A stretch of DNA of 64,000 bases. Origin: Streptomyces misionensis (GTDB lineage: Bacteria; Actinomycetota; Actinomycetes; Streptomycetales; Streptomycetaceae). The number at the start of each line of letters is the position of its first letter. The stretch's first letter is position 1. Location of the stretch: assembly GCF_900104815.1 (NCBI RefSeq), contig NZ_FNTD01000004.1:3860501-3924500 (forward strand). Direction: 5' to 3'. The notes under the pieces were generated by a model. It worked only from the letters and a program-made list of their open reading frames with translations. It was not told where the DNA came from and did not search any database. Made by a program: the position numbers and the translations under genes. Shown here piece after piece: positions 1 to 64,000 of the stretch.

Positions 1-376
1 GGACGTCGGCCGTCTGCGCCGAGTAGTTCGTCGCCGCCGTGATGACCAGGCAACCGGCCGGATGCAGTGGGTCGGTGTACGACACCGCGGCCTCGCGCAG
101 CATCCTGTCGAACCCCGCCCGGGCATCGCCCTCCTCGTCCAGCGCCCTGCTCATGAAGGCCCCGAAGGTGTCGCCGTAGCGGTCGACGACCTCCGCGAAG
201 AGGGCTCGCTTGTCGCCGAAGGCCGCGTACAGGCTGGGCGGCGAGACCCCCATCACCCGGGTGAGATCGGCGATGGACGTGCCCTCGTAGCCGTGCTCCC
301 AGAACAGCCGCGTGGCCTGCGCGAGCGCCGCCTCGCGGTCGAAACCCCGCGGTCGTCCCCGCTTCGTCACTGTCAT
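1..376 (-). CDS. TetR-family transcriptional regulator (C-terminus beyond window)
   Basis: Only the N-terminal 125 or so residues are present; the gene runs off the left edge. Translation from the ATG at 376 gives MTVTKRGRPRG, then a TetR-type DNA-binding domain (roughly residues 8-55) with the family signature FWEHGYEGTSIADL and the recognition-helix region PPSLYAAFGDKRALF. The ligand-binding domain is mostly missing, so the inducer cannot be guessed. The gene is divergent from the SDR gene at 452. The 75 bp between the two starts carry two related palindromes, so this protein probably represses both itself and the SDR. A TAAAAT box ends 6 nt before the ATG, suggesting a leaderless transcript. 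Confidence 0.9.
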   Translation of the reverse strand, partial: MTVTKRGRPRGFDREAALAQATRLFWEHGYEGTSIADLTRVMGVSPPSLYAAFGDKRALFAEVVDRYGDTFGAFMSRALDEEGDARAGFDRMLREAAVSYTDPLHPAGCLVITAATNYSAQTADV

Positions 377-382
377 GCCTGA

Positions 383-437
383 ATTTTAAAGCGATCGCTA
401 CGGAATAGCCTTAGGCTGTCTTCCATAGCGACCGCTA
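383..437. promoter_or_regulatory. Divergent promoter region with two TetR-type operators
   Basis: Two near-identical 12-bp palindromes lie between the tetR and SDR starts: AAGCGATCGCTA at 389-400 and TAGCGACCGCTA at 426-437. The first sits just upstream of the TAAAAT box (383-388, minus strand) of the regulator. The second covers the expected start site of the SDR transcript, downstream of a TAGGCT box at 412-417. Two similar sites, one per promoter, is the usual layout for a TetR repressor controlling itself and a divergent oxidoreductase. Binding by this TetR is inferred. Confidence 0.65.
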
Positions 438-451
438 CAGATTGGAACGTC

Positions 452-1219
452 ATGGGTTCACTCACGGGCAAGACGGCTCTGGTGACGGGCGGCAGCCGCG
501 GCATCGGGCGTGCGACCGCCGAGCGGCTCGGCAGGGAAGGCGCCCTCGTGGCCGTGCACTACGGGCGCAACGCCAGTGCCGCGGACGAGGTGGTGGCGGC
601 GATCCGCGCGGCGGGCGGCACGGCCTTCGCCGTACGAGCCGAACTGGGCGCGGTTGGCGACGTGGAGGCCCTGTGGGCCGAGTTCGACCGCCAGATCGCC
701 GAGCACGGCGACGGAACCGGTCTCGACATCCTCGTGAACAATGCCGGCATCACGCCCCGCGGCCACATCGAGGAGGTCACCCCCGCGGCCTTCGACGAGG
801 TGTTCGCCGTCAATGTGCGGGCCCCGTTCTTCCTTGTGCAGCAGGGGCTCGAGCGGCTTCGGGACGGCGGCCGGATCATCAACGTCTCGTCCGGGGCAAC
901 GCGCATCGCCCTGATCGACATCATCGCCTACGGCATGACCAAGGGTGCCATCGACACCTTCAGCCTCACCCTGGCCAAGGCCTTGGGCAATCGGGGCATC
1001 ACCGTCAACTCGGTGGCACCCGGCATCATCGACACCGACATGAACGCCTCCTGGCTCCGGGGCAACGCGGCCGCCGAGCAGTCCGCCGCGCAGCTCTCGG
1101 CACTCGGCCGGGTGGGCCGCCCGGAGGACGTGGCCGATGTCGTCGCTTTCCTGGCCTCGGACGACGCCCGCTGGGTGACGGGGCAGGTCATCGACGCCAC
1201 GGGCGGCTCGCAGCTCTGA
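452..1219 (+). CDS. SDR-family NAD(P)-dependent oxidoreductase
   Basis: A 255-residue classical short-chain dehydrogenase/reductase, normal length for the family. Visible motifs are the cofactor loop GGSRGIG (13-19), NNAG near 95, a Ser in NVSSG near 145, and the catalytic YxxxK in AYGMTKGA (about Y160/K164), followed by VNSVAPGIIDTDM. The end GQVIDATGGSQL is typical. It probably reduces a small carbonyl or oxidises an alcohol in the cytosol; the substrate is unknown. An ATG ten bases upstream is in another frame; the one at 452 starts the protein exactly at the Rossmann strand. The divergent TetR gene suggests induction by a ligand. Confidence 0.92.
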   Translation: MGSLTGKTALVTGGSRGIGRATAERLGREGALVAVHYGRNASAADEVVAAIRAAGGTAFAVRAELGAVGDVEALWAEFDRQIAEHGDGTGLDILVNNAGITPRGHIEEVTPAAFDEVFAVNVRAPFFLVQQGLERLRDGGRIINVSSGATRIALIDIIAYGMTKGAIDTFSLTLAKALGNRGITVNSVAPGIIDTDMNASWLRGNAAAEQSAAQLSALGRVGRPEDVADVVAFLASDDARWVTGQVIDATGGSQL

Positions 1220-1813
1220 TCCGGAGCCCCTCTGCCTGTACTCCGACGACGTCGCCCGGCCGGCGCTCGCTTCCGGCGCGCCGGCCGTGCCCGTCGCACG
1301 CTCCGGCACGATGCGCGCGTGTCACTCGACGCCGTCAACGCCGTGGACTGGTCGGCGATACCCAACTCAAAGGCGCGCCCTTCGGGACACCGGTCGAGGC
1401 CGAGCTGCACAGCCGGCTCTTGGAAGGTCCCGCAACCGGTGTCCGGATCGACGCGTTGACCGTCGACGCCTCGGGCGCCGCGTGCGTCCAACTCAGGCCG
1501 GGGTCTGCGGAGTTCCTTCCGGGGTCGGCCCTGTGTCCCGCCGAGTGCGGCCGCCGCGAGCACTGACGTCGTCTCCGTGATCGCCGGAACCCGGCCCCCG
1601 TCTCTCCGGAGAAAAGCCGTCCGATGTCCCCGTTTTCGTCGTGACCGCTTCCGCGGGTTCCTGCCGGAGCGGGCGGCGGTCACCGGAATCCACTGGCGGC
1701 ACCGGGACTCGAGCGGAGCGGAAGGCTCCCGGCGGATCCGCGCGGGGCCCGTCGCTCGCAGGCCCTAGGCTGATCCCCGTCAGGCAGACAGGCGCTCGGA
1801 AGGACGATCGGCG
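1220..1813. other. Intergenic region with no intact gene
   Basis: About 590 bases between the SDR and the kinase contain no convincing intact gene. A possible decayed coding remnant is listed separately at 1319-1500. Close to the kinase, TAGGCT at 1767-1772 is a plausible -10 box, about 40 bases before the kinase ATG. No terminator hairpin or repeat was recognised. Confidence 0.5.
1319..1500 (+). pseudogene. Possible frameshifted remnant of a small protein gene
   Basis: From a GTG at 1319 one frame reads VSLDAVNAVDWSAIPNSKA, which looks like a real N-terminus. After roughly position 1370 the protein-like composition moves to another frame (PVEAELHSRLLEGPATGV, then IDALTVDASGA). No single frame joins the two. 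This is what a small gene damaged by a frameshift or internal deletion would look like. The family was not recognised and the call rests only on composition and residue pattern, so it may be chance. Confidence 0.2.
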
Positions 1814-3925
1814 ATGACGCCCCTGAGCACCGGGGATCCGGAGGCCATCGGCGGGTACACCCTTCTCGGCCGACTCGGCGCGGGCGGCATGGGAGTCGTC
1901 TATCTGGGGGTGTCCGCCTCGGGGCGGCAGGTCGCCGTCAAGCTCGCGCACGGGCCCCTCTCCCAGGAAGAGGAGTTCCGGACGCGCTTCCGGCAGGAGG
2001 TCGCGGCGGCACGCCGAGTGAGCGGTGCCTTCACCGCGCCGGTCGTGGACGCCGACCCGGACGCCGAACGGCCGTGGATGGCGACGCTCTACGTGCCGGG
2101 GCTCAACCTGGCCGAAGTCGTGGAGCGGGACGGCCCGTTGAGCCTGCGGGAACTGCGCGCGCTGGGGCTCGGGCTCACCGAGGCGCTGCGCGACATCCAC
2201 CGGGCGGGTCTGGTGCACCGGGACCTCAAACCGCGCAACGTGCTGATGACCGAGGACGGGCCGCGCGTCATCGACTTCGGTATTTCGCGCGCCGCCGACA
2301 ACCAGAACCTCACCGCGACCGGGCGGATGATCGGCACCCCGCCCTTCATGTCGCCGGAACAACTGGCCGCTCCCCGAGACGTCACCCCGGCCTCGGACGT
2401 GTTCTCGCTGGGGTCGCTGCTGGTGTTCGCGGCCGTCGGCACGGGGCCGTTCGACGCCGACAGCCCGTACATAACCGGCTACCAGGTGGTGTACGGGACC
2501 CCGGACCTCGACGGGGTGCCCGGGGCGCTCCTGGGCATCGTCGAACGCTGTCTGGACAAGGACCCGGCCGCGCGGCCGGACCTGGCGGAGCTGCACCGCA
2601 TGCTCCAGGCGCTGCCGGAGTCCGACGCCGCCGAAACCGCGAACGCCCGGCGCCGTCCCGCCTCTTCGGGCCCGGCCCCCGCCTCGGCAGGTGACGCAAC
2701 CGGCAGGCGGCGCCGGGCACGGATGCTGCTCGCCGGCCTCGGCGCGGCGCTGGCCGTTGCGGGGCTGGTCGTCGGGGTGGGTGTCCTCGCGTCCGACGCG
2801 CACACCACCACCGCCGCCGCCGAAAGCACCCGTGCCGCGTCGCTGCCCGACGGCTGGCGGCCGTGGCGCACACAGCTGCGGGACGACGTGAAGGGTGTTC
2901 CGCTCGACTACGACAACCCTGGATGCGTGACCGAGCGAAGCGCCCTGTTCTGCGGCGGTACGGGCTTCACGGCCGCCCGGATCGACGCGGCCTCCGGCCG
3001 CATCCTGTGGCGGACCGGCACCCGTCCTCAGGGGGTGCAGCCGATCGGCGTTCGCGGGGGTCTGGTCTATGTGTACGAGGATCCGGACGACACGACCAGG
3101 CGCGTGGTGGCGCTGGACGCGGCCACCGGGCACCGGCGGTGGCAGCGCGACATCAACAAGTCCGAGGAGGCGGTCCTCTACGACGGCGGGCTGCTGACCC
3201 TGTCACCTGACTACTCGTCGTTCGTGGCCTACGGGCCGTCCGGCCGGGAGCTGTGGCGGGCGCCGACGCCGGCCGAGTACTGCACTCCGTCCGCGCTGGG
3301 AGGCGTCCCCTACGGCCTGTGCTCGAAGGGCACCGAGCCCGGCCAGGCCCCGGTCGAGCTGATGAGGCTCGAACCCGGCAACGCGACCGCGATCGCCACG
3401 CTGCCCAAGAAGGCGGAAGCGCTCGGCGCGGTCGGCGGGCAGCCCCTGTTCCTCGCCCCCCAGACCGCGAAGGACGTGTACGAAGCCGGGTACGAACGGC
3501 CGTACAACGCGCTGCTGCGCGTGGTCCCGGAAACCGGGCGGGTCCGCCGGATGCCACTGGCGCATCCGCTGACCGGCGCGGCCACCCTCGTCGACGGCGT
3601 CGTCTACTTCGTCCGGTCCGACGGGTCGGTCACCGCGGTGTCGGCGGACAGCGGCAGGCGACTGTGGCAGAAGGCGACGGACATGGAGAGTCTGTCCGCG
3701 CCCGCCGTGTCGACGACGTACCAGCGGGTCTATTTCTCCAACCGCTTCGGCCGTCTGCTGGCACTCGACAGCCGCACCGGAGCGGAGATCTGGCGCACCT
3801 CCGCGCTGGCCGACCCCGGGGACAAGACGCAGGCCTATCCGCCGCGCGTGCTGCTGGTCAAGGACGCGATCGTGGCGACGGCCGGCGACACGGCCTTCTC
3901 CCGGAGCCCGAGCGGACCCAACTGA
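1814..3925 (+). CDS. Transmembrane Ser/Thr protein kinase with extracytoplasmic PQQ-like beta-propeller
   Basis: A 703-residue PknB-type kinase. The N-terminal kinase domain (about 14-265) has the glycine loop GRLGAGGMGVVY, invariant Lys in AVKLAHG (K43), catalytic HRDLKPRNVL (D137) and DFGIS (D154), so it should be active. A Pro/Ala/Arg-rich linker leads to one transmembrane helix (about 303-327). The outer half holds repeated Trp- and Gly-containing strands such as GRILWRTG, HRRWQRD, GRRLWQKA and GAEIWRTS, typical of PQQ-type propeller blades. It probably senses an extracellular ligand or cell-wall state and phosphorylates cytosolic targets. The ATG at 1814 has a GGA-type ribosome site and follows a TAGGCT box. 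It appears monocistronic. Confidence 0.93.
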   Translation: MTPLSTGDPEAIGGYTLLGRLGAGGMGVVYLGVSASGRQVAVKLAHGPLSQEEEFRTRFRQEVAAARRVSGAFTAPVVDADPDAERPWMATLYVPGLNLAEVVERDGPLSLRELRALGLGLTEALRDIHRAGLVHRDLKPRNVLMTEDGPRVIDFGISRAADNQNLTATGRMIGTPPFMSPEQLAAPRDVTPASDVFSLGSLLVFAAVGTGPFDADSPYITGYQVVYGTPDLDGVPGALLGIVERCLDKDPAARPDLAELHRMLQALPESDAAETANARRRPASSGPAPASAGDATGRRRRARMLLAGLGAALAVAGLVVGVGVLASDAHTTTAAAESTRAASLPDGWRPWRTQLRDDVKGVPLDYDNPGCVTERSALFCGGTGFTAARIDAASGRILWRTGTRPQGVQPIGVRGGLVYVYEDPDDTTRRVVALDAATGHRRWQRDINKSEEAVLYDGGLLTLSPDYSSFVAYGPSGRELWRAPTPAEYCTPSALGGVPYGLCSKGTEPGQAPVELMRLEPGNATAIATLPKKAEALGAVGGQPLFLAPQTAKDVYEAGYERPYNALLRVVPETGRVRRMPLAHPLTGAATLVDGVVYFVRSDGSVTAVSADSGRRLWQKATDMESLSAPAVSTTYQRVYFSNRFGRLLALDSRTGAEIWRTSALADPGDKTQAYPPRVLLVKDAIVATAGDTAFSRSPSGPN

Positions 3926-4260
3926 CGCCGTAAGCGGGGCGGCGCGGCCGGACCGGGAGGCGTGCGCGTCGTGGGTGAGGACCGGTCGGGCCCGCGCGAC
4001 GCGGTCAGCGCGGGGGAGTGTGACCTTCCTCGCGTACGGGGGTCTCCGCGCGGTCGCCGTCGTGCTGTCGCCGCCGGCGGCACGACTCCCCGTTCACGGA
4101 GGTCACGGAGCCGGGAGCGGCGTGCGCGACAGAAAATCGGTCCACACGGAGAGTAATAACTGCATCCGCGAAATGAGATATAGACGCGGGGCCCGGAAAG
4201 TATTCCGTGACCGTCGGGCGGATCGGAATTTCGGACCGCGCAGGGCCGATCGCACCGTGC
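3926..4260. other. Intergenic region upstream of the first cold-shock gene; no gene seen
   Basis: The stretch after the kinase stop is GC-rich at first and clearly more AT-rich from about 4130, approaching the cold-shock promoter. I see no coding pattern, hairpin or repeat that I can support. Sequences upstream of the csp promoter may contain activator sites but none is recognisable. Confidence 0.4.
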
Positions 4261-4382
4261 TACTGTCGATCCCAGTTGCAGTCGTGGTTGCCAGCAGGTT
4301 CATTTCCGACGGGGTAATCATCACGGCGACACAGGATTCGCACAGTGCGGGTTCCTGACACCGCCTCCGAAGGAGAAACAAA
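4261..4382 (+). promoter_or_regulatory. Promoter and conserved 5' leader of the first csp gene
   Basis: A -10 box TACTGT (4261-4266) predicts a start near 4273. The leader of about 110 nt then opens with CAGTTGCAGT..TGGTTGCCAG (4273-4294) and later carries GGGGTAATCATCACGGCGAC (4311-4330). Both elements recur at the same distances in the leader of the paralogous csp gene at 8956, although the sequence between them differs. Conservation at the very 5' end of two cold-shock mRNAs suggests an RNA-level element, for example one controlling stability or translation at low temperature. A strong AAGGAG ribosome site lies just before the ATG. Confidence 0.65.
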
Positions 4383-4586
4383 ATGGCTACTGGCACCGTG
4401 AAGTGGTTCAACGCGGAAAAGGGCTTCGGCTTCATCGAGCAGGACGGCGGCGGCGCCGACGTCTTCGCCCACTACTCCAACATCGCCACCAGCGGCTTCC
4501 GTGAGCTGCTGGAAGGCCAGAAGGTGTCGTTCGACATCGCGCAGGGGCAGAAGGGCCCGACGGCCGAGAACATCGTTCCCGCCTGA
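4383..4586 (+). CDS. CspA-family cold-shock protein (copy 1)
   Basis: A 67-residue single cold-shock domain, the normal length for the family. It contains the RNA-binding motifs KGFGFIEQ (RNP1) and DVFAHYS (RNP2) and the usual start [14 protein letters not shown]. Such proteins bind single-stranded nucleic acid and act as RNA chaperones. It differs from the copy at 8956 at only a few positions in the N- and C-terminal thirds. A long structured leader precedes it and a strong terminator follows, so it is probably an abundant monocistronic transcript. The DEAD-box helicase downstream is its likely functional partner. Confidence 0.97.
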
Positions 4587-4612
4587 TGCACCGGCACTGA
4601 CGCACACCTGAC

Positions 4613-4648
4613 GGCTGGGGCCCGCACCTTGGGGTGCGGGCCCCAGCC
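4613..4648 (+). terminator. Intrinsic terminator after csp copy 1
   Basis: A perfect 16-bp stem (arm GGCTGGGGCCCGCACC, 4613-4628, and its complement 4633-4648) with a 4-nt loop TTGG, 27 bases after the csp stop. There is no long T tract, as is common in Streptomyces. The same stem sequence with minor changes follows the second csp gene. Confidence 0.9.
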
Positions 4649-4776
4649 TGCTTCATTCCAGCTTCATTCCAGGGTGATTGTTCCCTGTCATTTCCGGCCC
4701 GTTCTCGCGATTCTCTGCGCCGCTCGTCATGCTGCGGAAATTCCTTGATACGCGCCCGCATCGAGGAAGGTTCCGC

Positions 4777-6267
4777 ATGAACCGCACACGTACCACCCGC
4801 ACACGCGCCGATCGCCCGTCCGAACGCTTCGGGGGAAGTGGTACCGCAAGCCGCTCCGGTGTTCCGCGCCGCTCCGGCGGTTACGGAAAGCGACAGCAGG
4901 CGGGGGGCGAGTTCGCCCTGCCGAAGACGGTCACGCCCGCGCTGCCCGCCGTCGAGTCGTTCGCCGATCTCGCCCTGCCGGCACCGTTGCTGGCCGCGCT
5001 CGGCCATGAAGGCGTGAGCGTGCCGTTCCCGATCCAGGCGGCGACCCTGCCGAACTCCCTGGCCGGCCGTGACGTACTCGGCCGCGGCCGCACCGGATCG
5101 GGCAAGACCCTCGCCTTCGGCCTCGCGGTGATGGCCCGTACGGCGGGCCGACGCGCCGAGCCGCGCCGGCCGCTGGCCCTCGTCCTCGTCCCCACGCGTG
5201 AGCTGGCCCAGCAGGTCACCGACGCGCTCGCGCCCTACGCCCGCGCCGTGAGCCTGCGGCTCGCCACCGTCGTCGGCGGGATGTCCGTCACCCGGCAGGC
5301 CGGTGCGCTCCGCGCCGGCGCGGAGGTGGTCGTCGCGACACCCGGCCGGCTCAAGGACCTCATCGACCGGGGCGACTGCCGGCTCACCGACGTCGGCATC
5401 ACGGTTCTCGACGAGGCGGACCAGATGACCGACATGGGCTTCATGCCTCAGGTCACCGCCCTGCTCGACCAGGTCCGTGCCGGAGGCCAGCGGATGTTGT
5501 TCTCGGCCACCCTGGACCGCAATGTCGACCTGCTCGTCCGCCGCTATCTGACCGACCCGGTGGTGCACTCCGTCGACCCGTCGGCCGGTGCCGTCGACAC
5601 GATGGAGCACCACGTGCTGCACGTGCACGACGCGGACAAGCACCGCACGACCACGGAGATCGCGGCCCGGGACGGGAGGGTGATCATGTTCCTGGACACC
5701 AAGCACGCCGTGGACCGGCTCACCGCGCACCTGCTGAAGAGCGGTGTCCGCGCCGCGGCCCTGCACGGCGGCCGGTCCCAGCCGCAGCGCACCCGGACCC
5801 TGGCGCAGTTCAAGGCCGGCCACGTCACCGTCCTGGTGGCCACCAACGTCGCGGCCCGCGGCATCCACGTCGACAGCCTCGACCTGGTCGTCAACGTGGA
5901 TCCGCCCAGCGACCACAAGGACTACCTGCACCGCGGCGGCCGCACGGCCCGCGCCGGGGAGTCCGGCAGCGTCGTCACCCTCGTGACGCCCGGCCAGCGC
6001 CGCGGCATGACCCGGCTGATGGCTTCGGCCGGCATCACCCCGCACGTCACCCCGGTCCGCTCGGGCGAGGCGGAACTGAGCCGCATCACCGGAGCCCAGG
6101 CGCCCTCCGGCGTGCCGGTGGTCATCACCGCGCCCGCCCCGGAACGTCCCCGGCGCGCCTCTTCGCCGTCCCGCGGCCACCGGGGCCGCACCGTCCGGGG
6201 CCGCACCGCCGGCGCGGGGGTGCGACGTGGGGCGCAGCGGCGGCCCGGTAACGACTCGGCCGCTTAG
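4777..6267 (+). CDS. DEAD-box ATP-dependent RNA helicase (copy 1)
   Basis: A 496-residue superfamily 2 RNA helicase. After a basic, low-complexity N-terminal tail (about 1-45) it shows the Q-motif region FPIQAATLP, motif I GRTGSGKT, PTRELAQQ, TPGRLKDL, motif II VLDEADQM, SATLDRN, VATNVAARGI and HRGGRTARAG. The C-terminal tail is Arg/Gly-rich, suited to RNA binding. It probably unwinds structured RNA, for example in ribosome assembly or mRNA decay in the cold, alongside the preceding csp gene. The ATG at 4777 was chosen because GAGGAAGG lies just upstream and the paralogue at 9373 starts at the matching position; an in-frame ATG at 4678 lies too close to the terminator. Confidence 0.95.
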   Translation: MNRTRTTRTRADRPSERFGGSGTASRSGVPRRSGGYGKRQQAGGEFALPKTVTPALPAVESFADLALPAPLLAALGHEGVSVPFPIQAATLPNSLAGRDVLGRGRTGSGKTLAFGLAVMARTAGRRAEPRRPLALVLVPTRELAQQVTDALAPYARAVSLRLATVVGGMSVTRQAGALRAGAEVVVATPGRLKDLIDRGDCRLTDVGITVLDEADQMTDMGFMPQVTALLDQVRAGGQRMLFSATLDRNVDLLVRRYLTDPVVHSVDPSAGAVDTMEHHVLHVHDADKHRTTTEIAARDGRVIMFLDTKHAVDRLTAHLLKSGVRAAALHGGRSQPQRTRTLAQFKAGHVTVLVATNVAARGIHVDSLDLVVNVDPPSDHKDYLHRGGRTARAGESGSVVTLVTPGQRRGMTRLMASAGITPHVTPVRSGEAELSRITGAQAPSGVPVVITAPAPERPRRASSPSRGHRGRTVRGRTAGAGVRRGAQRRPGNDSAA

Positions 6268-6334
6268 GTCCTCTCGTTCGGACCGGGACCGCACAGGCCG
6301 TCGGGCCGACCAACCCTCAGCGAAGGAGCCACCC

Positions 6335-6682
6335 TTGACGCAGGCACGGACGCAGTACCGCAGGCCCGACCACGCCCCCGCCTCCATGGCCGACGACGGC
6401 GCGGGGCACGGGCCCCGGGTATGCGACGACATGACCGTCGAGGTGGCCCTGGCCGTCATGGCGGGTGCCGGGGTCGAGTACCTGACCGTGTGCGACGGGG
6501 ACGACGAGAGCACGGGCTCGATCACCCGGGTCCGGCTCGCCGTCCTGCGCGCCAGTGCCGCCTACTCCGACCGGATCCGCCTGCGGGACGTCCTCGCCGG
6601 ATCGCCGCCCTCGCCCGGCGGTTTCCCCGGCGGCGCGGGGCGCCTCGGTGAAGGGCGCCGGGCCCCGATCGGTCACGGCTGA
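6335..6682 (+). CDS. Small CBS-domain-like protein
   Basis: A 115-residue protein starting at a TTG with a good GAAGGAG ribosome site 6 bases upstream; no ATG/GTG start in this frame keeps the N-terminal motif with a ribosome site. The core VCDDMTVEVALAVMAGAG, then EYLTVCDGDDESTGSITR and RIRLRDVLAG, has the strand-helix pattern of a single CBS half-domain (the usual 'M-T-V-x-x-A' entry and a return 'G-x-x-T-x-x-x-L'). CBS domains bind adenosyl ligands. Position 67 bp after the helicase stop suggests cotranscription with it. Function is unknown. Confidence 0.7.
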   Translation: MTQARTQYRRPDHAPASMADDGAGHGPRVCDDMTVEVALAVMAGAGVEYLTVCDGDDESTGSITRVRLAVLRASAAYSDRIRLRDVLAGSPPSPGGFPGGAGRLGEGRRAPIGHG

Positions 6683-6772
6683 GACCACGACCGGCGGCCA
6701 CCGCCGCCGCCCCGGCGCCCTGACGCGGGCCGGGAGGACAACAGGACAGGCGGGGGACCGCCACGGGAACCC

Positions 6773-6812
6773 GGTGGGGGCCCTGCCGACGCGCGTCGGC
6801 AGGGCCCCCACC
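6773..6812. terminator. Strong intrinsic terminator between convergent genes
   Basis: A perfect 18-bp stem (6773-6790 pairs with 6795-6812) with loop GCGC. It ends the helicase/CBS-like transcript and can also serve the convergent gene that stops at 6868. Confidence 0.93.
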
Positions 6813-6867
6813 GCCATGTCACCGCCCGTTCACGAACCGCGGCCGGGAGAGGGGCGCGGACGACGTC

Positions 6868-7242
6868 TCACCGGTCGAAGTGGACCAGGTCCCCCACGCT
6901 CCAGGCGCTGACGTCCTTGATCGCGACCCGGTACATGCCTCCCGTCTCCGGGATTCCGATGCTGCCCTGCACGATCCGGGCGAGATGAAAGTGCAGATGC
7001 GTGGGGGCCTCGCCGCGACCGGGCCGGTCCTCCCGCGTACCGCCGGCGAAGACGTCCGCGAACGGGCCGAGACGGTCCGAGTCCTTCAGGACCTCCGCCA
7101 CCCGCTCCCTCCACACGGCCTCGGGAGCCAGCCGGCCGGTGATGACGGTGCCGCCGAGAACCACCGTCAGGACCATCTGATTGCTTCGCTCGGCCTCCAC
7201 CGCGGCCGAGAGGGCGACAAGCAGCTCATCAGGGTTCGACAT
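6868..7242 (-). CDS. GvpU-like protein (gas-vesicle accessory family), tentative
   Basis: 124 residues from the ATG at 7242 (MSNPDELLVALSAAV). The layout resembles the gas-vesicle accessory protein GvpU: a strand-rich N-terminal half with LTVVLGGTVITGRL, a variable middle, then THLHFHLARIVQGS and GMYRVAIKDVSAWSVGD near the end. Family assignment is from memory of the pattern, not a search. No other gas-vesicle gene lies in this window, so the protein may be an orphan with another role. Longer upstream in-frame starts exist but extend into low-complexity sequence that does not look coding. It is convergent with the CBS-like gene and shares its terminator region. Confidence 0.6.
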   Translation of the reverse strand: MSNPDELLVALSAAVEAERSNQMVLTVVLGGTVITGRLAPEAVWRERVAEVLKDSDRLGPFADVFAGGTREDRPGRGEAPTHLHFHLARIVQGSIGIPETGGMYRVAIKDVSAWSVGDLVHFDR

Positions 7243-7885
7243 GACAGCAGAGCTTATGCGGCCCGCCGCACCCCGACCTCCGGCGGGAGCCGAGGCGGCC
7301 GCGCCCCGGCGGGCGGCTCCCGGCAACCGGTGAGGACCCGCCCCCTCCCAGGCCAGCGTTCCTTCTCCATCAGAAGAGTGAAATCTACTCTTGTGGGAGT
7401 AGCTTTTCATTCTCATCGTGGGTACGCTTCTTCTCGTAGACACGGTCGAACGAGATCCGCCAGACACGAACTGGCGGAAGCCTGAACGAGAAGTACGCAG
7501 GTCAGTGCGGCTCCCAGCCTCGAAGCCCGGTGTTCCGGCACGCTGACGGGACCGGGAGCCGCACTGGGCGGCTCGTCCGACGAGGAGCCGCCATCAGCGG
7601 CACCGGCTCATTCGGTGGCCGGTGCGGTTCAGAGAGGAATGGAGGAGCAGACGCCATCAGGATCGCCCGGTCCGAGAGGCACTCGGCCCGGGTACCGCAA
7701 GACCCCGGAATGGATGGTGGTCCCCGGTCACGCAGCTGCGATCCCCCGCTCCGCCCTGCCGGGCCGGGTAGCGGAAACAGAAGGTCGGCACGGCAGTAGG
7801 CGCCGACAGATGGTGTTCAATTTCCTTCGGGGCCCTGGTGCCGTTCGGTGCCAGGGCCCCTCGACGCGTTGCACAGCGAGGTGAC
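7243..7885. other. 640-base non-coding region with several RNA-hairpin candidates
   Basis: No coding pattern is convincing. Structures seen: overlapping, mutually exclusive inverted repeats at 7374-7392 (AAGAGT/ACTCTT) and 7385-7402 (CTACTC/GAGTAG); CCGCCAG/CTGGCGG at 7457-7477; an 11-bp pair GTGCGGCTCCC at 7505-7515 with 7554-7564; and a strong 10-bp stem GGGGCCCTGG at 7829-7838 with 7851-7860, ending 25 bases before the MerR-type gene at 7886. The region could hold promoters for the divergent genes plus a long structured leader or small RNA. No known riboswitch was recognised. Confidence 0.4.
7829..7860 (+). terminator. Attenuator- or terminator-like hairpin upstream of the MerR-type gene
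   Basis: GGGGCCCTGG pairs with CCAGGGCCCC (10 bp), and CCG/CGG inside the loop can extend the pairing to a nearly closed hairpin. It ends 25 bases before the ATG at 7886, leaving room for the ribosome site. There is no plus-strand gene just upstream to terminate, so it would act on the leader of the downstream gene or on a small RNA. Confidence 0.5.
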
Positions 7886-8230
7886 ATGACATCGGACAAC
7901 TCTCTGAATGATCGTCTGGACGACGACGACTACCCCGCGTACACCATGGGCCGGGCAGCCGAGATGCTCGGGACCACCCCGGCGTTCCTCCGAGCCATCG
8001 GTGAGGCCCGTCTGATCACTCCCCTCCGCTCGGAGGGAGGGCATCGCCGGTACTCCCGCTACCAACTGCGGATCGCCGCGCGCGCCCGCGAGCTCGTCGA
8101 CAAGGGGACCCCGATCGAGGCCGCGTGCCGCATCGTCATCCTCGAGGACCAGCTCGAGGAAGCGCAGCGCATCAACGCCGAGTACCGCCGTGCCGCCGGC
8201 CAGTCGGCGGGCGGCCCCGGCTCCGGCTGA
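7886..8230 (+). CDS. Small MerR-type transcriptional regulator
   Basis: 114 residues from an ATG preceded by GCGAGGTGAC. The winged-helix MerR domain is visible: AYTMGRAAEMLGTTPAFLRA, then EARLITPLRSEGGHRRYSRY and IAARARELVDKGTPIEAACR, followed by a short coiled-coil helix (IVILEDQLEEAQRINAEY). There is no C-terminal effector domain or Cys cluster, so it is unlikely to be a classical metal sensor. It lies beside two cold-shock modules, and a decayed copy of its C-terminal half sits at 8530-8680 in front of the second module, which ties it to cold-shock regulation by association. Confidence 0.88.
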   Translation: MTSDNSLNDRLDDDDYPAYTMGRAAEMLGTTPAFLRAIGEARLITPLRSEGGHRRYSRYQLRIAARARELVDKGTPIEAACRIVILEDQLEEAQRINAEYRRAAGQSAGGPGSG

Positions 8231-8529
8231 ACCCGCGCGCGGCAGGCCCCCGGGTGGCCACGCGCCGGCCGGCGGAGTCGTGCGCGGCCAGGGGCCGCCC
8301 GGGCCGGGTGATCGCCGACGCCCGTACGGTCCGCCGCGTCCCCCGTGATCCCCGACCCGCCCTCATCTCGGCGCGCGGGCCGGCTCCGCCCGGGACCTCG
8401 CGGTCCGGGACGAGAGACACCTCTCATGCGGCCGCCCCGGGGTGAGACATCGGTCTCGCCGACCGGTGTGGAAACCTGTCGCGACCAGTGCATGTTTTCT
8501 GATCCAGTGGCGTGAGGCCGATCACCCCG

Positions 8530-8680
8530 CCGTGGCCCGGTCGGCGTCCACCGCCGGTATGCGCGCAGCCCGCCGCACATCGCCGCCCGCGCCGTGCACC
8601 GACCGGCCAGAGCCCCCGGTCGCGACCGCGTGCCGCATCGTCATCCTCCAGGACCAACCGGACGGCACGCTCCCGCCGGA
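8530..8680 (+). pseudogene. Decayed duplicate of the C-terminal half of the MerR-type gene
   Basis: Nucleotides 8627-8655 (CGCGTGCCGCATCGTCATCC and flanks) almost exactly repeat 8123-8151 within the intact MerR gene. Weaker similarity extends leftwards to the CGCCGGTA at 8550, matching the HRRYSRY codons. The recognisable peptide TACRIVILQDQ matches EAACRIVILEDQ, but the upstream part is out of frame and no start exists, so this is a remnant. The sequence on either side (8231-8529 and 8681-8813) holds no gene I can support. It indicates that the regulator plus csp plus helicase unit was duplicated and one regulator copy then decayed. Confidence 0.65.
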
Positions 8681-8813
8681 CCGGGTAGTGCACCGGGCAC
8701 CGGGCGAGGGCACCGCGATTATCTGGTCTCGCCGGTACAGAATTACGGTCCGTGACGAGGGATACTTTCGCGACACCCGGAAAAACGTCCGGGCGCGGCG
8801 AACCGACCTGTGT

Positions 8814-8955
8814 TAGCGTGATAGCAGTTGCAGTTTTGGTTGCCAGAGATTTTTTCTTTGCAAAACTTTCCGGATCTTTCCGGAGGGGTGATCATCGCGG
8901 CGACTCGGCTCCGTAAAGTGCGGAGTCCGGCACTGCCCCTCAAGGGAGATTCAAT
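8814..8955 (+). promoter_or_regulatory. Promoter and conserved 5' leader of the second csp gene
   Basis: A TAGCGT -10 box (8814-8819) predicts a start near 8826, exactly where the conserved element CAGTTGCAGT..TGGTTGCCAG (8825-8846) begins. A second shared element GGGGTGATCATCGCGGCGAC lies at 8885-8904, and an AAGGGAG ribosome site precedes the ATG. The spacing from -10 to the element is the same as in the first csp leader, and the intervening sequence is AT-rich and different. Confidence 0.65.
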
Positions 8956-9159
8956 ATGGCATCTGGCACCGTGAAGTGGTTCAACGCGGAAAAGGGCTTC
9001 GGCTTCATCGAGCAGGACGGCGGCGGCGCCGACGTGTTCGCCCACTACTCGAACATCGCCACCAGCGGCTTCCGTGAGCTTCAGGAAGGCCAGAAGGTTA
9101 CCTTCGACGTCACGCAGGGCCAGAAGGGCCCGCAGGCCGAGAACATCGTTCCCGCCTGA
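8956..9159 (+). CDS. CspA-family cold-shock protein (copy 2)
   Basis: 67 residues, one cold-shock domain with KGFGFIEQ and DVFAHYS. It differs from copy 1 mainly at residue 3 (S for T), in the RELQEG segment and in [19 protein letters not shown] identity in the first half is nearly complete, pointing to recent duplication or gene conversion. It has its own promoter, leader and terminator and is followed by its own DEAD-box helicase. Confidence 0.97.
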
Positions 9160-9208
9160 ACTGACGCCTGACGCCAGTCTTAGCGAGCCGCTGGTTCGCG
9201 CATCATGC

Positions 9209-9245
9209 GGCTGGGGCCCGCGCCCTCGGGGTGCGGGCCCCAGCC
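9209..9245 (+). terminator. Intrinsic terminator after csp copy 2
   Basis: A 17-bp stem (arm 9209-9225, partner 9229-9245, one G-T type mismatch pair) with loop TCG. The arm core GGCTGGGGCCCGC and partner GCGGGCCCCAGCC are the same as in the terminator after copy 1, so the terminator was duplicated with the gene. Confidence 0.9.
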
Positions 9246-9372
9246 CATTGCTGTGCCCGTTTCCCGAACGGGCCGCCTCTCCATACTTTTCTTCGGCACA
9301 TTCTTGCGAATCTCGCGCGGTCACCTCCGCTGACGGAATTCCTCGATACGCCGCATCGAGGAGGGTTCCTCC

Positions 9373-10851
9373 ATGAACCGCACCCGTCATACCGGCGGCA
9401 GGCCCACACGTTCGGCGGGCGCCGACCGCGGTGGCCGCTTCCGCTCCCGCAAGCCGGGCCGCCAGGGCACGTCCCCGGCCCCGCGCCGGCAGGAATTCGC
9501 CCTGCCGGTCACCCTCACCGAGCCGCTCCCCGCGGTCGAGACGTTCGCCGAACTGGAGATGCCCGCCCGGCTGACCGCGGCCCTCGTCCAGCAGGGCCTG
9601 ACCACGCCCTTCCCGATCCAGGCGGCCACCCTGCCGAACGCGCTGGCGGGCCGGGACGTCCTGGGCCGGGGCCGTACCGGCTCGGGCAAGACGCTCGCCT
9701 TCGGCCTGCCCGTGCTGGCCCGGCTCGACGGACAGCGGGCCCAGCCCCGGCAGCCGCTGGCCCTGGTCCTCGTCCCCACCCGGGAACTGGCCCAGCAGGT
9801 CACCGACGCCCTCACCCCCTACGCCCAGGCCCTGCGCCTGCGGCTCGCCACCGTGGTGGGCGGCGTGTCCATCGGCCGGCAGGCGGGTGTGCTGCGCGGC
9901 GGCGCGGAGGTCGTCGTCGCGACACCCGGCCGGCTCAAGGACCTGATCGAGCGCGATGCCTGCCGGCTGGACGAGGTCGCCGTCACCGTCCTGGACGAGG
10001 CCGACCAGATGGCCGACATGGGCTTCATGCCGCAGGTCACCGAGCTGCTCGACCAAGTGCCCGCCGACGGGCAGCGGTTGCTGTTCTCGGCCACCCTGGA
10101 CCGCAACATCGACCAGCTGGTCCGCCGCTACCTCGACGACCCGGTCGTGCACTCGGTCGACCCGTCCGCCGGGGCGGTCACCACGATGGAGCACCACCTG
10201 CTGCACGTGCGGGACGCCGACAAGCACACCGCCGCCACCGAGATCGCCGCCCGCGACGGGCGGGTGATCATGTTCCTGGACACCAAGCACGCGGTGGACG
10301 GGCTGGTCAAGCACCTGCTGTCCGTCGGGGTGCGGGCCGGGGCCCTGCACGGCGGAAAGTCCCAGCCGCAGCGCAACCGGACCCTCGCCCAGTTCAAGGA
10401 CGGGCAGGTCACGGCGCTGGTGGCCACCAATGTCGCCGCGCGTGGCATCCATGTGGAGGGGCTCGACCTCGTGGTGAACGTCGACCCGCCGGGCGACCAC
10501 AAGGACTATCTGCACCGGGGCGGCCGTACCGCGCGAGCCGGGGAGTCCGGCACCGTCGTCACCCTGGTGCTGCCGCACCAGCGGCGCGCGATGGACCGGC
10601 TGATGGCCGACGCCGACATCGCTCCGCGGACCGCCATGGTGCGCCCGGGCGACGCCGAGTTGCAGCGCATCACCGGCGCCCGGACCCCGTCCGGGGTGCC
10701 CGTCGTCATCGCCGTACCGGTCGCCGAGGGCGCCGAGCGCGGTGGGCGCGGGGGGTCCGGCGGGCGCAGGCGGCGCGGCTCCGGCGCCGGCCGTGGCGGG
10801 AGCGGGCGGTCCGGCGCGCGGACCCGTCGTTCCGCCCCGCGGAGCAACTGA
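9373..10851 (+). CDS. DEAD-box ATP-dependent RNA helicase (copy 2)
   Basis: A 492-residue paralogue of the helicase at 4777, collinear through every motif: FPIQAATLP, GRTGSGKT, PTRELAQQ, VLDEADQM, SATLDRN, VATNVAARGI and HRGGRTARAG. The basic N-terminal tail and the Gly/Arg-rich C-terminal tail (RGGRGGSGGRRRRGSGAGRG region) differ most, so the two copies may bind different RNAs. ATG chosen because of GAGGAGGG upstream and agreement with copy 1. Probably works with the preceding csp gene in cold adaptation. There is no CBS-like gene after this copy. Confidence 0.95.
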   Translation: MNRTRHTGGRPTRSAGADRGGRFRSRKPGRQGTSPAPRRQEFALPVTLTEPLPAVETFAELEMPARLTAALVQQGLTTPFPIQAATLPNALAGRDVLGRGRTGSGKTLAFGLPVLARLDGQRAQPRQPLALVLVPTRELAQQVTDALTPYAQALRLRLATVVGGVSIGRQAGVLRGGAEVVVATPGRLKDLIERDACRLDEVAVTVLDEADQMADMGFMPQVTELLDQVPADGQRLLFSATLDRNIDQLVRRYLDDPVVHSVDPSAGAVTTMEHHLLHVRDADKHTAATEIAARDGRVIMFLDTKHAVDGLVKHLLSVGVRAGALHGGKSQPQRNRTLAQFKDGQVTALVATNVAARGIHVEGLDLVVNVDPPGDHKDYLHRGGRTARAGESGTVVTLVLPHQRRAMDRLMADADIAPRTAMVRPGDAELQRITGARTPSGVPVVIAVPVAEGAERGGRGGSGGRRRRGSGAGRGGSGRSGARTRRSAPRSN

Positions 10852-10911
10852 CGCAAACGGTCCTCGCCCGGCGCCGTCCGCTCCTGGCCGGTGCCGCCGT
10901 GCCGGGTCCCG

Positions 10912-12339
10912 TCAGCCGATGGTGACCACCCGCGCCCACGGCGGCGGGCCGGCCGGGGTGTAGTCGGGGTCTTCCTCGTGGACGGCGCGGGCCGGACGCG
11001 GGAAGAGGCCGACGACCGTGCGGCAGGGCGGCTGGGCGGAGGGCCAGGGGGTCTGGCCGTCGGTCAAGGCGACGATGACGTCCGGGCGGGGACGGGAGCG
11101 CAGGGCCTGGGCGAAGCCGGAGCGCAGGTCCGTTCCGCCGCCGCCGATCAGCGTCATGCTCTCGGCGCGGCAGAGGGGGACGGCGATGCCGGCGGCCGCG
11201 TCGCAGGAGACCACCGAGACCAGGTCCCGCCGCCCGCCGACCGCCCGCGAGATCGCCGCCACCTCCAGCAGCGCGCCGCCCAGTTCCGCGTCGCTGACCG
11301 AGCCGGAGGTGTCGATCACCACGCAGACCCGGGGCGGCGTGCGGCGCAGGCTCGGCAGCAGTACCCCGGGGACAGCGGCCGAGCGCCGGGACGGGCGCCG
11401 GTAGCTGTGGTTCTCGCCCACCCCCGGCGCCCCCGCCGCGGAGCGGACCGCGGCGCCCAGCAGCTGCCGCCACGGCTGCGGGGGATGGAACGCCTCATCC
11501 GCCCACCGGCGCCAGCCCTCCGGCGCGTCGCCCGGCCGGCCCTTGATGCCCTCCGCGACCCGGAAGCGGACGGCGTCCCGCTGCTGCCTGGTCAGTCCGT
11601 GGGCTCCCTCGGGCCCCAGTTCCCAGGGCCGGTGCTGCCCGTCGGCGCCGCTGCCGCAGTCCAGCCAGGCCAGCTCCGCGGTGAGCCCGGTCATCGACGC
11701 CGTCCGCAGGTACTCCTCCATCAGCAGCCCGGGGGGCAGCCGCAGCAGCGACGGCAGCACCGCACCGGCGGGCCGGGGCAGCCCGTCGCCGTAGATGTCG
11801 TCGTTGATCTCGAAGTCGGCCGCGATGTTGCGGCGCAGCCTGCTCCGGTCCTCGGCCGCGCGGTCACCGGCGCCCGGCCCCCGCTCCTCGTGTGCCCGTG
11901 CGTGGCGCTCGCCGCGTCCGTGGTGGTCCCGCAGCAGGTGGGAGACCTCGTGCACCCACACGCCCGCCAGGTCCTCGACCGGGGTGCGCGCCACGAACGC
12001 GGGTGACACGTAGCAGCGCCAGTACCGGTCCACCGCCATCGTCGGCACCGACCGGTCCTCCACGACGTGCAGCGCGAACAGCGCGTCGGCCAGGTAGGGG
12101 CGGACCTTGACCGCGTGGAGCCGGGCGGCCAGCAGCTTCTCCATGTCCAGGGGCGGCGCGGCCGAGCCGCCCGGCGGCTCCGGTGCGGCGGCCCGCACCG
12201 GGCGGGGCGGAGCGGGCCGGGACATCGGGCGGGGCACCGGGCGCGGCAGCGGGGGCCTGGCAGGTGCGGGCAGCGGGCGTGGCGACGCCTGGTCCGTGGG
12301 GCCCGGCGCCGGGCGCCGGGGACTCGCGGGGCCGTTCAT
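10912..12339 (-). CDS. vWA-domain protein with HExxH metallopeptidase-like domain (COG3864 type)
   Basis: 475 residues. A Pro/Arg-rich disordered N-terminus (1-65) is followed by a metallopeptidase-like domain with HEVSHLLRDHHGR (H130, E131, H134) and downstream acidic residues. The C-terminal half is a von Willebrand A fold with the MIDAS motif DTSGS (343-347) and GGGGTDL. Proteins of this type are usually paired with MoxR ATPases, which are thought to remodel or load a target complex with the vWA partner. The start ATG overlaps the stop of the MoxR gene by 4 bases (ATGA), so translation is coupled. Whether the HExxH site is active is unknown. Confidence 0.85.
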   Translation of the reverse strand: MNGPASPRRPAPGPTDQASPRPLPAPARPPLPRPVPRPMSRPAPPRPVRAAAPEPPGGSAAPPLDMEKLLAARLHAVKVRPYLADALFALHVVEDRSVPTMAVDRYWRCYVSPAFVARTPVEDLAGVWVHEVSHLLRDHHGRGERHARAHEERGPGAGDRAAEDRSRLRRNIAADFEINDDIYGDGLPRPAGAVLPSLLRLPPGLLMEEYLRTASMTGLTAELAWLDCGSGADGQHRPWELGPEGAHGLTRQQRDAVRFRVAEGIKGRPGDAPEGWRRWADEAFHPPQPWRQLLGAAVRSAAGAPGVGENHSYRRPSRRSAAVPGVLLPSLRRTPPRVCVVIDTSGSVSDAELGGALLEVAAISRAVGGRRDLVSVVSCDAAAGIAVPLCRAESMTLIGGGGTDLRSGFAQALRSRPRPDVIVALTDGQTPWPSAQPPCRTVVGLFPRPARAVHEEDPDYTPAGPPPWARVVTIG

Positions 12340-13622
12340 CGGGCCGTTCCCGTCGGGTGCCCGGCGGTGGCCGGGGTCTTGGCCCGGGCCACCGAGCGGT
12401 CCGCCCGCCGGACGAGGTCGATCACTCCGGCCAGCCGTTCCACGGTGTCCGGCACCTCCCAGTCATCGCGTCGCAGCGCGGCCAGTGCCGTCGCCGGGGC
12501 CACCACCAGGTCCGGGGCGCCGGTCTCCAGGGCGCGGACCAGCACCGCCCAGCCCGCCTCCCACCTCTCCCGCCGGGGCCGCGCACCGACGGCTGCGACC
12601 ACCGCCTCCAGCGCCGCCTGCCGCAGATCGCCCCGCACCGGCAGCTCCGCGGTGGGCGGGTCGGCCAGCAGCGACTCCGGGTCCGGCAGGTCCATCCGGT
12701 CCATGTGGGCGAGGAGTTCGAGCCCCGGCCCGTCCCCCACCGCGCCCCGCACCAGCAGCGCCAGCACGTCCCGGGAGACACCGGCGGCCGTGCCGAAGGC
12801 CAGCAGCGTCAGCGCGGCCTCCCAGCTGCGGGGCGAGGGCCAGGCGCCGCCGCGCCGGGCCTCGGTGCTCGGCAGCCGGTGGATCAGCGTCGGCCTGGCC
12901 TCCAGGAACCCGCACACCACCCGCCGGGCGAACGCCACCGCCTCCGCCAGCCGCTCCGGCACCAGCCGGGGCAGCTCCGCCCGGGGCCAGACCCCGCCGA
13001 GTCCGCGCACCACCACCTCCCGGTCGTGCACCCAGTGCAGATGCACGAACCGGTTGGCCAGCGGCGGGCTCAGCTCCCACCCGTCCGCGGCCGACGCGCG
13101 CGGGTTGGCGGCGGCGACGATCCGTACGCCCGGCGGCAGTTGGAGCGCGCCGACCCGCCGTTCCAGGACGACCCGGAGCAGCGCGGCCTGGACGGCGGGG
13201 GTGGCGGTGGAGAGTTCGTCGAGGAAGAGCAACCCACGGCCCGCGCGGACCAGTTCCACGGCCCACTGCGGTGGCGCCATCGGCACCCCCTGGACGGCCG
13301 GGTCCTCGCCCAGGATGGGCAGCCCGGAGAAGTCGGACGGCTCGTGGACGCTCGCGATCACGGTGGTCAGCGGCAGGTCGAGGGAGGTGGCGAGCTGGGT
13401 GAGGGCCGCGGTCTTGCCGATGCCCGGCTCGCCCCAGAGCAGCACGGGCAGGTCGGCGGCGACGGCGAGCGTGAGCGCTTCGAGCTGCTCGTCGGGGCGC
13501 GGCTCGGTGGTGGTCGTCCGCAGCAGGGACAACAGGTCGTCGGCCACGGCGAGTTGGGCATCGGTGGCGGAGCCGGTGGCGGGCGGGGCGGGCAGGAGGG
13601 CGCTGGGGGTCATGGGCATCAC
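12336..13622 (-). CDS. MoxR-type AAA+ ATPase
   Basis: About 428 residues. Walker A GEPGIGKT (64-71), Walker B LLFLDELS (131-138), sensor 1 region IVAAANPRA, and a C-terminal lid. The insert pattern around SDFSGLPILGED fits MoxR proteins, which act as chaperone-like ATPases with vWA partners. Start is ambiguous: GTG 13622, ATG 13619 and ATG 13613 are all in frame; CAGGTG lies just before 13619. It is the middle gene of a three-gene operon (unknown at 15227, this gene, HExxH/vWA protein). Confidence 0.9.
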   Translation of the reverse strand: MMPMTPSALLPAPPATGSATDAQLAVADDLLSLLRTTTTEPRPDEQLEALTLAVAADLPVLLWGEPGIGKTAALTQLATSLDLPLTTVIASVHEPSDFSGLPILGEDPAVQGVPMAPPQWAVELVRAGRGLLFLDELSTATPAVQAALLRVVLERRVGALQLPPGVRIVAAANPRASAADGWELSPPLANRFVHLHWVHDREVVVRGLGGVWPRAELPRLVPERLAEAVAFARRVVCGFLEARPTLIHRLPSTEARRGGAWPSPRSWEAALTLLAFGTAAGVSRDVLALLVRGAVGDGPGLELLAHMDRMDLPDPESLLADPPTAELPVRGDLRQAALEAVVAAVGARPRRERWEAGWAVLVRALETGAPDLVVAPATALAALRRDDWEVPDTVERLAGVIDLVRRADRSVARAKTPATAGHPTGTAR

Positions 13623-13802
13623 CTGGGGTGGGAGGAGGGGACGGGCGAGGAGCCGTCGCGGACGTCTTGGGGCGCGCGGCGCGGCACACGGGCGCCGGCG
13701 GGGCGGGAAACAGGTGCCGGTGGCGCGGACAACGGATGCCGGCGGGTCCGCCGGTCGGCGGGCGCGGCGAGGGGCCGGGTTCCGGCGGGGCGCCGGTCGG
13801 GC

Positions 13803-15227
13803 TCAGGGCTGGCCGGTGCGGGGGCGGGAGCGGCTGTTCCGCTTGCCGAGCAGCGCGGGAGGCGTACGGCGGCTACGGCGGTCGAGCCGGGGGCGGTGGC
13901 CCTGGTAGGGGTCCGCGACGCCCCCGCCCCCGGCCGCGCGGGCCCCGGGGTGCTCGGCGACCAGCCCCGAGCGGAACAGGCCGTGGTCGACACGGCGGGC
14001 GGCCGCCGACTCCAGTTCCGCCCGGAGCGGTCCGTCGCGCAGCACCGCGCCGGGGCCGAGCAGGCCCTCGACCACGGCCAGCGCTCCGGTGACGTCACCG
14101 TGGCCGAGCCGCTCCCGGACCGCGGGCAGCGCCTCCGGGTTGCGGTGCACCGCGTCGATGGCCCGCAGACAGGGCAGCGGCGGGCCACCGAGCGCCACCA
14201 GCAGTTCCTCGCGGCGCAGTTGGTCCGGGTCGTGGTCGACGGCCGTGAGCACGCCGTCGCGCAGCGCGAGCCGGTGGACCTCGCCCCGGCACTCCACCCG
14301 GTGCGGATCGCCGGGCTCGGACGCGGGTGCGGCCGCCGGTGCCGGCCCGGGCACCGGCAGGGCCGCGGCGACGAGCGGGTGCAGCCGCTCGGGCGCGATC
14401 AGCCCGGCCCGCAGCAGTTCCAGGTCCGGCAGGAGCCGGGCCGCCGCCTCCGGCAGCACCGGGAGCGCGGCGGCCTCCTGCGGCGGCGGGGCGGCACGCG
14501 GCTGCCGGAGCACCGGGACGTGGGCGTCGTCCGGAGCGACGAGTTCGAGTACGAGGCGGCTGCGCGCGGCCAGTCGTACGGTGAAGGCCCCTCGGGACCG
14601 GCCCTCGGCGCGCAGCAGCAGCTCCGCCTCGGCGGCCCAGCGGTCCTTGGCCCACGGCGGGTCGGCGGACGACACCGCGGGGGTGCCGGTCCAGCCGCTG
14701 CGCCGCGCCAGTTCGCCGCTGCGGGTGGCGTCCCAGAGGTGCCGGTGCAGGTCGAGGCGGAAACGGCGGTCGGGGTGCGGGTGCGGATGGTGGCGGGGAG
14801 CGCCGTCCCCCGGGCCCGTCCACAGGGACAGGGACATGCGCTGTCCGGCGTCCGCCCAGGCCGGTGGTGTCCGCACCACGAGGTGCACGGGGGTGCCCGG
14901 ATCGCCGTACCGGGCGAGGGAGAGGGTGAGGCCGGGCCGCAGGCGTCCGTCGGGGGCGATCCGGGGCATGTGCCAGCGGAGCAGGTCGGGTGCCAGCCGA
15001 CGCAGATCCGCGCGGAGGCGGGTGACGAGGCCGGTGCCGTGGCGGTCGCGCACGGCGCGCAGATCGAGGTCGACGTCGATCCGGGCGGCGGCGCAGGCCC
15101 CCGCCCAGTCACCGACCGCGCGGCGGGCGGTCGCGGTCTCGATCATGGACGGTGGCACGGCGTACTCGCGTACGCGCTGCCACATCGACAGGTGGGGCGG
15201 AAGGTCGTTCGCGACGTGGTGGGCCAT
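13803..15227 (-). CDS. Unknown protein, first gene of the MoxR/vWA operon
   Basis: 474 residues from the ATG at 15227, chosen for the AAGGTGAG ribosome site 7 bases upstream. The protein is soluble, with no signal peptide or membrane segment. The N-terminal part (about 1-200) alternates helices and strands (VPPSMIETATARRAVGDW, VDLDLRAVRDRHG, LRWHMPRIAPDGRLRPGL); the rest is Ala/Pro/Leu-rich and ends in a very basic tail. I do not recognise the family. Its place upstream of MoxR and the vWA protein suggests it is the system-specific partner or target. A 180-bp gap without features I can name separates it from MoxR. Confidence 0.75.
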   Translation of the reverse strand: MAHHVANDLPPHLSMWQRVREYAVPPSMIETATARRAVGDWAGACAAARIDVDLDLRAVRDRHGTGLVTRLRADLRRLAPDLLRWHMPRIAPDGRLRPGLTLSLARYGDPGTPVHLVVRTPPAWADAGQRMSLSLWTGPGDGAPRHHPHPHPDRRFRLDLHRHLWDATRSGELARRSGWTGTPAVSSADPPWAKDRWAAEAELLLRAEGRSRGAFTVRLAARSRLVLELVAPDDAHVPVLRQPRAAPPPQEAAALPVLPEAAARLLPDLELLRAGLIAPERLHPLVAAALPVPGPAPAAAPASEPGDPHRVECRGEVHRLALRDGVLTAVDHDPDQLRREELLVALGGPPLPCLRAIDAVHRNPEALPAVRERLGHGDVTGALAVVEGLLGPGAVLRDGPLRAELESAAARRVDHGLFRSGLVAEHPGARAAGGGGVADPYQGHRPRLDRRSRRTPPALLGKRNSRSRPRTGQP

Positions 15228-15316
15228 CAGCACTCACCTTGCGCGAACGAGTCCCCCAATCCGAGCGAGGAGAAGTTCTTCATCGCGGGCATGATAGGCA
15301 CCACCGGGCCGTGCTG

Positions 15317-16444
15317 TCAGTTCATTTGTGCGACCGGGGAGCCGGCGGCGGCCAGGGTGGGGTAGTCGGTGTAGCCGGTCGCTCCGCCCGTGTACATCGC
15401 GTACTCGTCCCGCACCTGGTTGAGCGGTGCGCCGATGCGCAGTCGTTCGACGAGGTCGGGGTTGGCGAGGAAGGCGCGGCCGAGGGCGATCAGGTCGGCG
15501 CCCGCGGCGAGGAGCCGCTCGCCCGCGCTCCGGCCGCCGTCGTGCGGAAGCGGTTCGCCCCAGCCCAGCGCCGGGTTGGCGATCAGCGTGCCCGGCCAGG
15601 CCCCGCGCAGTTCGTGGAAGAGGGGCTGGTCCGGGTCGGCGAACACGAGGTGCAGATAGGCGAGTCCGGTGTCCGCCAGGGCCTCGACGAGTGCCGGGTA
15701 GATGTCCCCGGTGGCCCCTTCCTCGATGCCGTTGACGGTGTTCCCGGGGGAGATGCGCAGCCCCACGCGTTCGGGGCCGATCGCGGCGGCGACGGCGCGC
15801 ACCACCTCGACCACGAAGCGGATCCGGCCGGAGACCGGGCCGCCGTACGCGTCGGTGCGGTGGTTGGTGTTCGCCGCCAGGAACTGGTGCAGCAAGTGGC
15901 CGTTGGCCGCGTGCACTTCGACGCCCTCGAAGCCCGCCTCGATCGCGTTGCGGGCGGCCGCGGCGAAGTCGGCGACGGTGGTCTCGATGTCGGCGAGCGT
16001 CATCTCGCGCGGTACGACGGCCTCTTGGCGGCCGGTGGGGGTGTGGATCGTCTCGGGGAGCGGGACGGGCGAGGGGGCAATCGGCGTCAGCCCGCTGTTG
16101 TCGGGGTGGCCGACCCGGCCGCCGTGCTGGAGCTGCAGGAACATCCGGCCGCCCTCGGCCCGTACCGCGTCGGTGACCCGGCGCCAGCCGGCCACGTGGG
16201 CCGCGTCGTGGATGGCGGGGATGTTGGGGTACGTCCGGCCCACGGCGTTCGGCGTGGTGGCCTCGGCGATGATCAGCCCGGCGGACGCGCGCTGTGCGTA
16301 GTAGGTGGCCATGAGCGGTCCGGGGACCCCGTCCGCCGCGGCGCGGTTGCGGGTCAGGGGGGCCATCACCAGGCGGTTGGACAGGTGCAGGGGGCCCAGG
16401 CGGGCAGGCTCGAAGAGGCCGGAATCGGCGGGTGCGTTCGTCAT
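15317..16444 (-). CDS. Old Yellow Enzyme-family alkene reductase (NemA-like)
   Basis: A 375-residue FMN-dependent TIM barrel. Family marks are APLTRNRA near 28-35, LQLQHGGR (104-110), the substrate-anion pair H178 and N181 in HAANGHLLHQFL, and RTDAYGG. It should reduce activated C=C bonds or nitro groups with NAD(P)H. The Tyr that usually follows the HxxN pair as proton donor (HxxNGY) is His183 here, which may change its chemistry. The gene is divergent from a MerR regulator, and the start codon lies 6 nt after a TACCGT box, so the mRNA is probably leaderless. Confidence 0.93.
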   Translation of the reverse strand: MTNAPADSGLFEPARLGPLHLSNRLVMAPLTRNRAAADGVPGPLMATYYAQRASAGLIIAEATTPNAVGRTYPNIPAIHDAAHVAGWRRVTDAVRAEGGRMFLQLQHGGRVGHPDNSGLTPIAPSPVPLPETIHTPTGRQEAVVPREMTLADIETTVADFAAAARNAIEAGFEGVEVHAANGHLLHQFLAANTNHRTDAYGGPVSGRIRFVVEVVRAVAAAIGPERVGLRISPGNTVNGIEEGATGDIYPALVEALADTGLAYLHLVFADPDQPLFHELRGAWPGTLIANPALGWGEPLPHDGGRSAGERLLAAGADLIALGRAFLANPDLVERLRIGAPLNQVRDEYAMYTGGATGYTDYPTLAAAGSPVAQMN

Positions 16445-16450
16445 GGCCGT

Positions 16451-16482
16451 ACGGTAGAAGTTGACACCGGTGTCAGGTTCAA
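16451..16482 (-). promoter_or_regulatory. MerR-activated leaderless promoter of the alkene reductase
   Basis: Read on the minus strand: TTGAAC (-35, 16482-16477), a 20-bp spacer, TACCGT (-10, 16456-16451), then 6 nt to the ATG. The spacer holds a perfect 14-bp palindrome TGACACCGGTGTCA (16462-16475). A 19-20-bp spacer with an internal palindrome is the hallmark of promoters activated by MerR proteins through DNA distortion, and the divergent gene encodes a MerR protein. Confidence 0.8.
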
Positions 16483-16508
16483 GCCCGCTTCGGCATGCGA
16501 GGTGAGGG

Positions 16509-16889
16509 ATGAGGATCGGTGAGCTGGCCCGGCGCAGCGGGGTGAGCGAGCGTTCCCTGCGGTACTACGAGAGTCAGGGGCTGCTGGTCTCCGAGCGGAG
16601 TCCCGGCGGGCAGCGGGAGTTCGGGGAGTGGGCCGTCGACCGTGTCGTGCGCATCCAGGCGCTGTACGCGGCCGGTCTGCACAGCAAGAAGATCGCGCGG
16701 CTGCTGCCCTGTATGCGGGACGCGGACGGCGGGCCGAACGAGTTCGCCACGGCGCGGCTGGTGGACGAGCTGACCGAGGAGCGCGACCGTATCGACCGCT
16801 TGATCGCCGACCTGGTCCGCTCGCGGGAGGTCCTGGACGAAGCGATAGCGGCCGCGTCGACCGGTCCGCTGTCCCGGCAGGGCGCCTGA
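16509..16889 (+). CDS. MerR-family regulator of the alkene reductase
   Basis: 126 residues. N-terminal winged helix MRIGELARRSGVSERSLRYY with the family sequence SPGGQREFGEWAVDRV, then a helix-rich dimerisation region (VDELTEERDRIDRLIADL). A Cys sits at CMRD near residue 75, but there is no metal-binding Cys pair. It probably senses an electrophile or other small molecule and activates the divergent reductase through the palindrome at 16462-16475. The ATG has GGTGAGGG just upstream, so this mRNA has a leader, unlike its target. Confidence 0.93.
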   Translation: MRIGELARRSGVSERSLRYYESQGLLVSERSPGGQREFGEWAVDRVVRIQALYAAGLHSKKIARLLPCMRDADGGPNEFATARLVDELTEERDRIDRLIADLVRSREVLDEAIAAASTGPLSRQGA

Positions 16890-17032
16890 GGGAGGCTCCG
16901 GCTGCTCCAGGCCCGCATGTGGGCATGGGTGGGATCACCGGTGGTCCGGTCGGCACAGGAATGTCAGTTGCCTGATGACGCAATCCGGCAATCACGGGCC
17001 TGGGCCGTACAGACCCCTCGGCCACGCCGCGC

Positions 17033-17323
17033 TCAGCGACCGCCCCGACCGTAGCGCGCCATGATCCAGGCGGCACCACGCTGCGCCAGCACCCTGCGCC
17101 GCGCCCGTCGCGAGCGTGGCACACCGAGGGACGGAGCCGGTGCCGACGCGCTCGCCACCGAGGCGAGACGGGCGGCGGCGCGCGCCAGTTCGGCCTGCAA
17201 CTCCCGGCGTCGGGCCGAGGCGCCCGCTCTCAGCAGTGCCGCGTAGAGGCCCTCCACCTCGGCCAGGGCGGCCCCCAGCCGCAGATTCGCCTCACGCACC
17301 CGCCGAATGTCACCGCGCGACAT
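17033..17323 (-). CDS. Small hypothetical coiled-coil protein
   Basis: 96 residues from an ATG (17323) with GGAGGAAGG a few bases upstream. The first half is a predicted amphipathic helix or coiled coil (VREANLRLGAALAEVEGLYAALL segment with heptad Leu spacing), then Arg/Ala-rich helix and a basic C-terminus ending RYGRGGR. No domain recognised and no membrane segment. It stands alone between the MerR gene and the transglycosylase. The good ribosome site and helical pattern favour a real gene, but the Arg/Ala-rich composition is a caution. Confidence 0.55.
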   Translation of the reverse strand: MSRGDIRRVREANLRLGAALAEVEGLYAALLRAGASARRRELQAELARAAARLASVASASAPAPSLGVPRSRRARRRVLAQRGAAWIMARYGRGGR

Positions 17324-17423
17324 GGACGCCCTTCCTCCCCCGGGCCACGGAACGCACCCCGGACGGCTGCGATTATTGCGCAATTTCGCAAGTCACGGGG
17401 GTGCAGGGGACGGTGTGGGGGTG

Positions 17424-18104
17424 TCAGCGCGCGCCGACGGCCCGCCCGGCCTCGGCCCAGTTCCCGTGCAGCCGGTCCAGGTACGAGCGGGCCTGACCGC
17501 CAGGTGTGGCGCCGCGGGCGAACGCGAGCATGTTGCCCGCGCCCGTGTTGTAGCCGAGCGCCAGCAGCTCGTCCTTCGTGTAGGGGCCCGTCCAGTGCGC
17601 GGGCAGCCGGTCCGCCAGGTCGCGCAGGTACCAGGCCTCGGCCTCGATCGCCAGGTCGCGGTCGTCGGGCAGTTCCTCCCAGCGGCGGCCGGCGAAGGGG
17701 CGGCCCCGCTTGACCTCGTCGAAGGTGGCACGGTGCATGTCGGCGATGCCGAAGGCGGCGTCCGGCTTGTACTTCTGCCAGGCCCGCTCGAAGGTCGGGT
17801 CGTGCGGTTTGTACGACTCGTTGTAGAGGATGGCCATCACCAGCCGGGCGCTGACGCCCGCCTCGCGGGCCCGGGTCCGGACCTGGGCGGCGTAGTCGGC
17901 GGGGTCGTACCCGGCGGACGCCGGTGCGGGCGGCGGGCTCGAGGTGCGCGGCGCCGCCCGGGAAGCGGACGGGCCGGCCTTCGGGCGGGACGGCGCCTCG
18001 GGCGTGGACGGGGTGCCCGTGGCCCGGACGATGCCGTACAGCACCAGCGCGAGGACCACCAGGAGCAGCCATCGGCCGCGCCTCGGTGCCGTCGATTCCG
18101 CCAT
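17424..18104 (-). CDS. Membrane-anchored lytic transglycosylase-like protein (SLT fold)
   Basis: 226 residues. A single N-terminal membrane anchor or uncleaved signal (about 11-27), a Ser/Pro/Ala linker, then a goose-lysozyme/SLT-type domain: LVMAILYNES with the likely catalytic Glu at 96, AFGIADMHRATF, and LALGYNTGAGNML, which match the usual E-S, G-x-x-Q/M and A-Y-N-x-G blocks. It probably cleaves peptidoglycan glycan strands outside the membrane during growth or division. GGGAGG precedes the ATG. No partner gene adjacent. Confidence 0.82.
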   Translation of the reverse strand: MAESTAPRRGRWLLLVVLALVLYGIVRATGTPSTPEAPSRPKAGPSASRAAPRTSSPPPAPASAGYDPADYAAQVRTRAREAGVSARLVMAILYNESYKPHDPTFERAWQKYKPDAAFGIADMHRATFDEVKRGRPFAGRRWEELPDDRDLAIEAEAWYLRDLADRLPAHWTGPYTKDELLALGYNTGAGNMLAFARGATPGGQARSYLDRLHGNWAEAGRAVGAR

Positions 18105-18157
18105 GACCCCGGCCTCCCGCGTCTGTCGTCAGCCGACGCCCTTGTACCGCGGGGGAG

Positions 18158-20821
18158 CTAAGACGGGCGTGAGGCGCTGCCGCCGTCCGGGGCGCCCGGT
18201 GGCTCGTGGCGCGCCCTGGCGACCAGCAGGGCCGCGGTGTACAGGGCGAGGACGACGCCGAGCAGCGGGTAGTAGACGGCGGGCAGGGGGGCGAGGCCGA
18301 TCAGCGGGCCGAGCGGTGAGGGCGGCAGCGCCAGGCCGATGACGGCCAGGGCGAGCGCGGCCCGGCCGACGGGGCCGGGCCCGCGGCCCCGCGCGGCCCG
18401 GCGGCCGGTCCGCAGCAGCACCATCACCAGGGCCTGGGTGAGCAGGTTCTCGGTGAACCAGCCCGCGTGGAAGACCGGTTCGGCCATTTTCCGGCCGAGG
18501 CCGTGCAGGGCGAGGGCGAGCACGGCGAAGGTGGCGACGTCGGCCACGGCGTTGAGCACCCCGAACCCCGTGATGAAGCGCAGCAGTTCGCGGGGGGGCA
18601 GGGTGGTGGGCCGGCGCGGTGCCAGACGGTGCGGACGGTCGTGGGCGAAGGTGAGCTGGGCGGCGTCGAAGCACAGGTTCTGGGCGAGGACCTGGGCGGG
18701 GAGCATCGGCAGGAAGGGCAGCAGCAGGCCGGCGCAGAGCATCGCGATCACATTGCCGAGGTTGGAGGAGAGCGTGATCCGCAGATAGGCGGCGATGTTG
18801 CCGCCCGCGTGCCGGCCCGCGTCGATGGCGTGGGCGATCGCGGTGAGGTCCTTCTCGGCGAGCACCACGTCGGCGCGCTCCCGGACCGCGTCGGCACAGC
18901 CCTGCGGGGCGATGCCGACGTCGGCGGCGCGCAGCGCGGGCAGGTCGTTGACGCCGTCGCCGAGGAAACCGACGGTGTGCCCGGCGCGGTGCAGCGCGTG
19001 GACCACGCGGGCCTTGTGCTCCGGGGTGCAGCGGGCGAACACCGTGGCGTGGGCGACGAGTTCGGTCAGCTCGGCGTCCGTGCGGGCGTCGATGGCACCG
19101 GCGGTCAGGACGGCGTCGTCGGACACCGGGACGCCGAGGTCGCGGCAGGCCCGGACCGCCGTGCCGGGGTGGTCCCCGGTGAGCACCTTGACCGTGACGC
19201 CCTGACCGGTGAGGACCGTCAGCGCCTCGGCGGCGGTGGGCGCGAGCGCGTCCCGCAGGGTGACCAGGCCGCAGAAGGCGAGGCCGCGTTCGTCGGCCTC
19301 CGTGTAGCCGCGGGCGCGGGCCGGGCGTTCGGCGGTGGCCACGGCCAGGACGCGCGCCCCGTCCTCGGCCTGCCGGGCGGCGAGGTCGCGCAGCCGGCCG
19401 CGTTCCTCGTCGTCGAGGGCGCAGCGCGCGAGGACGGCCTCGGCGTCCCCCTTGACGACCAGTGTGTGCGTGCCGAGCCGGCCCGGCGTGCGAAGGACCG
19501 CGGTGGCCAGGCGGCGGGCCGGGGTGAAGGGGAGCGCGGCGACGCCGTCGTGGGCGAGGAGGTCGTCCTCGTCGACCGCGGCGAGGAGCGCCTCGTCCAG
19601 GGCGTCGGGCTCGGGCAGGTCGGCGAGTTGCAGGGTCCACCAGGAGTTGAGGGCGGCCCAGCGCAGGACCTCGGGGTCGTCCTGGCCGTCCGGGCCGAGG
19701 CCGCGGTCGGCCACGGGCCGGTCCTGGGTGAGCGTGCCGGTCTTGTCCAGGCACAGCACGTCGGCGGCGCCGATGTCGTACAGGGCGGGGAGCCGTCTGA
19801 CGATCACGCCCCGGGTGCGGGCCAGCAGCGCGGCGCCGCGGGCCAGGCAGGTGGTGACGAGGACCGGCAGCATCTCCGGGGTCAGCCCGACCGCCACCGC
19901 GACCGCGAACGGCAGTGTCTCCAGGCCCCGGTCGCGCAGCGCCGCGTTGGCCATCAGCACCAGCGGGGGCGTGAGCAGCATGAACCGGATCAGGATCCAG
20001 GAGACGCCGTGCACGGACCGGTCGAAGGCGCTCGGCTCCGGGCGGCCCGGCGCCCGGCCGTGCGCGGCGCCGAACCGGGTCCGCGCGCCGGTCGCGGTGA
20101 CCACGGCGGTGGCGCTGCCGGAGGCGATGCCACTGCCCTGGAAGCACCACTGCGGCTGCTCGAACGGCCCGCTGCCCGGCGCCGGCGCATCGGCGTGCTT
20201 GGCGACGGGGGCGGTCTCGCCGGTGAGCGCGGACTGGTGCACGGTCAGTCCGCTCGCACGCAGCAGCCGTACGTCCGCGGGGACGAGGTCGCCCGGGCCG
20301 AGGCGGATCACGTCACCGGCCACGAGGTCCTCCAGGGGGATCTCGCGGGCGATGGGCACCGCCTCCTCGTCGGCGCGCCGCAGCACGGTCGCCGTGGTGG
20401 CGACCAGTTCGCGCAGCGCGGCCGTGGACCGGTCGGCCCGGTACTCGCCGGCCGTGCGCAGCACGCAGCTGACCACGACGAGGAAGAGGATCACCGAGGC
20501 GGTGCCCCAGGCGAGGACGGCGGCGGAGACCAGGCCGAGGCAGAGCAGCACCGCCGTGAAGGGATCGCGCAGGCTGCGCACGAAGAGCCGGGACCGGCCG
20601 GCCGCGCGCCGGGCCGGCAGGGTGTTCGCGCCGAACCGGGCCAGGCGTGCCTCGGCCTCGGCCTCCGTCAGCCCGCGCGGGCCGGTGTCCAGCCGCCGCA
20701 GGACCTCCAGCAGGGTCGGCGCGGCCGCGCCCGGCTCGCCGGGGGCGGCATCCGCTGCCGAAACGGCCACCGCGGCGGGCGGCCCGGCGTCCCGGTCGAA
20801 GGCCGCGGTGGTCTCAGCCAC
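18158..20821 (-). CDS. mgtA: MgtA-type magnesium-transporting P-type ATPase
   Basis: 887 residues, usual size for P3B ATPases. Visible: N-terminal cytosolic segment, membrane helices near 85-125, actuator motif TGETAPVAK (200-208), the membrane ion-site sequence VGLTPEMLPV (311-320), phosphorylation motif DKTGTLTQ (D359), and the hinge GDGVNDLPALRAADVGIA. The C-terminal membrane half has QNLCFDAAQLTFAHD, like MgtA rather than a calcium pump. It should import Mg2+ with ATP. It overlaps the preceding ArsR gene by 8 bases, so the two are cotranscribed and coupled. I see no Mg2+ riboswitch upstream. Confidence 0.9.
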   Translation of the reverse strand: MAETTAAFDRDAGPPAAVAVSAADAAPGEPGAAAPTLLEVLRRLDTGPRGLTEAEAEARLARFGANTLPARRAAGRSRLFVRSLRDPFTAVLLCLGLVSAAVLAWGTASVILFLVVVSCVLRTAGEYRADRSTAALRELVATTATVLRRADEEAVPIAREIPLEDLVAGDVIRLGPGDLVPADVRLLRASGLTVHQSALTGETAPVAKHADAPAPGSGPFEQPQWCFQGSGIASGSATAVVTATGARTRFGAAHGRAPGRPEPSAFDRSVHGVSWILIRFMLLTPPLVLMANAALRDRGLETLPFAVAVAVGLTPEMLPVLVTTCLARGAALLARTRGVIVRRLPALYDIGAADVLCLDKTGTLTQDRPVADRGLGPDGQDDPEVLRWAALNSWWTLQLADLPEPDALDEALLAAVDEDDLLAHDGVAALPFTPARRLATAVLRTPGRLGTHTLVVKGDAEAVLARCALDDEERGRLRDLAARQAEDGARVLAVATAERPARARGYTEADERGLAFCGLVTLRDALAPTAAEALTVLTGQGVTVKVLTGDHPGTAVRACRDLGVPVSDDAVLTAGAIDARTDAELTELVAHATVFARCTPEHKARVVHALHRAGHTVGFLGDGVNDLPALRAADVGIAPQGCADAVRERADVVLAEKDLTAIAHAIDAGRHAGGNIAAYLRITLSSNLGNVIAMLCAGLLLPFLPMLPAQVLAQNLCFDAAQLTFAHDRPHRLAPRRPTTLPPRELLRFITGFGVLNAVADVATFAVLALALHGLGRKMAEPVFHAGWFTENLLTQALVMVLLRTGRRAARGRGPGPVGRAALALAVIGLALPPSPLGPLIGLAPLPAVYYPLLGVVLALYTAALLVARARHEPPGAPDGGSASRPS

Positions 20822-21176
20822 TGGTCCCGTGCAGAAGCCGGATCGGCGCGGCGCCCTGGCGGGAACGTGCCGTCAGCTGCCCGATCATCACTCTCACCAG
20901 CGTCACGACGTCCGGGTCGTCGATGTAGTAGACCTGTCGCCGGCCCTCCCGGCGCGAGCGCACCAGCCCGGCGAGTTTCAGCTTCGCCAGGTGCTGGCTG
21001 ACGGCGGGCAGGGCGCCGCCCACCCGGTCGGCGAGGTGCGTGACGTCGCTCTCCCCCTGCGACAGCGCCCACATCAGATGGAGCCGGACGGACGAGGCGA
21101 GCAACCCGAAGGCACCGGCGGCGGCCGCCAGCACCTCGGCGGGCGGATCCTCGAACCCACCGCCGTTCTCCCCCAC
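20814..21176 (-). CDS. ArsR-family winged-helix regulator, cotranscribed with mgtA
   Basis: 120 residues. Typical ArsR/SmtB fold: LASSVRLHLMWALSQGESDVTHLA, then the recognition helix ALPAVSQHLAKLKLAGLV and wing RREGRRQVYYIDD. The Cys box ELCVCD of classical ArsR sensors is absent; the corresponding segment is QGESDVTHLA, and a DPDV..LVRVMIGQL helix near the C-terminus offers Asp and few His ligands. It probably represses its own operon and senses some metal or stress linked to the pump. Overlap with the pump start implies translational coupling. Confidence 0.9.
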   Translation of the reverse strand: MGENGGGFEDPPAEVLAAAAGAFGLLASSVRLHLMWALSQGESDVTHLADRVGGALPAVSQHLAKLKLAGLVRSRREGRRQVYYIDDPDVVTLVRVMIGQLTARSRQGAAPIRLLHGTSG

Positions 21177-21313
21177 GACCCGCCGCCCTCCCGTCCCGCA
21201 CTCGAAGCCGACACACGTGCGCCCGGACAGTGTAGGTGCCGGGGCCGACGGCGGGCGGGCCCGTGCCGTGCGCCGGGGCCCGACCGGTCAGGCGGTCAGG
21301 CGGGTCAGGCGGG

Positions 21314-21751
21314 TCAGGCGGGGATGACCCCCGGCCGGAACGGCTCGACGCCGACGATGTGGCGCACGCGCTCCGGCTCGACCAGGACGTGCACCCGCTG
21401 CTCGCCCTCGATCAGCCAGGGGTAGCCGTCCAGGCCCAGGTACTTGCGGGCCAGCCGGTCCATGCCGCGCTCGGCCTCCTCGCCCGTCACGAGGCGCACC
21501 ACGCGGCCGGAGATCTGCACCCGGTCGTAGGGGCTGTCGGCGTCGATGTGGGAGAGGTGGACGCGCGGGTCGTTGCGGAGGTTCTCCTCCTTGATCCGGC
21601 CCACCGAGGTGTTGAAGACGATCAGCCCGTCCTCCAGCCCCACCCACATCGGCGTCACGTGCGGCGCGCCGTCCGGCGTCACCGTGGCCACGAACCAGAA
21701 GTTCGGCGCCTCCAGCCGCCCCCGCACCTGCTCGGTCAACCGCGCCGCCAT
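21314..21751 (-). CDS. PPOX-class F420-dependent oxidoreductase/FMN-binding split-barrel protein
   Basis: 145 residues. A split beta-barrel with FWFVATVTPDGAPHVTPMW, LIVFNTSVGRIKEENLRNDPRV, and DRVQISGRVVRLVTG, typical of actinobacterial PPOX-class proteins that bind F420 or FMN. It ends with RHIVGVEPFRPGVIP. Likely a small cytosolic reductase of unknown substrate. The coding end merges into a short tandem repeat, GTCAGGCGG-like units from about 21288 to 21322. Start ATG 21751 is clear. Confidence 0.9.
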   Translation of the reverse strand: MAARLTEQVRGRLEAPNFWFVATVTPDGAPHVTPMWVGLEDGLIVFNTSVGRIKEENLRNDPRVHLSHIDADSPYDRVQISGRVVRLVTGEEAERGMDRLARKYLGLDGYPWLIEGEQRVHVLVEPERVRHIVGVEPFRPGVIPA

Positions 21752-21975
21752 GCCCGCACCTTTCCTTGATCATCAACGGTCGGCCCACTCTTTCACGCGC
21801 CCGCCGGCCACCGGGGCGCCGAGCACCGAAAGTCACCAACGACCAGGAACCGTGCGGGTTTTCGACACGTTTCCGCCACACGCCCGACCGGGCTCAGTGG
21901 CCCTTGAGCTCGCCGGCGCCCGCAGCAAGGGCGGCTTCCGGCTGTACACGGAGTCCGGCGTCGAACGGCCGATGG

Positions 21976-22725
21976 TCAGGGGTACAGCAGGTGCAGCCGG
22001 CCCGGTTCGGCCGCCATCCGCAGCGGGGCGCGCACCTCGCGCACGGGGATGCCGTCCAGGTCCAACCGATGGGCGCCCAAAGCCCGTTCGAAGCGCAGCC
22101 GCCGTACCCGGCGCGTGCCGAAGGAGTCGCCGCGCACCTCCAGCAGCCCCGATCCGGTGACCGTGACGCACAGGGGACGGCCGCCCGGCACGGTGATCTT
22201 CTCGTTGTCGAGGATCAGACGGGCGGGCCCGGGGTCGGGGCGCAGGGACACCAACCCCACGCGGTGCAGGGCGAGTTCATAGCCCCGGTCGGCGAGGTGG
22301 ATGCCGATGACGGCGCTCCGCCGGCCGCCGAGCCCGCCCGGCTCGCCGCCCGCCGCACCTTCGGGGCGTTCGGTCAGCAGCGGCAGCCGCCATAACGCGG
22401 CGGCCCGCATCGCCTGCTCCGGGCGCACGCCCGGCGTGTGCAGCAGCAGCCCCACCGCGCGCACCGGCAGGCCGTATGAGCCACCGCGCTCGCCGGGTTC
22501 CGGCAGCGGGCTCAACTCCGTCGTGGCCACGCCTCGTTCGGCCAGCCGGGCGCGCAGGGAACCGGCCCGCTGACGGTCGGACTGGTGCCGGCCGCGGACG
22601 ACGCCGAGGGTGGAGCGCGTCGCGGGCAGGGCGCCGGCGAGCCGCACGGCGGCGGTCAGCAGGCGCGGAACTCCCGGTGTCTCGCGGGCGGGCACGGCGT
22701 CGGGGGGCGAGGTCGAGTGCGGCAT
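21976..22725 (-). CDS. Hypothetical protein with a TTA codon
   Basis: 249 residues, soluble. The N-terminal half is helical (VPRLLTAAVRLAGALPATRS); the C-terminal half (about 140-249) is strand-rich with GYELALHRVGLVSLR, RPLCVTVTGSGLLEVRG and a closing VREVRAPLRMAAEPGRLHLLYP-type tail. The end faintly resembles the C-terminal beta domain of diacylglycerol/NAD-kinase-like proteins, but no kinase motif is present; treat as unknown. One Leu is encoded by TTA (22395-22393), in ALWRLP, so translation should depend on the rare tRNA encoded by bldA in Streptomyces. About 220 bp on its 3' side hold nothing I can name. Confidence 0.75.
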   Translation of the reverse strand: MPHSTSPPDAVPARETPGVPRLLTAAVRLAGALPATRSTLGVVRGRHQSDRQRAGSLRARLAERGVATTELSPLPEPGERGGSYGLPVRAVGLLLHTPGVRPEQAMRAAALWRLPLLTERPEGAAGGEPGGLGGRRSAVIGIHLADRGYELALHRVGLVSLRPDPGPARLILDNEKITVPGGRPLCVTVTGSGLLEVRGDSFGTRRVRRLRFERALGAHRLDLDGIPVREVRAPLRMAAEPGRLHLLYP

Positions 22726-23031
22726 GCGGGCTCCTTGCGCGCTCGGGACGGAGCGAACGCGGCCGCCGACACGGCACGACCCATGGCGGCACCCGGTCGT
22801 TCGTCCCCAACGTAGTGCGAGAACGCGCCCGGTGTGAAGCCGACCGAAGACGGGGTGAACACGGCCCGATCCTCACGTGTCGTGAGAATTGCCGGACACC
22901 GCCGCGCCCCCGGACACCGCCGCCCCCGGACACCGCCGCGCCCAGGAGCCGCCGGACACGGGTCGCCGTCGCGCTCCGCCGGTGCGTACACGAGGACGCC
23001 CCGAAGCCCAGCTGGGACCCCCGGCGGCCGC
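22726..23031. other. Intergenic region with palindrome and short tandem repeat
   Basis: No gene seen. A 15-bp inverted repeat CTCACGTGTCGTGAG (22872-22886) could be an operator. From 22891 to about 22943 the unit CCGGACACCGCCGCGCCC is repeated nearly three times with small length changes, followed by a degenerate further unit. It lies between the start of the TTA-containing gene and the end of the flavoprotein gene. Confidence 0.5.
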
Positions 23032-24231
23032 TCAGGCGGCCGTGTCCACCTTCGGGTCCGCCGTCCGCCGCGCCGCCGGCGCGACCGGGCGGACGCGGGC
23101 CGGCAGCAGCAGCGGGTGGGCGACGCCCCAGGTGGCGCCCTTGCAGATCGCCTCCTTGTAGCGGGCGGCCACGCGTCCGGTCAGGGCCCGGTCGACGGCG
23201 CGGTCGTCGGCGGTGACGAACTGGATCAGGCCGTCCTTCCGGCCGAGGGAGACGCACTGCTGGTAGTAGCGCACCGCGGTGGTGGGCACCTTCGTCCCGG
23301 TCAGCCGGGCCACGAGGGCGTCGGCGGCCTGCCAGGCGCCGGGCACGCCCGAGGCGCACGACATCCGCAGCGGCTTGTCGCCGGGGCCCATGGCGAGGGC
23401 CGCGTCCCCGACGGCGTACACGTCCGGGTGCGAGACCGAGCGCATGGAGGCGTCGACCACGATCTGCCCGTTGTCGCCGGTCTCCAGGGTGGTGGCCCGC
23501 GCGATCGGGTGGACGGCGAACCCGGTGGTCCAGACGGTGGCCAGGGAGGCGATGCCGGTGCCGTCGGCGGTGGTGACGCGGTCGGGCGTGACGGCGGTGA
23601 CGGTGGTGTGTTCGCGCACGGTGATGCCGAGCCGGTCGCAGACCTCGCGCACATGGCGGCGGCCCTTGGGCGAGAGCCAGTCCCCGAGGGCGCCGCGCGC
23701 GACGAGGGCGACGGCCAGGTCCGGGCGGGCCTCGGCGAGTTCGGTCGCGGCCTCCAGCCCGGTGAGCCCGGCGCCGACCACGACCACGGGCGCCCCGGCG
23801 TCGAGGCGGGCCACCCGTTCGCGCAGCCGCAGCGCCCCGGGGCGGCCGGCGACGTCGTAGGCGTGCTCGGCGACTCCGGGGACGCCCTGGTCGTGCCCGG
23901 TGCTGCCGAGGGCGTACACGAGGCTGTCGTACGGCAGTTCCTCCCGCGCGCCCCGCGCGTCGGCGACGGTCACCAACTTGCGGTCGACGTCCACCCCGGT
24001 GACCTTCGCGAGCTTCAGCGCCACGCCGGTGCCCGCGAACATCGCGTCCAGCGGCCGGGGCCTGAGGTCCTGCCCGGCGGCGAGCTGGTGCAGCCGGACG
24101 CGCTCGACGAAGTCGGGTTCGGCGTTGACGAGGGTGATGGCGACGTCCTCGCGGCGCAGCCGGCGGGCGATGCGGCCGGCGGCGATGGCTCCGGTGTATC
24201 CGGCCCCGAGGACGATGATGCGGTGCTGCAT
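23032..24231 (-). CDS. NDH-2-like NAD(P)/FAD-dependent oxidoreductase
   Basis: 399 residues with two dinucleotide folds: FAD-binding VLGAGYTGAIAAGR (G9, G11, G14) and a second GAGLTGLEAATELA near the middle, plus VYAVGDAALA near 280-290, which contacts FAD. It belongs with type II NADH dehydrogenase-like flavoproteins; there is no C-terminal amphipathic membrane anchor that I can clearly see, so it may be soluble or peripheral. It follows an ECF41-type sigma factor gene with a 111-bp gap holding regulatory-looking repeats. Oxidoreductase genes next to ECF41 sigma factors are common targets of them. Confidence 0.9.
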   Translation of the reverse strand: MQHRIIVLGAGYTGAIAAGRIARRLRREDVAITLVNAEPDFVERVRLHQLAAGQDLRPRPLDAMFAGTGVALKLAKVTGVDVDRKLVTVADARGAREELPYDSLVYALGSTGHDQGVPGVAEHAYDVAGRPGALRLRERVARLDAGAPVVVVGAGLTGLEAATELAEARPDLAVALVARGALGDWLSPKGRRHVREVCDRLGITVREHTTVTAVTPDRVTTADGTGIASLATVWTTGFAVHPIARATTLETGDNGQIVVDASMRSVSHPDVYAVGDAALAMGPGDKPLRMSCASGVPGAWQAADALVARLTGTKVPTTAVRYYQQCVSLGRKDGLIQFVTADDRAVDRALTGRVAARYKEAICKGATWGVAHPLLLPARVRPVAPAARRTADPKVDTAA

Positions 24232-24304
24232 TGCCTGCTCCTGTCGCTCGTGCGTGCGCCGCGTCGTGCGCGGTTCGCCCCTTGAACCGGGCGGCCCGCC
24301 GTTT

Positions 24305-24336
24305 CCTGACAGGAGTGCGCTGTGATGCCGGTCACA
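24305..24336. promoter_or_regulatory. Two palindromes between the ECF41 sigma gene and the flavoprotein gene
   Basis: TGTGA-N6-TCACA (24321-24336) matches the consensus shape of CRP/FNR-type sites. CCTGACAGG (24305-24313) is a 9-bp palindrome; read on the minus strand it supplies TGTCAGG, which resembles the -35 element TGTCACA described for ECF41 promoters, though I do not find the matching CGTC -10. Either could drive the flavoprotein gene. Confidence 0.4.
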
Positions 24337-24342
24337 TGAGGA

Positions 24343-25287
24343 TCAGAAGAGGCTGAGCACGGGTTCGCCGTGCTCGCCGGCCGCCCACCGCCGGGTCGCG
24401 CGGACCAGCTTGTCCGGGTTGACCTGGCTGCGGAAGGCGGTGATGCCCTGCTCGGTGATCTCCAGGCAGGTGACGCCGATGACCCGGCCGTCGAGCACCA
24501 CCACGATCGCGGGCATGCCGTTGGCGGCCACCACATGGACGTCGGGGGAGCCGCCGACCAGGTTGCGCTTGGCCTTGCCCGGCTTGAACAGGCCCCGCAT
24601 GAACGTCGCGACCGCACGGGCTCCCTCGAACGCCCGTGCGCGGGCCGGGACCTTGCCGCCGCCGTCGCCGATCGCGAAGACGTCCTCGGTGAGCAGCCGC
24701 ACCAGCGGTTCGGTACGGCCGCTGGTGGCGGCGGCGAGGAACTCGTCCACGATCCGCCGGGCGGCCGCCTCGTCGATCTCGGCGCGGGCCCGGCCGTCCG
24801 CGACGTGCTTCTTGGCGCGGTGGAAGATCTGCTGGCTGGCGGACTCGGTGAGGTCGAGGATCTCCGCGATCTCCCGGTGCGGGTAGTCGAAGGCCTCGCG
24901 CAGCACGTACACCGCGCGCTCGTTGGGGGTGAGCCGCTCCAGCAGGGTGAGCACGGCGTACGACACCGACTCGCGCTGCTCCGCGGTGTCGGCGGGGCCC
25001 AGCATCGGGTCCCCGGCGAGCAGCGGCTCGGGCAGCCACGCGCCGACGTAGGTCTCGCGGCGGGCGCGGGCCGACGTCAGCTGGTTGAGGCACAGATTGG
25101 TGAGCACCTTGGTCAGCCAGGCCTCGGGGACCTCGATGCGCCCGGTGTCGGCGCCCTGCCAGCGCAGGAACGTCTCCTGCACGACGTCCTCGGCCTCGCT
25201 CGCCGAGCCGAGCAGGCGATAGGCGAGGGCCTCCAGCCGGTGCCTGGACGCCTCGAACCGGTCCACTTCGCTCGCCGTCAGGGCCAT
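24343..25287 (-). CDS. ECF41-family RNA polymerase sigma factor with SnoaL-like C-terminal domain
   Basis: 314 residues, much longer than a minimal ECF sigma. Region 2 (LEALAYRLLGSASEAEDVVQ) and region 4 (LTPNERAVYVLREAFDYPHREIAEIL) are followed by a SnoaL/NTF2-like domain from about 185. Both ECF41 signature motifs are visible, WLPEP in the linker between regions 2 and 4 and DGGGK in the C-terminal domain. In this family the extension regulates the sigma factor in place of an anti-sigma protein. The ATG at 25287 was chosen because it opens the sigma region; an open frame continues upstream without sense. Adjacent to its probable target flavoprotein gene. Confidence 0.93.
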   Translation of the reverse strand: MALTASEVDRFEASRHRLEALAYRLLGSASEAEDVVQETFLRWQGADTGRIEVPEAWLTKVLTNLCLNQLTSARARRETYVGAWLPEPLLAGDPMLGPADTAEQRESVSYAVLTLLERLTPNERAVYVLREAFDYPHREIAEILDLTESASQQIFHRAKKHVADGRARAEIDEAAARRIVDEFLAAATSGRTEPLVRLLTEDVFAIGDGGGKVPARARAFEGARAVATFMRGLFKPGKAKRNLVGGSPDVHVVAANGMPAIVVVLDGRVIGVTCLEITEQGITAFRSQVNPDKLVRATRRWAAGEHGEPVLSLF

Positions 25288-25373
25288 GACCGGGATCCTA
25301 GCCTTCGCCAACCCCGGTGGCCCATGGCGGCGTTGCGGGCCACCGGGTCCGCCGGGCCCCGCCCGGCGCGGGT

Positions 25374-26426
25374 TCAGCCGATCCGGAACGTCGTCTCGAC
25401 CGGGTAGTGGTCGCTGGGGGCGTTGGTGTCGGTCTGGCCGGCACTCCAGCCGGACTGGGGGTCGAAGTCCGTCCTGACCGGGGAGACGGCCGACGGGACC
25501 GGGCGGCCGGGGGCGTTGAGGTAGCCGATGTAGTCCAGGTCGTCGCGGTAGTCCTTCGGGAAGGACTCGACGCCGGACATGTACTGGCACCAGGCGGAGA
25601 CCGGGCAGTCCATGGTGCGCAGGGTCTGGGCCGGGTCGGTGGCCGGGGTGCCGAGCACGCCGTTCACCGCGGTCTGGGCATGGTCGTAGTCGCCGCGCGA
25701 CCGGCCGCCGTAGTACTCCACGTTCAGGTCGCCGCCGATCAGCACCGGCGCGTCCGTCCCGGCGATGCCGTCCGCCCAGGAGCGGATCTCGCCGAGCTGG
25801 GCGAGCCGGGTGGCCTGGGTGGTGTCGGTGGAGGTGCCGGACTCGTCGGCCTGGAGGTGGGTGCCGATCACCCAGCTCTCCGTCCCGCCCTTGTCGATCC
25901 GCACCAGCGCCGCGCCCTTGTTGGCGTGGTAGTCCCAGGTGCCGTAGGCCGAGTTGGCGAAGACGTGCGCGTACTGGGCGGTGATCGGGTACTTGGACAG
26001 GATCATCGTGCCGCCGTTGATGACGAACGGCGAGTCGGAGCAGTCTCCGCTGATGCCGTTCCAGCCGCCGCCGGAGCAGGTCTGACCGACCACCGGGGTG
26101 TGGTACGGGTACAGGTCGGACAGCTCGGCGACGATGTCGGCCGTCGAGGTGTTGTTGAAGTCCTCGTCGAGGACGACCACGTCCGCGCCGTGCGCGCGGA
26201 CGACCGACTCGATGACGGGAGTGCGCTGGGCCGCCTTCTCGTTCTGGGTGCTGTCGACGATCGCGGTGCCGAGGTCGACGTTCCAGGCGAACACCGACAG
26301 GCTGGTGCCGGTGACCGCACCGGCGGCCGGGGCCGCGGTCGCGGCGGATGCCGGGTGGCCGGCGAGGCCGAGCAGCATCGCCGCCGCCGTGGCGGTCAGG
26401 GCGGTGGCGGTACGACGCGAGTCCAT
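25374..26426 (-). CDS. Secreted endonuclease/exonuclease/phosphatase-fold hydrolase
   Basis: 350 residues from an ATG preceded by GGAGAG. A signal peptide spans about 1-32 (RRTATALTATAAAMLLGLAG, cleavage near ASA). The mature part has the metal-dependent EEP fold: FAWNVDLGT (Asn), VVLDEDFN (Glu/Asp), GTHLQADE, GGDLNVEYY and PSDHYPVET near the C-terminus (Asp-His pair). Secreted sphingomyelin phosphodiesterases and DNase I-like enzymes share this pattern; the disulfide-prone Cys pairs fit secretion. Substrate (lipid headgroup or nucleic acid) cannot be decided here. Monocistronic. Confidence 0.87.
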   Translation of the reverse strand: MDSRRTATALTATAAAMLLGLAGHPASAATAAPAAGAVTGTSLSVFAWNVDLGTAIVDSTQNEKAAQRTPVIESVVRAHGADVVVLDEDFNNTSTADIVAELSDLYPYHTPVVGQTCSGGGWNGISGDCSDSPFVINGGTMILSKYPITAQYAHVFANSAYGTWDYHANKGAALVRIDKGGTESWVIGTHLQADESGTSTDTTQATRLAQLGEIRSWADGIAGTDAPVLIGGDLNVEYYGGRSRGDYDHAQTAVNGVLGTPATDPAQTLRTMDCPVSAWCQYMSGVESFPKDYRDDLDYIGYLNAPGRPVPSAVSPVRTDFDPQSGWSAGQTDTNAPSDHYPVETTFRIG

Positions 26427-26589
26427 GCGCTCTCCTGGAGGAAGGGCCCCCGACGGGACCGGGGCGCGTACATGACAACGGAACCCTAGGGGTGTCCGGG
26501 TACGGCCGGAAGAACGTCCGTGGATCGGCCTGTGGAGAAAAGGTGTCTGTACAAGTTCCGTGCGGGTGAGGCCGGTTCGGCCGACGGCG

Positions 26590-27846
26590 TCAAGGGCGCG
26601 CGTCCGCGTGGTGCGCACAGTCCGCGGCGCGCATGCCCCGCAGCGGGGACAGCGCCGCGGGCAGGAAGCTCAGGGTCATGCCGGCCGCGGCGAGCCACAG
26701 GGTGGTCCGGGCGCCGAACACCGTGCCCGAGGCGCCGCCGAGCAGTCCGCCGAGCGGGAGTCCGCCCCAGGAGACGAACCGGGCGGTCGCGTTCATCCGG
26801 CCCAGCAGCCCGTCCGGGGTGAGCGCCTGCTGGAAGCTGGACTGGGCGACGACGCGTACGACCCCGCCGAAGGACAGCGCCGCCAGTCCGGCCGCCGCCG
26901 CGTACACGCCGGCGCCGCCCGGGTGCGCCAGGGGCGTCAGCACGGTGAGGGGGCAGGTCAGCAGGGGCGCCAGCCAGATGACCGGGCCCTGCCCGAGCCG
27001 GCGCGCGAGCCGGGTGGCCGTCAGCGCGCCCAGCAGGGCGCCGCAGCCCATGCCGGACAGGACCAGCCCGACACCGCTCGCGCCGAGTCCCAGCCGCCGT
27101 TCCAGGAAGACCAGCAGCATGGTCTGGTACATGGCCAGGAAGAGGTTGAAGAGGGCGTCGCCGAGGACGGTCGCGCGCAGGGCCGGACGGGCGAGCACGA
27201 AACGCAGGCCCGCCAGGACGTCCCGGCGCAGACGCGGGCGGGCGGCCGGCCTCGGCTTGTCCTCGCGGACCCGGATGGCGAGCGCCAGCAGGGCCGACGC
27301 GGTCATCCCGGCGCTGCTCGCCACCAGGGTCGGGGCCGCTCCGAGACCGCCGACCAGCGGGCCCGCCAGCGCCGGCCCGCTGATGCTGGTCACCGAACGG
27401 ACCGCCGACAGCGTGGAGTTGCCCTCCAGCAGCCGGTCGCGGCCGACCAGACGGGGCAGGTAGCTGGCGTAGGAGACGTCGAAGAAGACGCCGAGCAGAC
27501 CGTGCGCCAGGGCGACCGCGTAGAGCCAGGGCACGGTCAGCGCTCCGGCCCACCAGGCCGCGGGGACCGACAGGAGGACCAGGGCCCGGGCGAGGTCGGT
27601 GCCGATCAGCACCGGGCGTTTGCGCACCCGGTCCACCCAGGCGCCGGCCGGCAGTCCGACGAGGAGGGAGCCGGCGGTGGTCGTCGCGGTCAGCAGACCG
27701 ATCTGGAACTCGTCGGCGCCCAGCGCCGTGATGGCGACCAGCGGCAGGGCCAGGAAGACGACACGGTCGCCGAGCTGGCCGAGGGCGGTGGCGGCGAACA
27801 GGAGGCGGAAGTCCCGGTCGCGCAGCAGGCTGCGGGGAGGGGTCAT
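26590..27846 (-). CDS. Major facilitator superfamily transporter
   Basis: 418 residues with about 12 membrane helices. Early signature LGQLGDRVVFLALPLVAI and the loop GAWVDRVRKRPVLIGTDLAR between helices 2 and 3 are typical of MFS exporters of the enterobactin/multidrug-like group. It ends with a short cytosolic tail. The start ATG overlaps the stop of the GntR gene by 4 bases, so the regulator and transporter form one operon, suggesting ligand-controlled efflux. Substrate unknown. Confidence 0.92.
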   Translation of the reverse strand: MTPPRSLLRDRDFRLLFAATALGQLGDRVVFLALPLVAITALGADEFQIGLLTATTTAGSLLVGLPAGAWVDRVRKRPVLIGTDLARALVLLSVPAAWWAGALTVPWLYAVALAHGLLGVFFDVSYASYLPRLVGRDRLLEGNSTLSAVRSVTSISGPALAGPLVGGLGAAPTLVASSAGMTASALLALAIRVREDKPRPAARPRLRRDVLAGLRFVLARPALRATVLGDALFNLFLAMYQTMLLVFLERRLGLGASGVGLVLSGMGCGALLGALTATRLARRLGQGPVIWLAPLLTCPLTVLTPLAHPGGAGVYAAAAGLAALSFGGVVRVVAQSSFQQALTPDGLLGRMNATARFVSWGGLPLGGLLGGASGTVFGARTTLWLAAAGMTLSFLPAALSPLRGMRAADCAHHADARP

Positions 27847-28610
27847 GAGGACGGCTGCCGCCCTTGGTCGACGGCGAACTCGTAGAGCACTTCCCGGCGC
27901 GCGTCCGGGATGACGATGTCGGCGGTCTCCACCGGGCGGCCCCCGGCGTCGTAGAGGGTCCGCTCGATGCGGAGCACCAGGTCGCCGACGGCGATGCCGA
28001 GCAGATGGGCCTGCTCCCGGGTGGCGCGGGCCGGGCGGGGCAGTTCGGCCACGGTCTCGACGCTCACCCCGATGGCGCGCATCCGCTCGACCACCCCCTT
28101 GCCGGCCAGCGGCCCCCGCTCCGGCAGCACCACCGGGGTGCCGCCGGTCAGCGTCAACGGCTCCCAGGAGTGGGAGAGTTGGACGGGGACGCCGTCGGCG
28201 AGGAACTCGTAGTGCGTGCTGACGCAGAGGTCGCCGGGCGCGATGGCGAGCCGCCCGGCGATCGCCTCCGGGGCCGGGACGCGCACCAGGGTGCGGAAGT
28301 CCCAGGCGCCCGCGCGGCCCCGCTCCGTCAGCGCGGTGGCCGGATGACCGCCACGGCCGTGACGGCGGGCACGGATCATCGGCAGCCGCTCGCGGGGCGT
28401 GCGGACGTACGTCCCCGAACCCGCGCGCCCTTCCAGCAGTCCCTCGGCGATCAGCCGGTCCACGGCCCGCTGGACGACATTGCGCCCGACGCCGTACGCC
28501 ACCGCGAGCCGCGCCCGGGACGGCAGCCGCGCGCCGACCGCCCACTCCCCCGCGACGATCCGCGCGCGCAGCGCGTCGGCCACGGCGAGGTAGGGCGCCT
28601 CTCGGGGCAT
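27843..28610 (-). CDS. GntR-family (HutC-like) transcriptional regulator
   Basis: 255 residues. The N-terminal winged helix reads VADALRARIVAGEWAVGARLPS, then AYGVGRNVVQRAVDRLIAEG and GSGTYVR. The C-terminal UTRA domain (from about 90) has CVSTHYEFLADGVPVQLSHS and IERTLYDAGGRPVETADIVI. This domain binds small ligands such as sugars or amino acids. It lies first in an operon with the MFS gene and probably controls it. No clear operator was picked out in the 70 bp before the start. Confidence 0.92.
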   Translation of the reverse strand: MPREAPYLAVADALRARIVAGEWAVGARLPSRARLAVAYGVGRNVVQRAVDRLIAEGLLEGRAGSGTYVRTPRERLPMIRARRHGRGGHPATALTERGRAGAWDFRTLVRVPAPEAIAGRLAIAPGDLCVSTHYEFLADGVPVQLSHSWEPLTLTGGTPVVLPERGPLAGKGVVERMRAIGVSVETVAELPRPARATREQAHLLGIAVGDLVLRIERTLYDAGGRPVETADIVIPDARREVLYEFAVDQGRQPSS

Positions 28611-28681
28611 GGCGGGTCTCCGGTGCGGTCGGGGAGTTCAAGGGCTCCGGAAAGCTACTGCACCGGGGCGAAGCTGCTGGA

Positions 28682-29965
28682 TCAGCAATGCGCTCCGTGG
28701 CGCCCCGGTGCGGCGCCCGCGGCCAGGAACTCGACCACCGCCAGCACGAACAGCAGGCACAGGGCGATGCCGAGCACCACCCACCCCGTGGGGTGGGGCC
28801 ACAGCACGCAGGCCGCCACGGCGGCGGCCACCGGCGGCCAGGTGAACCAGGCGCGATGGCGGCGCACGAACGGTCCGGCCGGGCCGGTGCGCAGACCCGC
28901 GCGGCCGGCGGTGGACCGGGTCGCGCCGATGCCGGAGGTCCACAGGCCCCGGACGAGCCCGGCCCGCCGTCCGGTGCCGGTGAGCCAGGCGCCCAGGGCG
29001 ATCACCACGGCGAGCACGATCACCGTGCGCACGGCGGTCGCCAGGAACCGGGTCAGGGTGTCGTAGACCGCGCCGGCCGCGGCCGGGGAGACGTCGGCGG
29101 GCAGCCGGTCGAGGTAGAACCCGCGGAAGACCCGCAGCCCGATGCCGAGCAGGGCGGTGGCGACGGCCGCGCCGAGACAGCCCGCGGCCAGGGCCCGGCG
29201 CCGCCGCCGGGACAGCAGCACCCCGGCGGCGATCAGCACGACGGCGAGCACCGGCAGCCAGTTCCCGGCGATGCGCAGCAGCCGCACGTACGTGCGCGCC
29301 TCGCCGACCTGGTGGGACTGGAGCAGGGTGAACTCGGCGTGCGGGGTGGGCAGCTGGGCCGCGAAGGCCATGCCGTCCCCGACCAGGCGCCGCTTCACGT
29401 CGTCCACCAGGGGCGCGAGGTCGAGGGTCACGGTGTCGTCGGTCAGCCGGACCGCGCCGGTGCCGGTGAGGGTCTTGTCCAGGACGCCGTGCACCTCGCG
29501 GTTGGCGTCGGTCCAGATGGTGGCGAAGGCGGGGGACGCGGCGGCCTTGCGGGCCCGGTCGTGCACGAACTCCCGCACGGCGCCCTGCAGCGCGCCGCCG
29601 AGCCCGGTGCCCAGCGCCTTCTCCAGGGCGGGCCGGTCCTTCGGTGCCACGCCGGCCAGCAGGTCCGGCAGGTGGATGTGGGCCATGAGCGCGTCGGTGG
29701 CCCGGTCGGCCGCGGCCTCCTGCACGGCGGGGTCGGAGGCGAGCGGGGCGACGGTGGCGACGTAGCGGTCGGTGTCGCCCACCAGGTCGGCGGCCCAGGT
29801 GGCGACCACGGCGAGCGGGACGAGAAGGCAGCCGAGGACGAGGAGCAGGCCGGCGAGGGCGGAGGCGAGGCGGCGGCGGACCCCGCGCCCCCGTCGCGGG
29901 GCGGCGGGGGCGGGCCGGGCCGGCTCCGGGCGGCCGGGGCCGCCGGGGGTCGCGTCGTTCGTCAC
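28682..29965 (-). CDS. Hypothetical multi-pass membrane protein (family A, copy 1)
   Basis: 427 residues from a GTG preceded by GGAGGTG; a longer in-frame ATG at 29980 lacks that spacing. One helix near 30-50 (LASALAGLLLVLGCLLVPLA), a long outer domain rich in charged helices (about 60-220, with DTDRYVATVAPLASDPAVQ), then about four more helices from 225 on. No enzymatic motif. A paralogue of the same layout begins at 63315 (TDTGRYVTTMAPLATDPDV). Probably an envelope protein of unknown function, monocistronic. Confidence 0.85.
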   Translation of the reverse strand: MTNDATPGGPGRPEPARPAPAAPRRGRGVRRRLASALAGLLLVLGCLLVPLAVVATWAADLVGDTDRYVATVAPLASDPAVQEAAADRATDALMAHIHLPDLLAGVAPKDRPALEKALGTGLGGALQGAVREFVHDRARKAAASPAFATIWTDANREVHGVLDKTLTGTGAVRLTDDTVTLDLAPLVDDVKRRLVGDGMAFAAQLPTPHAEFTLLQSHQVGEARTYVRLLRIAGNWLPVLAVVLIAAGVLLSRRRRRALAAGCLGAAVATALLGIGLRVFRGFYLDRLPADVSPAAAGAVYDTLTRFLATAVRTVIVLAVVIALGAWLTGTGRRAGLVRGLWTSGIGATRSTAGRAGLRTGPAGPFVRRHRAWFTWPPVAAAVAACVLWPHPTGWVVLGIALCLLFVLAVVEFLAAGAAPGRHGAHC

Positions 29966-30112
29966 CGCGCACCTCCGCACCGTACGGATCGTTCCGGGCC
30001 GCCGCCGAAGGCCGCTCCGGATGCCAGCGGAACGCCGTCCGGGCGCGGGCGCGAGCAGGGCGGGGCCGTTCGGGTCAGGGGGAGGCTCGCCGGGATGCGG
30101 GGACCTGATATC

Positions 30113-30130
30113 GTCTACATACTTGTAGAC
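30113..30130. promoter_or_regulatory. 18-bp palindromic operator candidate upstream of the PAP2 gene
   Basis: GTCTAC-N6-GTAGAC (30113-30130), set in a locally AT-richer stretch between the divergent membrane-protein and PAP2 genes. The half-sites contain TAC/GTA as in operators of BlaI/CopY-like or MarR-like repressors, but the spacing does not match a site I can name. No repressor gene is adjacent, so a distant regulator is implied. Confidence 0.5.
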
Positions 30131-30234
30131 GTTTACCTTGGAGACGTCCGAGCTTCATCCGTACGTCCGATCTGTGTCCGCTCCCGTTCTCACGGAGCGC
30201 CCGGCACATGCTGCACGGCCCGGAGACCCATTTG

Positions 30235-30864
30235 ATGACGACCTCTTCCCCGACCGCCCTGGCGCTCGACGGCGCGGCGATAGACGGCGGCCTCTACACC
30301 GACGTCACCGACTTCGCCCGGCACACGCACTGGCTGAACGAGCCGGCGACGGTGTTCAGCTCCATCGGCATCGGCCTGTTCGTGGTGTACCTGCTGGTGG
30401 CCTGGTGGCGGGCCCGGGGGCAGGGCAGCACCGCGATGGCCGCCGTGCTGGCGACGCCGATCGCGGTCGTCCTCTCCTACGTGGTCAACAGCGGGATCAA
30501 GGACGTCTTCGACGAACCCCGGCCGTGCCGGGCGCTCCCGCACGACTTCCTCCTGGAGGCGTGCCCGGCGCCCGACGACTACGCCTTCCCCAGCAACCAC
30601 ACCACCGTCGCCTTCGCCTTCGCGGTGGCGCTGCTGCTGATCGCCCGCGGGCTCGGCTCCCTCGCCCTGATCACCGCGATCGCGATGGGCGCCTCCCGGG
30701 TGTACGTCGGCGCGCACTACCCGCACGACGTGGCCGTGGGCGCGCTGGTCGGCAGCGTGGTCTCCCTGATCACCGTCCTGGTGCTGCGCCGTCTCGCGCC
30801 GCCACTGGTCGACCGGCTGCGCACCGGCGCGCTGCGCCCGCTGCTGTCGTCACAGGCGTCCTGA
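30235..30864 (+). CDS. PAP2-family membrane phosphatase
   Basis: 209 residues from ATG 30235 (or 218 from ATG 30208; both have weak GGAG sites). Four to five membrane helices. The three phosphatase blocks are present: KDVFDEPRP, PSNHTTVAFAF (usual PSGH with Asn for Gly) and SRVYVGAHYPHDVAVG. It should dephosphorylate a lipid phosphate such as phosphatidic acid or undecaprenyl pyrophosphate at the outer membrane face. A terminator hairpin follows directly. The palindrome at 30113 lies in its upstream region. Confidence 0.9.
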   Translation: MTTSSPTALALDGAAIDGGLYTDVTDFARHTHWLNEPATVFSSIGIGLFVVYLLVAWWRARGQGSTAMAAVLATPIAVVLSYVVNSGIKDVFDEPRPCRALPHDFLLEACPAPDDYAFPSNHTTVAFAFAVALLLIARGLGSLALITAIAMGASRVYVGAHYPHDVAVGALVGSVVSLITVLVLRRLAPPLVDRLRTGALRPLLSSQAS

Positions 30865-30872
30865 CGCCCGAC

Positions 30873-30901
30873 CGGGCCGTGCGCGTCGTACGCACGGCCC
30901 G
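30873..30901 (+). terminator. Intrinsic terminator after the PAP2 gene
   Basis: An 11-bp perfect stem, CGGGCCGTGCG (30873-30883) with CGCACGGCCCG (30891-30901), loop of 7 nt, starting 9 bases after the stop codon. Confidence 0.88.
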
Positions 30902-30931
30902 TGCCGTGCCGGACCACTACCGTTGTCCGGC

Positions 30932-31840
30932 ATGGCCCACTCCGGCACCGAGATCACCGCGGACCTGATCCGCGACCTGCTCCGCGCCCGTCACCCGGAC
31001 CTGGCCCAACGGCCCCTTCGGCTGGGCGCGCGGGGCTGGGACAACCAGTTGTGGCGGCTCGGCGACGACCTCGCGGTCCGGCTCCCGTGGGCCACCGCCG
31101 ACGCGGACACGCTGCTGCGCAAGGAGCACGCCTGGCTGCCCCTCCTCGCCCCGCGCCTCCCCCTGCCGGTGCCCGTCCCCCGGCACCTGGGCGAGCCCTC
31201 CGACCGGTTCCCGCGCCCCTGGCTCCTCACCACCTGGCTGCCGGGCACCCCCGCCGACCTGGCCCCGGCGACCCGCGCACAGGAAGCCGCCGACGCCCTG
31301 GCCGCCTTCCTGACCGCGCTGCACGAGCCGGCCCCCGCCGACGCGCCCGCCGGCCGCGACCGGGGCGGCAGCCTGGCCGACCACGACGCGCGGGTCCGTG
31401 GCGGCCTCGCCCACGCCGCCGCGCTGGGCCTGCTGTCCGACGGGACGGCGTGCGCGGCCCGCGCGCTCTGGGCGGACGCCGTCGCCGCGCCCGCCTGGCC
31501 GGGCCCGGCGGTCTGGCTCCACGGCGATCTGCACGCGGCCAACGTGCTCACGGCGGACGGCACCTTCTGCGGGGTGATCGACTTCGGGGACCTGTGCGCG
31601 GGCGACCCGGCCTGCGACCTGGCCGCCGCCTGGACCCTCCTGCCCGACGGCGCCGCCGACCGCTGCCTCGCCGCGTACCGCCCGGCCCCCGACCCCGCGA
31701 CCGTGCGCCGGGCGCGCGGCTGGGCCCTGGCCCGCGCCCTCGGCTGCCTCCTGATCTCCGCGGCCGACCACCGCGGACGCAAACCGACCTGGGGCCCGCC
31801 GGCCCGTGCGGCCCTGCGCCGCCTGACCGCCACCCGCTGA
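30932..31840 (+). CDS. Aminoglycoside phosphotransferase (APH)-family kinase-like protein
   Basis: 302 residues. The APH fold is shown by GARGWDNQLWRLGDDLAVRLPW near the N-terminus (Lys replaced by Arg in AVRLPW, common in this subgroup), WLPG, the catalytic loop LHGDLHAANVL and CGVIDFGDLCAGDPACDLA (metal-binding Asp). It likely phosphorylates a small hydroxylated metabolite; antibiotic resistance cannot be inferred. The ATG at 30932 lies 8 nt after TACCGT, so the mRNA may be leaderless. It is convergent with the GNAT gene. Confidence 0.88.
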   Translation: MAHSGTEITADLIRDLLRARHPDLAQRPLRLGARGWDNQLWRLGDDLAVRLPWATADADTLLRKEHAWLPLLAPRLPLPVPVPRHLGEPSDRFPRPWLLTTWLPGTPADLAPATRAQEAADALAAFLTALHEPAPADAPAGRDRGGSLADHDARVRGGLAHAAALGLLSDGTACAARALWADAVAAPAWPGPAVWLHGDLHAANVLTADGTFCGVIDFGDLCAGDPACDLAAAWTLLPDGAADRCLAAYRPAPDPATVRRARGWALARALGCLLISAADHRGRKPTWGPPARAALRRLTATR

Positions 31841-31860
31841 CCGAGGGGCCCCGGGCGGTG

Positions 31861-32292
31861 TCACTCCGCCAGGCGGTAGACCGTGGACTCGCGGGGGCGG
31901 AAGCCGATGCGGTCGTAGAGGCGGTTCGCGGCGGTGCGGTCCGGGCGGGAGGTGAGGTCGACCGTGCGCGCCCCCGCCTTCCGGGCGAGCCGCACGGCCT
32001 CTTCGAGCAGCAGCCCCGCGACACCCCGGCCGCGCGCGGCGCCGTCGACCACCACGTCCTCCACCCGGGCCCGCAGCCCGGACGGGAGCGGCAGCAGCAC
32101 CAGGACCAGGGCGCCCACGATCGCGTCGGGCGTCCGGGCGACCAGCACCGTGTTGGCGTCGCAGGCCACCATCCGGTCGAGCGCGGCGCGGTCCAGGGGT
32201 TCGGCGGTCCGGGACAGCTGCGGAAGCAGCCTGCCGAAGGCGTCGACGAGCTCCTGGCCCGCCTCCCGGACGACCTCTACACGGATATCCAT
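31861..32292 (-). CDS. GNAT-family N-acetyltransferase
   Basis: 143 residues from ATG 32292 (MDIRVEVV). Acetyl-CoA-binding core VEDVVVDGAARGRGVAGLLLEEA followed by GARTVDLTSRPDRTAANRLYDRIGF, the classic GNAT motif A/B pair. It acetylates an unknown amine. Convergent with the APH-like gene, 20 bp between stops. An open frame continues upstream past the start but covers the CsoR-like site and the next gene, so it is not used. Confidence 0.92.
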   Translation of the reverse strand: MDIRVEVVREAGQELVDAFGRLLPQLSRTAEPLDRAALDRMVACDANTVLVARTPDAIVGALVLVLLPLPSGLRARVEDVVVDGAARGRGVAGLLLEEAVRLARKAGARTVDLTSRPDRTAANRLYDRIGFRPRESTVYRLAE

Positions 32293-32341
32293 GGCGGGAG
32301 GATACCGATCACCGGACCGGGACCTTCCCGGCGTTTTTGAA

Positions 32342-32356
32342 TACCCCGAGGGGGTA
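32342..32356 (+). promoter_or_regulatory. CsoR-like copper operator upstream of the permease gene
   Basis: TACCCCGAGGGGGTA (32342-32356), flanked by A on the left and CT on the right, is a near-perfect inverted repeat matching the TACCCC-N-GGGGTA form of operators bound by Cu(I)-sensing CsoR repressors. It lies 49 bases before the permease start and 50 bases from the GNAT start. No csoR gene is in the window, so control would be by a regulator elsewhere. Confidence 0.7.
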
Positions 32357-32404
32357 CTCTCCGGCGAGTGGCGGAACCGCACCACCGTGAAGGGAGTGCG
32401 CTGC

Positions 32405-33580
32405 ATGCACGCGATCGGGCACGCGTTGTCCATCACCGGTTCGATGACCTGGGAGATCACCTGGGCGCTGATCCTCGGCTTCACCCTCTCCGCCGTCGTC
32501 CAGGCGGTGGTGCGCCGCTCGACGGTCGTACGGCTGCTCGGCGACGACCGGCCGCGCACCCTCGCCCTGTCCGCGGGGCTCGGCGCGGCCTCGTCCTCCT
32601 GCTCCTACGCCGCCGTCGCCCTCGCCCGCTCCCTGTTCCGCAAGGGCGCCGACTTCACCGCGGCGATGGCCTTCGAGATCGCCTCCACCAACCTGGTCAT
32701 CGAACTCGGCGTGATCCTCGCCCTGTTGATGGGCTGGCAGTTCACCGCCGCCGAGTTCGTCGGCGGCCCGGTCATGATCGTCGTACTCGCGGTGCTGTTC
32801 CGCGTGTTCCTGCGGGAGCGGCTGCTGCGCGAGGCGCGCCGGCAGGCCGAGCGCGGGCTCGCCGGGTCGATGGAGGGGCACGCGGCGATGGACATGTCCG
32901 TCGGGGGCGAGGGCAGCTTCCTGCGCCGGCTGCTGTCCCGGGACGGGCTCACCTCCGTGTCGCACATCTTCGTCATGGAGTGGGCCGCGATCCTGCGCGA
33001 CCTGGTCGTGGGCCTGCTGATCGCCGGGGCCATCGCCGCCTGGGTGCCGGGCGACTTCTGGCACACCTTCTTCCTGGCCGGCCACCCCCTCGCCGCCAAG
33101 CTGGTCGGACCGCTGATCGGACCGGTCGTCGCCATCGCCACGTTCGTCTGCTCCATCGGCAACGTGCCGCTCGCGGTGGTGCTCTGGAAGGGCGGCATCA
33201 GCTTCGGCGGCGTCATCGCCTTCATCTACGCCGACCTGCTGATCCTGCCGATCCTCAACATCTACCGGAAGTACTACGGCGCCCGCATGGCCGGCTTCCT
33301 GCTCGCCGCCTTCTTCGCCGCCATCGCGGTGGCCGGCTACGTCGTGGAGTTCGTCTTCGGCGGCCTCGGCCTCGTCCCCGACCAGGCCGTGGCCCGGCTC
33401 CCTGAGGAGGGCGTCCGCTGGAACTACACGACCTGGCTCAACATCGCCTTCCTCCTCCTCGCCGCCTGCCTCGTCGTCCGCTTCCTGCGCACCGGCGGCC
33501 CGGCGATGCTGCGCATGATGGGCGGCTCCCCGCAGGAGACCGAGGAGCACCAGCACGAGCACGGCCATCACCACCCCTGA
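32405..33580 (+). CDS. ArsP/YraQ-family permease with His-rich C-terminus
   Basis: 391 residues, about 8-10 membrane helices. The conserved paired segments LGFTLSAVVQAVV and GLGAASSSCSYAAVALARS (Cys motif) and, in the second half, VCSIGNVPLAVVLWKGG fit the YraQ/ArsP permease fold (two repeated halves). The C-terminus ends HQHEHGHHHP, a likely metal-binding tail, and Met-rich MEGHAAMDM lies in the middle loop. Together with the CsoR-like operator this suggests transport of copper or another soft metal or of a metal complex. ATG chosen for AGGGAG about ten bases upstream. Confidence 0.88.
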   Translation: MHAIGHALSITGSMTWEITWALILGFTLSAVVQAVVRRSTVVRLLGDDRPRTLALSAGLGAASSSCSYAAVALARSLFRKGADFTAAMAFEIASTNLVIELGVILALLMGWQFTAAEFVGGPVMIVVLAVLFRVFLRERLLREARRQAERGLAGSMEGHAAMDMSVGGEGSFLRRLLSRDGLTSVSHIFVMEWAAILRDLVVGLLIAGAIAAWVPGDFWHTFFLAGHPLAAKLVGPLIGPVVAIATFVCSIGNVPLAVVLWKGGISFGGVIAFIYADLLILPILNIYRKYYGARMAGFLLAAFFAAIAVAGYVVEFVFGGLGLVPDQAVARLPEEGVRWNYTTWLNIAFLLLAACLVVRFLRTGGPAMLRMMGGSPQETEEHQHEHGHHHP

Positions 33581-33607
33581 ACCGGGCGCCCTGAACCAGA
33601 CGCCCTG
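33575..33607. repeat. 14-bp tandem repeat at the permease stop / regulator promoter
   Basis: CCCTGAACCGGGCG, CCCTGAACCAGACG and a partial CCCTG follow each other with a 14-bp period. The first copy overlaps the permease stop codon and the last ends 5 bases before the TAGGGT -10 box of the next gene. Could be binding sites for its regulator, or chance slippage. Confidence 0.55.
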
Positions 33608-33623
33608 GGGCTAGGGTGCCCCC

Positions 33624-36600
33624 GTGACCACCGAGCTGGCCCTGCTGTCCCGCGTCGCCTACCGCGGGCGCGAGATCACCGCGCCCCGGCTGCGCGGGCT
33701 GCTGGCGTTGCTGGCCGAGGAGTTGCGCGCCGGGTGCGGCACCGGCCGGCTGGTGGCGGGACTGTGGCCGGACGAGCAGCCGGAGCGGCCGGGCAAGGCG
33801 GTGCAGGTGCTGGTGTCCCGGCTGCGCACCCAGCTCGGCGCCGACGTGGTGGTGAGCACCCCGACCGGCTACCGGCTGGCGCTGGACGAGACCCAGGTGG
33901 ACAGCTCCGCGCTGCTCGCGCACGAGGCGGCGAGCGCCGCGTGCGCCCGGGCCGGGGACCACGCGGGCGCCCTGGCGCGCAGCGAGGCCGGCCTCGCGCT
34001 GTGGGACGGGAGCGTGGGCGACGACGACGCGGACGATCCGGTGACGGCGCTGCGGGCGGCCCGCGTGCGGCCGTACCGGGCGCTGATACGGCACCGGGCG
34101 CTCGCCCTCGCCCACCTCGGCCGCCCCGCCGAGGCCCTCCCGCTCCTCACCGAACTGCACCGCGAACACCCCCGCGACGAAGAGCTGTTCGCGCAACTGC
34201 TGCGCTGCGAGGCCGCCACGGCGGGACGGCCCGCCGCGCTGCTGCGGTACGAGGAGTACCGACACGGGCTGCGCGAGGAACTGGGCGCCGACCCGGGCGC
34301 CGAACTGCGCGCTCTGCACACCGAGTTGCTGCGCCCCGACACCGCCCCGGCCCGGCACGGGGTGCCGCACGAGCCCAACCCGCTGCTGGGCCGGGACGCC
34401 GACGTCGCCGCCGTCACCGCCCTGTTGCGGGAGGCCCGGGTGGTCACCCTGCTCGGCCCCGGCGGGCTCGGCAAGACCCGCCTGTCGCACGCGGTGAGCC
34501 GGGCCGTCGACCATCCGGTGGTGCACTTCGTGCCGCTGGCCGGTGTCATCGCCGACGAGGACGTGGCCGCGGAGGTGGCCTCGGCCGTGGGCGCCGGCGA
34601 GGCGCGCCAGCCCACCGGCCCGGGCGACGGCGACGTCGTACGCGCCGTCGCCGCCGCGCTCGGCCCCGGCCCCGCCCTGCTGGTGCTGGACAACTGCGAG
34701 CACGTGCTCGCCGGGGCGGCCGCGCTCGCCCGGGCACTGGTCTCGCGCTCGCGTGAACTGCGGGTGCTGGCCACCAGCCGGGCGCCGCTCGGGCTCACCT
34801 CCGAGGCCGTCTACGCGGTGCCCGAACTCTCCCTGGCCACCTCCATCGAGCTGTTCGGGCAGCGGGCGCGGGCCGCCCGGCCCGGCGTGGAGCTGCCCGC
34901 CGACCGCGTGGCCGAGATCTGCCGGCACCTCGACGGGCTGCCGCTCGCCGTGGAACTCGCCGCGGCCCGCGTGCGCGTGCTGTCCGTCGCCGACATCTCG
35001 CACCGGCTGCGGGACCGCTTCGCGCTGCTGCGCGGCGGCGCCCGGGACGCCCCCGAGCGGCACCGCACGCTGCGGGCCGTGGTCGAGTGGAGCTGGAACC
35101 TGCTGGAGCCGGACGGCCGGGCGGCGCTGCGCGCGCTGTCGGTGTTCCCGGGCGGCTTCACCGAGGAGTCCGCCCAGTACGTGCTCGGCGAGGACGGCGA
35201 CGCGCTCGGCCTGCTGGAGCAGCTCGCCGCCCAGTCCCTGATCAAGGTGGGCGAGGGCCCCTTCGGAGTGCGCTTCCACATGCTGGAGACACTGCGCGAG
35301 TTCAGCGCGGCCCGGCGGGCGGAGGCGGGCGAGGAGGAGGCGGTGACCGACCGGTTCCTCGCCTGGGCACGGGACTTCGGCCGGACCCACCACGACGTGC
35401 TGTTCGGCGGGGACGCCCCGTCCTCCTTCCACCGGGCCCGCGCCGAACAGGACAACCTCGTCCTGGCGCTGCGGCACGCCCTGGCCCGCGCCGACGGCCC
35501 GGCCACCGCCGCCCTCACCGCCGTACTGGCCGCCCTGTGGTCCGCCGGCAACAGCTACACCCGGCTCACCGCCCTCGTCGCCGAGACCGCCGGCCCGCTG
35601 TCCCACTTCCGGCCGGAGCACCCGGAGGACGTGGAGACGGCCCGGAGCGCGGCGGTGGTGTGCACGACCTGCCTGTTCATGGGCTACGGCCCGCGCGCCG
35701 GACGCCATCTGGTCACGCTGCGCCGGCTGCCGCCCGCCCCGCCGGACACCGCGCTGCGGGCCCTGGCGGTCGTCCTGGCCGCCGTCCCGGAGATACGCCC
35801 GCCCGGGTACGAGCGGCTGTCGCGGCTGTGCGAGGCCCCCGAGCCCATGCTGGCGGGCATCGCGTCGGGTGTGGCCAGCTATGTGTGGGAGGCCGAGCAG
35901 CAGACGGAGCGCGCGCTGGACTGCGCCCGCCGGATGCTGGCCGCGCTGGGCCCCGCCGCCAACCCGTCCACGCTGCTGCTCAGCCACGGCCGGATCAGCG
36001 AGCTGTGCCTGAAGCTGGAGCGCGGCGCGGAGGCGTACGACCATCTGCGGGCCGCGGAGGCGCTCGGCGAGTACGGCGACTGGACGGACCTGATCGGCGT
36101 CCGCTACGGACTGGTCTCCGCCTGTCTCCAGCGCGGGGAGATCGAGGAGGCGGAGTACTGGCTGGGCCTCGCGGTCGGCGACCAGCAGCCGGAGCCCGCG
36201 TCCCCGGAACTGCTGTCGGCACGGGCGGAGGTGGCACTGGCCCGGGGGCTGAGCGAGATCGGGCTCGGCCTGTGGCGCCAGGCGACGGCACGGATGCGGG
36301 AGGGGGCCCTGGAGGCCGGTGATCCCTTCGCGGACTCCTGGTCGCTCCAGATGCAGGCGGCCGCGCTCGCGGCGCACGCGCAGCACGGCCGGCTGGAGCC
36401 GGTGGCCGGGCTGGCCGAGCGGCTGCGGGAGAAGCTGCTCGCCATGCTGTCCGGTGTGTCCGGGGCCGGGGAACTGGTGGAACTGCCGGTGTACGGCACG
36501 GTGTTGGTGGCGCTCGGCTTCGCCGGACTGGCCCGCGGCGAGACGGCGGCCGTGCGGCTGATGGCGCTCGCGGAGCGGATGCCGGTGCTGCGGGACTACC

Positions 36601-36749
36601 CCACGCTGTCCTCGGCGCGCTGCCGGCAGGCGGCCGAGAGCGCCGCCGGGGCGGCGTACGCCGAGGCGAGATCGGCGTACGCCGCCCTGGGGCCGGAGGA
36701 GTTGCGGGCCGAGGCCCTGCGCGAGCTCACCGCCGCGGCTCGCGGTTGA
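33624..36749 (+). CDS. AfsR/SARP-type BTAD regulator with NB-ARC ATPase and helical repeats
   Basis: 1,041 residues. N-terminal winged-helix (OmpR/SARP-like) domain (about 1-85; REITAPRLRGLLALLAEEL, GKAVQVLVSRLRTQLG, TPTGYRLAL), BTAD helical domain (about 90-240), then an NB-ARC/STAND ATPase with LLGPGGLGKTRLS (Walker A, near 277-285) and LLVLDNCEH (near 352-360), and finally TPR-like helical repeats to the end. Such proteins couple nucleotide-switch sensing with transcription activation, often of secondary metabolism. The GTG start lies 6 nt after TAGGGT, suggesting a leaderless mRNA. Its 3' end overlaps the convergent ABC permease gene by 23 bp. The adjacent exporter is a plausible target. 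Confidence 0.93.
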   Translation: MTTELALLSRVAYRGREITAPRLRGLLALLAEELRAGCGTGRLVAGLWPDEQPERPGKAVQVLVSRLRTQLGADVVVSTPTGYRLALDETQVDSSALLAHEAASAACARAGDHAGALARSEAGLALWDGSVGDDDADDPVTALRAARVRPYRALIRHRALALAHLGRPAEALPLLTELHREHPRDEELFAQLLRCEAATAGRPAALLRYEEYRHGLREELGADPGAELRALHTELLRPDTAPARHGVPHEPNPLLGRDADVAAVTALLREARVVTLLGPGGLGKTRLSHAVSRAVDHPVVHFVPLAGVIADEDVAAEVASAVGAGEARQPTGPGDGDVVRAVAAALGPGPALLVLDNCEHVLAGAAALARALVSRSRELRVLATSRAPLGLTSEAVYAVPELSLATSIELFGQRARAARPGVELPADRVAEICRHLDGLPLAVELAAARVRVLSVADISHRLRDRFALLRGGARDAPERHRTLRAVVEWSWNLLEPDGRAALRALSVFPGGFTEESAQYVLGEDGDALGLLEQLAAQSLIKVGEGPFGVRFHMLETLREFSAARRAEAGEEEAVTDRFLAWARDFGRTHHDVLFGGDAPSSFHRARAEQDNLVLALRHALARADGPATAALTAVLAALWSAGNSYTRLTALVAETAGPLSHFRPEHPEDVETARSAAVVCTTCLFMGYGPRAGRHLVTLRRLPPAPPDTALRALAVVLAAVPEIRPPGYERLSRLCEAPEPMLAGIASGVASYVWEAEQQTERALDCARRMLAALGPAANPSTLLLSHGRISELCLKLERGAEAYDHLRAAEALGEYGDWTDLIGVRYGLVSACLQRGEIEEAEYWLGLAVGDQQPEPASPELLSARAEVALARGLSEIGLGLWRQATARMREGALEAGDPFADSWSLQMQAAALAAHAQHGRLEPVAGLAERLREKLLAMLSGVSGAGELVELPVYGTVLVALGFAGLARGETAAVRLMALAERMPVLRDYPTLSSARCRQAAESAAGAAYAEARSAYAALGPEELRAEALRELTAAARG

Positions 36750-37536
36750 AGCGCGCCCTGCACCACACGTAGCCGAGCACGGTCAGCGCCAGGCACCAGC
36801 CGATCGCCAGCACCGCGTTCTCGGTGCCGATCCCGCTGCCGAGCAGCAGTCCGCGCAGGGTCTCGATGGCGGGCGAGAAGGGCTGGTACTCGGCGAACCA
36901 GCGGAACCCGGTGGGCATGGCGTCGACCGGCACGAAGGCGCTGGACAGCAGCGGCAGCATGGTCAGCGGCATGCCGAGGTTGCTGGCGCCCTCGGGGTTG
37001 GGGCTCACCAGGCCGATGCCGACCGCGATCCACGTCAGCGCGAGGCTGACCAGGGCCATCAGCCCGGCCGCCGCCAGCCACTCGACCGGCGTGGCGTTCG
37101 GGCGGAAGCCCATGGCGAGCCCGATGGCCAGGATCAGCACCAGGGCCAGCATCGTCTGGATCACACTGCCGATGACGTGGCCGACCAGCACGGAGGCGCG
37201 GGAGATCGCCATGGTGCGGAACCGGGCCATGATGCCCTCGGTCATGTCGGTGGCCACGGACACCGCGGTGCCGAGGGAGATCATGCCGACGGTCATCAGC
37301 AGGATGCCGGGCACGATGTAGGCGACGTACTGGGAGCGGTCCGCGTGCCCGCCGCCCATGCCGGCGCTCATCACGTTGCCGAAGACGTAGACGAACAGCA
37401 GCAGCATCATCACCGGGGTGAGCAGCACGTTCAGGGTCAGGGAGGGGTAGCGGCGGGCGTGCAGGAGGCTGCGCCGCAGCATGGTGAGGTTGTCGCGCAG
37501 GGCGTGGGCCCGGGGGGACGGTGCTGCGGCGCTCAT
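36727..37536 (-). CDS. ABC-2-type transport permease (DrrB-like)
   Basis: 269 residues with six membrane helices. Family features are TPVMMLLLFVYVFGNVM in helix 1, YIVPGILLMTVGM in helix 2 and the EYQPFSPAIETLRGLLLG segment before the last helix. With the ATPase it forms a type of exporter used for drugs, daunorubicin-like compounds and other metabolites. Its start overlaps the ATPase stop by 4 bases (ATGA). Its 3' end overlaps the last 23 bp of the regulator gene on the other strand. The ATG at 37536 is the first start after the ATPase frame. Confidence 0.93.
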   Translation of the reverse strand: MSAAAPSPRAHALRDNLTMLRRSLLHARRYPSLTLNVLLTPVMMLLLFVYVFGNVMSAGMGGGHADRSQYVAYIVPGILLMTVGMISLGTAVSVATDMTEGIMARFRTMAISRASVLVGHVIGSVIQTMLALVLILAIGLAMGFRPNATPVEWLAAAGLMALVSLALTWIAVGIGLVSPNPEGASNLGMPLTMLPLLSSAFVPVDAMPTGFRWFAEYQPFSPAIETLRGLLLGSGIGTENAVLAIGWCLALTVLGYVWCRARFNREPRR

Positions 37537-38519
37537 CGGGCGGTCTCCTTCTCGGTGGCCTCGGTGGAACCGTTGGTCTGGGCGGGGACGTCGGCGGAGC
37601 CGGTGAGCGCGAAGAACACGTCGTCCAGGTCCGGGGTGTGCACGGAGAGTTCGTCGGCCTCGATGCCGGCGGTGTCGAGCCAGTCGAGGATGGCGCGCAG
37701 CTCGCGCTGGGTGCCGTCGCTGGGGATCTGGAGGGTGAGCGCGCTGTCGTCGCGGGTGGCCTCGCGCAGCGCGCCCGCCGCCTGCTCGTAGCCGGCCGGG
37801 TCGGCGAACCGCAGCCGCACGTGCCCGCCGGGCACCAGCCGCTTCAGCTCCTCGGCACTGCCCTCGGCGACGATCCGGCCGCCGTTGAGCACCGCGATCC
37901 GGTCGGCGAGCTGGTCGGCCTCGTCCAGGTACTGGGTGGTGAGGAAGACGGTCGTGCCGCCCGAGACCAGCTCGCGGATGATCCCCCACATGGTGTGCCG
38001 GGAGCGGGGGTCGAGACCGGTCGTGGGCTCGTCCAGGAAGATGATCCGCGGCTCCCCGACGAGGGTCATCGCGATGTCGAGCCGCCGCCTCATCCCGCCC
38101 GAGTAGGTGGAGGCGGGCTTCTTCGCGGCCTCCACCAGGTCGAACCGCTCCAGCAGCCCGGTGGTGACCCGCCGGCCCTCCGCCTTGGACAGGTGGTGCA
38201 GGTCGGCCATGAGGAGCATGTTCTCCTCGCCGGTGATCAGCCCGTCCACGGCGGAGAACTGCCCGGTGACCCCGATGGCCCCCCGCACCTTCTGCGCCTC
38301 GGCGGCCAGGTCGAACCCGCCGACCCGGGCCCGCCCGGCATCGGCCGAAATGAGCGTGGTCAGGATGTTGACCACCGTGGTCTTCCCCGCCCCGTTGGGC
38401 CCGAGCAGCGAGAAGACCGACCCCGCCGGCACCTCGACGTCGATCCCGTCGAGCACCGTCTTGTCCCCGTACGCCTTCCGCAACCCGTGGGCCGCGATGG
38501 CGAGTTCCGCGTTCGTCAT
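37533..38519 (-). CDS. ABC transporter ATP-binding protein (DrrA-like)
   Basis: 328 residues. Walker A GPNGAGKTT near 39-47, Q-loop VTGQFSAVDGLITGEENM, signature YSGGMRRRLDIAM, Walker B IIFLDEPTTGLDPRSRH, and the H-loop replaced by Gln (LTTQYLDEADQLADRI), as in DrrA-type ATPases. The C-terminal about 90 residues form the regulatory DrrA-type extension (LSVHTPDLDDVFFALTG). It drives efflux together with the permease. Upstream of its start are TTCAGCGCGGC repeats 22 bp apart (38545-38555, 38567-38577). Confidence 0.94.
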   Translation of the reverse strand: MTNAELAIAAHGLRKAYGDKTVLDGIDVEVPAGSVFSLLGPNGAGKTTVVNILTTLISADAGRARVGGFDLAAEAQKVRGAIGVTGQFSAVDGLITGEENMLLMADLHHLSKAEGRRVTTGLLERFDLVEAAKKPASTYSGGMRRRLDIAMTLVGEPRIIFLDEPTTGLDPRSRHTMWGIIRELVSGGTTVFLTTQYLDEADQLADRIAVLNGGRIVAEGSAEELKRLVPGGHVRLRFADPAGYEQAAGALREATRDDSALTLQIPSDGTQRELRAILDWLDTAGIEADELSVHTPDLDDVFFALTGSADVPAQTNGSTEATEKETAR

Positions 38520-38544
38520 GTCCCAGAGCGTGCGCCCCGGGGGA

Positions 38545-38591
38545 TTCAGCGCGGCTTCAGTCGGGTTTCAGCGCGGCGGGTGCCCTGAAAC
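38545..38591. promoter_or_regulatory. Repeat elements upstream of the ABC exporter operon
   Basis: TTCAGCGCGGC occurs twice with a 22-bp period (38545-38555 and 38567-38577), and GGTTTCAG (38564-38571) is inverted as CTGAAACC (38585-38592). The layout, about 25 to 70 bases upstream of the ATPase start, suits binding of a regulator such as a SARP, which recognises direct repeats. Confidence 0.4.
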
Positions 38592-38670
38592 CGGGTGTGC
38601 CGTCGCTCTGTCAGGTGAATGTCCGCTTGTTCGCGCTTCGTCCGGGATGCCGCGGGAGAGCATCACGGCG

Positions 38671-38712
38671 TGGAGGTCCCACACGGACAAGTGGAGAACC
38701 CACACGGACAGA
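38671..38712 (+). repeat. 21-bp tandem direct repeat upstream of the secreted protein gene
   Basis: Two consecutive 21-bp units, TGGAGGTCCCACACGGACAAG and TGGAGAACCCACACGGACAGA in part, share CCCACACGGACA at the same phase (38678-38689 and 38699-38710). Exactly two helical turns apart, they lie 16 bases before the ribosome site and could bind a regulator on one face of the DNA. Confidence 0.55.
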
Positions 38713-38727
38713 AAAAGGGGGAACGGC

Positions 38728-39438
38728 ATGGTGGATGTCGAGGGACGTGGCGGCAGGGGAGTTCCGGGGAGGCTGGCCGTCGTGACCGCGGTCGCCGCCG
38801 CGTTGCTGGCCGCTCCGGCGGCCCAGGCGGCCCCGGGGTCGCCCGGCGCGGGCACGCGGGCGAGTACGGGGGCCGTCACCGCCTCCGCGACGCAGACCTA
38901 CGCGGCGACCACGAGGACCGCGGGCGGGACCACGACGTTGCGCTTCGCCCTGGACGGCGGCGCGAAACTCTCCCGCGCCGACCTGGACCGTGTCGGCGCC
39001 CAACTCGGGCTCGGCAAGGGCAGCCTGCGCGCGGTGTCGGGAACGGTGGCGCGGCGCGCCGCCGCCGAACGGCGTTCCGCGGTGCTGCGCTGCGACCGGA
39101 ACCCGAGCTGGAGCGACGCCAACGGCACGCTGGCGGCCCGGTTCAACTGCCCCTACTCGAACATCAACTGGGGCTTCAAGATCTCCGCCCGGGTGCAGTC
39201 CGTCATCACGAGCAACGTCAACGAGTCCGGCGTCTCCTGGTGGCGCAACGGCAAGCGGATGCCGAAGAACGCGGGCCATGTCGTCGGCAAGAGCTACCAC
39301 TTCCACGGCACGCTGAAGCCGGTCAAGCACGGCGACCGCGTCCAGTTCCAGGACTACATGACCTTCCGTGTCCGCATCGGCGGCCGGCCGGGCACCGGCT
39401 CCCTGGTTTGGGCGGCGGACGTGACGGCGAAGAAGTAG
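38728..39438 (+). CDS. Secreted hypothetical protein
   Basis: 236 residues from an ATG with AGGGGGAA upstream. Signal peptide of about 36 residues (GRLAVVTAVAAALLAAPAAQA, cleavage after AQA). The mature part carries LRCDRNPSWSDANGTLAARFNCPYSNINWGF-type sequence with a Cys pair that probably forms a disulfide, then short strands ending in SLVWAADVTAKK; a beta-rich fold. No catalytic motif recognised. The 21-bp repeats upstream suggest specific control. Divergent from the ABC exporter operon. Confidence 0.85.
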   Translation: MVDVEGRGGRGVPGRLAVVTAVAAALLAAPAAQAAPGSPGAGTRASTGAVTASATQTYAATTRTAGGTTTLRFALDGGAKLSRADLDRVGAQLGLGKGSLRAVSGTVARRAAAERRSAVLRCDRNPSWSDANGTLAARFNCPYSNINWGFKISARVQSVITSNVNESGVSWWRNGKRMPKNAGHVVGKSYHFHGTLKPVKHGDRVQFQDYMTFRVRIGGRPGTGSLVWAADVTAKK

Positions 39439-39461
39439 GAGCGGCGGACGGGGAGTGGCTC

Positions 39462-39830
39462 ATGGCGCTCGACGTGGGGACGGTACGGAGCTGGGCGGAG
39501 TCCGTGCTGCGCGAACTGGAGGCGCCGGAAGGTGCCGTACTCCGGGTCGCGGAGGGCACGGCCCCCGGCACCGGCGGCGGGGTGCACGTCACCCTCGCCT
39601 ACCCGGACGGCTCCTCCGTCACGGTGGACCTGGACGACGCCTTGCCGGACCGGTCGGCGCTGACCCTCCTGGCGGAACAACTCCAGGACAGCGTCATCGA
39701 GTCCACCGGCGGACGCCCCGTGCCCCCGTGCCCGGTGCCCGGCCACCCCCATCCGGCAGCCCCTCGTGCGGCGAACGGCGTCCTGTCCTGGCGCTGCCCG
39801 CTGGACGACGACCCGAACGCCCGCCCCTGA
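39462..39830 (+). CDS. Small hypothetical protein with C-terminal zinc-ribbon-like motif
   Basis: 122 residues. The N-terminal two-thirds (LDVGTVRSWAESVLRELEAP, VHVTLAYPDGSSVTVDLDD) looks like a small alpha/beta domain. The end has PPCPVPGHPHPAAP and SWRCPLDDD, whose Cys, His and Cys residues could bind a metal or be a short zinc ribbon; spacing is not a known family that I can name. ATG 39462 preceded by GGGAGTGG. It starts 23 bp after the secreted protein stop, so cotranscription is likely. Confidence 0.75.
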   Translation: MALDVGTVRSWAESVLRELEAPEGAVLRVAEGTAPGTGGGVHVTLAYPDGSSVTVDLDDALPDRSALTLLAEQLQDSVIESTGGRPVPPCPVPGHPHPAAPRAANGVLSWRCPLDDDPNARP

Positions 39831-39837
39831 CCGGGAC

Positions 39838-39858
39838 CGCGCCGTGGAGGACGGCGCG
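39838..39858. terminator. Bidirectional terminator between convergent genes
   Basis: CGCGCCGT (39838-39845) pairs with ACGGCGCG (39851-39858) around a 5-nt loop, between the stop at 39830 and the stop at 39867 of the opposite gene. Confidence 0.7.
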
Positions 39859-39866
39859 GGCCGGCC

Positions 39867-42800
39867 TCACCTGACCGGGTCCGTGCCGGGACGCTCGGTC
39901 ACGGCCCGGTCGATGGCGGACTCCACGGCCGCCACCCGGTCCGCCAGCAGGGTGAGGGCGGCGACCGCGCGGGTCAGGGGATCCTCCTCGGGGCCGCCGA
40001 GGGTGCGGGTGCGGACGTGGGCGGCCTTGATCTCGGCCCAGCGGGCCGCCCGGCCCGCGTCCAGCGTGCCGCGCAGCTCGGCGAGTTTGAGGAGGTTGGC
40101 CTCGGCGCCCGTGGTGAGGGTCTGCGCCTCGGCGGTGTAGTGGTCCTGGACCACGGCCTCGCGTTCGGCGGTGTTCATGACCGGGCGCAGCCGCTGGGCG
40201 ATCTTGTTCATGTCGCGGTAGGAGCCCTGGAGGCGGAACGGCGGCTCGGTGCGCGCGTCGGCGGACTGGGCGGCGGAGGCGATGTAGGCCGCGTTGACCG
40301 TGAGGACGGTGTCGCGCACCGCCAGCAGATGGGCCAGCACCGCGAGGACCCGGTCGAGTTCGGCCGGGGGCAGGGGCTGGGCGAGGCGGTCCGCGCGGGC
40401 CGTCGGGTCCCCCGCGGCCAGCCGGACCAGCAGGTCCAGGTCCGCCCGGTCGCGCCCGGCGAGCGGGGACAGCACCGGGTTGGCGGTGAGGGCGTTCTCC
40501 ACGAAGCTCAGCGCGAACACGTCCTCCTTGCCGGTGAGGACGTCGCCGAGGTTCCACACGTCGGCCCGGTTGGCGAGCATGTCGGGGATGCGGAAGCGCT
40601 CGCCCGACTCGGTGTACGGGTTGCCCGCCATGCACACCGCGAACCGCTTGCCGCGCAGGTCGTAGGTGCGCGGCTCGCCGTCCCACACGCCGTCCACGCG
40701 CCGGGTGGCGTCGCACAGCGGGATGAACTTCTGGAGGAGTTCGGGCGAGGTGTGCTGGATGTCGTCCAGGTAGAGCAGGGTGTTGTTGCCGGCCGCCAGC
40801 GCGAAGTCGATCTTCTCGATCTCACGGCGGGCGGTGGCGTTCGGGGCGTCGGCCGGGTCCAGCGAGGTGACGGTGTGGCCGAGCGCCGGGCCGCTGATCT
40901 TGACCAGCATCAGCCCGAGCCGGTCGGCGACGTACTCCATGAGCGTCGTCTTGCCGTAGCCCGGTGGGGAGACCAGCAGGAGCAGTCCGCCGGTGTCGGT
41001 GCGCTTGCCGGCGCCCGTGGTGCCGAGCTGGCGGGCCAGGCTGTCGCCGATCAGCGGCAGGTACACCTCGTCCACGAGCCGGTTGCGCACGAACGCGGGC
41101 ATCACGCGGGGACGGTGGTCGGCCAGGCGCAGCCGCTCGCGCTCGGCGGTCAGCAGGGCGGTGCGGCGGCGCTGGTAGGCGCGGAAGCCGGGCACGTCGT
41201 GCGCCAGGTGCCGGGCGGTGCGGGCGAGGAACTCGTCCAGCCGCAGCTCCATCCGTCCGCCGGTCACCCGGGGGTGGGCGCCGAGCAGGCCCTCGACGGT
41301 GGCGGTGAGCGGGGCGTCGCCGTCGTAGCGGGGCAGGTCGGGGCAGAGTTCGGCGGCGACGGCCTCGGCCAGCTCGCCGGGCCCGGCGTCGGCGCCGCTC
41401 GCGCCGGCGTACGCGGTGAGCCAGGCCCGCGCCACCTGCCACCGGTCCCGCCACTCGGCCAGCCCCGCCAGGTCCCGGCCGTACTCCGAGCCGGCCGTCG
41501 CCTGCCGGAACTTCTCCAGGAGGGCGCGGGCGGCGGCCCCGAGCACGAAGCCCTCGGGGCCGCCGGTCAGCTCGTCGAAGAGGTACGCGGCGGCGGCGTG
41601 CGACCGGTCGGGGCCGGCGCCGTCCGTCTCCCGGTCCCACTCCCCGATGGCCGCGGCCAGCTCCGCCACCAGCTCGCCCGGCGCCGCCGACGGTCCGAAG
41701 GCGTCCCGGGCGCGGGCCAGGGACACGGCACGGCGGGTCCAGGCGGCCCTGGCCTGCGCCGTCGTGCCGTGGGCCCAGAAGAGCTGGGCGGCGGCCCGGA
41801 CGGCGGGCTCGTGGCGCAGGGTGCCGGCGGCGTCGTGGAGGGGCAGGAGCGCGGTCAGCACGGCCGTGGCGTCGTGGTCGTGGACGCCGCGCTCGTAGCC
41901 CTCGTCGTACGCCTCCTGCGCCGCCCGGCGGACCAGTCCGGGCAGGTCGTCGGTGGCGGCGAGGGCGGCCGCGCCGTGCTCGGCGAGCAGCCGGGCGGCC
42001 AGGTGCTCGGCGCGGTAGACCGCGGGGGACTCGGAGGGCAGGTGCCGGTCCCAGTGGGCGCGGGTCGTCGCGAAGTCGGGGTCGGTGACCGGGGCGCGGT
42101 AGTCGGTGCCGGTGACGGCGAGGGCCAGGCCGTCGCCGTGGGGGACGAGGGCGAGATCCAGCGGCTGGGTGTTGACGGCGAAGCGGTGGCCGCCGAGCAG
42201 CAGGGTGCGGCCGTCGTCGGCGTACAGGTCGGTACGGTCCCGCAGGGCGCGCGCGGCCTCCTGACGGGCGGCCTTGAGGCGGCCGTCGAGTTCCTCCGCG
42301 CGCACGCTGTCGCCGAGTTCGCGCAGTTCACCGGCGGTCCGGGCGACCTTGGCGACCAGCGGGTCGGAGGCGAAGTAGGCGGTGACCGCGTCGGCGTCGG
42401 CGAGGGTGGCCGCGCGCCGGGCCACCGTCTCCAGCATCCGCCCGGCCGACACGGCCAGTTGCTCGGCGCGGCGGGCACGGGCGTCGGCGAGGGACTGCTT
42501 GCGGGCGGCGAACGCCTCGTAGATCTCGGCCCGCTTGTCGGCGAGTTCGCCGAGGAAGTCGTCGAACTCGGCGAACCGGCCGTCCAGGTCCTCCAGCCGG
42601 GCGAGCACGGCGGCCAGTTGGTCGTCGCAGGCCTCGGGGGTGCCGGAGGCGGCGAGCGCGGCGGTGACGGCCTGGGCGAGCAGCGCGGTCTCGGCGCCGA
42701 ACTCGGCGCGGCCCTCCTGGTCCCGCAGGGACCGGCGGCGGGCGTCCAGCGTGGCCCGCGCCCGGTTGACGCCGCCGAGGACGTCGGCGATCCGCTCCAG

Positions 42801-44738
42801 TACGGCGGTGCGCACGGTGGCGTCGGCGATGTCGAGGCCGGTGACCACCTCGGTGACCGTGCGCAGCCCGTCGGCCAGCTCGTCCAGGCGGGCGGCGACC
42901 GGTTCGGCGCCGGCCACCGTCTCGATCGCGGCCGCCTGCGCCACCAGCCGCTCCACCTCGGCGCGCTGGCCGGTGAAGGCGTCCTCACGGGCCAGGAACG
43001 CCACCGCCCGCTTGCCGAAGGCGGCCAGGTCGTCCTCGGTCTCGGCGGCCAGCTCCGCCACCCGCTCCACGTCCACGTGGCGCAGCTCGCGCAGGGTGAG
43101 CAGATGGCCGTGGGCGTGCCGCAGTTCGGTCAGTCCGCGCACCCAGGCGGCGGCCTCGCGGGGGGCCTCGCCGCGCAGCCGGCGCACCACGGCCGCGATC
43201 CGTTCCGCGGCCTCCTCCAGCGCCTCGGCGGCCTGCCGGGTCAGCTCCCGTACGGTCTCGTACTCGGCCAGCACCTGCTCGGCGGTCTCCCGGACCGCCG
43301 CCAACGGCTCGTCCAGCCCGCCGAGTTCGGGCTCGGCGAGCCAGTGGTGGGTGTCCGCCGCGCGGACGCAGGCGGCGGTCAGCGCCCGGTAGCCCTCGCC
43401 GGTCGTGATGCCGTCGGCGACCAGCCGGGCCACGGAGAGACAGTCGGCGAGGCCGCGTACCAGGTCCGCGTTGCCGACCCGGGCGAGCGCGCCGGTGCCG
43501 GTGCGCAGGGCGGCGGCGTGGGTGTCGGAGACGTACGGGGAGGTCCACCACTGGACGGGATGGGTGTGCGCGGGCTCGTCGCCCCCGGCGCGCAGCACGG
43601 CCAGCGCGCCGTCCTCGAACAGCGCCCAGCCCTGGCACGGCAGCGGGGTCGCCATCTCCTTGCGCAGGGTGTTGTACGACAGCAGCAGCGTGCCGCCCCC
43701 GGACCGGTCCCGGAAGGCGTACAGCACGTCCTCCCCGTTGGGCGCGCGCACCTCCTGCTCGAACTCCAGCCCCCGAACGTCGAGTTCGTACGTCTTGTGG
43801 CGGCCGCTCGCCAGGCAGTACCCGCCCGGGAAGACGACGCCCTGCTCCTCGGGCAGCAACCGGCAGGCCCGGCCGAGGCCGTCGAGGCGGACCACGGTCC
43901 GGGTCAGGGCGTTGAACACCAGGTACCGGTCGGTGTCCTCCTTGTACGGCCGCACCCGCAGCAGCACCAGGGGGCCGGTCGTCGCGTGCGCCACGGCGGC
44001 GTCGGCGAGGGACTGCAACGGCTCCGCCACCGGCTCGGCGTACAGCTCCTCGCCGTCCCGGGTGCGCACGGTGAGCGTGCCGCCGACGGCCGAGACGCCG
44101 AGCCCCCCGGGCACCGCCACATAGGGCTCGCGCCCCAGCACGTGGTCGGCGCGGCCGGTCCCGGTCCAGGTCACGTCCTGGGCGGGCGGCACGGCGTCGT
44201 CGCGGTCGCCGCGCGCGTCCAGGAACCGCGCGCCGCCGTCCTCGGTCAGCCGCCAGCGCAGGACGCGGACGTCCTCGGCCTTCTCGCCGGTGCGGAACAC
44301 CGCGAGGAGGCGGGTGTCGGTGCGGCGCAGGCGGAGCAGCCGGGCGTCGCGGTAGTAGCGGTGCAGGGCGGTGAACTCCCGCACGAACGCGGGGTCGTCG
44401 AGGAGTCCGGGGACGGCGTCCTGCGCCAGCCGTCCGCCACCCCGGTCGTACAGGGCGAGCACGTCCGCGACGGCCGCGTTCTCGCCGCCGCGGCCGGTGC
44501 TGCCGAACAGGAGCGCGTCGCCGACCGCCACGATGTCCTGCCGCACGCAGGCGTGCGGGGTGTTCAGGCGGTCGGTGGCGGCGAGGTCCAGCCGGGTCGA
44601 GCCGAACTCCTCGGCGCGCCGGGCGTTCAGCGCCTCGGCCCGCCGCGCCAGCTCGGCCGCGTGCCCGGCCAGCCGGTCGCGCAGGACGTCGTAGGTGCCG
44701 GCGTCGACGGAGGCCTCCGGCTCGGGGGCGGTGGACAT
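39867..44738 (-). CDS. Giant AAA+ ATPase (DUF3686/'DNA repair ATPase' type)
   Basis: 1,623 residues. An N-terminal domain (about 1-400) rich in short strands, with QDIVAVGDALLFGS and REPYVAVPGG, probably a beta-propeller or repeat. Then a long helical/coiled-coil middle (about 430-1,150) of Glu/Arg/Ala repeats. The C-terminal AAA+ module has LVSPPGYGKTTLMEYVADRLG (Walker A with Ser at the first Gly, about 1,257-1,266) and LLYLDDIQHTSPELLQK (Walker B). In databases this type is often labelled 'DNA repair ATPase' without direct proof. It follows the flotillin gene by 112 bp in what is likely one operon. Start has AAAGGG nearby. Confidence 0.85.
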   Translation of the reverse strand: MSTAPEPEASVDAGTYDVLRDRLAGHAAELARRAEALNARRAEEFGSTRLDLAATDRLNTPHACVRQDIVAVGDALLFGSTGRGGENAAVADVLALYDRGGGRLAQDAVPGLLDDPAFVREFTALHRYYRDARLLRLRRTDTRLLAVFRTGEKAEDVRVLRWRLTEDGGARFLDARGDRDDAVPPAQDVTWTGTGRADHVLGREPYVAVPGGLGVSAVGGTLTVRTRDGEELYAEPVAEPLQSLADAAVAHATTGPLVLLRVRPYKEDTDRYLVFNALTRTVVRLDGLGRACRLLPEEQGVVFPGGYCLASGRHKTYELDVRGLEFEQEVRAPNGEDVLYAFRDRSGGGTLLLSYNTLRKEMATPLPCQGWALFEDGALAVLRAGGDEPAHTHPVQWWTSPYVSDTHAAALRTGTGALARVGNADLVRGLADCLSVARLVADGITTGEGYRALTAACVRAADTHHWLAEPELGGLDEPLAAVRETAEQVLAEYETVRELTRQAAEALEEAAERIAAVVRRLRGEAPREAAAWVRGLTELRHAHGHLLTLRELRHVDVERVAELAAETEDDLAAFGKRAVAFLAREDAFTGQRAEVERLVAQAAAIETVAGAEPVAARLDELADGLRTVTEVVTGLDIADATVRTAVLERIADVLGGVNRARATLDARRRSLRDQEGRAEFGAETALLAQAVTAALAASGTPEACDDQLAAVLARLEDLDGRFAEFDDFLGELADKRAEIYEAFAARKQSLADARARRAEQLAVSAGRMLETVARRAATLADADAVTAYFASDPLVAKVARTAGELRELGDSVRAEELDGRLKAARQEAARALRDRTDLYADDGRTLLLGGHRFAVNTQPLDLALVPHGDGLALAVTGTDYRAPVTDPDFATTRAHWDRHLPSESPAVYRAEHLAARLLAEHGAAALAATDDLPGLVRRAAQEAYDEGYERGVHDHDATAVLTALLPLHDAAGTLRHEPAVRAAAQLFWAHGTTAQARAAWTRRAVSLARARDAFGPSAAPGELVAELAAAIGEWDRETDGAGPDRSHAAAAYLFDELTGGPEGFVLGAAARALLEKFRQATAGSEYGRDLAGLAEWRDRWQVARAWLTAYAGASGADAGPGELAEAVAAELCPDLPRYDGDAPLTATVEGLLGAHPRVTGGRMELRLDEFLARTARHLAHDVPGFRAYQRRRTALLTAERERLRLADHRPRVMPAFVRNRLVDEVYLPLIGDSLARQLGTTGAGKRTDTGGLLLLVSPPGYGKTTLMEYVADRLGLMLVKISGPALGHTVTSLDPADAPNATARREIEKIDFALAAGNNTLLYLDDIQHTSPELLQKFIPLCDATRRVDGVWDGEPRTYDLRGKRFAVCMAGNPYTESGERFRIPDMLANRADVWNLGDVLTGKEDVFALSFVENALTANPVLSPLAGRDRADLDLLVRLAAGDPTARADRLAQPLPPAELDRVLAVLAHLLAVRDTVLTVNAAYIASAAQSADARTEPPFRLQGSYRDMNKIAQRLRPVMNTAEREAVVQDHYTAEAQTLTTGAEANLLKLAELRGTLDAGRAARWAEIKAAHVRTRTLGGPEEDPLTRAVAALTLLADRVAAVESAIDRAVTERPGTDPVR

Positions 44739-44850
44739 GGGGTTCCCTTTCGTGTGCGGGAAGGTGGGGCGCGCCGGGGGGCGCGGGCGCGCGGCCGGGC
44801 GCGTGGTGGCCGGACGCGCCCGCCGCGCCCGGCCCCGGGTCCGCCCGGCC

Positions 44851-47037
44851 TCAGTTCCGCCCGGCCCCGTTCAGCGAGGCGAGCGACGTGTCCGCCAGGC
44901 CCAGTTCGCCCGCCTTCTCCAGCAGCTGACGGAACTGCGCGGCCTCCGCGCCGCCCCCGTTCATCAGCTTCATCAGCAGGGCCGACACCGTCAGGTTCTG
45001 CACGTCGGCCGTGCCCAGGGAGCCCAGCACCCGGCTCAGGTCCTCGGTGAAGCTCGCCGACCCGTCCAGCCACGGCTTCGCCAGCGTCTGCGCGGTGCGG
45101 GAGTTGGCCACGAAGCCGTCGACGCCCTTGCCGAGCGAGACCGCCGAAACCAGCCGGTCGAAGAAGACGGACTCCCCGCCGACGATGTCGATGTCGGCGT
45201 TCTCCAGCCCGGTCGCGAGCACCGTCGCCTGCGCCTCGGCGACCTGGCGCTGCGTCTCCAGTCCGGCCAGCCGGATCTCCTTCTCGGCCTGGAGCCGCAG
45301 CCGGTACTCCTCGTGTCCGCGCGACGCCTCGTCCAGCGCGGCCATCGCCGCGGCCTTCTCGGTGAGCCCCGCCGCCTCGGCCTTCAGCTTCTCGCCGATG
45401 CCGGACGCCTCCGCGAGCGCCGCCGCCTTCGCGCCCTCCGCCTCGGCGAGCGCCTTGGCCCGCGCGCCCTCGGCCTCCGCCTTGAGCCGTGCCTCGGTCG
45501 CCGCGGCCGCCGCCTGCGCGCCCTCGGCCTCCGCGAGCCCCTTGGCCCGCGTCCCCTCGGCCTCCGCGAGGGCCTTCGCCTGGACGCCCTCCGCCTCGGC
45601 GCGCAGCCGCGCCTGGGTGGCCTCCGCCTCCGCGCGGCCGGCCTTCACGGTGACCTCGGCCTCCTTGTCGCGCACCTGCACCGCGGCCAGTCCCTCGGCG
45701 GCGGACTCCGCCTGGACGCCCTCGGCGAGCCGCAGCTTGGCCCGTGCGTCGAGGTCGGCGGTCTTCAACCGCGCCTCGGCGAGGGTGAGTTCCTCGGCGG
45801 CGCGGTGCGTGGCGGCCTGCTCGGCGGCCTCCGCGGCCTTGATGTCCTTGACCAGCTTCTCCTGCGCCTCCGCCTCGGCGGCGATGACCAGGGCCTGCCG
45901 CTCGCGCTCGGCCTCCTCGACCACGCGCAGCTTCTTGATGGACTCCTCCTGCTCGGCGACCGTACGGTCCACCGCGACCCGCTCCCGGATGACCTCGGCG
46001 ATGTCTCGCCGCTCCGCCTCGACCTCCTTCTCGGCGGAGATCCGGGTCAGCTGGGTCTCCCGCTCGCGGGCGATGACCTCCAGCAGGCGGTCCTTCTCGA
46101 TGCGCTCGTTCTCCACGGCGATGACCCGCTCGCGGTTCTTCGCGGCGACCGCGATCTCCCGCGCCTGGTTCTCCCGCTGCACGCCGAGCTGCTCCTCGGT
46201 GCGCAGGAACGCGCCCTGCGCGCGCAGCCGCTCCTCCTCGACCACGCGGGCGGTCTCGGCCTCCTCGCGGGCCCGGGAGGTCTCGATCTCCCGCTTCTGC
46301 TTGATCTCGGCGTCCGCCTGCCGGCGCTCCAGCTCCAGGATGGCCTCGCGGGCGTCGACGTCCTGGCGGGTGATCTCCTTCTGCTCGGTGCGCTTGGCCT
46401 CGTTGGTGCGCACGTGCTCCACGGCCGTCAGCTCGGTGATCTTGCGGATGCCCTGGGCGTCGAGGACGTTGGCCGGGTCCAGCTGGCTCAGCGGCGTCTG
46501 CTCCAGGTAGTCGATCGCCGCGTCCTCCAGGTGGTACCCGTTGAGGTCGACACCGATCAACTCGATGATGTGGTACCGCAGTTCCTCGCGCTTGGTGTAC
46601 AGGTCGGTGAAGTCCATCTGCTTGCCGACGGTCTTCAGCGCCTCGGAGAACTTGGCGTGGAACAGCTCCTGGAGCGTGTCCTGGTGGCTGGCGCGCTCGG
46701 TGCCCACGGACTGGGCGACCTTGATGACGTCCTGCTCGGTCTTGTTGACCTTGACGAAGAACAGGATGCGGATGTCGGCGCGGATGTTGTCCCGGCAGAT
46801 CAGCCCGTCCCGGCCGGCCCGGCTGATCTCGATGGTCTTCACCGAGATGTCCATGACCTCGGCCTTGTGCAGGATCGGCAGCACGACCTGGCCGGTGAAG
46901 GAGACGTCGACCCGCCGGGTCTTCGACACGATCAGGGCCTGGCTCTGGTCGACCTTGCGGTACAGCCGGGAGAACCCGAACAACAGGAGCAGGGCGACGA
47001 TCACACAGGCGGCGACGAGCACACCGAGGGCTTCCAT
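44851..47037 (-). CDS. Flotillin-like SPFH-domain membrane scaffold protein
   Basis: 728 residues from ATG 47037. One N-terminal membrane helix (about 4-22), then the SPFH/Band 7 domain (about 28-200: SQALIVSKTRRVDVSFTGQVVLP, FFVKVNKTEQDVI). From about 230 to 620 it is almost entirely coiled coil; part of it (about 480-560) is a repeated AEAEG-x-x-AKALAEAEG module. The last 80 residues (LGSLGTADVQNLTVSALL) may cap the oligomer. Flotillins organise membrane microdomains. The following gene is the giant AAA+ ATPase, so the two probably act together at the membrane. AAGGA lies about 9 bases before the start. Confidence 0.93.
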   Translation of the reverse strand: MEALGVLVAACVIVALLLLFGFSRLYRKVDQSQALIVSKTRRVDVSFTGQVVLPILHKAEVMDISVKTIEISRAGRDGLICRDNIRADIRILFFVKVNKTEQDVIKVAQSVGTERASHQDTLQELFHAKFSEALKTVGKQMDFTDLYTKREELRYHIIELIGVDLNGYHLEDAAIDYLEQTPLSQLDPANVLDAQGIRKITELTAVEHVRTNEAKRTEQKEITRQDVDAREAILELERRQADAEIKQKREIETSRAREEAETARVVEEERLRAQGAFLRTEEQLGVQRENQAREIAVAAKNRERVIAVENERIEKDRLLEVIARERETQLTRISAEKEVEAERRDIAEVIRERVAVDRTVAEQEESIKKLRVVEEAERERQALVIAAEAEAQEKLVKDIKAAEAAEQAATHRAAEELTLAEARLKTADLDARAKLRLAEGVQAESAAEGLAAVQVRDKEAEVTVKAGRAEAEATQARLRAEAEGVQAKALAEAEGTRAKGLAEAEGAQAAAAATEARLKAEAEGARAKALAEAEGAKAAALAEASGIGEKLKAEAAGLTEKAAAMAALDEASRGHEEYRLRLQAEKEIRLAGLETQRQVAEAQATVLATGLENADIDIVGGESVFFDRLVSAVSLGKGVDGFVANSRTAQTLAKPWLDGSASFTEDLSRVLGSLGTADVQNLTVSALLMKLMNGGGAEAAQFRQLLEKAGELGLADTSLASLNGAGRN

Positions 47038-47271
47038 GGCATACGTCCTTGCGTCAGACGGTGGGTCGGAGCTCCCCCGAGGCCCGGCCGCGGAGGCATG
47101 CGCCCATGCCCCCGCGGCGGACCCTCCGTAGTGCTCCCCGCGCAGATGGTGCGCCGGGAACAGCCGTTCGCGCATTGCCGGTTTCCGGCAGTGTTCACTA
47201 CTGTCTGCATGCCGGACATGCGCTGAGAAAGCGTCACGGGCGCGTGAAAATCACGGGGGGAACGGGGCAGG

Positions 47272-48339
47272 GTGGCCGAGCACGAGATACCGGGGCGCTA
47301 TCTGGACGGTTTCGCCCCGATCCTGAGCGAGGTCGCGGCCACCGGCCGGCGGCTGACCCGGGAGGAGATCAAGGGCCGCCGCACCCTGGGCGAACAGGCC
47401 GCAGAGGCCGGGCTCGGGCTGCGCGCGCTGGTCGTCGCCCATCTGGCCGCGGCGCGCGGCGCCTGGCCCGTCGGCCCCGGCAGCGCGGAGAGCACGCTGG
47501 CCGCGCTGGCCGCCGTGGAACAGGCCGTCGACGCGTTCGCGGAGGGCTACGAGCGTGCCCAGCGGCTCACGGTACGCCGCGAGGAGGCGGCCCGCCGGGA
47601 GTTCATCGACGATCTGCTCTACGGCCGCAGCGACCTGGGACGGCTGGCCGAGCGCGCCGAGCGGTTCGGGCTGCGCCTCTCGCGGGCGCACGCGGTCGCG
47701 GTCGCCGAGGGCGCGCAGCCGTACGTGGAGGGCGGCCCGGTGGCCCGGCGGGTGGAGGGCGAGGTGCTGGCCCGGTTCGACTCGCACAGCATCCTGCTCA
47801 CCACGAAGAACGGCCGGCTGCTGTGCGTCGCGCCCGGCGACAACGGCGATGTGCTCGACCACTTCGCGCGGCAGGCGTGCGCGGCCGCCGAGGGCGGCCG
47901 GGTGGCCATCGGACGCCCGCAGCCCGGCCCCGGCGGGGTCGTGCAGTCGTACGAGGAGGCCCTGGCCGCGCTGGACATGGCCGAGCGGCTGGGGCTGCCG
48001 GGGCCGCTGCTGCGCGCCGCCGACCTGCTCGTCTACCCGGTGCTGGCCCGCGACCGGCAGGCCATGGCCGATCTGGTGCAGCACACGCTGGGTCCGCTGA
48101 CCGAGGCCCGGGGCGGCGCGGGCCCGCTGCTGGAGACCCTGGTCGCCTACTTCGACTCCGGCTGCGTGGCCGCCGAGGCGGCCCGCCGGCTCTCGCTCAG
48201 CGTGCGCGCGCTCACCTACCGCCTGGAGCGCATCCGCAAACTCACCGCCGCCGACCCCGCCGACCCCGCGCACCGGTACATGCTCCAGACGGCGGTGATC
48301 GGGGCCCGGCTCCTCGGCTGGCCCGGCCAGCCGCTGTGA
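47272..48339 (+). CDS. PucR-family helix-turn-helix regulator
   Basis: 355 residues from GTG 47272. The N-terminal part (about 1-130) is helical (ILSEVAATGRRLTREEI), the middle resembles the GGDEF-like domain of CdaR/PucR proteins (VAVAEGAQPYVEGG, VAIGRPQPGPGGVVQSYEEA), and the C-terminus has the HTH TLVAYFDSGCVAAEAARRLSLSVRALTYRLERI. Members often control purine, sugar-acid or amino acid use. It is divergent from the flotillin gene, with a 235-bp gap containing TACTGT as a possible -10 box near 47202. Confidence 0.9.
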   Translation: MAEHEIPGRYLDGFAPILSEVAATGRRLTREEIKGRRTLGEQAAEAGLGLRALVVAHLAAARGAWPVGPGSAESTLAALAAVEQAVDAFAEGYERAQRLTVRREEAARREFIDDLLYGRSDLGRLAERAERFGLRLSRAHAVAVAEGAQPYVEGGPVARRVEGEVLARFDSHSILLTTKNGRLLCVAPGDNGDVLDHFARQACAAAEGGRVAIGRPQPGPGGVVQSYEEALAALDMAERLGLPGPLLRAADLLVYPVLARDRQAMADLVQHTLGPLTEARGGAGPLLETLVAYFDSGCVAAEAARRLSLSVRALTYRLERIRKLTAADPADPAHRYMLQTAVIGARLLGWPGQPL

Positions 48340-48355
48340 CCGGGAGGAGAACGCC

Positions 48356-48745
48356 GTGAGCCGCGCCGCCGAGGAGACCAACCGCCGCATGCTGCGGGCG
48401 CGGGACGCGATGGACCGCGACTACGCCCGTCCGCTGGACGTCCCCGCCCTGGCCCGGATCGCGCATGTGTCGCCCGCGCACTTCAGCCGCACCTTCCGGG
48501 CCACGTTCGGCGAGACGCCCCACCGCTATCTGCAACGCCGCCGGGTGGAACGGGCGATGTACCTGCTGCGCGAGACCGGCCGGAGCGTGACGGACATCGC
48601 CTTCGCGGTGGGCTTCGCGAGTCCGGGCACCTTCAGCCGCACCTTCCGCGACATCGTCGGCCGCTCACCGCGCGCCTACCGCAAGGAGGCGGTGGCCGCG
48701 GGCGTGCCGACGTGCTTCACGATGGCGTGGTCCCGGCCCGACTGA
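48356..48745 (+). CDS. AraC-family DNA-binding protein (HTH domain only)
   Basis: 129 residues from GTG 48356 preceded by GGGAGGAGAAC. The protein is just the AraC double HTH: LARIAHVSPAHFSRTFRATFGETPHRYLQ and VTDIAFAVGFASPGTFSRTFRDIVGRSPRAYR. There is no ligand-binding domain, so it probably responds to a partner or acts constitutively. It lies 17 bp after the PucR gene (likely one transcript) and 48 bp before a VOC-family gene which it may regulate; such AraC/VOC pairs are common in actinobacteria. Confidence 0.93.
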   Translation: MSRAAEETNRRMLRARDAMDRDYARPLDVPALARIAHVSPAHFSRTFRATFGETPHRYLQRRRVERAMYLLRETGRSVTDIAFAVGFASPGTFSRTFRDIVGRSPRAYRKEAVAAGVPTCFTMAWSRPD

Positions 48746-48793
48746 GCAGTTTCGGATAAGTTTTCGCGGCGTCCGCTCACTAGCGTGGTCGTC

Positions 48794-49204
48794 ATGTTCA
48801 ACGCCATCACGCAGTCACAGATCTACGTCCTCGACCAGGACGAGGCCCTCGACTTCTACGTCGGAAAGCTCGGTCTGGAGGTCGCGGCCGACGTCAGCCT
48901 GGGCTTCATGCGCTGGCTGACCGTCAGCATCCCCGGCCACCCCGAGCGGCAGATCCTCCTGGAGAAGCCGGGCGCCCCGGCGATGTCCGAGGAGACCGCC
49001 GAGCAGGTGCGCGAACTGGTCGCCAAGGGCGCCATGGGGGGCTGGCTCATCCTCACCACGGACGACTGCCGGGGGACCTACAAGACGCTGCTGGACAAGG
49101 GCGTGGAGTTCACGGAGGAGCCCACCGAGCGCCCGTACGGCATCGACTGCGGCCTGCGCGACCCCTTCGGCAACCGCATCCGCTTCACCCAGCCGCGTTC
49201 CTGA
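48794..49204 (+). CDS. VOC-family (glyoxalase-like) protein
   Basis: 136 residues from ATG 48794. Two beta-alpha-beta-beta-beta modules: SQIYVLDQDEALDFYVGKLGLEVAAD and ILTTDDCRGTYKTLLDKGVEFTEEP, ending with LRDPFGNRIRFTQ. Candidate metal ligands are Gln/Glu rather than a full His set (for example Q in SQIYV and the terminal NRIRF block), so function as glyoxalase, dioxygenase or resistance protein is open. TAGCGT ends 7 nt before the ATG, suggesting a leaderless mRNA with its own promoter. Probably controlled by the AraC-type protein just upstream. Confidence 0.9.
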   Translation: MFNAITQSQIYVLDQDEALDFYVGKLGLEVAADVSLGFMRWLTVSIPGHPERQILLEKPGAPAMSEETAEQVRELVAKGAMGGWLILTTDDCRGTYKTLLDKGVEFTEEPTERPYGIDCGLRDPFGNRIRFTQPRS

Positions 49205-49232
49205 CGCCGCCGCGCGCGGAACGTGCCGGGGG

Positions 49233-50177
49233 CTACTCGTCGACCGGCCGTTCCGGGCGGGCCCGGCCCGGTTCTGGGAGCTTGTCCTGCTGGGCGCGGG
49301 TGACCAGGACGTCCCCGATGAACAGGTCGTACACCAGGATTCCGATGACCCCGCCGATCAGCGGGCCCACGATGGGGATCCACCAGTAGTGGGCGAACAC
49401 GCCGGAGAGGCTGCCCGGGAAGGCCAGGCTCCCCCAGCCCTCCGCGTAGGTGAGCAGCCGGGGCCCGAAGTCACGGGCCGGGTTGATGGCGTAGCCGGCG
49501 TTGGCGCCGAAGGACATGCCGATGGCGGCCACGACGAAGCCGATGATCAGGGGGGCCAGATTGGCCCGCACGGCCTGGTTGCGCAGGTCGAGGACGGCCA
49601 CCACGAGCATCACCAGGAACGCCGTACCGACGATCTGGTCGATCAGCGGGCCCCAGAACCCGCCGTGGAAGTAGGCGGCGGGGAAGGTCGCGAAGATGGA
49701 GAACGTGGCGTTCGTGTGCCCGTTCACCTTGGGGCCGGGGGCGGCGGCGTCATAGGCGTGGATCGCCTGGTGGTAGACCAGGTAGACCAGGGCCGCCCCG
49801 GTGAAGGCGCCGACCACCTGGGCGCACCAGTAGGGCACCACCTTGAGCCAGGGGAAGCCGCGGCGCACGGCCATCGCCAGGGTGATCGCGGGGTTGAGGT
49901 GGGCGCCGCTGACTCCGCCGGCCACGTAGACGCCGAAGACGACGGCCATCGCCCAGCCCCAGGTGATCAGCAGCCAGTCGCCGGCGGCGAGGAAGATGGT
50001 GGTGGGGGTGGCGGCACGGCCCGAGCCGGGCAGCGCGGCGACGGCCATCGCGACCGAACCGCAGCCGAAGCAGATGAGGACGAACGTCCCGAGGAACTCC
50101 GCCAGGCACTCGCCCAGCAGGCCGCCTCTGGCGCGCAGCGTGGAGGGTTTGATCAGCGACGGGATCTCGACAGCCAT
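49233..50177 (-). CDS. MIP-family channel, glycerol-facilitator type
   Basis: 314 residues, six membrane helices and two half-helices. NPA boxes HLNPAIT (95-97) and INPARDF (232-234) are both intact; the Asp right after NPAR (D236) is typical of glycerol facilitators rather than strict water channels. It should carry glycerol or other small neutral solutes. Unlike many glpF genes there is no glycerol kinase or dehydrogenase next to it. A GAGGAGG ribosome site precedes the ATG, and an inverted repeat (50199-50225) lies upstream of that. Confidence 0.92.
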   Translation of the reverse strand: MAVEIPSLIKPSTLRARGGLLGECLAEFLGTFVLICFGCGSVAMAVAALPGSGRAATPTTIFLAAGDWLLITWGWAMAVVFGVYVAGGVSGAHLNPAITLAMAVRRGFPWLKVVPYWCAQVVGAFTGAALVYLVYHQAIHAYDAAAPGPKVNGHTNATFSIFATFPAAYFHGGFWGPLIDQIVGTAFLVMLVVAVLDLRNQAVRANLAPLIIGFVVAAIGMSFGANAGYAINPARDFGPRLLTYAEGWGSLAFPGSLSGVFAHYWWIPIVGPLIGGVIGILVYDLFIGDVLVTRAQQDKLPEPGRARPERPVDE

Positions 50178-50198
50178 GAAAGGCCCCCTTGAGGAGGA

Positions 50199-50225
50199 GC
50201 AATACGGCCAACGTCACCATATTGC
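50199..50225. promoter_or_regulatory. Inverted repeat upstream of the channel gene
   Basis: GCAATA (50199-50204) and TATTGC (50220-50225) flank a 15-bp centre, in the short AT-richer part of the upstream region, starting about 22 bases from the ATG. It overlaps the ribosome site on one side. A plausible operator; the regulator is unknown. Confidence 0.35.
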
Positions 50226-50289
50226 GGCAGAAATGCTCTTCACGCAGGGTGAGTCGAGGGACCCTCACCCCTTCGTGGGTGCCCGGCCG

Positions 50290-50958
50290 TCAGCGGCTGT
50301 CGAGGTCGTCCGCGAAGTGCCGGAAGCCGTGCCGGTCCCGGTGCATGCCCCAGAGCATCTCGGCCAGCACGGCGGGGTCCTTGCGCGCGTGTCCGGGCGT
50401 GATGGCGCCCGGGATGACCAGTTGCGCGACGTGGATGCCCTCGGGGGCCAGCCGTTCGTGCAGCAGGTGCCCGTAGGCGCTCTCCGCGGCGAACGCGATG
50501 GACGTACCGGCCCGCTCGATGTGCGGCACGGCGGCGGTACCCCCGTTCACCAGCAGTATCGTGCCGCGCCCCAGTTCCCGCATCCCGGGCAGCACCTGCT
50601 GGACGGCGGCCACGGGGCCGTACACCGAGAACTCGACGGGGCCGGCCAGCTGCCGGTACCCGGTCTCCAGCACCGGCAGCATGAAGTCCCGGTGCGGCAC
50701 CGGGCTGTACTGGAGAACCTCCACGGTCCCCAGCTCCCGCCCGGCCTCCGCGAGCGCGCGGGCCAGCCGTTCGGGCTCGCGCACATCGGCGGGGAAGCCG
50801 CGCGCGCGGACGCCGTCCGCGGCCAGTTCCCCGGCCAGCGCGTCGAGCCGTGCGCGGTCGCGGGCGACGAGGGCGACGTCGTACCCTTCCCGCCCGAACC
50901 GGCGGGCGGCGGCGGCACCGAGCCCGCGTCCCGCTCCCACGATGGCGACTGTGCTCAC
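50290..50958 (-). CDS. Atypical SDR-family protein lacking the catalytic Tyr/Lys
   Basis: 222 residues from GTG 50958 (or 225 from 50967). The cofactor loop VGAGRGLGAAAARRF is intact and LVNGGTAAVPH aligns with the Ser block. The usual YxxxK is read as SIAFAAESAYGHLL, with Phe for Tyr and Ser for Lys; NNAG is replaced by QYSPVP. This suggests a protein that binds NAD(P) but does not do normal SDR catalysis, perhaps a sensor or structural paralogue, or one using other residues. Neighbours give no function. Confidence 0.85.
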   Translation of the reverse strand: MSTVAIVGAGRGLGAAAARRFGREGYDVALVARDRARLDALAGELAADGVRARGFPADVREPERLARALAEAGRELGTVEVLQYSPVPHRDFMLPVLETGYRQLAGPVEFSVYGPVAAVQQVLPGMRELGRGTILLVNGGTAAVPHIERAGTSIAFAAESAYGHLLHERLAPEGIHVAQLVIPGAITPGHARKDPAVLAEMLWGMHRDRHGFRHFADDLDSR

Positions 50959-51004
50959 GCCCACCATCCGTACCCCACGGCGGCCCGCCCCGCACCCCGG
51001 CCGG

Positions 51005-51706
51005 TCAGGCCATCCAGAAGAACACGGCGGTCATGCGCTTCTTCGCCAGCGTGTCCCCGGTGTAACCGGTTGCGCTGTGCACGAGGTTGGCGTTGTAGAG
51101 GAGCAGCCGGTTGTACTTGTGGGGTACGCGGACGTCCTCCTCGAAGGCGTCCGGGGCCACGAAGCGGGTGCCCAGGGCGTCCACCAGGTTGTTGTGCGGG
51201 GCCTGGACGACGTTGCCGCCGAGCCGGCCGCCGGGCAGGTGCTGGCGGTAGAAGCTGGTCCCGCAGTCCTTGGGGACTCCGGGGTTGAGGTAGAGCACGG
51301 CCGCGTACCGGCACAGCGCCCGCGAGTCGGTGTGCGGGCGCGGCTCGCTCTCGCCGGCGCCGACGACCTGGACGCAGTTGTGGTTGAGCGTGCCACCGCC
51401 GGGCGCCGGCTGCACCCACAGCCTCCCGGCGCCGGTCGCCTCGCGCACCAGCTTCTCGACGACCGCGAGTTCACCGGGTTCCAGGCCGGGCATGGCGCGC
51501 AGGCCCGGCCAGGTCTCGGAGGTGTACGGGTACCCCTTCGCCCAGTCGTCCTTGGCCAGGCACCGCGCGCGCACCGCGTCCGGATCGGGCAGCACGTCGT
51601 CCAGGACCCAGTAGTCGCGGCCCCTGGTCGGCTTGCGGTAGGGCAGGACGGGCAGCGCGCCCGCGGGCCGGGGCGCGGGCGGCCCGGGGGCCGGCTGTGG
51701 GGGCAT
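51005..51706 (-). CDS. Fe(II)/2-oxoglutarate-oxygenase-like protein (DUF6445 type)
   Basis: 233 residues. The double-stranded beta-helix pattern is visible with HxD in EPRPHTDSRALCRY (H125, D127), the distal His in NANLVHSATGYTGD (H210) and the following basic pair KKRMTAVFF that would hold 2-oxoglutarate. Cys residues near 131 and 148 are unexplained. The substrate is unknown. It starts from ATG 51706 after a Pro-rich N-terminus (about 1-25). No obvious operon partner; the GH13 gene ends about 120 bp upstream. Confidence 0.75.
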   Translation of the reverse strand: MPPQPAPGPPAPRPAGALPVLPYRKPTRGRDYWVLDDVLPDPDAVRARCLAKDDWAKGYPYTSETWPGLRAMPGLEPGELAVVEKLVREATGAGRLWVQPAPGGGTLNHNCVQVVGAGESEPRPHTDSRALCRYAAVLYLNPGVPKDCGTSFYRQHLPGGRLGGNVVQAPHNNLVDALGTRFVAPDAFEEDVRVPHKYNRLLLYNANLVHSATGYTGDTLAKKRMTAVFFWMA

Positions 51707-51827
51707 GCGGCGAATCTAGGCCCGCGCCCGCGCGGCCTTCTCCCGAAGACCGGTCAACCTTTCCCCAACCGTGTGCCATGCACACCAATACCTGGCAACC
51801 CCCAGGTCACCCGCGGTCCTCGGCCGG

Positions 51828-53474
51828 TCAGGCGAGCCAGACCGTGGTGTCCGGCGGCAGCCCGCCGTCCCCCGGCAGCGGCGCGCTGCCCAGCAGCACC
51901 TCACCCGGCGGCATCGCCACCGCCTCCGTCCCGAGATTGGTGACGCACCGCCACCCCTCGCTCCGCCGGAAGTCCAGCACGTGCTCGGGGCATCCGGGCG
52001 TCCACTCCAGCTCCTCCCCGCCGAGCAGCTTGCGGCGCAGCCGCAGGGCGGTGCGGTACAGCTCCAGCGTCGACCCGGCCGCCCCACTCTGCGCCTCGAC
52101 GGCGTACGCCGCGAAGGACGCGGGCTGCGGCAGCCAGGCGCCGCCGGGCCCGAAGCCGTAACTCGGTCCGCCCGTCGTCCAGGGCAGCGGCACCCGGCAG
52201 CCGTCGCGGCCCTTGCGGACGTGCCCGGTCTGCTCCCAGATCGGGTCCTGGAGCACCTCGGCGGGCAGATCGGCGACCTCGGGCAGCCCGAGTTCCTCGC
52301 CCTGGTAGAGGTACGACGACCCGGGCAGCGCCAGCATCAGCAGGGTCGCCGCGCGGGCCCGGCGCAGCCCCGCCGCCGGGTCGATCGCGGGCGCGTGGCC
52401 GCCGGACAGCAGCCATGCGCCGGGGTCGGTGCCGGGCGGCAGGACCAGCCGGGAGGCGTGGCGCACGACGTCGTGGTTGGACAGCACCCAGGTGGCGGCG
52501 GCCCCGGCGGCGCGCGCGGTGGCCAGCTCCTCGGTGATCACGCGGCGCAGCTCGGCCGCGTCCCACGGCGCTTGCAGGTACTCGAAGTTGAAGGCCTGGC
52601 CGAGTTCGTCGGGGCGGGCGTACAGCGCGCGGCGGGGGCCCGGCACCCAGGCCTCGGCGACGGCGCTGCGCGGCGGCCGGTAGGCGTCGAAGACCTTGCG
52701 CCAGTCGCGGTAGATCTCGTGCACCTCGTCGCGGTCCCAGTGGGGGTGGTCGCCGGGCGGCACGCGCAGCAGGGCGGTCTCCCCGGCGGCGCCGATGTCC
52801 CCGAGGTCGCGCAGCGGCTCGGTCAGGTCCTTGGCCAGGCCGTGCGCCACGTCCACGCGGAAGCCGTCCACGCCCCGGTCGGACCAGAACCGCAGGGTGG
52901 TGCGGAAGTCGGCGCGGACCTCCTCGTTCTCCCAGTTGAGATCCGGCTGTTCGGCGGCGAACAGATGCAGGTACCACTCGCCGTCGGGCACCCGGTGCCA
53001 GGCGCTGCCGCCGAAGACCGACTGCCAGTCCGAGGGCGGCAGTTCACCGTGCGCGCCGCGCCCGCGCCGGAAGACGTACCGCTCGCGGGCCGCGGAGCCG
53101 GGGCCGGCCCGCAGCGCCTCCTGGAACCAGGGGTGCTGGTGGGAGGTGTGATTGGGCACCAGGTCCACCACGACCTTCAGGCCCAGCCGGTGCGCCTCGG
53201 CGACCAGGGCGTCGAAGTCGTCCAGGGTGCCCAGGCGCGGGTCGACGTCCCGGTGGTCGGCGACGTCGTAACCGCCGTCGGCGAGCTCGGACGGGTAGAA
53301 CGGGCTCAGCCACAGGGCGTCCACGCCGAGCGTGGCGAGATGGCCGAGCCGCCGGGTGATGCCCCGGAGGTCGCCGAGCCCGTCGCCGTCGGCGTCCGCG
53401 AAGCTGCGGGGGTAGACCTGGTAGATGACGGCCTGACGCCACCAGTCGGGGTTCCGGGAGGAGAGGTCTGCCAT
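51828..53474 (-). CDS. GH13 alpha-glucosidase-like enzyme
   Basis: 548 residues from ATG 53474, preceded by GGGAGC. A (beta/alpha)8 GH13 enzyme: YQVYPRSFADADGDG (region V/I start), DLVPNHTS, nucleophile in GFRVDVAHGL (D208), acid/base in AVAEAWV (E274) and LSNHDVV (D335). Likely hydrolyses alpha-glucosidic bonds of malto-oligosaccharides, isomaltose or trehalose-type sugars in the cytosol (no signal peptide). In Streptomyces such genes often accompany maltose/glucoside transport, but no sugar transporter is in the window. Confidence 0.92.
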   Translation of the reverse strand: MADLSSRNPDWWRQAVIYQVYPRSFADADGDGLGDLRGITRRLGHLATLGVDALWLSPFYPSELADGGYDVADHRDVDPRLGTLDDFDALVAEAHRLGLKVVVDLVPNHTSHQHPWFQEALRAGPGSAARERYVFRRGRGAHGELPPSDWQSVFGGSAWHRVPDGEWYLHLFAAEQPDLNWENEEVRADFRTTLRFWSDRGVDGFRVDVAHGLAKDLTEPLRDLGDIGAAGETALLRVPPGDHPHWDRDEVHEIYRDWRKVFDAYRPPRSAVAEAWVPGPRRALYARPDELGQAFNFEYLQAPWDAAELRRVITEELATARAAGAAATWVLSNHDVVRHASRLVLPPGTDPGAWLLSGGHAPAIDPAAGLRRARAATLLMLALPGSSYLYQGEELGLPEVADLPAEVLQDPIWEQTGHVRKGRDGCRVPLPWTTGGPSYGFGPGGAWLPQPASFAAYAVEAQSGAAGSTLELYRTALRLRRKLLGGEELEWTPGCPEHVLDFRRSEGWRCVTNLGTEAVAMPPGEVLLGSAPLPGDGGLPPDTTVWLA

Positions 53475-53552
53475 GCGGGCTCCCTTCAAGACGGTTGTAG
53501 GGAATCTGTCCACATTGCCCGGAAAGCGAACCTTGGAAACCGGACCGGCCCG

Positions 53553-54503
53553 TCAGCGGCCCCCGACGGTCTCCAGGAACAGCCGCGCGTACCGTTTTGC
53601 GTGCACCGCCAACGCGACGTCGACCAGGGCCTGTTCGCGCCGTCCGTGATGGGCCTCGGACTCGCCGGGGCGCGTCCGGCGGTCCACGATCGTCTGGCCG
53701 CGCGCGGGGCCGGGGGCGAGGCAGACCTCGACGGGCAGCGGCCGGGTGGTCAGCCCCGCCGGATCGGCGACCGCGCACACCGCCCCCGCGTCCCCGAGGC
53801 AGCCCGTCTCCTCGGGCCCGTCCGGGCGGTGCCCGAGGAGCCGGCCGGCCAGCCGGGCCCCGGGCTCGGGGCTCGCCCGCAGCCGCCGCGCCCGCGCGCC
53901 GGTCACCACCACCTCCCGGAACACGTCCAGGCCGTACATCGTGATCGGCACCCCGGCGGTGAGCACGACGGCCGCCGCCTCCGGGTCGTGCCAGACGTTG
54001 AACTCGGCGACGGCCGTGGCGTTCCCGGCGCCGACCGCGCCGCCCATGAAGACGATCCGCTCGATGTTGCGGGTCACCTCCGGATGGGTGCGCAGCAGCA
54101 GCGCGATGTTGGTCAGGGGCGCGGTGGGGACCAGGGTGACCGGCCGGGGCGAGGCCAGGATCTCCCGGCGCAGCAGGGTCACCGCGTCCACGTCGGCGGG
54201 GGCGCGGACCGGCTCCGGCAGCCCCAGGTCCCCCATGCCGTCGCCGCCGTGCCAGCCCGAGGTCCGGGCCGGTTCGAGCAGCGGCCGCTCGGCGCCCCGG
54301 CCCACCGGTATCCGCGGCGCCCCGGCCTGCTCCAGCACGGTCAGGGTGTTGCGGACCACCCGGTCCACGTCCGTGTTCCCGGCGACACAGGTCACCGCGC
54401 GCAGTTCGAGGCCGGGGTGGCGCACGGCGAACAGCAGCGCGAGGGCGTCGTCGACACCCGTGTCGCAGTCGATGATCACGGGGACGGGCTGCGGACCGGA
54501 CAC
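53553..54503 (-). CDS. Ribonucleoside hydrolase-like (IU-NH family)
   Basis: 316 residues. N-terminal metal-binding motif IIDCDTGVDDALAL (Asp 12, 14, 18 and 19), followed by VAGNTDVDRVVRNTL, TLVPTAPLTNIALLL and EFNVWHDPEAAAVVL, as in purine/pyrimidine nucleoside hydrolases. It should cleave the N-glycosidic bond of a nucleoside for salvage. The intergenic gap to the GH13 gene is 78 bp, and to the ThrRS gene 49 bp, so cotranscription with the latter is possible. Confidence 0.92.
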   Translation of the reverse strand: MSGPQPVPVIIDCDTGVDDALALLFAVRHPGLELRAVTCVAGNTDVDRVVRNTLTVLEQAGAPRIPVGRGAERPLLEPARTSGWHGGDGMGDLGLPEPVRAPADVDAVTLLRREILASPRPVTLVPTAPLTNIALLLRTHPEVTRNIERIVFMGGAVGAGNATAVAEFNVWHDPEAAAVVLTAGVPITMYGLDVFREVVVTGARARRLRASPEPGARLAGRLLGHRPDGPEETGCLGDAGAVCAVADPAGLTTRPLPVEVCLAPGPARGQTIVDRRTRPGESEAHHGRREQALVDVALAVHAKRYARLFLETVGGR

Positions 54504-54552
54504 TGCGGACTCCTTCGTCTGACGGGACCCGAACGCTAGTTCAGCCCTCCCG

Positions 54553-55779
54553 TCACTCCCACAGCCCGGTCCCGCGCGCCGCCACCCGCGCGGCGATCCG
54601 GGACAGCAGCTCCGCCACCGGCAGCTCCCCGGGCCGCCGCCCGTCCCGCAGCCGTACCGCGGCCCGGTCCGCCGCGGCCTCGCGGGCGCCGATCACCGCC
54701 ACGTACGGCACCAGACGCGCGGCACGGACGCGGGCGCCCAGGGAGCCCTCGCCGGGCCCGGCGAACTCCGCGCGCAACCCCCGTGCCCGCGCCTCGGCCA
54801 CGACGGCCGCCGCCCGCTCCTCCTGCTCGGCGCCGACCGGCAGCACCGCCAGCTGGACCGGCGCCAGCCAGGCCGGGAAGGCGCCACCGTGCACCTCGAC
54901 CAAGTGGGCCACGGCACGCTCCACGCTGCCGATGACGCTGCGGTGCACCATCACCGGGCGATGCCGGGCGCCGTCGGCGCCGGTGTAGCGCAGGCCGAAG
55001 CGGGCGGGCTGGTGGAAGTCGATCTGCACGGTGGACAGGGTGGACTCGCGCCCGGCCGGGTCCGCGATCTGCACGTCGATCTTGGGTCCGTAGAAGGCGG
55101 CCTCGCCCGCCGCCTCCTCGTACGCCACGCCGGCGCGGTCCAGCACCTCCCGCAGCAGCGCGGTGGCCCGGCGCCACAGCGCGGGGTCGGCCACGTACTT
55201 GCCGCCCGCGCCGGGCAGCGAGAGCCGGTGGCGCACGGCACGGATGCCGAGGTCGGCGTAGGCGCGGGCGATCAGCTCCAGGGCGGCGCGGGACTCGGCC
55301 ACCGCCTGGTCCAGGGTGCAGAAGACATGGGCGTCGTTGAGCCGGATCGCCCGCACCCGGGTCAGCCCGCCCAGCACCCCGGACGGCTCGGCGCGGTACA
55401 TGGTGCCCAACTCGGCGATACGCAGGGGCAGTTCGCGGTAACTGCGGGCGCGGGAACGGTAGATCAGGGCGTGGTGGGGACAGAGGCTGGGCCGCAGCAC
55501 GACCTCCTCGGCGCCCATCCGCATGGGCGGGTACATGTCGTCGCGGTAGTGGTCCCAGTGGCCGGAGATCTCGTACAGCTCCCGCTTGCCGAGCGCGGGC
55601 GAGTACACGTGCCGGTACCCGGCCCGGACCTCGGCCTCGCGGATGTACTCCTCCAGGGTGTGCCGGACCACCGCGCCGTCCGGCAGCCAGTACGGCAGCC
55701 CGGCGCCCATCAGCGGATCGGTGCCGAACAGGCCGAGATCGCGGCCGATGCGGCGGTGGTCGGGAAGCTGGTCGTGCAC
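54553..55779 (-). CDS. Short auxiliary threonyl-tRNA synthetase (catalytic and anticodon domains only)
   Basis: 408 residues from GTG 55779 with GAGGAGAC upstream; full-length ThrRS is around 650. It starts at the class II catalytic core: GAGLPYWLPDGAVVR, motif 2 region EPSGVLGGLTRVRAI, and motif 3 HRSVIGSVERAVAHL. The zinc/threonine ligands are kept: C100 (RPSLCPHH), H151 (NDAHVFC) and H279. The C-terminal anticodon domain is present (VQLAVLPVG); the N-terminal TGS/editing region is missing, so misacylated Ser-tRNA would not be cleared here. Such extra enzymes can act when the main enzyme is inhibited. A complete attenuator lies upstream. Confidence 0.93.
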   Translation of the reverse strand: MHDQLPDHRRIGRDLGLFGTDPLMGAGLPYWLPDGAVVRHTLEEYIREAEVRAGYRHVYSPALGKRELYEISGHWDHYRDDMYPPMRMGAEEVVLRPSLCPHHALIYRSRARSYRELPLRIAELGTMYRAEPSGVLGGLTRVRAIRLNDAHVFCTLDQAVAESRAALELIARAYADLGIRAVRHRLSLPGAGGKYVADPALWRRATALLREVLDRAGVAYEEAAGEAAFYGPKIDVQIADPAGRESTLSTVQIDFHQPARFGLRYTGADGARHRPVMVHRSVIGSVERAVAHLVEVHGGAFPAWLAPVQLAVLPVGAEQEERAAAVVAEARARGLRAEFAGPGEGSLGARVRAARLVPYVAVIGAREAAADRAAVRLRDGRRPGELPVAELLSRIAARVAARGTGLWE

Positions 55780-55828
55780 GGTGTCTCCTCGATGGCTCGA
55801 CGGAGGCGGACGACCCCGTGACACGCCA

Positions 55829-55858
55829 GAAGCCCCGGGGCGTTCACCCCGGGGCTTC
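55829..55858 (-). terminator. Attenuator terminator before the auxiliary ThrRS gene
   Basis: A perfect 12-bp stem, GAAGCCCCGGGG (55829-55840) with its complement (55847-55858), loop CGTTCA, on the transcript that runs from the Thr-rich leader ORF (55947-55873) to the ThrRS start at 55779. It lies 14 bases after the leader stop and 49 bases before the GTG. It cannot belong to a plus-strand gene because none ends upstream. Confidence 0.82.
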
Positions 55859-55872
55859 GGACAGGTCGGATG

Positions 55873-55947
55873 TCAGCGCGCCGGGACGGTCTCCGGCGTC
55901 GTCGTGCCGTTCGGGCACGGGCTCGGGCACTGCGGGGCGCGCTGCAT
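55873..55947 (-). CDS. Threonine-rich leader peptide (attenuator) of the auxiliary ThrRS gene
   Basis: A 24-codon ORF, MQRAPQ...NGTTTPETVPAR, with three consecutive Thr codons (ACG ACG ACG, 55905-55897) plus one more ACC Thr codon three codons later. A TAGCCT -10 box (55960-55955) ends 7 nt before the ATG, so the transcript probably starts at the ATG. CGTGCC/GGCACG (about 55917-55901) forms a hairpin over the Thr codons. The strong terminator follows 14 bases after the stop. Low charged tRNA-Thr would stall ribosomes on the Thr run and allow readthrough. This is the classic layout of ribosome-mediated attenuation. Confidence 0.75.
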   Translation of the reverse strand: MQRAPQCPSPCPNGTTTPETVPAR

Positions 55948-56112
55948 GGCCGGGAGGCTAGCAACGGCCGGGCGGAACGGGCGACGGGTTTTCCCCGCCC
56001 GCCCGCTCCCCCGCCCGCCCTCCCGGCCCTCACCCGTCCGGGCCCGCGCGCTGGTGGGGCGCCCGGGACGGTGGTGCCGTGAGAGGAGGCACCAGCACCG
56101 GGAGGCACCGCG

Positions 56113-56898
56113 ATGTACGACGGCATACGACCGCACGGACGCCTGCTGACCTGCCTCATAGGCGCCGGCCTGCTCGGCGTCGGCGGCTGCGCGGCCCTGA
56201 CCCTGAAGCAGCCGGCGACCGCGCCGCAGCCCCTCCCGACGATCGACCGCCCCTCCCGCGGCGAGCAGGCCCCGGCCCGGCCCGACGGCTCCACGCTCAC
56301 CGACGGCCAGGCGCAGTCCGCGCTGCTCACCCAGACCGACCTCGGCGCCCCCTGGGCCGCGACCCGCGGCGCGGCGACCTGGCGGGACGGGCTGCTCAAG
56401 GCGAACACCTCGGCCGGCGACTGCCACAAACTCCTCGACGCCCTCTACAGCGACCGGTTGCTCGGCGCCCCGGCCCGCGCCGCCGTCGGCCTGGACGACG
56501 CCGACACCGACGCCCAGCTGCGCTACCAGATCGGCGCCCGCCGCCCGTCCGACGTGGACGCCGCGCTGGCCTGGCTGCGCACGATGCCGGCCAAGTGCGC
56601 CCGGTTCACGGCCACCACCCAGCAGGACACCCAGGAGGACGTCCGGGTCGCCGAACTCCCCCTGCCCGAGGTCGGCGACGCCCGCCAGGGCCTGCACATC
56701 ACCCTCGACGCCACCACCTCCGACGACCAGGAGAGCCGCCTCACCCTCGACGTCGCCGCCGTCCGCGTGGGCGACGACGCCTTCGCCCTGACCAACGGCG
56801 GGCTCGCCGACGTCCCCAACGACGCCACCCAGGCGGCCGTCCAGGTGGGGGCGCTGCGGCTCGCGCAGGTGCGCAAGGAGGGCCGGGCGGAGGTGTAG
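56113..56898 (+). CDS. Lipoprotein of unknown function
   Basis: 261 residues. A type II signal with lipobox LGVGGC (lipidated Cys near 27) after CLIGAGLLGVGG. A Thr/Pro/Ala-rich linker is followed by an alpha/beta domain with LLTQTDLGAPWAATRG, GDCHKLLDALYS and CARFTATTQQDTQ, where the two Cys residues may form a disulfide. Resembles PknH/LpqN-like sensor domains of actinobacteria in layout (about 190 residues with a disulfide), but this is a loose comparison. GGAGG precedes the ATG. It is convergent with the XRE-TPR gene, 7 bp apart. Confidence 0.85.
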   Translation: MYDGIRPHGRLLTCLIGAGLLGVGGCAALTLKQPATAPQPLPTIDRPSRGEQAPARPDGSTLTDGQAQSALLTQTDLGAPWAATRGAATWRDGLLKANTSAGDCHKLLDALYSDRLLGAPARAAVGLDDADTDAQLRYQIGARRPSDVDAALAWLRTMPAKCARFTATTQQDTQEDVRVAELPLPEVGDARQGLHITLDATTSDDQESRLTLDVAAVRVGDDAFALTNGGLADVPNDATQAAVQVGALRLAQVRKEGRAEV

Positions 56899-56905
56899 GC
56901 CGGGA

Positions 56906-58297
56906 TCAGAGCGGCGGCTGCGCCGGTGCGGGGCCCAGCGTCGTGGTGCCCGGGGCGGCGCGGTGGCCGAGTCCGGTGCGGTAGGCGTCCAGGGCGGCCT
57001 CGACCCGTCCGGTACGGCGCAGCAGATCGCCGAGGAGGCGGCACAGGTCGGCCAGGTCGCCGGCGGCGCCCGCGCGTTCCAGCAGGCTGAGGGCGCGCAC
57101 GTAGTGCTCCTCGGCGGACTCGGTGTCACGGCCGTCCTCGGCGATGATGCCGAGCAGCCGGTGCGCGGCGGCGGCGTGCACGGCGCCGCGCTCGGAGGAG
57201 AAGTCGCCCAGCACTCCCTCCAGCAGCTCCGCGGCCTCCGCGGACCGGCCGCGCCGGTGCAGCACATCGGCGAGTTCCACCGCGGCCTGGCTGCGGTAGA
57301 GGGCGGCCCGGGTCTGCGACAGCATGTCCAGCGCCTGCCGCAGCTCCGTCTCCGCGGCCTCCAGGTGGTTGTTCTGCGCGTGGACGTAGCCGCGCATCCA
57401 GTGGCAGTGCGCCAGTTCGGTGCGCAGGCTGAGCTGGCGGTACAACTCGGCCGCCTTGGCGAGGGAGGCGTCGGCCTCGGCGGCGCGGCCCTCGGCGAGC
57501 AGGGTGCGGGCCACCGAGCGGTGCATCCGGGCGATCAGCGCAGGGTCGCCGGAGCGCGGGGCGAGCGCGAGGGCGAACTCGGCGGCCTGGGCGGCACGGG
57601 CGTGCGCGCCCATGTCCAGGTAGGGGCCGATGGCGCTGGCGTACAGGAGCAGCAGCGCGTCCGGGTCGTGCAGGCCGCCCCGGTTGAGTTCGTCGAGGGT
57701 GGTCTCCAGCAGGTAGACGGCGTACCGGAGTTCACCGGCCAGGTAGTGGGCGACCGCGCGGCCGCGCACGGCGGGGGCGCGGGCCGCCGGGGAGGCGTCG
57801 GCGAGCTGTTCCTCGGCCCGCTCGAAGTGGGCCCGGGCATCCGTCAACGCGCCCGTCTCCAGCGCGCATTCGCCAAGTCCCAGCAGCGCGGCGGCCTGTT
57901 CGGGGACGAGTGCGTGCGCCTCCGCCTCGGCCAGCAGGTCCGCGTAGCGCGCCGCCGCCTCCTCGGCCCGGCCGTCGGCCAGCAGCCGCTGCGCCTCGGT
58001 CAGCCGCAGCCGCAGCTCCGTGGCGAGGTGGGCGGGGCGGCCCAGCGCCAGTTCCTCGAAGCTCACGCCGAGCCGGTCCGCGATGTGCCGCAGCGCCTCG
58101 TCGGAGGCGCGCACCCGGCCCGCCTCCAGGGTGGAGATGTACGCCGGGGTGTAGGCCGGCTCCGCCAGTTGCCGCTGGGTGAGCCCGCGCTGGGCGCGCA
58201 ACCGCTGCACCCGTCGTCCCACCGTTCCCGGATCGTCCCTTTCCCGCACCACCGGCACCCCCAACTCCCCCTGTCCGCCTTGCTGTTCGGCTCCCAC
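56906..58297 (-). CDS. XRE-type HTH regulator with C-terminal TPR domain
   Basis: 463 residues from GTG 58297 (AGAGG just upstream). A Cro/CI-type HTH (about 27-80: VQRLRAQRGLTQRQLAEPAYTPAYISTLE) followed by about nine tetratricopeptide repeats to the end (for example LLGLGECALETGALTDARAHFERAE). The same domain order is found in RRNPP-family peptide-sensing regulators such as PlcR, where a small secreted peptide binds the TPRs. Here a divergent gene 64 bp away encodes a tiny secreted peptide. Repeated TTAAAC boxes lie in between. Confidence 0.92.
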   Translation of the reverse strand: MGAEQQGGQGELGVPVVRERDDPGTVGRRVQRLRAQRGLTQRQLAEPAYTPAYISTLEAGRVRASDEALRHIADRLGVSFEELALGRPAHLATELRLRLTEAQRLLADGRAEEAAARYADLLAEAEAHALVPEQAAALLGLGECALETGALTDARAHFERAEEQLADASPAARAPAVRGRAVAHYLAGELRYAVYLLETTLDELNRGGLHDPDALLLLYASAIGPYLDMGAHARAAQAAEFALALAPRSGDPALIARMHRSVARTLLAEGRAAEADASLAKAAELYRQLSLRTELAHCHWMRGYVHAQNNHLEAAETELRQALDMLSQTRAALYRSQAAVELADVLHRRGRSAEAAELLEGVLGDFSSERGAVHAAAAHRLLGIIAEDGRDTESAEEHYVRALSLLERAGAAGDLADLCRLLGDLLRRTGRVEAALDAYRTGLGHRAAPGTTTLGPAPAQPPL

Positions 58298-58307
58298 TGC
58301 CTCTAGG

Positions 58308-58336
58308 TTAAACGGCGGATTAAACCTGCTTAATAC
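58308..58336. promoter_or_regulatory. TTAAAC repeats in the divergent XRE-TPR/peptide promoter region
   Basis: TTAAAC at 58308-58313 and 58320-58325 (12-bp period) and a related TTAATAC at 58330-58336, an AT-rich spot in otherwise GC-rich DNA. It lies 11 to 39 bases upstream of the XRE-TPR start and 26 to 54 bases upstream of the peptide start, so one protein bound here could control both genes. Confidence 0.5.
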
Positions 58337-58361
58337 GCCGCTGTCGTGTTGTGAGGTCGCC

Positions 58362-58535
58362 GTGTCCGGACGTACACCCGGTTCTCGCGGGAATTCCACC
58401 GCGCGCAGGGCCGTCGCCGCCGCCGTGGTCGCCGCCACCTCCCTGATCCTCGCGGCCAACGCCGGCCCGGCCCGCGCCTCGGCACCGGCGGCTCCCGCCG
58501 CGCAGGCCACCGCTGCGGCACCGGCGTCGCACTGA
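58362..58535 (+). CDS. Small secreted peptide divergent from the XRE-TPR regulator
   Basis: 57 residues from GTG 58362 with GAGG 8 bases upstream. The whole protein is a signal peptide, RRAVAAAVVAATSLILAANA (about 14-33), with cleavage likely after PARA, and a short Ala/Pro-rich mature part of about 18-20 residues ending APASH. It is too small for an enzyme. Orientation and closeness to the XRE-TPR gene suggest it could be the precursor of its signal peptide. The Ala/Pro-rich composition means a chance open frame cannot be fully excluded. Confidence 0.55.
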   Translation: MSGRTPGSRGNSTARRAVAAAVVAATSLILAANAGPARASAPAAPAAQATAAAPASH

Positions 58536-58562
58536 ACACACCGACCCGCCTACCCTGCCCGC

Positions 58563-59807
58563 ATGACCTCTGCCGCCGCCCGCACCGCGCTGGACCTCAC
58601 CGCCGACCTCCCGGTCGCCAGCCTGGAGGACCTCTACCGCGATCTGCACCGCCACCCCGAGCTGTCCCTGCGCGAACACCGCACCGCCGGCAAGCTGGCC
58701 GGCCGGCTGGCGGACGCGGGGTTCGAGACGGCCGAGGGCGTCGGCGGCACCGGTGTCGTGGGCCGGCTGGCCAACGGCGACGGCCCGACCGTGCTGCTGC
58801 GCGCCGACATGGACGCGCTGCCGGTCCCGGAGGCGACCGGGCTGCCGTACGCCTCCACCACGGACGGGGTGATGCACGCCTGCGGCCACGATCTGCACGT
58901 CACCTGGCTGGCCGGGGCCGCGGCCGCGCTGGCGCGGGGGCGGGACACCTGGCGCGGCACGCTGCTGGTGGTGGGGCAGCCCGCCGAGGAGACCGGGCAG
59001 GGCGCCCGGCGGATGCTGGCGGACGGGCTGTACGAGCGGTTCGGGCGGCCCGACGTGCTGCTCGGCCAGCACGCGGCGCCGGGCCCGGCGGGGCTGTACC
59101 CGCACGCGCCGGGGCTGATCATGTCCGCCGCGACGGACGTGGACATCGTGGTGTACGGCAGGGGCGGGCACGGCTCGCGCCCGGAGGCGACGGTGGACCC
59201 GGTGGTGACCGCCGCCTACCTCGTCACCCGGCTGCAGACGGTGGTCTCCCGGGAGGTCGCGGCGGGCGAGTCCGCGGTGCTGACGGTGGGCCGGATCGAG
59301 GCGGGCACCCGGCACAACATCATCCCCGGCGAGGCGCGCATCGCGCTCAACCTGCGCACCCAGTCCGAGGCGGTACGGCAGCGGATGCTGGCCGCGATCC
59401 GGCGCATCGCCCAGGGCGAGTGCCTGGCCGCCGGCTGCCCCCGCGAGCCCGACGTCACCCTCGGCAACACCTTCCCGGTGACCGTGAACGACGCGGACAC
59501 CGACCGGACCGTGGCCGCCGTGCACGGCGAGGTCTTCGGCGCGGGCACGGTGTTCGACCCGGGCCCGGCGATGGGCAGCGAGGACTTCCCGGAGTTCTCG
59601 CTGAACAGCGCCATCCCCTACTCGTACTGGTTCGTCACCACCACGCCCGCCGACGTCTGGGACCGCTCCTCCGGCGACACCCTCGCCGAGAAGCTGGCCG
59701 CCGTGCCCAGCAACCACAGCCCCCACTTCGCCCCCGACCCGGCCACGGTCGCCCCGGGCGTGCGGACCCTGGTGTCGGGGGCCCTGGCGCTGCTGTCGGA
59801 GGCGTGA
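58563..59807 (+). CDS. M20-family amidohydrolase/peptidase
   Basis: 414 residues. Metal-binding blocks typical of M20D aminoacylase/IAA-amino-acid hydrolase-like enzymes: RADMDALPVPE, DGVMHACGHDLHV, QPAEETGQGARRM and, near the C-terminus, GPAMGSEDFPEFS. The dimerisation domain lies in the middle (VVYGRGGHGSRPEATVDPV). It should cleave an N-acyl or amide bond of an amino acid derivative. TACCCT ends 6 nt before the ATG, so the mRNA is probably leaderless with its own promoter. It begins 27 bp after the peptide gene stop; a role in degrading or maturing that peptide is only speculation. Confidence 0.93.
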   Translation: MTSAAARTALDLTADLPVASLEDLYRDLHRHPELSLREHRTAGKLAGRLADAGFETAEGVGGTGVVGRLANGDGPTVLLRADMDALPVPEATGLPYASTTDGVMHACGHDLHVTWLAGAAAALARGRDTWRGTLLVVGQPAEETGQGARRMLADGLYERFGRPDVLLGQHAAPGPAGLYPHAPGLIMSAATDVDIVVYGRGGHGSRPEATVDPVVTAAYLVTRLQTVVSREVAAGESAVLTVGRIEAGTRHNIIPGEARIALNLRTQSEAVRQRMLAAIRRIAQGECLAAGCPREPDVTLGNTFPVTVNDADTDRTVAAVHGEVFGAGTVFDPGPAMGSEDFPEFSLNSAIPYSYWFVTTTPADVWDRSSGDTLAEKLAAVPSNHSPHFAPDPATVAPGVRTLVSGALALLSEA

Positions 59808-59813
59808 GCCGGG

Positions 59814-61256
59814 TCAGGTCCGCTGCAACTCGCGCAGCTGCCGCCGTACGTCCTCCAGCGCGCCCTGCCTGCGCCCGGGCACCCTGGAGCGCAGCTCCGC
59901 GAGCGCGGGCCCCAGTTCACGGGCCCGCGCGGTGTCGCCGATGCGGCCCCACTGGTGGTGCGCCCGGTCGACGGCGGCCTCCACGGCGGGCGCGTCGGGG
60001 GCCTGCCCCGCCGCGAGCCTGGTCTCGGCCACCGTCATCCAGCCCCGGCAGCTGCGCCCCGCGTCTCCCGCGAACATCGCCAGGTCGGCGCGCACCTCGG
60101 CCCAGTGCAGCGCGTCCTCGGACGCCGGCCCGTGCTCCCCGACGGCCGCCTCCTGGAGCCGCGCCGCGATCGCGTCGGCCTCCTCGTGCCGCCCGTCCCG
60201 TACGGCGTCACTGATGGCGACGTGCGGATCGCCAACGGCCTCCGGGAGCCCGTCCGCAGGGACCGGCGGCGAAGCGGCGCCGCCCTCCGCCCGCGCGTCG
60301 TCCCCCGGCCCCTCGCCCGCGCCGGGCTCCGCCGGTTCGGCCACGCCCGCGTCCCCGGCCGCGTCCCCGGCGTCGGCCGCCGCGCCGGAAACCGGCCGGA
60401 CGGCGTCGGCGGCCACGGGACCGGCACCGCCGGCCCGCACCGCGTCCGGCACGTCCACCCGCGGCCCCGGGATCGCCCCGGTCCCCGCGTACCCGCCGGG
60501 GTGCCCGGCGCCCACCACCGCGCCGAACCCGTCGGACGGCCCGGCGGGGCCCGTCCACCCGGGGCCGGCCGCGGCGGCGCCCGGGGGCGCGCCGAACCCG
60601 GGTTCACCGGGACCGGCGTACGCGGCGACCTGGGGCGGTCCCAGGAGGACGTTGACGGCGGTCTCCTCCGCGATGCGGGCGAGGGCCTGGTAGTGGAGCT
60701 CGTCCAGCGGCGGGCGGTGACCGCTGCGCAGCAGGGTGGCGACCGTCTTCATGTACGTCGGCTCGGCCGGCCCCCGGCGCCCGGGCGGCGGTGCGACGCG
60801 GCCGTAGACCGCGGCCGTGCGGCCCGCGTCCAGCGGCTGTTCGTGCAGGTACCGCCAGGCCTCCGGGTCCGCGTGCAGGTCGAGGAGGACCGCGGTCCGC
60901 CCCGGCGGCCGCAGCCGCAGCTCCTCGCGGATCCAGTGCCAGGGCAGCGCGGTGTAGCGGACCGTGGCCGGCGTGGTGCGGGCCAGCGCGAGGTGCGGCA
61001 GCCGCTGCCGGCGGTCCAGGTGCAGCTGGCCGGTGAGGTACACGGTGAGCGGCCCCGGCGCGGCCGCCGCGGCCCGCAGCCGGGTCAGCACGCCCTGCGG
61101 GTCCACCGGGTCCGCGAGTTCCACGACGTTGGCGGTGTCGGTGCCGGACAGCACGGCGGGGGCGACGGCGGCCAGCACCGGCAGCACGGAGGCCGCGTCC
61201 ACCAGGCGTCCCCGGCCCAGCGGCGCGGCCGCGAGCAGCAGCACGGTTCCGGGCAT
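59814..61256 (-). CDS. Caspase-like-fold protein lacking catalytic residues, with helical C-terminus
   Basis: 480 residues from ATG 61256 (AGGGGGAGG upstream). The N-terminal domain (about 1-190) runs VLLLAAAPLGRG, VNVVELADP, LTVYLTGQLHLDRRQRLPHLALARTTPATVRYTALPWHWIREEL-type sequence, then RTAVLLDLHADPEAW. This follows the order of bacterial caspase-like domains, where LxVYYAGHG and VLLLDCCYSG carry the His and Cys; here these read TGQL and DLHAD. So it is probably non-enzymatic. A Pro/Ala/Gly linker leads to a C-terminal TPR-like helical region (about 390-480). Role unknown. Confidence 0.75.
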   Translation of the reverse strand: MPGTVLLLAAAPLGRGRLVDAASVLPVLAAVAPAVLSGTDTANVVELADPVDPQGVLTRLRAAAAAPGPLTVYLTGQLHLDRRQRLPHLALARTTPATVRYTALPWHWIREELRLRPPGRTAVLLDLHADPEAWRYLHEQPLDAGRTAAVYGRVAPPPGRRGPAEPTYMKTVATLLRSGHRPPLDELHYQALARIAEETAVNVLLGPPQVAAYAGPGEPGFGAPPGAAAAGPGWTGPAGPSDGFGAVVGAGHPGGYAGTGAIPGPRVDVPDAVRAGGAGPVAADAVRPVSGAAADAGDAAGDAGVAEPAEPGAGEGPGDDARAEGGAASPPVPADGLPEAVGDPHVAISDAVRDGRHEEADAIAARLQEAAVGEHGPASEDALHWAEVRADLAMFAGDAGRSCRGWMTVAETRLAAGQAPDAPAVEAAVDRAHHQWGRIGDTARARELGPALAELRSRVPGRRQGALEDVRRQLRELQRT

Positions 61257-61342
61257 GGTCCCTCCCCCTGTAGGCCCTGCGGTCCCTGTGGATCCGCACT
61301 CTCCCGCCAGCACCGTAACCGCTGGGACCGCCCCGACGCGCC

Positions 61343-62572
61343 TCAGGACGCCGAACTTCCCCGTTCGGGGTCGTCGCCCGCCCACACCCGCTCCGGCAGC
61401 CATCTCCCGCTGTTCCACCCCGGGAACACCGCCGTCCGCGGTCCTTCGTCGCCGACCGGGAGGCGGCGCACCGCGAAGATCGTGGTGTCGTCCGCCAGCA
61501 CGCCCCCGCTGTGCCGCCGGACACCGTCGTGGACACGGCGCACCAGGCGCTCGGGCTCGGCGCAGCACGGATCGGCCACGACGGCTTCGGCGACGTCGCC
61601 GACCAGGTCGTAGAACTCGCCGTGGCGGTCCCGGGCCTCGGTCACCCCGTCCGTGACCAGCAGCAGCGTCTCGTCCTCGGCCAGCGGCACCTGGTGCACC
61701 GGCGGCAGCCCGCCGACCAGGTCGCTCAGGCCGACCGGCAGCCCGTCCCCGCAGGACAGCTCGCGCACCCCGCGCGGGCCGACCACGAGCGGCGCCTCGT
61801 GCCCGAAGTTGACGATCTCGACCGTGTCGGGGGCGACCCGGGAGAAGGCGACCAGCACCGCGGTGGCGAACCGGTCACCGTCGCGGCGGCCGATCGCGGT
61901 GGCGTGGATCCGCAGCCGCAGCATCCGGATCTCCAGGCGCTCGGCGACCGTCCCGAGGTCCTTCTCGTAGTAGCCCGCCTCCCGGAAACTGCCGAGCAGC
62001 GCGGCGGCCGCCTCCACCGCGCCCGTCCCCTTGCCCTGGACGTCCCCGACCAGCACCCGGGTGCCGTACGGCCCGGGCTGGATGTCATAGAAATCGCCTC
62101 CGACCTGCGCCTCCACGTCGGCGGGGAAGTACGCGCCCGCCTGTTCGAGGCCCGCCCAGCGCTCGGGCAGCGGGCGCAGCACGGCCCGTACCGTGGCCGC
62201 CGCGACGTCCTCCATGCGCAGCATGTGCCGCTCCTGCCGCACCCGCAGGGCCGAGACCACCGTGGCCAGCGCACCGCCGAGCGCGACCAGGAGGAAGTCG
62301 GCGAAGCCCGCCCGGTACTGGTTCGGCCAGGCGTTGTCCACCAGCACGTACGCCACCAGCGAGACCACGCAGAAGCAGGCCGTGGTGCGCACCCCGCAGA
62401 TCGCGGCGGCGATGCCGGGCACCAGCACGATCCAGGAGACGAACCGGTACTCCGCGTCGGTGTTGAAGTCCAGCAGCACGATGCCGACGAGCAGCAGCAG
62501 CGGCAGCAGCCAGGCGTAACCCTGCCCGCAGAGCCGCCGCCGGCGGTGCCGCTCGTACGTCATCCGGTTCAC
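61343..62572 (-). CDS. Membrane PP2C/SpoIIE-type Ser/Thr phosphatase
   Basis: 409 residues from GTG 62572 (or ATG 62563). Four to five N-terminal membrane helices (about 15-115), then an RsbU/SpoIIE phosphatase domain: GAYFPADVEAQVGGDFYDIQPG, RVLVGDVQGKGTGAVEAA, LLLVTDGVTEARD and LADDTTIFAVRR, with the metal-binding Asp residues intact. No N-terminal PAS/GAF sensor and no kinase domain. It probably dephosphorylates an anti-sigma factor antagonist in response to a membrane signal. Divergent from the gene at 62753. Confidence 0.93.
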   Translation of the reverse strand: MNRMTYERHRRRRLCGQGYAWLLPLLLLVGIVLLDFNTDAEYRFVSWIVLVPGIAAAICGVRTTACFCVVSLVAYVLVDNAWPNQYRAGFADFLLVALGGALATVVSALRVRQERHMLRMEDVAAATVRAVLRPLPERWAGLEQAGAYFPADVEAQVGGDFYDIQPGPYGTRVLVGDVQGKGTGAVEAAAALLGSFREAGYYEKDLGTVAERLEIRMLRLRIHATAIGRRDGDRFATAVLVAFSRVAPDTVEIVNFGHEAPLVVGPRGVRELSCGDGLPVGLSDLVGGLPPVHQVPLAEDETLLLVTDGVTEARDRHGEFYDLVGDVAEAVVADPCCAEPERLVRRVHDGVRRHSGGVLADDTTIFAVRRLPVGDEGPRTAVFPGWNSGRWLPERVWAGDDPERGSSAS

Positions 62573-62752
62573 ATCGGCCGAGTCTCCAGGTTCGGTCGAC
62601 AAACACGGGAAGAGGGACACGCATCCGGGCACCCGTGCTCCGGACCCGCGGGACGGCCCGGGCCGCCCGGGGTTCCGCCGTCCGAGTTGCCGGGGCGGGC
62701 GCACAGGTGTGCATTGGAAGGCGAACGGGGGCGAGGAGAGAGGAGTGCTCAC

Positions 62753-63235
62753 ATGACCCATGCGGCACCCGCACCCGGTGGCATCCCCCGGCGCGCCCCG
62801 GCGCCCGAGGTGCAGGCCGCCACCTCCCCCGACCAGCGCCGTACCCCCGATGTCTTCGACGCCCGCACCCACCGGATCGGCCGGATCGCGGTCCCGGTGG
62901 TGCTGGGCCTGATCTACGGCTTCTGGGTCGCGGAGATGAACCGCGACGGCGGCCCGGTCACCGGCTGGAACCTGCTGCTGGCCTTCGCCAGCTTCCTCGT
63001 CTTCACCGTGCTGTGCCTCGCCCTGCTGGCGCTGGCCCCACGGATGATCCGGGAGGTGCACGCGCTGCTGTGGACGGCGTTCGTCGGCTGCGCGTTCGGC
63101 TTCCTGTACAGCCAGGCCGGCCACTCCGTCGCCCGGACCGTGCTGATGTCGCTGCTGGTCGCGGCGGCCACCTTCATCGTCTTCTTCTACCGGTACTACA
63201 CCCGCGAGGACGCCTTCGGACGGCGGATCCGCTGA
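62753..63235 (+). CDS. Hypothetical membrane protein with three or four helices
   Basis: 160 residues. After a Pro/Ala-rich N-terminus (1-40) helices are seen near 44-60, 72-95, 105-125 and 128-145 (IAVPVVLGLIYGFWVAEMN, LLLAFASFLVFTVLCLALLALA). The C-terminus FYRYYTREDAFGRRIR is basic. GAGAGGAG precedes the ATG. It has no enzymatic motif. Divergent from the SpoIIE-type phosphatase, and its stop is 79 bp before a membrane-protein gene of a different family. Confidence 0.85.
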   Translation: MTHAAPAPGGIPRRAPAPEVQAATSPDQRRTPDVFDARTHRIGRIAVPVVLGLIYGFWVAEMNRDGGPVTGWNLLLAFASFLVFTVLCLALLALAPRMIREVHALLWTAFVGCAFGFLYSQAGHSVARTVLMSLLVAAATFIVFFYRYYTREDAFGRRIR

Positions 63236-63314
63236 GGCCGCGTCCCCGTGCGGCGGTCGCCCGGACGGGCGCCCCCCGGTAGCGTCCCGGCCCCGCCGGC
63301 CGTTGCCTGAAAGG

Positions 63315-64000
63315 GTGCCGCAACGCCTCAGGAGCGCCCTGTCGGCCGTACTGATCACCCTGTCCTGCCTGCTCGTGCCGTTCGGCGCGCTGGCGGTCTG
63401 GGCGGCGTACGGGCTCACCGACACGGGCCGGTACGTCACCACGATGGCCCCGCTCGCCACCGACCCGGACGTGCGGGAGGCCGTCGCGAACGCGGTCGGG
63501 GACAGCCTGCTCCACGAGGTGGACCACCGGCTGGACGTCGGCCCGCTGCGGGGCTCCGTCCGCCCGTTCGTGCACGACGCGGTGCGCTCCTTCACCCAGA
63601 CCGAGGCCTTCCGGCTGGCCTGGGACACCGGCAACCGGGTCACTCACGACGCGGTGCTGCGGGCGCTGCGCGACGACCGCGACGACGCGGCCGCCGAGCC
63701 GGTCACCGTCGACCTCGCCCCCGTCACCGCCCAGGTCAAACAGCAGCTCAGCGACGAGCACATACCGCTCGCCGCCCGTATCCCGGTGCAGCACACCACT
63801 GTCGCCGTGCTCCCGGCCGACGAACTGACGTCGCTCCGAAAGGGGTTCCACGTGCTCGAAGTCGCCGGATTCTGGCTGCCGGTGGCGGCCGTGGCCTTCG
63901 CGGCCGCGGGCATCGCCCTGGCCGTCCGCCGCCGCCGGGCCATCGCCGCGACCGCGCTGGGCACCGCCCTCGGCGGCGCGCTGCTCGGTCTCGCCGTGGC
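63315..64000 (+). CDS. Hypothetical multi-pass membrane protein (family A, copy 2; truncated by window end)
   Basis: The reading frame from GTG 63315 (AAAGG upstream) is open to the window edge, about 228 residues so far. It matches the protein at 28682-29965 in layout: first helix SAVLITLSCLLVPFGALAVW, then TDTGRYVTTMAPLATDPDVREAV, a charged outer domain with DLAPVTAQVKQQL, and a second helix starting LEVAGFWLPVAAVAFAAAG. The C-terminal part and stop are outside. A start codon other than GTG cannot be excluded. Confidence 0.8.
   Translation, partial: MPQRLRSALSAVLITLSCLLVPFGALAVWAAYGLTDTGRYVTTMAPLATDPDVREAVANAVGDSLLHEVDHRLDVGPLRGSVRPFVHDAVRSFTQTEAFRLAWDTGNRVTHDAVLRALRDDRDDAAAEPVTVDLAPVTAQVKQQLSDEHIPLAARIPVQHTTVAVLPADELTSLRKGFHVLEVAGFWLPVAAVAFAAAGIALAVRRRRAIAATALGTALGGALLGLAV

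Follow-up and report, generated by a model that had tools for sequence, protein, structure and literature searches.

Evidence for a probable threonyl-tRNA-sensing attenuator with opposed leader and gene codons before a second threonyl-tRNA synthetase gene of Streptomyces

A gene for a short, second threonyl-tRNA synthetase (hereafter ThrRS2) in Streptomyces misionensis lies behind a small open reading frame with a run of threonine codons, which raises the question of whether the synthetase is switched on by a shortage of charged tRNA-Thr. We analysed this locus in a stretch of 64,000 nucleotides (hereafter the window), for which a preliminary description had proposed that an auxiliary ThrRS is under ribosome-mediated attenuation, specific for Thr and with a leaderless start. 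Our analysis supports this proposal, except that the hairpin overlapping the Thr codons had been named wrongly. The WblC-type promoter motif, the ACG/ACC split between leader and gene and the substitutions at sites of borrelidin contact go beyond that description. We conclude that a conserved, putative attenuator lies at this locus and that its leader has already been published for one strain. With good confidence, we propose that the locus is a Thr-tRNA-sensing, ribosome-mediated transcription attenuator of a conditional, editing-less backup ThrRS.

Leader, promoter box, hairpins, their conservation and the codon split described below can all be read from the DNA itself (Table 1). The -10 box, the 24-codon leader with three ACG codons, the perfect 12-bp hairpin, and the ribosome site and GTG of a 408-residue ThrRS were found as previously described, and the further Thr codon three codons after the ACG run is ACC. 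The hairpin CGTGCC/GGCACG is likewise present, but we rejected it as a functional "pause" hairpin because CGTGCCCGAACGGCACG occurs in only 2 of 164 upstream regions, those of the window and S. misionensis, and the conserved hairpin is instead CGCCGG/CCGGCG. When positions 53500-57500 were scanned with Rfam (E up to 5), the single match was unrelated and scored below its gathering threshold; a T-box riboswitch or other known RNA family was therefore rejected.

Table 1. Elements of the ThrRS2 locus, in order of transcription (window coordinates)
Element	Position	Strand	Remarks
WblC/WhiB7-type motif GAAAAC (GAAAWY)	55988..55993	minus	3 nt 5' of the -35-like TCGCCC
-35-like TCGCCC	55984-55979	minus	
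-10 box TAGCCT	55955..55960	minus	followed after 7 nt by the leader ATG (55947)
Leader ORF, 24 codons plus TGA	55873..55947	minus	MQRAPQCPSPCPNGTTTPETVPAR
5' arm CAGCGCGCC	55936..55944	minus	possible partner when no ribosome is present: GGCGCGCTG, near the leader end
CGTGCC/GGCACG	55919-55903	minus	
Regulatory run ACG ACG ACG (Thr-Thr-Thr)	55897..55905	minus	
Protector (1:2) hairpin CGCCGG-AGACCGTC-CCGGCG	55879..55898	minus	includes part of the third Thr codon
Antiterminator strand GTCCCGGCGCGCTGA	55873..55887	minus	possible partner of GTCCCGG: CCGGGGT in the 5' arm and loop of the terminator
Terminator-like hairpin GAAGCCCCGGGG/TGAACG/CCCCGGGGCTTC	55829..55858	minus	perfect 12 bp; 14 nt after leader stop; no U-tract
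Ribosome site GAGGAG	5' of the GTG at 55779	minus	
ThrRS2 gene, GTG start, 408 aa	54553..55779	minus	threonyl-tRNA synthetase core and anticodon-binding domain; 11 Thr codons, all ACC

The orthologous leader is not new: its annotation in S. lividans dates from 2021 and came with a mapping of the leaderless 5' end (PMC8079986). According to the accessible part of that paper, thrL of S. lividans TK24 (SLIV_19412, before thrS, SLIV_19410) has the same type of leader, MKRVRPFLETTPGFVPAR, with a leaderless start and likewise one hairpin without a U-run before a threonine-tRNA ligase. Judged from the peptide rather than from a DNA comparison, thrL is almost certainly the orthologous element. It has two adjacent Thr residues, as against three in the window, its authors call termination unclear, and the description, in its accessible part, is without a protector, an antiterminator, a distribution, a WblC site or a codon split (PMC8079986). 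To the published leader we add a description of its anatomy and spread, of the promoter motif and of the codon split.

Other attenuators provide points of comparison. The auxiliary indolmycin-resistant TrpRS of Streptomyces has an attenuator and shares with ThrRS2 the logic of a backup enzyme; Trp has one codon, so a codon split is impossible there. Attenuators of trpS and leuS, predicted in Streptomyces (PMC1262725), resemble the present one in placing codons for the synthetase's own amino acid before the synthetase gene, and for threonine operons that 2005 survey reported no conserved RNA structure upstream. The present locus also differs from the attenuator of the E. coli thr operon, which combines a run of Thr codons in its leader with a terminator and antiterminator, and which controls biosynthesis. 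The E. coli leader has eight ACC codons (PMC1183508), whereas here the leader uses ACG and the gene ACC.

To place the locus among its relatives, we took as orthologues the best 80 of 551 relatives from a search of genome contigs. These 80 are named records of Streptomyces, apart from one Kitasatospora and one "Actinobacteria bacterium"; S. misionensis (L003), with 94% identity, is the closest named relative. All 80 carry a related leader upstream, including a frameshifted one (L047), one reading TTAP (L053) and one with two Thr (L070), which makes a chance arrangement implausible. At E values of 1e-120 or better, the ThrRS2 protein was found in 58 of 121 Streptomyces genomes (own genome counted) and 49 of 119 genomes drawn from the order; at 1e-110, the figures were 29 of 197 genomes for the class, 19 of 150 for the order that includes genome G410 and 43 of 120 for the family that includes G282. 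Whole genomes yielded 83 upstream stretches, of which two were too short and two belonged to second copies; 78 of the 79 usable ones carry a Thr-run leader. One locus (L084, genome G041) has lost leader and promoter and kept the hairpin. A leader was registered in 48 of a further 49 loci, and the leader of L277, MRNAFAPTTTPDHSGLARPS, is without a -10 box matching TANNNT.

The pooled set comprises 203 leaders, 193 of them distinct, under ten family labels (f1, f3, f19, f20, f21, f39, f45, f46, f52, f55). Five genomes (G343, G361, G312, G265, G410) occur in two upstream sets each, four of them also in two gene-body sets. Our leader pattern left 9 of 164 upstream regions unregistered: two frameshifted leaders (L047, L101), the TTAP leader (L053), the lost leader (L084), a second copy in which the leader is absent (L118), a degenerate second copy (L119), two contig ends (L124, L160) and a divergent leader (L165). 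L015 was misregistered in the leader counts; its actual -10 box and leader are normal.

Across the 193 distinct leaders, the three Thr codons are ACG in 181, 191 and 191 cases, respectively. The exceptions at the first codon are the f39 leaders, which begin with ACC (12 of 12 before duplicates were removed), and the misregistered L015; L276 has ACC at the second. The protector hairpin is also persistent, with CGCCGG starting within the third Thr codon in 189 of the 193 leaders and CCGG[CT]G following in 191. As the third ACG lies partly within this hairpin, codon identity at that position is not purely a sensing choice. Among six loci that we compared pair by pair, the protector stem shows changed bases that are still paired (A-U in L266 against G-C in L262, U-A in L274, an extra A-U in L276, a shifted stem with A-U in L277). 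In divergent lineages the peptide after TTTP is unrelated (GVPGAPH, GGSTRRSSA, GGPSRRAVM, DHSGLARPS), yet the Thr run and protector hairpin persist. Thus the leader alignment proposed in the preliminary description, in which the Thr run and hairpins are kept and the rest of the peptide is not, holds across families. As the Thr run and the RNA pairing are kept where the peptide differs, this supports ribosome-mediated attenuation.

The same leaders bear on a different mechanism, namely that the peptide TTTP[ED]xVPAR itself arrests the ribosome through the exit tunnel. Consistent with this, the C-terminal PExVPAR is nearly invariant in most loci. However, codons and not residues alone are fixed (ACG three times, CCG, GTC CCG GCG CGC), f39, f45 and f52 have a different sequence beyond TTTP, and in three frameshifted leaders (L047, L101, L304) most nucleotides are preserved and the peptide is not. 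We therefore consider peptide arrest very improbable.

A further pairing involves the leader 5' end. Pairing of CAGCGCGCC with GGCGCGCTG averages 8.96 pairs, compared with 6.72 after synonymous recoding of codons 2-4 (134 loci), and its energy lies below the mean of the locus's own controls in 113 of the 134. In this part, 147 of 147 Arg codons are CGC or CGT, though the gene encodes 43% of its Arg by CGG; for Ala, 142 of 147 codons are GCC or GCT. An apparent compensatory change of the 5' stem in L165 and L273 (CAGUGC with GCACUG) was not counted because the eleven other f39 loci among the further 49 do not pair that way.

Downstream of the leader, a hairpin of at least 6 pairs is present in 153 of 154 loci, with 83 distinct sequences and compensated outer pairs; no U-tract was found after it in the 154 loci. 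When a ribosome on the Thr run was modelled as a mask, at least 5 pairs joined the leader end to the terminator arm in 152 of 153 loci, compared with 30 of 153 unmasked; in the stop-codon state, other leader sequence pairs with that arm in 125 of 153 folds. Pair number was rejected as shuffle-tested evidence for the antiterminator, as it does not discriminate: at least 5 pairs also formed in 629 of 780 dinucleotide-shuffled spacers (from the window and about a quarter of the loci). Only in energy was the antiterminator better, at -19.9 against -15.3 for the shuffles (sd 3.0), 53 of the 780 being as good. Inspection of L277 indicates an antiterminator kept through paired changes (CUCCGG with CCGGAG), at a locus where the automatic duplex prediction chose another pairing. 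Minimum-energy folds of the full length form the terminator in 150-151 of 153 loci in all three ribosome states, including 150 of 153 with a stalled ribosome, and so favour the terminator; antitermination would therefore have to be kinetic.

These folds are also what one would expect if the hairpin terminated transcription without regulation, or served in RNA processing or stability, with the short ORF merely coupling translation, and its lack of a U-tract agrees with such a role. Against it stand the arm CCGGGG next to the loop and GTCCCGG, its presumed partner, which are both kept and by inspection change together in L277, and the protector hairpin, whose changed pairs are still paired. An unregulated element is, in our judgement, improbable.

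A TANNNT box lies 5-10 nt before the start of 154 of 155 registered leaders, compared with 0-4 of 155 at seven control offsets. We predict that the transcript starts at the A of the leader ATG and is thus leaderless; from this start and the ORF we infer that the leader is translated. WblC/WhiB7 promoters are defined as GAAAWY, 3 nt, a -35 element TKGMNN, a spacer of 16-19 bp and a -10 element TANNNT, with starts mostly 7-8 bp after the -10 element, as given in the accessible part of PMC7157823. Compared with this consensus, GAAAAC of the window fits, followed by 3 nt, TCGCCC (off at its second base), 18 nt and TAGCCT. An exact GAAAWY occurs 30-36 nt upstream of the -10 box in 76 of 154 loci, in 73 of these at 32-33 nt, and outside that position there was one other GAAAWY within 60 nt in the 154 loci. 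In 78 of 154 loci, an exact GAAAWY at the right distance is absent.

This promoter raises the possibility of a general sensor of translation inhibitors, in which any ribosome-slowing antibiotic, acting on the leader and through WblC, would induce ThrRS2, the Thr run adding little specificity. The accessible text of PMC7157823 lists thrS2 among the genes of the regulon that WblC activates in S. coelicolor, in a group tied to tetracycline treatment, and wblC itself is under a uORF attenuator; the thrS2 of that regulon is probably SCO3778, the orthologue of the ThrRS2 gene. The fixed position of GAAAWY in half of the loci sampled (76 of 154) points the same way. However, the Thr run is among the most conserved features of the peptide, the gene splits its Thr codons specifically, and the loci without an exact GAAAWY include L125-L131, whose leader is kept. 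A general sensor is, in our judgement, less likely than not.

The codon use of the gene contrasts with that of the leader. In the ThrRS2 genes of the best 80 of 551 relatives, the 806 Thr codons comprise 797 ACC, 6 ACT, 3 ACG and no ACA, whereas ACG accounts for 2071 of 6159 Thr codons (33.6%) in the flanking predicted genes of these loci. The window has no ACG in ThrRS2, compared with 252 of 894 Thr codons in its 31 other predicted genes, and the housekeeping ThrRS has 9 of 28. All background genes here are open frames picked by a GC-by-position rule and not annotated genes. The scarcity of ACG extends to 16 leader-bearing loci of other families (2 of 114), to the further 49 loci (4 of 387; four genomes common to the 16-locus set) and to a divergent Streptomyces (G010; 1 of 8). 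Thr is also rare, at 2.5% of ThrRS2 residues versus 6.7% in the flanks (best 80 of 551), and only 2 of 226 predicted genes of at least 200 codons in the own genome have as little. As Thr makes up 4.0% of the corresponding region in both the housekeeping ThrRS and that of E. coli, part of this poverty relative to the flanks is a family trait.

We also counted codons in ThrRS copies that have no leader. A second copy, extended at its N terminus, has 2 ACG in 21 Thr codons and 5.5% Thr in a flank with 23% ACG, and a degenerate copy has 1 in 12 in a flank with 19%; both counts are too small to show absence of a purge. In G041, where the leader is lost, the gene (L169) has kept the purge (0 of 8 ACG).

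As an alternative to protection from starvation, the purge of ACG could reflect codon bias tied to the level of expression, or a preference of ThrRS2 for certain tRNAs. Highly expressed genes of GC-rich actinobacteria favour C-ending codons. However, the Pro, Ala, Val and Gly boxes of ThrRS2 lie near the flank values, so that among five four-fold boxes Thr alone departs strongly; only 2 of 241 other predicted genes of the genome with at least 10 Thr codons lack both ACG and ACA; and leuS has the same kind of split for Leu (below). We regard codon bias or tRNA preference as unlikely to explain the purge.

The split can instead be read in terms of the tRNAs involved. ACC is read by tRNA-Thr(GGU), and ACG by tRNA-Thr(CGU) and tRNA-Thr(UGU); we found two tRNA-Thr genes for GGU and one each for CGU and UGU, with nine longer tRNA matches left out. 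By the theory of selective charging, developed from E. coli, how sensitive an attenuator is depends on its choice among synonymous codons (PMC1183508). On this theory, the switch may sense one isoacceptor and use another to build ThrRS2. With almost no ACG in the gene, ThrRS2 can probably still be made during a shortage. We found no description of a leader using ACG before a gene that avoids it in the open-licence literature searched. A single switch with sensor and product at opposite synonymous codons is a natural case of this theory, repeated in ten families.

We propose the following mechanism. Transcription would start at the leader ATG from a sigma-70-type promoter, with a WblC/WhiB7-type site in many species. 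With enough charged Thr-tRNA, a ribosome reaching the leader stop would cover GTCCCGGCGCGC, the terminator hairpin would form and transcription would end. If the ACG-reading tRNA-Thr were uncharged, a ribosome stalled on ACG-ACG-ACG would cover the 5' arm of the protector, and the freed GTCCCGG could catch the terminator 5' arm before the 3' arm is made, letting RNA polymerase read into ThrRS2. In the absence of a ribosome, the leader 5' end would pair with the leader end, so that the terminator arm stays free and the gene is kept off. Poor in Thr and using almost only ACC, the message for ThrRS2 would itself be proofed against the shortage. Within this mechanism, stalling, kinetic antitermination, selective loss of charging of the ACG reader and restoration of charging by ThrRS2 are what we infer.

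A comparable split appears in leuS. The leuS leader pattern was matched in 39 of 41 Streptomyces genomes, some matches being other sequences. Of 30 loci, 27 were readable (none was obtained for L310, L311 and L323), with CTT CTG CTT in 25 leaders and CTC CTG CTT in 2. In the first ~450 codons of leuS, CTC and CTT together account for 28 of 775, compared with a background of 35.3% in 273 genes, a set that includes ThrRS2; none of 216 genes with at least 20 Leu codons has these two at or below 4%. Two leuS genes are richer in CTC (L327, 9 of 27; L333, 5 of 28). As the leuS leader also uses CTG, its split is partial and looser than that for Thr. The leuA frame of the own genome has CTC at 2 of 31 Leu codons, a count from a partial gene that includes some upstream codons.

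ThrRS2 scores 433 bits against TIGR00418 (cutoff 384), and its C100, H151 and H279, previously named as Zn ligands, align with C334, H385 and H511 of E. coli. In ThrRS2, Pfam detects no domain other than the class II core and the one for anticodon binding, in agreement with the earlier claim that the N-terminal editing region is missing; the housekeeping ThrRS of the same genome (658 codons, start inferred; 42% identity over the shared part) also carries the editing-type domain PF07973 tRNA_SAD. One relative, L170, was considered as a full-length ThrRS with an editing domain and rejected, as Pfam again finds the core and anticodon domain only; by eye, its N-terminal extension resembles the housekeeping linker.

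At borrelidin-contact sites corresponding to M332, Q381 and L489 of E. coli, ThrRS2 has S, L and Q in 81 of 81 sequences (the window and the best 80 of 551), and the housekeeping enzyme has M, Q and L. In six loci from other families, the L489 site is occupied by Q (4), K (1) or L (1; L274). The S. aureus ThrRS, the best match of solved structure, also has L at Q381, so among the three sites it is M332 and L489 that set ThrRS2 apart from it. The same 81 sequences retain H309, where changes confer borrelidin resistance, and G463, the corresponding position for obafluorin and borrelidin, and a change of G463 as in ObaO was therefore rejected. The borrelidin producer S. parvulus has a second ThrRS, presumably BorO, which like ThrRS2 is altered at the equivalent of L489. 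That enzyme has T at this site, and mutations of L489 and H309 raise the Ki of borrelidin in E. coli, as stated in the accessible part of PMC4389257. ObaO of the obafluorin producer resembles ThrRS2 in having substitutions at the inhibitor pocket, as far as the available text of PMC11252418 describes it; set against ObaO and the S. parvulus enzyme, ThrRS2 keeps G463 and lacks the N-terminal domains. As a lead from sequence comparison, ThrRS2 may be resistant to inhibitors.

Taken together, these data suggest, as a tentative view that may well hold, that actinobacterial attenuated genes split a codon family, the leader taking the codons of the isoacceptor that is first uncharged and the gene being purged of them for translation during the shortage, with ThrRS2 as the extreme case and leuS as another. 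On this view, the WblC site and the altered pocket would make ThrRS2 an inducible backup, of wide distribution, against borrelidin and other natural inhibitors of ThrRS. This backup enzyme, common and little studied, is a candidate for intrinsic resistance to ThrRS inhibitors.

At three of the loci compared (L047, L101 and L304), small deletions have produced frameshifted leaders, in which the Thr codons and most of the pairing sequences are retained. In one genome (G041; loci L169 and L084), the gene for the auxiliary threonyl-tRNA synthetase, ThrRS2, keeps its terminator hairpin and has lost the leader and promoter; judged by eye, the DNA upstream resembles coding sequence of another gene. 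One Streptomyces encodes an additional ThrRS (L170, G014:C316) without a leader, whose core is 56% identical to that of ThrRS2 and which carries an in-frame N-terminal extension; Pfam found no editing domain in this protein.

In the window, ThrRS2 is followed after ~50 nt by a nucleoside hydrolase gene, likewise on the minus strand, and a divergent open frame matched nothing in Pfam or NCBIfam.

Features on either side of ThrRS2 in the window
Feature	Position	Strand	Remark
Nucleoside hydrolase gene	53556-54503	-	PF01156
Divergent open frame	56113-56898	+	upstream of leader promoter

CTC and CTT are nearly absent from the leuS gene (loci L308-L337), yet its leader reads CTT-CTG-CTT, and leuA (L338) appears to have a similar codon pattern. 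A codon split between leader and gene is possibly a general phenomenon.
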